Part shown: one piece after another, positions 1 through 19,343 of the stretch
Numbering within the stretch: position 1 is the stretch's first letter
Layout: every line of letters starts with the position of its first letter
Position numbers and translations under genes: made by a program
Source: Candidatus Zixiibacteriota bacterium
GTDB lineage: Bacteria; RBG-13-66-14; B26-G2; WVWN01
Direction of reading: 5' to 3'
DNA length: 19,343 bases
Assembly (NCBI GenBank): GCA_030613505.1
Contig: JAUWLW010000047.1
Span: 1-19,343 of the forward strand
Notes under the pieces: model-generated
The model's input: only the letters and a program-made list of their open reading frames with translations
Told to the model about the DNA's origin: nothing
Database searches by the model: none

Positions 1-81
1 CCCGGGGAAATTATAAGCGTCGCCGGGGCGCGCGTATTTATTCATTTTTATTAGTAGCTCGGCCTCCGCTTGCGTAATCAT
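1..81 (-). CDS. N-terminal fragment of an unidentified protein, cut by the left window edge
   Basis: Reading leftward from an ATG at 81-79, 27 codons stay open to the first base. The peptide begins MITQAEAELLIKM and continues with a basic/aromatic stretch ending in NFPG. It has the composition of a real protein start: an amphipathic helix with no run of Arg or Pro of the kind seen in shadow frames. No good Shine-Dalgarno lies directly upstream; GGGAGG is about 30 nt away. The family cannot be told from 27 residues. The 233 bp between this start and the end of yebC are AT-rich for this genome and probably hold its promoter, but I could not pick a convincing -35/-10 pair there. Confidence 0.4.
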   Translation of the reverse strand, partial: MITQAEAELLIKMNKYARPGDAYNFPG

Positions 82-314
82 ACCAGCTTATTAACCTTAA
101 TTAAAATCCTCCCGTTAATGGTCTGTTATTTTTTATCTTCCCTATCTCGGTAGTAAGATAACATAACCCGAAGCGGTGTGAAATAGGAAAATTTATATTT
201 AGTAATAGTTATATCGGCCGGGGTTTTTGGTCCTTGGCCGGGCGTGAATCGGCGACGGATGCGCGAAACATACCCCGGGGGAACGCGCGGGTAACGGCGC
301 CGGTCGGCATAACC

Positions 315-1067
315 TCAGGCCGCGGCCAGCTTCTCCATCACCGACGTCGGGATGTCGAAGTTGGCGTAAACCGTCTGGACGTCGTCGTGCTCCTCCAATG
401 CCTCCAACAACTTCACGAACTTGGCCGCGTTCTTGCCCTCTAGCAGGATGACGCTCTTGGGGACGAGCGAGACCTCGGCGGTGGCGAACTCGACGTCCGC
501 CGCGCCCAGCGCGTCGGTGACGTCGGCCAACCGCTCCGGCGGGCAGTAGACCTCGAAGACGTCGTCGCCCGGGCGGATGTCCTCGGCGCCGGCGTCCAGC
601 ACCGCCTCCAGCAGCTGTTCCTCGGTGGCGCGGTCGGCGTCCACGATCACCATCCCCTTGCGCTCGAACATCCACGTCACCGCGCCCACCTCGGCCATGG
701 AGCCGCTGTGCTTGTCGAGGATAAAGCGTATCTCGGGCGTGGTGCGGTTCTTGTTGTCGGTCATGACCTCGACGCACATCGCGATGCCGCCCGGGCCGTA
801 GGCCTCGTACGTTATCTCCTCGAGCTGCGCCCCCTCGACTTCACCCGTTCCGCGCTTGATGGCCCGGGCGATGTTGTCCGCCGGCATGTTGGCGGCCTTG
901 GCCGCCTGGACCGCGACTCGCAGGCGGGTGTTGACGCTCGGGTCGCCGCCGCCCTCGCGCGCGGCGACTATTATCTCCCGCGCCAGCCGCGAGAAGACCT
1001 TGCCCCGCTTCTGGTCTTCCTTGGCCTTCTTATGCTTTATCGTGCTCCATTTGGAATGGCCCGACAT
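315..1067 (-). CDS. yebC: YebC/PmpR family protein (translation factor / DNA-binding regulator)
   Basis: The 250-residue protein begins with the family hallmark MSGHSKW, followed by a Lys-rich segment (TIKHKKAKEDQKRGK) and the conserved FSRLAREI and AGANMPADNIARAIKRG-like stretches, here AANMPADNIARAIKRG. Length is normal for the family (about 240-250). YebC proteins are cytoplasmic. Some members bind DNA as regulators, and others have been shown to relieve ribosome stalling at proline-rich motifs; sequence alone does not decide which applies here. The ATG at 1067-1065 is preceded by GGAGGGG with about 5 nt spacing, which fixes the start. It lies 40 nt downstream of serS on the same strand, so the two probably form one transcript. 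The ruvC gene that often neighbours yebC is not in the window. Confidence 0.95.
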   Translation of the reverse strand: MSGHSKWSTIKHKKAKEDQKRGKVFSRLAREIIVAAREGGGDPSVNTRLRVAVQAAKAANMPADNIARAIKRGTGEVEGAQLEEITYEAYGPGGIAMCVEVMTDNKNRTTPEIRFILDKHSGSMAEVGAVTWMFERKGMVIVDADRATEEQLLEAVLDAGAEDIRPGDDVFEVYCPPERLADVTDALGAADVEFATAEVSLVPKSVILLEGKNAAKFVKLLEALEEHDDVQTVYANFDIPTSVMEKLAAA

Positions 1068-1107
1068 ATGCCCCTCCGGAACGCGAAGGCCGCGGCGCCG
1101 TTTTTCC

Positions 1108-2376
1108 CTAAGCTATTTTCTCCAGGCCGTTCATATAAGGCCGGAGCGCGTCGGGTATCGTAACGGAGCCGTCGGCGTTTTGGAAGTTCTCTACGATCGC
1201 CACCAACGTCCGGCCTATGGCCAGGCCGGAGCCGTTGAGGGTATGGACGAATTCGGGTTTGGCGCCCTTCCTGGGCCGGAAGCGCGTGTTCATGCGGCGC
1301 GCCTGGAACGCCTCGTAGTTCGAGCAGCTCGAGATCTCGCGGTACTTCTCCTCGGACGGTATCCACACCTCGAGGTCGACGCACTTGGTGGCGCCGAAGC
1401 CGAGGTCGCCGGTGCTGAGGACCGCCTCGCGGTAGGGAAGCTCGAGCATGTCGAGGATGTGCGCGGCGTCGGCGACCAGGGTCTCCAGCTCGTCGTACGA
1501 CTTGTCGGGGTGGACGAGCTTGACCAGCTCCACTTTGAGGAACTGGTGGACGCGTATCATGCCGCGGGTGTCGCGGCCGTGCGCGCCGGCCTCCCGCCGG
1601 AAGCAGGGCGTGAACGCGGCGTACTTTATGGGCAGCTGGTCGGCCGTCAATATCTCGTCGCGGTGGAGGTTGGTTGCCGGGACCTCCGCCGTCGGCACCA
1701 GCCACATGTCTTCGCCGTCGAGTTTGTACATGTCGTCGGCGAACTTGGGGAGCTGCCCCGTACCCTCCATCGCCTCGCCGAGGACCATAAACGGCACGAG
1801 AACTTCGACGTAGCCGCGCTTGGCCGCCTCGTCCAACATCAAATTTTGCAAAGCCCGTTCCATTAGGGCGCCCGGGCCTACGGTCATCGTAAAGCGCGCG
1901 CCGGCGACTTTGACCGCGCGTTCCTGGTCTATGATACCGAGCATTTCGCCCTGCTCCCAGTGAGGCCGGGGCGGGAAGTCGAAATCGCGCGGCTCCCGGC
2001 CTACGCGTCGAATCTCGTTGTGCGTCTCGTCCGCGCCGACGGGTACGGAGGAGTGGTGGACGTTGGGCAAGTATAACAGCAGAGCGTGCAGCTCTTCCTC
2101 CACCGCGGCGCAGCGCGCCGTAAATTTTTTTACCTCGTCGCCTAGCTTACGGGCGGCGGCGACGTCATCCGCTACGTCGCGTCCTTCGCGCTTGGCCGCG
2201 GCGATGGCGTCGTTGGCGCGGTTGTGCTCGGCGCGTTTGGCCTCGACGTCGGCTATCGCGGCGCGGCGCCGCGCGGCGAGCTCGAGGACGTTGTCCAGGT
2301 CGAACTCGACGCCGCGCGCCGCGAGCATCTCGCGTATTTTATCCGCGTTTTCTTCTATGAACCTTATATCCAGCAT
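1108..2376 (-). CDS. serS: Seryl-tRNA synthetase
   Basis: This cytoplasmic class II aminoacyl-tRNA synthetase charges tRNA-Ser (and tRNA-Sec if present) with serine. At 422 residues it is of standard bacterial length. Residues 1-105 form the long antiparallel coiled coil that grips the tRNA long arm (helices rich in Ala, Glu, Arg). The catalytic core shows the TAE serine-binding segment at 229-231, motif 2 around 258-283 (FRREAG...RGMIRVHQF) and motif 3 around 381-399 (NGSGLAIGRTLVAIVENFQ). The C-terminus ends in the usual LRPYMNG segment. The ATG at 2376-2374 is preceded by a weak GGGGA. It is divergent from the MFS gene, with only 58 bp between the starts, and yebC follows on the same strand. 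Confidence 0.98.
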   Translation of the reverse strand: MLDIRFIEENADKIREMLAARGVEFDLDNVLELAARRRAAIADVEAKRAEHNRANDAIAAAKREGRDVADDVAAARKLGDEVKKFTARCAAVEEELHALLLYLPNVHHSSVPVGADETHNEIRRVGREPRDFDFPPRPHWEQGEMLGIIDQERAVKVAGARFTMTVGPGALMERALQNLMLDEAAKRGYVEVLVPFMVLGEAMEGTGQLPKFADDMYKLDGEDMWLVPTAEVPATNLHRDEILTADQLPIKYAAFTPCFRREAGAHGRDTRGMIRVHQFLKVELVKLVHPDKSYDELETLVADAAHILDMLELPYREAVLSTGDLGFGATKCVDLEVWIPSEEKYREISSCSNYEAFQARRMNTRFRPRKGAKPEFVHTLNGSGLAIGRTLVAIVENFQNADGSVTIPDALRPYMNGLEKIA

Positions 2377-2397
2377 ATGACGTTCCCCAGGTCACGC

Positions 2398-2426
2398 TTG
2401 ACAAAGGCCGCGCCTTCGGTTAGATT
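2398..2426 (+). promoter_or_regulatory. Predicted sigma70-type promoter of the MFS gene, giving a leaderless mRNA
   Basis: TTGACA at 2398-2403 is a perfect -35 hexamer. A 17-nt spacer leads to TAGATT at 2421-2426 (4 of 6 matches to the -10 consensus). Transcription would start near 2432-2435, on or just before the ATG at 2435. No Shine-Dalgarno precedes that ATG, which agrees with leaderless translation. Confidence 0.6.
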
Positions 2427-2434
2427 ACACGCCA

Positions 2435-3724
2435 ATGGCCGCCGCGGAAAAAGCTCCCTACTATCGCTGGAATTTCGCTTGCGCCGCCGTCAACGGCGTA
2501 ATTTTCCATATATTCTTCGCCGTCTTCAACTCCGCCACCGTCGTCCCGGCGTTCGTGGGGACGCTGACGGCCAACCCGGTATGGGTCGGGGTCGCGGGGC
2601 AATTGGACGCGATATGCTGGCCGCTGCCGCAACTCTTCGCCGCCTCGCGCGTCCTGCACCTGCGCCGCAAGATGCCGTTCTACCGCGCGACGGCCGTCGC
2701 CCGCGGCTTTATAGTCGCTCTCCTGGCGGCGCTGCCGTTCGTCCTCGCGCCGGGGCCGGCCTTGCTGGTCGGTTTCCTCGTCGCGTACGGCGCGCTTCAC
2801 TTTACCGCCGGCCTCGCCGGCCCGCCGTTCATGGATATCGTCGGAAGTACTATATCCTCGCGAAGCCGCAGCCTGTTGTTCACCGTGCGGCGGTTCGGCG
2901 GCGGCGTCCTGGGCGCGGTTGCGGGCATCGTGTTGGTCGGGCCGGTCCTACGGGTATTGCCGTTCCCCACGTCGTACGGCGTCCTGTTCGTCGTCGCCGC
3001 GGCCGTCACCGTGGTCGCGCTCCTCGCGATGTCTCTAAGCCGCGAACCGGAGGGCCAGGCGGTAACCGAAAAGCACTCTTTCCTCCAGACCGTCAAGGCC
3101 GGCCTCGGCCTCTTGCGCGCGGACGCCAACTACCGCCGCTTCGTAATCTCCCGCGTATTCATTTGTGTCAGCCGGTTGGGCGTGCCTTTTTACATAGGCC
3201 TCGCGATGTGGAAGCTCCGGTTGGGCGCCGCCGCGGCCGGGCCCTTTCTCGCCGCGCTCATGGCCGGGACCGTAACATCCAACCTGCTCTGGGGATACCT
3301 CTCGAGCCGGCGCGGCAACAGGGCCCTGGTGCAGGGCGGCGCGTTCCTCACCATATTGCCCCCGCTGTTGTATTTCTTTTCGGCCCGGGCGGAGTGGGGC
3401 GGCATCTATCTTTTCTACGCCCTCTTCTTCCTGGTCGGCTTCGGCTGGTCCGGCGCCGAGTTCGGCAGCATCAACTACGTCATCGACGTCGCCCCCGCCC
3501 ACCTTCGGCCGGTTTACGTCGGCTTCAACAATACCGTGAACGGCATCGCCATGGTCGCGGCCGTAGGCGGCGGCTTTATCTTGAAGTACGCGGGCTACGA
3601 CGTCCTCTACGGCCTGGCCGCGGCCTTCGCCGCCCTCTCGCTGTGGTTTACCCGCGACCTGCTCGAGCCCCGCGAGAAGGGTGCGACGCCCTCCGTCGTC
3701 GTGGGCGGAACCCGCGGCGCGTAA
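2435..3724 (+). CDS. Major facilitator superfamily transporter-like membrane protein
   Basis: This 429-residue polytopic protein has about 12 hydrophobic segments and short Arg-rich cytoplasmic loops (for example LRRKMPFYR and SRRGNR), with a longer central loop around residues 195-225 as expected between the two six-helix halves. It resembles MFS permeases of unknown substrate; nothing in the sequence identifies the solute. The N-terminus is free of a signal peptide. The ATG at 2435 has no Shine-Dalgarno but sits immediately downstream of a good promoter, so translation is probably leaderless. The TAA stop (3722-3724) directly abuts the stop of the convergent prenyltransferase gene, so no terminator can fit between the two genes. 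The role assignment is to superfamily level only. Confidence 0.8.
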   Translation: MAAAEKAPYYRWNFACAAVNGVIFHIFFAVFNSATVVPAFVGTLTANPVWVGVAGQLDAICWPLPQLFAASRVLHLRRKMPFYRATAVARGFIVALLAALPFVLAPGPALLVGFLVAYGALHFTAGLAGPPFMDIVGSTISSRSRSLLFTVRRFGGGVLGAVAGIVLVGPVLRVLPFPTSYGVLFVVAAAVTVVALLAMSLSREPEGQAVTEKHSFLQTVKAGLGLLRADANYRRFVISRVFICVSRLGVPFYIGLAMWKLRLGAAAAGPFLAALMAGTVTSNLLWGYLSSRRGNRALVQGGAFLTILPPLLYFFSARAEWGGIYLFYALFFLVGFGWSGAEFGSINYVIDVAPAHLRPVYVGFNNTVNGIAMVAAVGGGFILKYAGYDVLYGLAAAFAALSLWFTRDLLEPREKGATPSVVVGGTRGA

Positions 3725-4630
3725 TTAGGCCGCGCGGCCCAGCGCCAGCCCCACCGCGAGTAATACCGCCGTCGCGAAGTGAACGAGTATCGTCAGCGCG
3801 TTCGCCGGCAGCAGCTTGTACGGTTCGCGGTAGCGGCGCATCAACACCGCCGCCGCCTTGACGGCGAGCGGAAGCGTGACCAAGCCCAACAGCGCCCACG
3901 CCGGCAAGCCGCCGAAGGCCACGAAAGCCGCGATGGCGGCGTACGTCAGCGCGATTATTATTATATAACCGTAACGCGCGCGCTCGGGGCCCAATAAAAC
4001 TATAAGCGTCTTTTTGTTTACTTGCCGGTCGGCGTCGTAGTCCGGGAACTCGTTAATATATAATACGGCGGCGATGAGTAACCCGACCGGGACCGAGGCC
4101 ATTAGCGCCGCCGGCGACAGGTGGCCCGCCTGGACGTAGTGGGCGCCGAGGACCGCCACCGGCCCGAAGTTCAGCCCCACGAAGAGTTCGCCCACGCCGC
4201 GATAGCCGATGGCTACCGGGAGCGCCGTATACAGGGCGCCGGAGGCCACGCCGAACAGGCCCAGCCACAAGACGACGTTGCCGGGCGTCACTCTCCATAG
4301 GTAGAGGCCGCAGGCGATGCCGACGGCGAAGCAGGCCAGCGAGTATATGAATACCCCCCGCGGCGAGATGAGGCCGTCTTGTATTACGCGCGAGCCGCCC
4401 GAGAACGGCGTCGGCGTCAGGTTGACCCAGTCGTCTCCCGTGACGTGGTCGAAGTAGTCGTTGGCGAGGTTGGTGCCGCCGTGGACGGCGACCAGGCCCA
4501 CCAGCGTCAGCGCCGCGTGCCACCAGTTGATGGCATAACCCTCGTAGAACGCGACGGCGACGCCGACGACCGCCGGCGCGACGGAGGCCGTAAAAAACGG
4601 CACCCTTATCGCTACGATCCATTTCTTCAT
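3725..4630 (-). CDS. menA: UbiA-superfamily prenyltransferase, probably MenA (1,4-dihydroxy-2-naphthoate polyprenyltransferase)
   Basis: This 301-residue integral membrane enzyme attaches a polyprenyl chain to an aromatic acceptor, most likely in menaquinone synthesis. The first Mg-diphosphate motif is NLANDYFD at residues 54-61, followed by the MenA-like TPTPFSGGSRVI segment around 72-83. The second motif, DYDAD, lies at 197-201 and is followed by QVNKKT. About eight or nine hydrophobic helices fill the rest, and the length matches MenA (about 290-310). The acceptor cannot be proved from sequence, because other UbiA members share the motifs. No other men gene is present, but ispA-like and dxs genes further right could supply the prenyl donor. 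The ATG at 4630-4628 lacks a clear Shine-Dalgarno. It is convergent with the MFS gene, with the stops touching. Confidence 0.82.
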   Translation of the reverse strand: MKKWIVAIRVPFFTASVAPAVVGVAVAFYEGYAINWWHAALTLVGLVAVHGGTNLANDYFDHVTGDDWVNLTPTPFSGGSRVIQDGLISPRGVFIYSLACFAVGIACGLYLWRVTPGNVVLWLGLFGVASGALYTALPVAIGYRGVGELFVGLNFGPVAVLGAHYVQAGHLSPAALMASVPVGLLIAAVLYINEFPDYDADRQVNKKTLIVLLGPERARYGYIIIIALTYAAIAAFVAFGGLPAWALLGLVTLPLAVKAAAVLMRRYREPYKLLPANALTILVHFATAVLLAVGLALGRAA

Positions 4631-4771
4631 ATCTATAGGCCGCGCGCGTCCGGCGGCCCCGCAGGCGCAAGGATTTTAAATTAAAAACGAAGGACGGGCA
4701 AGCTAAATCCCAAAATCGGGGCGGGCCGCGGGCCCCGGCGGACCGTTTCGGCGCCGTTTACCAACAAATTA

Positions 4772-4800
4772 TTGACAAAAAAGCCGTGGAATATTATTAT
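4772..4800 (+). promoter_or_regulatory. Strong sigma70-type promoter for the glycosyltransferase gene
   Basis: TTGACA at 4772-4777, a 17-nt spacer, and TATTAT at 4795-4800 (5 of 6 matches). The predicted start of transcription is near 4807, giving a leader of about 36 nt before the ATG at 4843. It lies in an AT-rich island within the 212-bp spacer between the divergent prenyltransferase and glycosyltransferase genes. Confidence 0.75.
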
Positions 4801-4842
4801 TGGCTGCCATTTTGACGTGGCGCGTTTTTTTATAGGCGGCTC

Positions 4843-6969
4843 ATGAAGTCGTTTTTGCGCAAAATAGGCGGCCCCGGGCCGGCCATTATTTTCATATCGG
4901 CGTTGGCGTACCGGCTCGCGTACTTCTTCACCGTGCGCGACGACCCGTTGATGACGTACGTCGACGCCGTCCCGGACGCGTCGCTGTTCCACAATTGGGC
5001 CGTGGACGTTATCAACGGCGTCGGCCTAAAGAGCGCGTACTATATCGGCCCCGCGTACGCCTTCTTCCTCGCGCTGGTATACAAACTGTTCGGCGTTCAC
5101 CTTTACGCCGTTCTTTTGGTTCAGATCGTCTTGGGCGCGGCGACGGCGGCCTTGGTCTACGTCTTGGCGCGGCGCCTTTACGGCCCTTTGGCCGCGGCGG
5201 TCGCGGGGGGCGTTTGGGTCTTTTACCTGCCGGCCGTTTTCTACGATACGCTGGTCTTGCCGGCGTCGCTTATGCTCTTTTTGGTCACGGCGTCGCTCTT
5301 GTTATTGGCCGTGGCGCTCGACTTCGGCCGGCGGTGGTTCGTGGCGGCGGCGGCCGCGGGGTTGCTCTTCGGCGCGGCGGCGCTGGCTAGGCCGAATTTA
5401 TTGTTGTTCGTACCGGCGTTGGCGTTGTGGCCGCTTCTGCGACGCGTTCCGGTCTGGCGGGTCGTGGCCGTTTTCGCGGTCCCGGTCGTTTTGATAGTGG
5501 GCGGCGTTACGGCCCGAAACAAAATAGTGGCCGACGAGTGGGTCGTGGTCTCGTCGCAGGGGGGCGTGAACTTCTTCATCGGCAACAACCGCGACGCGCC
5601 GGGGTCCTTTATGCCGCCGCGCGGGACGATAGGAAGGCCGGAAGCGCTGAACGAAGTCCAGACGCGGGCGCTGGCGGAGGTGGCTCTCGGGCGGCCGGTG
5701 ACCGCGGCCGAGGCGTCGCGGTGGTGGCTCAAACGCGGCTTGAGGTACCTGGTGCGGAACGGAGGCGACGCGGCGCTGCTCTACGGCCGCAAGATTTCGC
5801 TCTTGACCAACAACTACGAGGTAACTTTAAACGCGGACTTCGGCTTTCGGCGCAACTTTTCTTTTTTGCACAGGGTCCCGATACCGTACTTCGGCCTGTT
5901 GTTCGCGTTCGGCGCGGTGGGCCTGGCGCTGGGTTGGCGGGGCGAGCCGCTCGGCCGGCGGGCGCTGGCCATATTCTTTCTGTCGACGGCGTTGTCGGTG
6001 GTGCTCTTCTTCGTCGTTGACTGGTACCGCCTGCCGCTTGCGCCGGTTCTGGCGGTAGCCGCGGGAAGCGGCGTCGCGCGTATCTGGGAGGACGGCCGGC
6101 ATCGCCGCTGGAAAGCCGCGGCCTTTGCGACGGCCGCCGCGGCCTTTCTGCTCGCTTTCTCCTGGGTCCCGGGCGTGGGTTGCGACCGCGACGCCATCGC
6201 GACGCAGTCGTACTTCAACTACGGCACCTACTACCTCGTCCAGGGCGATATGGACGAAGCGGCGGCGCATTTCCGGGAAGCCCTTAGGTACAAAGACGAC
6301 AACGCGTACGCCCTCGGTTACCTCGGCTTGGTTTACGAACGTCAGGCGCGAGACGACCTCGCCCAGTACTATTATCTCAAATCGCTCGAGATCGACCCGC
6401 TGGACGCCGAGACGAATTATTTCCTGGCCGCCAGCCTGGCGCGCCGCGGCAAGTATCACCTCGCTGTCCCCTTGCTCGAAACGGCCGTCGGGAGTTTCCC
6501 CGGGTACGCAGACGCCTGGCGCATGCTCGGCGAGTGTCACATCAGGCAGAAGAACTACGCCGCCGCGGCCGAGTCCTTCCGGCGCCTGGTAAACCTTACG
6601 CCGCGCGACGGCGAGGCGCTCGCTCGTTACGCCGCGGTTTCGATGGAGGCCGGGAATTTCGACGAAGGGTTGGCGGCGGCCCGCCGCGCAATAGCGGTCG
6701 ACCCCGACGTAGCGGGGGCCCACCTGTTGCTCGGCAGGTACTACCGCGGCCGGGGCGACGTCGCGGCCGCCGTCCGCGAGCTGGAGGCCGAGCGCCGGGT
6801 CGCTCCCCGTTCGCCCAAAGTATACGGTTATCTGGCCGAGTGTTATTCCGTCCTCGGAGAAACGGCTGCGGCGGAGGCCGCCTATCGCCGCTACGTCGCG
6901 CTCGGCGGCGCCGCGGAGGGAAACCGGGACGCGCAAGAAGACCGAGATTTGAAAAACCTTACGGATTGA
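4843..6969 (+). CDS. GT39/ArnT-like membrane glycosyltransferase fused to C-terminal TPR repeats
   Basis: The 708-residue protein has two parts. Residues 1 to about 445 are polytopic, with roughly ten or more hydrophobic helices and an Asp-bearing first loop (D33, D34, D41, D45) before FHNWAVDVINGVGL, as in dolichyl/undecaprenyl-phosphate-sugar-dependent transferases of the GT39 (PMT/ArnT) type. Residues about 457-695 carry around six TPR units of the A-x-x-x-Y/F-x-x-A-L pattern (for example DMDEAAAHFREAL, NYAAAAESFRRLV, NFDEGLAAARRAI). The topology would place the TPR array after the last membrane helix. The donor and acceptor are unknown; protein or envelope glycan glycosylation is an inference. 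A weak AGGCGG precedes the ATG, and a strong promoter lies upstream. The sigma-54 activator gene starts 19 nt after the TGA. Confidence 0.75.
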   Translation: MKSFLRKIGGPGPAIIFISALAYRLAYFFTVRDDPLMTYVDAVPDASLFHNWAVDVINGVGLKSAYYIGPAYAFFLALVYKLFGVHLYAVLLVQIVLGAATAALVYVLARRLYGPLAAAVAGGVWVFYLPAVFYDTLVLPASLMLFLVTASLLLLAVALDFGRRWFVAAAAAGLLFGAAALARPNLLLFVPALALWPLLRRVPVWRVVAVFAVPVVLIVGGVTARNKIVADEWVVVSSQGGVNFFIGNNRDAPGSFMPPRGTIGRPEALNEVQTRALAEVALGRPVTAAEASRWWLKRGLRYLVRNGGDAALLYGRKISLLTNNYEVTLNADFGFRRNFSFLHRVPIPYFGLLFAFGAVGLALGWRGEPLGRRALAIFFLSTALSVVLFFVVDWYRLPLAPVLAVAAGSGVARIWEDGRHRRWKAAAFATAAAAFLLAFSWVPGVGCDRDAIATQSYFNYGTYYLVQGDMDEAAAHFREALRYKDDNAYALGYLGLVYERQARDDLAQYYYLKSLEIDPLDAETNYFLAASLARRGKYHLAVPLLETAVGSFPGYADAWRMLGECHIRQKNYAAAAESFRRLVNLTPRDGEALARYAAVSMEAGNFDEGLAAARRAIAVDPDVAGAHLLLGRYYRGRGDVAAAVRELEAERRVAPRSPKVYGYLAECYSVLGETAAAEAAYRRYVALGGAAEGNRDAQEDRDLKNLTD

Positions 6970-6977
6970 GTTATAAT
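6949..6977 (+). promoter_or_regulatory. Predicted sigma70-type promoter of the response-regulator gene
   Basis: TTGAAA at 6949-6954 (5 of 6 matches), a 17-nt spacer, and a perfect TATAAT at 6972-6977. The -35 lies inside the last codons of the glycosyltransferase gene. Transcription would begin near 6983-6986, only 3-6 nt before the ATG at 6989, and no Shine-Dalgarno is present. This looks like a second leaderless or near-leaderless transcript. Confidence 0.65.
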
Positions 6978-6988
6978 CCGCGTAAGCT

Positions 6989-8392
6989 ATGGTTGAAGAC
7001 AAGGCCGCAACGGAGAGGGAAGCGCGCCAGGCCGCCCCATCGGGGGCCGCGGCCGTCCTCGTAGTCGACGACCACCGCGCCGCGGCGGAGGGGCTGGCCG
7101 AGCTTCTGCGCGCGGAGGGTTACGAGACGTACGTGGCCTTCGACGTCGACGCCGGCCTGAAGATACTGGAAGGCGAAACCGTCGACGTCGTCATCGCCGA
7201 CATGGTCATCCCCGGGATGGACGGCCTGGATTTTTTGATGATGGCCCACGATAGGTGGCCCGCGGTCCCTTTCGTCATCCTCACCGGTTACGGGACCATC
7301 GAGACCGCGGTGGAGGCCACGCGGCGCGGCGCGTACGAGTACCTGACGAAGCCTATCGACCCCGAGCGTCTCGGCCGCGTCGTAGAAAAAGCTCTCGAGA
7401 GGCGCAAGCTCGAGCTCGAGAACCTCGAGCTCAAAACCCGCTTGTACGGAAAATATTCGTTCGACCGCATCATAGGCCGTTCGAAGCCGATGCAGGAGAT
7501 ATACGACCTCATTACGCGCATAGCGCCCACCAACGCCACGGTCTTGATATACGGCGAGAGCGGCACCGGCAAGGAACTTATCGCCGACTCCATACATTAC
7601 AACAGCCGTCGCCGCGACGGGCCGCTGGTGAAGCTCAACTGCGCCGCGCTGGCGGAGGGCGTCCTGGAGTCCGAGCTCTTCGGCCACGAGAGAGGGGCGT
7701 TTACGGGCGCCGTGCGGCGGCACCTCGGGCGGTTCGAGTCCGCCGACGGGGGGACGCTGCTCCTGGACGAGGTGTCGCAGATCCCGCCGGCGACGCAGGT
7801 CAAACTGCTTCGCGTCCTGGAGGACGGCGTCTTCCAGCGCGTGGGCGGCGCCGAGAGTTTGCGCGCCGACGTCCGCCTTATAACGGCGACCAACGTCCAG
7901 CTCGAGGAAGACGTACGCGAAGGCCGCTTCCGCGAGGACTTGTACTACCGCCTGAAGGTGGTAACCGTCGACGTCCCGCCGCTCCGCGACCGCGCCGAAG
8001 ATATACCGCTCCTGGTGAACGCGTTCATCCGCGAGTTTAACGAGAAAAACCACCTCGACATCGAGGGCGTAGACGACGACGTCGTTTGGCTCTTCCGGGC
8101 GTATAATTGGCCCGGCAACGTCCGCGAGCTGCGGAACGTGGTCGAGAGCATGGCGGTGATGGCGCACTCGAGCCGCCTGACGCGCGACGACATCCCGCCC
8201 AACGTGCGGCGCTCGGTGGAGGAGGCCAAGGCCGACGGCATCCGCGTGGGTATGAAGTTGGCCGACGCCGAGCGTTATATGATCGAAAATACGCTAAAGG
8301 AGCTGGGCGGCAACCGCACCAAAGCCGCCAAGGTTTTGGGCATAGGTTTGCGCACGTTGCAGCGCAAACTCAAATCGTACGGGGTTAACTAA
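6989..8392 (+). CDS. NtrC-family sigma-54-dependent response regulator
   Basis: This 467-residue protein has the full three-domain plan. The receiver domain is at about 21-135, with the acidic pair D27/D28, phospho-acceptor D71, T99 and K121. The AAA+ ATPase is at about 160-395, with Walker A GESGTGKE (189-196), the sigma-54 contact loop GAFTGA (236-241), Walker B TLLLDE (256-261) and NWPGNVREL (373-381). A Fis-type helix-turn-helix is at about 436-464 (NRTKAAKVLGI...LQRKL). It should hydrolyse ATP to open sigma-54 holoenzyme complexes when phosphorylated. All key residues are present, so it is probably active. No histidine kinase gene lies in the window, so its signal is unknown. It follows the glycosyltransferase by 19 nt but has its own promoter, and folD starts 2 nt after its stop. 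Confidence 0.96.
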   Translation: MVEDKAATEREARQAAPSGAAAVLVVDDHRAAAEGLAELLRAEGYETYVAFDVDAGLKILEGETVDVVIADMVIPGMDGLDFLMMAHDRWPAVPFVILTGYGTIETAVEATRRGAYEYLTKPIDPERLGRVVEKALERRKLELENLELKTRLYGKYSFDRIIGRSKPMQEIYDLITRIAPTNATVLIYGESGTGKELIADSIHYNSRRRDGPLVKLNCAALAEGVLESELFGHERGAFTGAVRRHLGRFESADGGTLLLDEVSQIPPATQVKLLRVLEDGVFQRVGGAESLRADVRLITATNVQLEEDVREGRFREDLYYRLKVVTVDVPPLRDRAEDIPLLVNAFIREFNEKNHLDIEGVDDDVVWLFRAYNWPGNVRELRNVVESMAVMAHSSRLTRDDIPPNVRRSVEEAKADGIRVGMKLADAERYMIENTLKELGGNRTKAAKVLGIGLRTLQRKLKSYGVN

Positions 8393-8394
8393 TC

Positions 8395-9237
8395 GTGACG
8401 TCTGCGACCGTATTTGACGGGAAGAATCTAGCCGCGACGATAAAGGAGAAGGTGCGCGCCGCCGTGGCCGAGGCGGCCGCGCCGCCCACGTTGGCTGTGG
8501 TGCTCGCCCGGGGCGAGGACGGCGCCGCGGCGTATACCCGGTCCCTGGCCCGGGCGGGCGAGGGCGTCGGCATCGGCGTCGTCGTACACGAGCTGGCGCC
8601 GGACCCGGTGGAAGCCGCGCGCGTGATCGCGGCGGCCAGCGACGACGCGACGGTACACGGCATAATACTCCAAAAGCCCTTTGCCGGTAGAGAAGTGGAC
8701 GCCGAGCTGGCCGACGGGATACCGGTCGTCAAGGACGTCGACGGCCAGACCAGCGCGTCGCTGGGCCTTCTGTGGGCGGGAAGGCCGGCGTTCGTTCCGT
8801 CGACCGCGGCCGCGGCGTTGTACATTCTGGACTCGCACGGCGTCGAGCTCGTCGGCGCGGAGGCGACGGTGGTGGGGAGGTCGCCGGTCGTGGGTAAGCC
8901 GGTCGCGGGGTTGCTGGTCGCGCGCCACGCTACGGTTACGATATGCCACACGCGGACCCGCGACCTGGCCGCGGCGTGCCGGCGCGCGGACGTGCTGGTC
9001 GTGGCCGCCGGGGCGGCCGGCGTCGTCACGGGGGATATGGTAAAGCCGGGAGCCGCGGTGATAGATTGCGGCTACAATTTTCTGGAGGACGGCACCGTCG
9101 TGGGCGACGTCGCTTTCGACGAGGTCGCGCAGGTGGCGTCGCTGGTCACGCCTCCCAAGGGCGGCGTGGGGCCGGTGACGACGGCGCTGCTCCTGGCCGG
9201 CGTGGCCCGGGCCGCGGGGGCGGAGATATCGTTATGA
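8395..9237 (+). CDS. folD: FolD-like methylenetetrahydrofolate dehydrogenase, lacking the cyclohydrolase lysine
   Basis: FolD normally interconverts 5,10-methylene-, 5,10-methenyl- and 10-formyl-tetrahydrofolate using NAD(P). This 280-residue protein has the fold and several landmarks: KDVDG at about 116-120, the nucleotide-binding VVGRSPVVGKPVAGLL segment at about 160-175 and GGVGP near 257-261. However, the YxxxK active-site motif reads Y47-T-R-S-L51, with Leu where the catalytic Lys (K54 in E. coli, K56 in human) should be. The usual PCTP motif reads PSTA. From mutagenesis known for the family, loss of this Lys abolishes cyclohydrolase while dehydrogenase can persist. It may therefore be monofunctional or repurposed. 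GTG start 2 nt after the regulator gene; the TGA overlaps the xseA ATG (ATGA). It heads the folD-xseAB-ispA-dxs-tlyA run. Confidence 0.88.
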   Translation: MTSATVFDGKNLAATIKEKVRAAVAEAAAPPTLAVVLARGEDGAAAYTRSLARAGEGVGIGVVVHELAPDPVEAARVIAAASDDATVHGIILQKPFAGREVDAELADGIPVVKDVDGQTSASLGLLWAGRPAFVPSTAAAALYILDSHGVELVGAEATVVGRSPVVGKPVAGLLVARHATVTICHTRTRDLAAACRRADVLVVAAGAAGVVTGDMVKPGAAVIDCGYNFLEDGTVVGDVAFDEVAQVASLVTPPKGGVGPVTTALLLAGVARAAGAEISL

Positions 9238-10481
9238 ACGACGAACGCGAGCTGCCCCTTTTCGAGGTGCCTGTCGGCCCCGCCGTCTACACCGTAAGCG
9301 GGATTACGGAAGAGGTGCGGGCGACGCTGGAGGGCGCGTTCGACGCCGAGTTCGCGGTACAAGGCGAGATATCGAACTTCAAACATCACGCCGCGCGGCA
9401 CATGTACTTTTCGCTCAAGGACGACGCCGCGGTGCTGCGGTGCGTCTTCTTCCACCCGGCGAACGCGAGGCTGCGGTTTACGCCCGAGAACGGCCTGGAG
9501 GTGGTCGCCCGCGGCCGGCTCGGCGTCTACCCGCCGCAGGGCTCGTACCAGCTCTACGTCTCGTCGCTCGCGCTGCGCGGCGAGGGCGAGCTTATGGCCG
9601 CGCTGGAGCGGCTCAAGAAGAAGCTCGCCGCGGAGGGTTTGTTCGACGAGGAGCGGAAGAGGCCGCTGCCGCGCTTCCCGCGCCGGGTGGGCGTGGTCAC
9701 GTCGCCCTCGGGGGCGGCGTTCCGCGACATCCAGCACGTCCTGTCGCGACGCTGGCCGGGTATCACCGTAATACTGCGGCCGGCGAAGGTCCAGGGCGAG
9801 GGCGCCGCGGCCGACGTCGCCCGGGCCATCGCGGACTTCGACGAGGCCGGCGTCGCCGACGTCCTTATCGTGGGGCGGGGCGGCGGTTCGCTCGAGGACT
9901 TGTGGGCCTTCAACGAGGAGGTCGCGGTCCGCGCCATAGCCGCGTCGCGAACGCCGACGATATCGGCGGTGGGACACGAGGTGGACTGGACGCTGGCCGA
10001 CTTCGCCGCGGACGTCCGCGCGCCCACCCCTTCGGCGGCGGCCGAGCTGGCGGTGCGGGTGAAGGAGGACGTCCGGGCCGAGGTGACGGAGATGGGGCTT
10101 GATGCGTTAGGCGCCGCTCGCGATTACGTCGCCGGCGCGCGCGAGGGATTGGCGGCGGCCAAAACGTCGTACGGCTTCCGCGCCGTCCCCGGGCGGCTGG
10201 ACGAGAGGCGCCAACGCGTCGACGAGGCGGCCGCCCGGGCGTCGCGGGCCGTGGGCCACGCCCTCGCCTCCTTCCGCGGCGGGTACGTGGAGGTGTCCGG
10301 CGCTTTTCGCGCGCTCTCGCCGGCGGCCACGCTGGAGCGTGGTTACAACGTCGCCAGCCGCGACGGCAGGACGGTCAGGCGCGCCGCCCAGGCCGGTGCC
10401 GGCGAGAGGCTAACGTTAAACTTCGCCGACGGCCGCCGGGCCGTGGACGTAGTCGACGGGGAGGCCGAAGAAGTTGCCTAA
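9234..10481 (+). CDS. xseA: Exodeoxyribonuclease VII large subunit
   Basis: XseA is the catalytic subunit of exonuclease VII, which degrades single-stranded DNA to oligonucleotides in the cytoplasm. The 415-residue protein has an N-terminal OB-fold at about 18-115 (starting YTVSGITEEV), then the catalytic domain with VGVVTSPSGAAFRDI (152-166), GRGGGS (214-219) and the signature SAVGHEVDWTLADF followed by RAPTPSAAAE (245-271). An Ala/Arg-rich coiled-coil region and a small C-terminal domain (TLERGYNV) follow. It is slightly short against typical 440-450-residue members, mostly in the coiled coil. I chose the ATG at 9234 because it overlaps the folD stop by 4 nt and the OB-fold begins right after it; the frame stays open further upstream inside folD but that stretch is not family-like. 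Confidence 0.96.
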   Translation: MNDERELPLFEVPVGPAVYTVSGITEEVRATLEGAFDAEFAVQGEISNFKHHAARHMYFSLKDDAAVLRCVFFHPANARLRFTPENGLEVVARGRLGVYPPQGSYQLYVSSLALRGEGELMAALERLKKKLAAEGLFDEERKRPLPRFPRRVGVVTSPSGAAFRDIQHVLSRRWPGITVILRPAKVQGEGAAADVARAIADFDEAGVADVLIVGRGGGSLEDLWAFNEEVAVRAIAASRTPTISAVGHEVDWTLADFAADVRAPTPSAAAELAVRVKEDVRAEVTEMGLDALGAARDYVAGAREGLAAAKTSYGFRAVPGRLDERRQRVDEAAARASRAVGHALASFRGGYVEVSGAFRALSPAATLERGYNVASRDGRTVRRAAQAGAGERLTLNFADGRRAVDVVDGEAEEVA

Positions 10482-10710
10482 AAAAGATAAACCGACGTTC
10501 GAGGAGGACCTCGCGCGCTTGTCGGAGATTGTCACGGCGCTCGAGGAGGGTCCCGAAACGCTCGACGAGATGCTCGCGCTCTACGAGGAGGGCGTGGCGA
10601 TAACCAAGCGCCTGGAAGAGGTGCTGGCCCGGGCCGAGACCAAGATAAAGAAGCTGTCGCGCGACGTGGAAGGCGAGCCGGAGCTCGAGGACGTCGACGA
10701 GGGCGATTGA
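10474..10710 (+). CDS. xseB: Exodeoxyribonuclease VII small subunit
   Basis: XseB is the small helical partner that packs along the XseA coiled coil. The 78-residue product shows the family pattern: FEEDLARLSEIVTALE at residues 9-24, then a segment with LDEMLALYEEGV and a closing helix with LEEVLARAETKIKKL. It ends in an acidic tail. The start is a TTG at 10474, overlapping the xseA stop by 8 nt, which fits translational coupling. No ATG or GTG gives the conserved first helix in full. Confidence 0.95.
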   Translation: MPKKDKPTFEEDLARLSEIVTALEEGPETLDEMLALYEEGVAITKRLEEVLARAETKIKKLSRDVEGEPELEDVDEGD

Positions 10711-10714
10711 GGCG

Positions 10715-11788
10715 TTGACGCGAGGAGAAATAATAGGAGCTGTCGAGGAAAGGGCGCGCCGGGCGCGCGAGTACCTCGCCGCGGACGACTTCTTGTCGGC
10801 GGTGGCGCCGGCGCACCTGCGGGATGCTGCGGCGGCGTACCTGAAGCGGGGCGGCAAGGGCCTTCGGCCGGCGGCGGTGTTGTTCTGCTGCGGCGCGGCG
10901 GGAGGCGAGGAGGATTGGGCGCTGGCCGCGGCGGCCGCGGCCGAGGTTACGCACAACTGGACCCTTATCCACGACGACATCATAGACCGCGACGAGCTGC
11001 GCCGCGGCGGCCCGACGGTCCACAACGAACTCGCCGCGCGAGGGGTTGCGGAGCTCGGCCTGGAGGGCGAGGAAGCGCGGCACTATGGCCTGACGGTGGC
11101 CGTGTTGGCGGGGGATATGGGGCCGTGTTGGGCGGCGCATCTGCTGTCTCGACTTCCCGAGAACGGCGTGACGACGGCCGAGACGGCCTGGCGCCTCGCT
11201 ACCGAGCTCGCCGCGGCCACGGTCCCGGCGATCCTGGCGGGCGAGGCCGAGGACGTGCAGCTGAGCCGGGCGCCGCTGGCGGAAGTAACGGTCGAGGCCG
11301 TGGAGGATATGTTTGCCAAGAAGACCGGCGCGCTGTACGAGTGGTGCGCCCGGGCGGGGGCGACGGTGGGCGGCGCGTCGCCGGATGTAATCGACAAGCT
11401 GGGGGTCTTCGGCCGATCGTGCGGGACCGCGTTCCAGCACGTCGACGACACGTTGCCCTATTTCGCCGACGAAGGTAAAACCGGCAAAGCCGCCGCTTCC
11501 GATTTGCGCGAGGGCAAGCGAACCGCGGTCGTGCTGGGCGCGTACCTGGAAGCCGACGCCGGCGACAGGGAATATATCGCGGCGACGCTGGGGCGCGACG
11601 ACGCCACCGACGGGGAAGTCGACATTTTAAAGGAGAAGCTGGCCGCGCTGGGCGGCGTTTCGTACGCTCGCGAAAGGGCGCGCCGGCATCACGAAAGGGC
11701 GTTGCAGGAGCTCGACGGCCTCCCGGCGGGCGACTACCGCGACATGCTCGCCGCGTGGGCCGAGTTTCTACTCGCACGAACGTACTGA
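10715..11788 (+). CDS. ispA: Polyprenyl diphosphate synthase (IspA/IdsA-like trans-prenyltransferase)
   Basis: This cytoplasmic enzyme condenses isopentenyl diphosphate onto an allylic diphosphate to make a C15-C20 or longer prenyl chain. The 357-residue protein has GGKGLRP (46-52), the first Asp-rich motif DDIID (87-91) followed by RR (96-97) and GPTVH, the KT pair at 203-204, and the second Asp region FQHVDDTLPYF (240-250) followed by SDLREGKRT. The second motif reads DDTLP, so the third Asp of DDxxD is Pro248. Trp82, five residues before the first motif, is bulky and would favour a short chain, but product length is not provable from sequence. It starts with TTG 4 nt after xseB. In the neighbouring operon order it matches ispA of Bacillus-type gene clusters. 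It is somewhat longer than usual IspA (about 300). Confidence 0.88.
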   Translation: MTRGEIIGAVEERARRAREYLAADDFLSAVAPAHLRDAAAAYLKRGGKGLRPAAVLFCCGAAGGEEDWALAAAAAAEVTHNWTLIHDDIIDRDELRRGGPTVHNELAARGVAELGLEGEEARHYGLTVAVLAGDMGPCWAAHLLSRLPENGVTTAETAWRLATELAAATVPAILAGEAEDVQLSRAPLAEVTVEAVEDMFAKKTGALYEWCARAGATVGGASPDVIDKLGVFGRSCGTAFQHVDDTLPYFADEGKTGKAAASDLREGKRTAVVLGAYLEADAGDREYIAATLGRDDATDGEVDILKEKLAALGGVSYARERARRHHERALQELDGLPAGDYRDMLAAWAEFLLARTY

Positions 11789-11835
11789 CGCCGGCTGCGG
11801 CCACGCCGGCCGGCAACCGTCGTAAGGAATAGGTA

Positions 11836-13722
11836 ATGGTCGAGATTCTTAGCCGTATAAATTCGCCTGCGGACTTGAAGGGCTTGAACGAAGGTGAGCT
11901 CGAGCAGCTCGCGGACGAGTTGCGGACTTTCATCATCGAGAACGTCTCGCGGACCGGCGGCCACCTCGCGCCCAGCCTGGGCGTCGTCGAGTTGACAATC
12001 GCGCTCCACTACGTCTTCGACGCGCCGCGGGACAAAATAATATGGGACGTGGGGCACCAGGCGTACGGACACAAGATCCTGACGGGCCGCCGCGACCGTT
12101 TCGACACCCTCCGCCAGGCCGGGGGCATTTCCGGTTTCCCCAAGCGTTCGGAGTGCGAGTACGACGCGTACGGCGTGGGACACGCGTCGACGTCCATATC
12201 GGCGGCGCTGGGGATGGCCGTAGCCCGCGACCGCAACGGCGAGGACTTCCGCGTCGTAGCCGTAATAGGGGACGGCGCGCTCTCGGGCGGCTGCGCGTTG
12301 GAGGGCCTCAACGTCGCGGGCCACCGCGAAGATACCGACTTCATCGTCGTTCTCAACGACAACGAGATGTCCATATCGCCGTCGGTGGGCGCCTTCGCCG
12401 ACTACCTCGCGCGCGTCATGTTGTTCCCCCCTTACGACAAGTTCCGCTCCGACATGCAGGACCTCGTTAAGTCGATCCCGGCTTGGGGCAAGTCGCTCTT
12501 CGGCGCGGCCCGCCGCCTGGAGGAGTCGATAAAAAACCTCCTCACGCCCGGGATGTTGTTCGAGCAGCTGGGCTTCCGCTACGTCGGCCCCGTCAAGGGC
12601 CACGACATACCGGCGCTCGTCCGGACGCTGGAAGGACTTAAAAAGCTCCGCGGCCCGGTGCTGCTCCACGTCCTGACGCAGAAGGGAAAGGGGTACGTCC
12701 CCGCCGAGAACGACGCCACGACCTACCACGGCCACCCGCCCTTCGACGTCGCTACCGGCAAGCCGCGCAAAAAGGCCGGGGCTAAGCCTTATACCGAGGT
12801 GTTCGCCGAGACGCTGGTGGAGTTGGCGGAGGAGGACGAGAAAATCTTCGCCATCACCGCGGCCATGCCGGAGGGGACCGGCCTGAGCCTCTTCCGCGAG
12901 CGGTTCCCGGATCGCTTCGTGGACGTCGGCATCGCCGAGCAGACGGCGGTCCTCCTCGCCGCCGGCCTGGCGTGCGAAGGATTAAGGCCGGTGTGCGCCA
13001 TCTACTCCACCTTCCTGCAGCGCGCGTACGACCAGATTAACCACGACGTTTGCCTCCAGAGGTTGCCGGTGACTTTCGCCCTCGACCGCGGCGGCGTCGT
13101 GGGAGACGACGGCCCAACCCACCACGGCACCTTCGACCTGGCATATCTGCGCCACCTGCCCCACATGGTCGTCAGCGCCGCCAAAGACGAGGTGGAGCTG
13201 GCCCAACTTTTGTACAGCGCTATCTACTACGACCTCGGGCCGTGGGCGGTGCGGTACCCGCGCGGCACGGCCGTCGGCGTCGAGACGGGCGGCGAGCGGC
13301 GCGCGCTCGAGCCGGGCACCGCCGAACTGCTCCGCGAGGGCGGCGACGTGTTGTTGCTCCCGGTTGGGCGCCTGGTCTACCCCGCGCTCGAGGCGGCGGA
13401 GCTGTTGGCCAAGGACGGCGTCGAGGCGGCCGTTATAAACGCGCGGTTCGTGAAGCCGCTGGACGAGGGTTTGATACTCGAATGGGGCGGGCGGAGCGGC
13501 GCCGTCGTTACCGCGGAGGACGGCTGCCTGGCCGGCGGCTTCGGCTCGGCCGTGGCGGAATTACTTATAGACCGCGACCTGGCCGGCGATATTAGGCTCG
13601 CACGCCTCGGCTACCCGGACGAGTACGTCGAGCACGGGACGCCCCAGCAGTTGCTGGATAAATACGATCTGAACGCGTCCGGCATGGCGGCCGCGGCCAA
13701 GGGTTTGTTGAAGCGGCGGTGA
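11836..13722 (+). CDS. dxs: 1-deoxy-D-xylulose-5-phosphate synthase
   Basis: DXS is the first enzyme of the MEP isoprenoid pathway. It is thiamine-diphosphate dependent and joins pyruvate to glyceraldehyde-3-phosphate. At 628 residues it is full length. Landmarks are GGHLAPSLG (41-49, His43), WDVGHQAYGHKILTGR (70-85), the thiamine diphosphate/Mg motif GDGALSGG (145-152) with NDNEMSIS (174-181), the GIAEQ catalytic Glu (E368), YSTFLQRAYDQ and DRGGVVGDDGPTHHG. The usual AEQH reads AEQT (Thr370). A good Shine-Dalgarno-like AAGGA precedes the ATG. The 47-bp gap after the prenyl synthase holds GC-rich inverted repeats but no T-run. It pairs functionally with the prenyl synthase upstream and, at a distance, with the MenA-type enzyme. 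Confidence 0.97.
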   Translation: MVEILSRINSPADLKGLNEGELEQLADELRTFIIENVSRTGGHLAPSLGVVELTIALHYVFDAPRDKIIWDVGHQAYGHKILTGRRDRFDTLRQAGGISGFPKRSECEYDAYGVGHASTSISAALGMAVARDRNGEDFRVVAVIGDGALSGGCALEGLNVAGHREDTDFIVVLNDNEMSISPSVGAFADYLARVMLFPPYDKFRSDMQDLVKSIPAWGKSLFGAARRLEESIKNLLTPGMLFEQLGFRYVGPVKGHDIPALVRTLEGLKKLRGPVLLHVLTQKGKGYVPAENDATTYHGHPPFDVATGKPRKKAGAKPYTEVFAETLVELAEEDEKIFAITAAMPEGTGLSLFRERFPDRFVDVGIAEQTAVLLAAGLACEGLRPVCAIYSTFLQRAYDQINHDVCLQRLPVTFALDRGGVVGDDGPTHHGTFDLAYLRHLPHMVVSAAKDEVELAQLLYSAIYYDLGPWAVRYPRGTAVGVETGGERRALEPGTAELLREGGDVLLLPVGRLVYPALEAAELLAKDGVEAAVINARFVKPLDEGLILEWGGRSGAVVTAEDGCLAGGFGSAVAELLIDRDLAGDIRLARLGYPDEYVEHGTPQQLLDKYDLNASGMAAAAKGLLKRR

Positions 13723-14519
13723 ACGCGACGTTGGCGAAGCGCAGGTTAGACGAGTTGTTGGTCGCGCGGGACTTGGCGCCGTCGAAGGCGAAGGCGGCCG
13801 GCCTGATACTGGCCGGAAAGGTAACGGTGGAAGGGCGGGTGGAGGCGAAGGCCGGGACGGCCGTCGACGAGGGGGCCGAGGTCGCGGTCGCGGCCGAGCC
13901 GCGCTACGCGTCGCGCGGCGGCGAGAAGCTGGCCTTCGCGCTGGAGCGTTTCGGCGTCGACGTCGAGGGTAGAGTGTGTTTGGACGTTGGCGCGGCCACG
14001 GGGGGCTTCACCTCCTGTCTGCTCGAGCGGGGGGCGGGACACGTCCACGCCGTCGACGTGGGGCGGGGCCTGCTGGCCTGGTCGTTGCGTAACGACCCGC
14101 GCGTGACCGTTTGGGAGAACGTCAACGCCCGCCGGCTGGACGGCGGCACGCTCGAGCCGGCGCCGACGCTGCTCGTCGCCGACGTGTCGTTTATTAACCT
14201 CGGGAAGATTCTCGAGCCGCTCGTACCGACGCTGGCCGCACTCGAGGAGATAATCGCGCTCGTCAAGCCGCAGTTCGAGGCGCCGCGGGACCGGGTGGAG
14301 CCGGGCGGCGTGGTTCGCGATGCCGGCGTGCACAACGACGTTATTACGAAGAACGTGAGGTTGTTCGACGAGCTGGCGTTCGCCGCCGTCGACGTCGCGG
14401 CGTCGCCTTTGCGGGGGCCGGCGGGCAACCGCGAGTTCTTCCTGCGCGGCGTACGGGGCGCCGAGGGTCGCGACCTCGCTGCCGAGATCGCGGCCGTCGC
14501 CGCTTCGGAGAAACCCTAA
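13719..14519 (+). CDS. tlyA: TlyA family rRNA 2'-O-methyltransferase (S4 domain protein)
   Basis: TlyA enzymes methylate ribose 2'-OH groups in 16S and/or 23S rRNA using S-adenosylmethionine; loss gives capreomycin resistance in mycobacteria. The 266-residue protein has an N-terminal S4 RNA-binding domain at about 6-60 (RRLDELLVARDLA), the SAM motif DVGAATGGFT (89-98), and a K-D-K-E set typical of 2'-O-methyltransferases: K70 in RGGEKL, D155 in VADVSF, K183 in LVKPQFE and E239 in NREFFLRG. Whether it modifies one or both subunits cannot be read from sequence. The GTG start overlaps the dxs TGA by 4 nt (GTGA). In Bacillus-type operons argR and recN follow tlyA; here neither does. Confidence 0.95.
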   Translation: MNATLAKRRLDELLVARDLAPSKAKAAGLILAGKVTVEGRVEAKAGTAVDEGAEVAVAAEPRYASRGGEKLAFALERFGVDVEGRVCLDVGAATGGFTSCLLERGAGHVHAVDVGRGLLAWSLRNDPRVTVWENVNARRLDGGTLEPAPTLLVADVSFINLGKILEPLVPTLAALEEIIALVKPQFEAPRDRVEPGGVVRDAGVHNDVITKNVRLFDELAFAAVDVAASPLRGPAGNREFFLRGVRGAEGRDLAAEIAAVAASEKP

Positions 14520-14543
14520 CGCAAACTGATGAGAGGCGTTTCC

Positions 14544-14552
14544 AAAGGAGGT
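14544..14552 (+). promoter_or_regulatory. Consensus Shine-Dalgarno deciding the start of the secreted protein gene
   Basis: AAAGGAGGT at 14544-14552 lies 6 nt before the ATG at 14559. It is the best ribosome site in the window and selects this ATG over the in-frame ATG at 14529, because the protein then begins directly with a clean signal peptide. Confidence 0.9.
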
Positions 14553-14558
14553 ATCTCT

Positions 14559-15392
14559 ATGTTTAGACGTTCGTTAACCGCGACGTTGATTTTCCTACTC
14601 GTCGCCGTCGCGGGGGCCTTCGCCGCCGATACCGCGGCGTACATCTACGGCCTGGTTGGCGTCTTCGCCGGGAAGTACGACACGGGCGACAGTAAAATTT
14701 ACGAGAAGCTCGTTGGGTATTACCCGTACCCGGGTTACGGGGTGCCGGTAGCCGCCGGCGATTGGCAAGAAGTCGAGCTCTCGAGCACCGATTTCGCGGT
14801 TTCGCCTTTCGGCTTCGGCTTGAAGAGCGATACCTGGCGGGCGTCGTTCGTCGCGTTGTGGAACCGGCACAAAATCGACTCTATGACCGAGACGCGCCAG
14901 GTAAACAACGCCTCGCTCACTGCGAGCGGCGGGTACATCTTCAACCGCGGTTATTTCGAGGACAAGATGTTGAAGCCGTATGCGGGCGGGTTCTGGCGCG
15001 GCAATTGGACCAAGGCCGAGAACGTCGAAAACGGCATCATCGCCAACGGCTTCGGCCCGGACGTGGGCATGGTAATGGAGTTCGACCTGAACCGGTCGTT
15101 CGCGCTCGTCACGTTCGGGTACCAGTATAAAGCGTACATGTTGACCGGCGCCAAATACGACGACCCCACGGGCAACGGTAGGTACGAGCCCCAGGACCCG
15201 CACTGGAACTACGGGTACATACCCGAAGACGAGGTTCCGGGCAGCGGCTCGAGCTTCTACATCAGCGCCAAAAGCTCGCTCCAATTCCACAAACGGGTGG
15301 GCGCGGAGGTGGAGGTGCGGTACGACCTGGACCTGGGCGAGTCCTTCACGAACGGCCTGCTCTTCGCCGTCGGCCCGAGCTTCTGGCTGTAG
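14559..15392 (+). CDS. Secreted protein, probably a small outer-membrane beta-barrel, function unknown
   Basis: I do not recognise the family. The 277-residue product starts with a classic signal peptide (MFRRS, then a hydrophobic core to about residue 18, and cleavage near AFA|AD at 22-23). The mature part is rich in Gly, Tyr, Trp and Phe, with alternating polar/hydrophobic stretches such as TWRASFVALW, ALVTFGYQYKAYML, SFYISAKSSLQF, AEVEVRYDLDL and the final GLLFAVGPSFWL. This resembles transmembrane beta-strands separated by polar loops (one loop is PQDPHWNYGYIPEDEVPG). The last residue is Leu rather than the usual Phe. An outer-membrane location is inferred. It follows tlyA by 39 nt with a consensus Shine-Dalgarno, so it may be strongly translated from the operon or from its own unseen promoter. 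Confidence 0.7.
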   Translation: MFRRSLTATLIFLLVAVAGAFAADTAAYIYGLVGVFAGKYDTGDSKIYEKLVGYYPYPGYGVPVAAGDWQEVELSSTDFAVSPFGFGLKSDTWRASFVALWNRHKIDSMTETRQVNNASLTASGGYIFNRGYFEDKMLKPYAGGFWRGNWTKAENVENGIIANGFGPDVGMVMEFDLNRSFALVTFGYQYKAYMLTGAKYDDPTGNGRYEPQDPHWNYGYIPEDEVPGSGSSFYISAKSSLQFHKRVGAEVEVRYDLDLGESFTNGLLFAVGPSFWL

Positions 15393-15435
15393 GCGGCGCT
15401 TGAATCGCCAGCGAGGCGGCGCGCTGTCGCTCCGG

Positions 15436-15453
15436 CTGCCGCGTCGGCGGCAG
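15436..15453. terminator. GC-rich hairpin after the secreted protein gene, weak terminator candidate
   Basis: CTGCCGC (15436-15442), loop GTCG, and GCGGCAG (15447-15453) form a perfect 7-bp stem, extendable by two further pairs. No T-run follows, so it is not a canonical intrinsic terminator; it may be a Rho-independent stop of low efficiency or simply an mRNA 3'-end stabiliser. It is the main structure in the 90-bp gap before the MATE gene. Confidence 0.35.
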
Positions 15454-15482
15454 TCCATCTCAAACACCCAAGAATACCTTAG

Positions 15483-16838
15483 ATGTTTGAACGCTACCGC
15501 AACGCCGACCTCACGTCCGGGTCTTTGATAAAGCCGATCCTTTGGCTCGCCGTTCCTACGGTCGCCGGGAACCTGCTCCAGAGCGCGTTCAACATCGCCG
15601 ACATGTACTTCGTAAGCCGGCTGGGGACCGCGGCTATCGCCGCGGTCTCCGTGGCCGGCCTTGTTATCTGGCTGGTGTGGACGACGATCATGGGCGTCGC
15701 CATCGGCTCCCAAGCGCTGGTCACGCGGTTCCACGGCGCGCGCGACGACGCGAGCCTGCGAAAGGCCATGGCGACGACGTTGGCGGCGGCCGCGGTCCTA
15801 ACGGTTTTGATGGCGTCGGCGGGGCCGCTCGCCGGGAGACCGCTCCTGGAGCTGTTGGGTGCCGAAGCCCACGTCGTCGACCTGGCGTACGGCTACATCA
15901 CCATATTCTTCGTAGGCGGCTTCACGTTCGTTTTTATGATTATGATCAACGCCATGTTGCGCGGCTTGGGCGATTCCGTCACGCCCACAATTATCGTCGC
16001 GGGGGCGGTAACGCTAAACGTCCTCCTCGACCCGGTGTTTATCTTCGGGTTGGGGCCGGCGCCGGCGCTGGGGGTGCGAGGCGCGGCGCTGGCCACGGTG
16101 TTGGCGTACGCCGTCGGGTTGGCCGCGGCCGCGGCCGTGTTTACCCGTCGGCATCTGCCGTGGCGCGCGTTCGTGCCCGCGAATTTAAGCGGCAAGGTGG
16201 CGTGGCAGATATTGACCATAGGCGTCCCGGCCAGCACGCAGATGTTGATCCGGGCGGCGGCGGCTATGGTCCTGGTGGGTTTCGTGGCGTTGGCCGGGAC
16301 CGCGGCCATCGCGGCCTACGGCGTCGGCAGCCAATTGACGAGCATTATTCTGATGCCCGGCTTCGCGATCGCCATGTCGGCGGCGATATTAGTGGGGCAG
16401 AACCTGGGCGCGGGAAAGAAGGAACGAGCGGAGCGCACGGCGATGGCTTCGGTGGGGCTATACGCCGCCGTCGCGGCCGTAATGATAGTCGCGCTCCTGG
16501 CGTTCGCGCCGCGGTGGGTGGCGATATTCGACGATACTCCCCAGGTGGTAGAATTGGGCGCGCTCTACATATATATCTGCGCGCCGGCCTTTATATTCGT
16601 ACCGTTGGGGATGGTGCTCTCGCGGTCGATGAGCGGCGCGGGCGTCTCGGTGCCGCCCCTCGTCGTGACGGCGGTGGTGTTGCTCGGCGTACGCATACCG
16701 TTGGCGTACGTGTTTACGAAGGTCCTGGGGATGGGGGTCGCGGGCGTCTACTGGGCGATTACGATACCGACCGTACTGGAGGGCTCTATTATGTACGCGG
16801 TATTCAGGACCGGCATTTGGAAGCACAGGAAACTTTGA
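15483..16838 (+). CDS. MATE family efflux transporter
   Basis: This 451-residue inner-membrane antiporter of the MATE family should export organic cations or other drugs in exchange for Na+ or H+. It has about 12 hydrophobic helices in two halves. The typical N-terminus (LTSGSLIKPILWLAVPTVAGNLLQS) is followed by NIADMYFVSRLGTAAIAAVS, and the second half begins near residue 235 (ILTIGVPASTQMLIRAA). Repeated features of the family such as GVAIGSQALVTRFHGA and AAILVGQNLGAGKKERA are clear. The substrate cannot be told. The ATG at 15483 gives the standard start but has no Shine-Dalgarno. The gene ends at a bidirectional terminator shared with the convergent radical SAM locus, so it is probably not part of that locus. 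Confidence 0.93.
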   Translation: MFERYRNADLTSGSLIKPILWLAVPTVAGNLLQSAFNIADMYFVSRLGTAAIAAVSVAGLVIWLVWTTIMGVAIGSQALVTRFHGARDDASLRKAMATTLAAAAVLTVLMASAGPLAGRPLLELLGAEAHVVDLAYGYITIFFVGGFTFVFMIMINAMLRGLGDSVTPTIIVAGAVTLNVLLDPVFIFGLGPAPALGVRGAALATVLAYAVGLAAAAAVFTRRHLPWRAFVPANLSGKVAWQILTIGVPASTQMLIRAAAAMVLVGFVALAGTAAIAAYGVGSQLTSIILMPGFAIAMSAAILVGQNLGAGKKERAERTAMASVGLYAAVAAVMIVALLAFAPRWVAIFDDTPQVVELGALYIYICAPAFIFVPLGMVLSRSMSGAGVSVPPLVVTAVVLLGVRIPLAYVFTKVLGMGVAGVYWAITIPTVLEGSIMYAVFRTGIWKHRKL

Positions 16839-16863
16839 GGCGCGGCTCGGCTCGTAAAAATTA

Positions 16864-16883
16864 GGCCCGGCTCGAGCCGGGCC
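16864..16883. terminator. Bidirectional intrinsic terminator between the MATE and radical SAM genes
   Basis: The 20-nt perfect inverted repeat GGCCCGGCTCGAGCCGGGCC folds into an 8-bp stem with a TCGA loop. It is followed by TTTTA on the plus strand and by TAATTTTT on the minus strand, so it can end transcripts arriving from both convergent genes. Confidence 0.9.
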
Positions 16884-16907
16884 TTTTACGTCGTAGTTTT
16901 CGTAACG

Positions 16908-17978
16908 CTAACGCAACGGCCGCCGGAAGACCTCTTTCGCGGCCCGCGCCACGCGACAGTGTTCCTGCGAGGCCTTCCTTATGTCCCCGTCCTCCAACAG
17001 CGAAAACGCCGGGCAGCGGAAGCAGTACCGGTCGAGCTCGCAATGGGCGCATTCCTCGGCAGTCTCCTCCGAGAGGGCGCGGACCCGCTCGGCCTCCTCG
17101 CCGCGCCATATCTCGGCGAACGGCTTTTCGCGCACGTTTCCCAAATCGAACGGCAGCGATACGCAAGGCCAAACCGTCCCGTAGGGGTCGATGGAGCAGT
17201 TATTGAAACCTGCCATACAGCTTAACGCCCGGCCGTTGTAGCGAACCGGCGTCGATATCTCCTCGTCACACGCGTCGCCGTCGCCGGGCGCCGGGGCCAC
17301 CCACTCGTTGACGGCTCGGAAGTATTCCAGGAGTTGCTCGTCGCTCATCCGGAACCGTAGCGGCTCCCTTCCGCCGTCGTTCGTGACCGAGATGTACGGC
17401 GAGTAGCGGAAGTCGGCGCCGAAGGACTTGGCGAGGTCGTGCAGGGCCCTAAACTCATGGTAGTTGAAGTTCGTGACGTTCATTTTAATTACGACGTTGG
17501 TGCCGAGTTCGATCAGGCGGCGGGCCGCGGCCGTGGCTTTGTGCCAGGTCCCCTCCCGCCCCACGAAGCGGTCGTGGAGCTCGGGCGTGGCGGCGTGAAC
17601 CGATATCTCGACCGCGATGGGGTGGAGGGAGGCGATATCGGCGGCCAGGTTCTCGTCGAGCAACGTGCCGCCGGTGAAGATGCGGACGGCGAAGTGTCGC
17701 GCGCGGGCCGCCGCCAGGATGTCGACGACGTCGGGCCGATAGAGCGGTTCGCCGCCGGACAACGTCAGAAAAAGCGTACCCGCCGCCGCGAGCTGGTCGA
17801 AGAGCGACGCGTATTCGGCCGGCGTAAGCTCCTCGCCGCCGGGCCGGGGGTCGGTCGCGAAACAGTGCCCGCACTCGAGCGGGCACCGATACGTCAGGTT
17901 GCACATAACGGCGACCGGGATCCGGTCGGCGGCCGCGGCGTAGATCAATTTCTGGTATAGGCTCTCTTTTTCGTCCAC
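16908..17978 (-). CDS. Radical SAM/SPASM domain protein, probable peptide maturase
   Basis: This 356-residue protein has the CxxxCxxC cluster motif at C32, C36, C39 (CPLECGHC), the SGGEPL motif at 74-79 and a C-terminal SPASM domain with C254, C261, C272 (after DPYGTVWPC), C310, C313, C319, C322 and C341 for auxiliary Fe-S clusters. The opening (SLYQKL...IPVAVMCNLTYRC) is typical of RiPP maturases such as PqqE-like and thioether-forming enzymes. These reductively cleave S-adenosylmethionine and crosslink or otherwise modify a precursor peptide. The C310-C341 spacing includes CX2CX5CX2C, a little tighter than the common CX2CX5CX3C. Start is GTG with no Shine-Dalgarno. It lies 54 nt after the PqqD-like gene, past a terminator-like structure. 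The exact modification is unknown. Confidence 0.9.
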   Translation of the reverse strand: MDEKESLYQKLIYAAAADRIPVAVMCNLTYRCPLECGHCFATDPRPGGEELTPAEYASLFDQLAAAGTLFLTLSGGEPLYRPDVVDILAAARARHFAVRIFTGGTLLDENLAADIASLHPIAVEISVHAATPELHDRFVGREGTWHKATAAARRLIELGTNVVIKMNVTNFNYHEFRALHDLAKSFGADFRYSPYISVTNDGGREPLRFRMSDEQLLEYFRAVNEWVAPAPGDGDACDEEISTPVRYNGRALSCMAGFNNCSIDPYGTVWPCVSLPFDLGNVREKPFAEIWRGEEAERVRALSEETAEECAHCELDRYCFRCPAFSLLEDGDIRKASQEHCRVARAAKEVFRRPLR

Positions 17979-17983
17979 GGCAG

Positions 17984-18029
17984 AAAAAATGCCGACGGCC
18001 TCCGCCCTCGGCTCCTTCGGGAGCGGCGG
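17984..18029 (-). promoter_or_regulatory. Attenuator-like structure between the PqqD-like and radical SAM genes
   Basis: On the minus strand a hairpin (arms GCCGA at 18012-18008 and TCGGC at 17995-17991, with an inner 3-bp GGC/GCC stem and GGAG loop) is followed at once by A and six T (17990-17984). That is the form of an intrinsic terminator. Just upstream, CCGCC+GCTCC and GGAGC...GGCGG (18029-18002) can form a competing stem capped by CGAA that uses the same bases. The two folds exclude each other. It would allow partial read-through into the radical SAM gene. Confidence 0.45.
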
Positions 18030-18032
18030 CCG

Positions 18033-18302
18033 CTAGCCGTCGTCCCGCGTAACTATTCCCTTGGCCTCCAGCTCCGCCAGGAACGAGGCGAGGTCGGCCT
18101 CGAGCTCGGCCGCCGGAGCGTCGTACTCGTCCCGCAGTACGGTTAGGATTTCGTCTTCGGGTTTGCCCTGGTCGAGGAGGTCGAAGATCCGGACCCCCGC
18201 GCCTTTCACGTTGTGAAGGGTGCTGTCACTCGTCGTCACGACAAAATACTCGTCGCCGATTTTGCGATAGGCGATTTCTTTTTTCTTCAACACGTAGGTC
18301 AT
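18033..18302 (-). CDS. PqqD-like protein (RiPP recognition element)
   Basis: The 89-residue protein matches the PqqD fold: an N-terminal beta-strand region (IAYRKIGDEYFVVTTSDSTLHNV) and a helical winged-helix part with the family pattern GAGVRIFDLLDQGKPEDEI and a terminal amphipathic helix ending LEAKGIV. PqqD-type domains bind the leader of a precursor peptide and hand it to the modifying enzyme, here presumably the radical SAM protein 54 nt downstream. The ATG at 18302-18300 gives the conserved start although its Shine-Dalgarno is weak (AGGTGGGG about 13 nt upstream). Its TAG stop is in the same frame as the radical SAM gene, but the intervening 18 codons are not protein-like. Confidence 0.88.
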   Translation of the reverse strand: MTYVLKKKEIAYRKIGDEYFVVTTSDSTLHNVKGAGVRIFDLLDQGKPEDEILTVLRDEYDAPAAELEADLASFLAELEAKGIVTRDDG

Positions 18303-18587
18303 AGGTCGTTCGTCGCCCCACCTATTATATTACGAGGAGGGAACGGGGGGCCAACCCGGTTCGGGACGTGCGGCGTTTTGAATTCGCTACCTACGGAGGG
18401 TTTACGGTGCTGCTTCTTCACTTATTTCTTCCTCGGCATAGGCGTTGGTTCGCTATGGCCGGGTTTTCTCTAACGCCAAGGTCGGACTACCGACATGTAT
18501 AAGGGACGTAGGCCCTGGTGCAATTTAAAGCGTCGCCTTCGTTTTACGATTCTTCGCTGTGGCTCGGCCGCGGCGGTACCGCGGAGA
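18303..18587. other. 285-bp spacer between the Cys-rich peptide and PqqD-like genes
   Basis: I read this gap on both strands. On the minus strand the only ATGs open frames of 5-8 codons, so no second precursor peptide is seen. A small hairpin GTCGG-loop-CCGAC lies at 18481-18494 with no T-run. A possible promoter for the PqqD-like gene sits at its left end. Otherwise I see nothing that explains its length. Confidence 0.6.
18324..18354 (-). promoter_or_regulatory. Possible promoter of the PqqD-like and radical SAM genes
   Basis: On the minus strand a perfect TATAAT (18329-18324) lies 19 nt after TTGGCC (18354-18349). The spacer is longer than the preferred 17 nt and the -35 is only moderate, so this is tentative. 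Transcription would begin near 18317, 15 nt before the ATG. Confidence 0.35.
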
Positions 18588-18782
18588 TTAGGAACGCATT
18601 ACGGGATTGATCGGGATGGAACCGCAAAATACGTCTTTTACCTTCCACGGCTTATAGCAACCTTCGTACGCTATCTCGGAGGCGCATATCCCGGGGCATT
18701 CTTTCATAACGTCACAAGCCTGCGACGCCAGCGAGAATACGCGTTCGCTCGCTACATACGGTTTTTCGTATCTACGCTTCAT
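18588..18782 (-). CDS. 64-residue cysteine-rich peptide, candidate RiPP precursor
   Basis: The small protein begins MKRRYEKPYVASERVFSL, a leader-like amphipathic/basic start, followed by a Cys-bearing core with C23, C29, C33, C42 and C53 and ending in PVMRS (C-terminal Ser64). The YEKP-x-V-x-S-E-x-V-F opening resembles short, poorly annotated bacterial peptides I have seen near peptide-modifying enzymes, but I cannot name a family. AAAGGAAGGG (18796-18787) lies 4 nt before the ATG, and the start overlaps the end of the kinase gene by 11 nt, so it is very likely translated. The core has no LanM- or lasso-type signature. Cysteines are the expected thioether donors for SPASM maturases, hence the precursor call. 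No double-Gly leader cleavage site is seen. A structural Cys-rich or metal-binding peptide is the alternative. Confidence 0.7.
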   Translation of the reverse strand: MKRRYEKPYVASERVFSLASQACDVMKECPGICASEIAYEGCYKPWKVKDVFCGSIPINPVMRS

Positions 18783-19343
18783 CGTACCCTTCCTTTATTA
18801 ACAACTTGTCTTTAAGTATTTTGCCGAATCCTTCGCGGGTGATTTTCGCTTCCAGCGGAACGGTAACGGCGAATGCGCTCGCGCGCTGCGCCAAGTCCGC
18901 GACGCGTTCGAAGGCCAGCCCCCTAAATCCCGCGCCCGCCCCTTCCGGAAAGAAGACGTTGGGCCAAAGCTCGCGCGCCGCGTCCGCCGCCTCGAGAGGC
19001 GCGGCCGCGAACTCCCGGCCCGGGCGGTGGAAAGTTAAAATTCGTAACAGGCCGCCGCCGGCGTTGACCGGCTCTACGCCGGTCCCGCGGAAAGGCAGCG
19101 CCCACGCCCGGCCGTCGCTGGCGACGACGTTCATTTCGTCGGAATAGACCGTAAAGCTTTCCCCGAGCATCCGGGCGAGCGTCGATTTTCCGCTATCGCT
19201 CTCGCCGCAGGATACTATCGCGTCGTCCCCCCGGGCGAAAGCGACCGAGTGTAACACCAACCCTCCCCGACGGTAACTCTCCAACAGGAATACCTGGCGT
19301 AAAAACGTTTCGAAGTACGGGCCGCTCCGGGGCGTTAGTAGAA
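18772..19343 (-). CDS. HprK-like P-loop kinase, N-terminus beyond the window edge
   Basis: The frame is open from its TAG at 18774-18772 to the right edge with no stop (189 residues visible), so the true start is outside; the TTG at 19284 is internal. Features are LVLHSVAFARGDDAIV, then Walker A GESDSGKST, then a YSDEMNVV segment where HPr kinase-like proteins carry SDD/SDE, followed by PFRGTG and a helical C-terminus. These match the shortened HprK-related kinases found in peptide natural-product loci, not the full phosphotransferase-system HprK/P. In paeninodin-type lasso clusters such a kinase phosphorylates the C-terminal Ser of the precursor. Here the next gene encodes a Cys-rich peptide that ends in Ser. 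Target and function are inferred from position. Confidence 0.75.
   Translation of the reverse strand, partial: LLTPRSGPYFETFLRQVFLLESYRRGGLVLHSVAFARGDDAIVSCGESDSGKSTLARMLGESFTVYSDEMNVVASDGRAWALPFRGTGVEPVNAGGGLLRILTFHRPGREFAAAPLEAADAARELWPNVFFPEGAGAGFRGLAFERVADLAQRASAFAVTVPLEAKITREGFGKILKDKLLIKEGYDEA

Follow-up and report, generated by a model that had tools for sequence, protein, structure and literature searches.

What product is made by an operon in which an HprK-like kinase and a Cys-rich peptide accompany a PqqD-family protein and a radical SAM/SPASM enzyme? The window, the whole 19,343-nucleotide stretch of DNA analysed here, is contig C99 of a 2.86 Mb assembly (G000, 93% complete). The genome belongs to the phylum of Candidatus Coatesbacteria, an assignment based on the match of a relative (G003) to CP070755.1, Candidatus Coatesbacteria bin3 (L024). 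The original prediction proposed four same-strand genes at 16908-19343: a likely precursor with five Cys, a PqqD protein paired with a SPASM maturase, and an HprK-like P-loop kinase, with no lasso cyclase in view. All four are present on the minus strand at the proposed positions (Table 1), and no lasso cyclase was recognised in the operon or the window. We conclude that the locus is very probably a RiPP operon, and we consider it likely that the mechanism proposed below holds as a whole, C-terminal phosphorylation included.

The window contig ends inside the kinase gene. Contig comparison revealed that C99 ends in the same 141 bases with which contig C19 begins, and the gene order across this join is also seen in the relatives G004 and G005; the two contigs were therefore treated as neighbours, and C19 completes the kinase to 276 aa. 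The rightward extension, proposed earlier as a search for a transporter or protease, added the gene of a secreted repeat protein, and no transporter or leader protease was found in the operon. Transcription runs from the secreted repeat protein through the HprK-like kinase, the peptide, PqqD and the radical SAM/SPASM enzyme to a hairpin. The stop codon of the secreted-protein gene overlaps the kinase ATG (ATGA), the kinase and peptide genes share an 11-nt overlap, and the three genes are translationally coupled. This coupled upstream gene and the C-terminal residue of the peptide are additions to the original prediction.

Table 1. Features of the operon; positions are those of the window unless contig C19 (L004) is named.
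Feature	Position	Strand	Evidence or remark
Intrinsic terminator-like hairpin AGGCCCGGCTCGAGCCGGGCCT + AATTTTT	16863..16884	-	closes operon
Putative radical SAM/SPASM peptide maturase	16908..17978	-	PF04055 3.5e-24, PF13186 9.5e-15
PqqD-family protein, predicted RiPP recognition element	18033..18302	-	PF05402 7.8e-13
Gap between peptide and PqqD genes, 285 nt	18303..18587	-	ORF reading, RNA fold
Predicted precursor peptide MKRRYEKPYVASERVFSLASQACDVMKECPGICASEIAYEGCYKPWKVKDVFCGSIPINPVMRS, 64 aa	18588..18782	-	ORF and homologues
HprK-like kinase, C-terminal catalytic part	18772..19343	-	motifs, fold model of homologue
HprK-like kinase, N-terminal part	contig C19 (L004), up to position 400	-	
Secreted repeat protein	L004:400-1224	-	gene order, coupling

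An Rfam scan of the whole window gave no match. The gap between the peptide and PqqD genes has an ordinary RNA fold (z 0.25) and holds no recognisable second peptide. A MATE-family transporter gene (window:15483-16838) lies on the opposite strand; it was left out of the operon because it is convergent with it and adjacent in this genus only.

The 64-residue peptide contains five Cys and ends in ...PVMRS, with Ser64 at its C-terminus. It has no Pfam or NCBIfam match, and the precursor peptides altogether are recognised by no model of either database. A peptide search found homologues in 7 of the 14 phylum genomes, the seven of the window's class (E 5e-42 to 0.07), and pN/pS, uncorrected for saturation, is below 1 in 10/10 within-genus pairs (0.20-0.69). 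Together with a ribosome-binding site (GGAAGGG) upstream and the overlap with the kinase gene, these results indicate that the peptide is encoded by a real gene. Two peptide genes occur as tandem copies in G005, G003 and G001, the second lying between the first and the PqqD gene in G005 and G003. Among the homologues the leader is conserved and the core variable, with core sequence and length differing widely between families; the locus thus has the small precursor with conserved leader and variable core, beside modifying enzymes, that is expected of a RiPP locus. The YxxP leader of the window peptide reads YEKPYV. The published lasso RRE motif [YW]xxPx[LVIAFY] (PMC13381572) fits 56 of 61 peptides as well as the window leader, so that a predicted RRE domain and a matching leader motif occur side by side. 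The first Cys follows the YxxP proline by 9-17 residues in all peptides but two.

The radical SAM enzyme contains both the CX3CX2C motif (C32/C36/C39) and the SPASM cysteine set of such maturases (C254, C272, C310, C313, C319, C322 and C341, invariant in an alignment of 7 homologues); its start codon is uncertain, and GTG was used. PqqE, mycofactocin and NirJ-type models are among its best NCBIfam matches, none of which reaches an equivalog cut-off. The PqqD protein matches lasso PqqD models weakly. It is the only free-standing PqqD found in its genome, where a second match lies within a 601-aa frame, and a free-standing PqqD was found in 14/14 phylum genomes.

By sequence, the assignment of the kinase is weak. 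The best NCBIfam match of the partial window kinase, HprK_rel_A (7.5e-7), is far under its cut-off, and a PDB profile search with the kinase family gave a significant match to PEPCK yet many P-loop-only matches, for which reason a structure model was added. The AlphaFold2 model of a kinase from the same genus (L020; mean pLDDT 85.5), which is 69% identical to the window kinase over the window's part, matches PEPCK first and HprK next among PDB structures. This kinase superfamily has PEPCK and HprK as its classical members, and the model therefore upholds the HprK-like assignment made originally. The motifs comprise a His, the Walker A sequence GESDSGKST and SDE; across 25 kinases neither the His nor the Walker A Lys varies, one acidic residue is nearly invariant and its neighbour is Asp or Glu. 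The modelled fold and these catalytic residues are consistent with an HprK/PEPCK-type kinase. A His-Lys-Asp-Asp set is essential in the lasso kinases that phosphorylate a C-terminal Ser (review PMC9266682).

Conservation was followed in 14 genomes of the phylum, seven of the window's class and seven of a second class. In the window's class, 7/7 genomes have the genes for the peptide, PqqD and the radical SAM enzyme next to one another, and the kinase and secreted-protein genes lie beside this cassette in 6/6 genomes where the contig reaches; G006, whose contig ends ~170 bases beyond the peptide gene, is outside the kinase count. In the second class (Pfam searches on representative loci) the order is Wzz/Wzc-like protein, PF14907 nucleotidyltransferase, PqqD, radical SAM enzyme and YxxP peptide, followed in several loci by UDP-glucose dehydrogenase, with the peptide cassette lying inside an exopolysaccharide operon. 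Ser is the last residue in all seven of these peptides. The kinase is unlinked to the peptide here but present elsewhere in 6 of the 7 genomes, in the cases read beside a gene that looks Maf-like by eye. The PF14907 nucleotidyltransferase is found in 14/14 phylum genomes; in the window's class its gene follows a Wzz/Wzc-like gene in a polysaccharide operon, away from the peptide locus. The five components (peptide, radical SAM enzyme, PqqD, kinase and nucleotidyltransferase) keep reappearing within the phylum, in partly different groupings. Co-conservation, put forward originally as the check on the four-gene set, is borne out by these counts and by similar sets in other phyla, although linkage of the kinase stands in the window's class and fails in the second. 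In the Coatesbacteria genomes read, the PF14907 gene is single-copy in the polysaccharide operon (L287 = G000:C72; L265-L271). A small protein of 140-162 aa follows the peptide in several second-class genomes (L270:7946-8365, L267:6507-6974, L271:3167-3652); it has no Pfam match, looks S24/S26 peptidase-like by eye and could be a candidate leader peptidase.

To define the C-terminal residue, peptides encoded no more than 700 bases from the gene of a kinase, radical SAM enzyme or PqqD were chosen by leader motif, basic residues before the motif and Cys spacing, ignoring the C-terminus. Before hand curation, 56 of 66 ended in Ser or Thr. Curation removed five chance-ORF-like frames beside kinase-less radical SAM genes, all ending in other residues, and added twelve same-motif peptides, either overlooked by the filter or identified afterwards; two of these twelve are exceptions. 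The last residue is Ser or Thr in 66 of the 73 curated peptides (90%), compared with 11-26% at positions -2 to -15. Single-linkage clustering of the cores at 40% identity merged nearly everything, and the peptides were therefore clustered by their C-terminal 16 residues preceding the last. Among the resulting 50 clusters, which share little C-terminal sequence, 43 are entirely Ser/Thr (binomial p 5e-26 at 17% background); since the clusters are partly dependent, the comparison with adjoining positions carries more weight. Seven of the 73 peptides end in neither residue, and the kinases adjacent to them keep the motif; one such exception, from L030, ends in ..KTRF. A control set of YxxP peptides with radical SAM and PqqD genes in a kinase-free genome was not found. 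The one-residue rule predicts the site of the kinase, and this near-universal Ser/Thr independently supports the view that the peptide is phosphorylated as well as radical-SAM-modified, a combination that the original prediction had regarded as unusual. The paeninodin kinase phosphorylates a C-terminal Ser, which is extremely conserved in the precursors of clusters with such a kinase (review PMC9266682).

The radical SAM alignment was scanned against named genomes, and the kinase, PqqD, radical SAM and small YxxP peptide were located together in Nitrospirae (L021), a Methanophagales archaeon (L022), a Slackia-labelled MAG (L023), Caldilineae (L025), Omnitrophota (L026/L031/L034), Lentisphaerae (L030), Endomicrobia/Elusimicrobia (L032/L043), Thiodictyon (L040) and Acidobacteria (L037/L038). 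At phylum level, similar sets are found in Nitrospirota, Omnitrophota, Acidobacteriota, Chloroflexota and Elusimicrobiota, and also in a Methanophagales archaeon; most of these loci are from metagenome bins, whose taxon labels may be wrong. Many loci, spread over several phyla, have the kinase gene directly beside that of a peptide, PqqD or radical SAM enzyme. Counted as kinase homologues and not as cassettes, hits occur in 75/285 sampled Omnitrophota genomes (E<=1e-20), 87/297 Acidobacteriota (29%) and 19/301 Chloroflexota (both E<=1e-30); judging by the first two counts, many uncultured bacteria may carry this class.

Taken separately, the parts are already known: radical SAM with PqqD in PQQ and mycofactocin, and RRE with HprK-like kinase in paeninodin lassos and LPP. 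The paeninodin and pseudomycoidin lassos (PadeK/ThcoK/PsmK) share with the window locus a discrete PqqD-type RRE, a [YW]xxP leader and a C-terminal Ser, and the paeninodin-type HprK-like kinase has the His-Lys-acidic set seen here. In contrast to paeninodin-type clusters, this operon is not from Bacillota, lacks a macrolactam cyclase and B2 protease, and has a Cys-rich core and a SPASM enzyme instead. Pseudomycoidin has an annotated nucleotidyltransferase, PsmN, whereas the PF14907 gene lies elsewhere in this genome. LPP (Popov et al. 2026, PMC13381572) also combines an RRE, an HprK-like kinase and an NTP transferase with a YxxP leader and no lasso cyclase, but differs in having no radical SAM in its core set, a SpI peptidase, an MsbA-like exporter and the phosphate on core Ser3. 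The window locus was not placed in LPP, as peptidase and transporter are missing from the operon and the PF14907 gene is elsewhere, in a polysaccharide operon.

PqqA-PqqD-PqqE, mycofactocin, sactipeptides and ranthipeptides resemble the locus in combining a SPASM enzyme, a PqqD-type RRE and a small precursor, but the precursors are unlike in sequence; the Cys-rich core with a SPASM enzyme is a sactipeptide/ranthipeptide feature. We know of no such kinase in the PQQ, mycofactocin, sactipeptide or ranthipeptide pathways. Scores for PQQ, mycofactocin and other NCBIfam equivalogs are far under the cut-offs. The SynChlorMet cassette contains an HprK-like ScmC (TIGR04249), a PqqD homologue and SPASM radical SAM enzymes (TIGR04250/51), with two radical SAM genes as opposed to one in the window locus; scores here are far under the cut-offs (ScmC 20.1 vs 125 bits, ScmE 96.8 vs 400 bits). 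HPr-rel-A models, scored with the partial kinase, gave 28.5 vs 200 bits (TIGR04352) and 26.6 vs 35 bits (TIGR04353). That SynChlorMet models exist in NCBIfam shows that a kinase-like protein accompanying PqqD and radical SAM proteins had come to the attention of curators. The openly licensed literature searched contained no paper with HprK, radical SAM and RiPP, with HprK and exosortase, or with SynChlorMet; an earlier description is possible. Two or more radical SAM genes surround one HprK-like kinase in L035, L039, L049, L050, L167 and L171 (Omnitrophota, Nitrospira), a layout that recalls SynChlorMet, and some YxxP peptides there end in Ser/Thr.

In the mechanism that we propose, the 64-residue peptide would be the precursor, and PqqD would bind its YxxP leader and present it to the radical SAM enzyme and the kinase, a role suggested by the way published lasso and LPP RREs bind (PMC13381572). 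The SPASM enzyme would modify the Cys-rich core, most likely forming a Cys-derived thioether or other Cys-linked crosslink. The HprK-like kinase is predicted from the C-terminal Ser/Thr rule to phosphorylate the Ser64 hydroxyl, as paeninodin-type kinases do on lasso precursors; the steps may follow this order. Because lasso kinases such as that of paeninodin target the C-terminal residue, we predict that the product is a RiPP carrying both a radical-SAM modification and a C-terminal phosphate, made without a lasso cyclase. Such a product would join two modifications whose pairing was not found in the openly licensed literature searched, and a widespread, little-noticed peptide class would gain a precise modification site. 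An HprK-like kinase need not target the C-terminus, since LppK, the LPP kinase, phosphorylates the internal Ser3 (PMC13381572). It is conceivable, if improbable, that the C-terminal phosphoserine is a conjugation handle to which the PF14907 nucleotidyltransferase adds a nucleotide or sugar once the radical SAM enzyme has acted, the peptide being linked to or exported with exopolysaccharide; if true, this would make the product a cell-envelope conjugate of a ribosomal peptide and a glycan.

Among other readings, the product may be a peptide-derived redox or metal cofactor, like PQQ or mycofactocin, bound by the co-translated secreted protein, the kinase having a regulatory or activating role. 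The PqqE, mycofactocin and NirJ-type matches of the radical SAM enzyme point this way, as do the coupling of the secreted-protein gene to the kinase gene, its presence in 6/6 class loci and a vertical, single-copy retention that is more housekeeping-like than that of a patchy antimicrobial. We consider it unlikely, given that no equivalog cut-off is reached, that cores vary widely between families, unlike PqqA or MftA, and that the sets of other phyla did not show the secreted protein, save one weak match in L057. The kinase could instead act on another protein or regulate, with the C-terminal Ser/Thr serving radical SAM recognition or C-terminal processing. HPr is the classical HprK substrate, seven peptides break the rule, and second-class peptides still end in Ser where the kinase is unlinked. 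The kinase-peptide gene overlap, the adjacency of the kinase to cassette genes in several phyla and the published C-terminal Ser kinases with the same catalytic set (PMC9266682) make this quite unlikely.

That the 64-aa frame encodes a small metal-binding or regulatory protein and no RiPP precursor would suit its five Cys and the lack of a known mature product; the conserved leader and variable core, the tandem copies, the YxxP motif and the PqqD and radical SAM genes that always accompany it leave this very unlikely. A lasso peptide or degenerate lasso cluster is the least probable reading, at hardly any chance: the YxxP leader, discrete RRE and HprK-like kinase are common to paeninodin-type clusters, but neither a macrolactam cyclase nor a B2 protease was recognised beside the peptide, in the operon or in the window, and the locus has a SPASM radical SAM enzyme instead. 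The B2 protease domain PF13471 has no match in G000 and weak partial matches elsewhere in the phylum.

Within the preferred reading of a modified and phosphorylated peptide, no candidate partner other than the secreted repeat protein is seen, and, judged from gene order and coupling, this protein is probably an extracellular partner or carrier. Its model is all-beta and of low confidence (mean pLDDT 57.8), and the description 'propeller-like' therefore rests on repeats and sub-threshold Pfam matches. In the window's genus, secreted proteins seem to share a C-terminal tail resembling PTSFGKVKALYR. A DNA pattern search for GxVK[AST]L[YF]R-stop gave 79 hits in G000 and 63-74 in the congeners G004-G006, compared with 0 for a reversed-pattern control, and the tail is possibly an undescribed C-terminal sorting signal.
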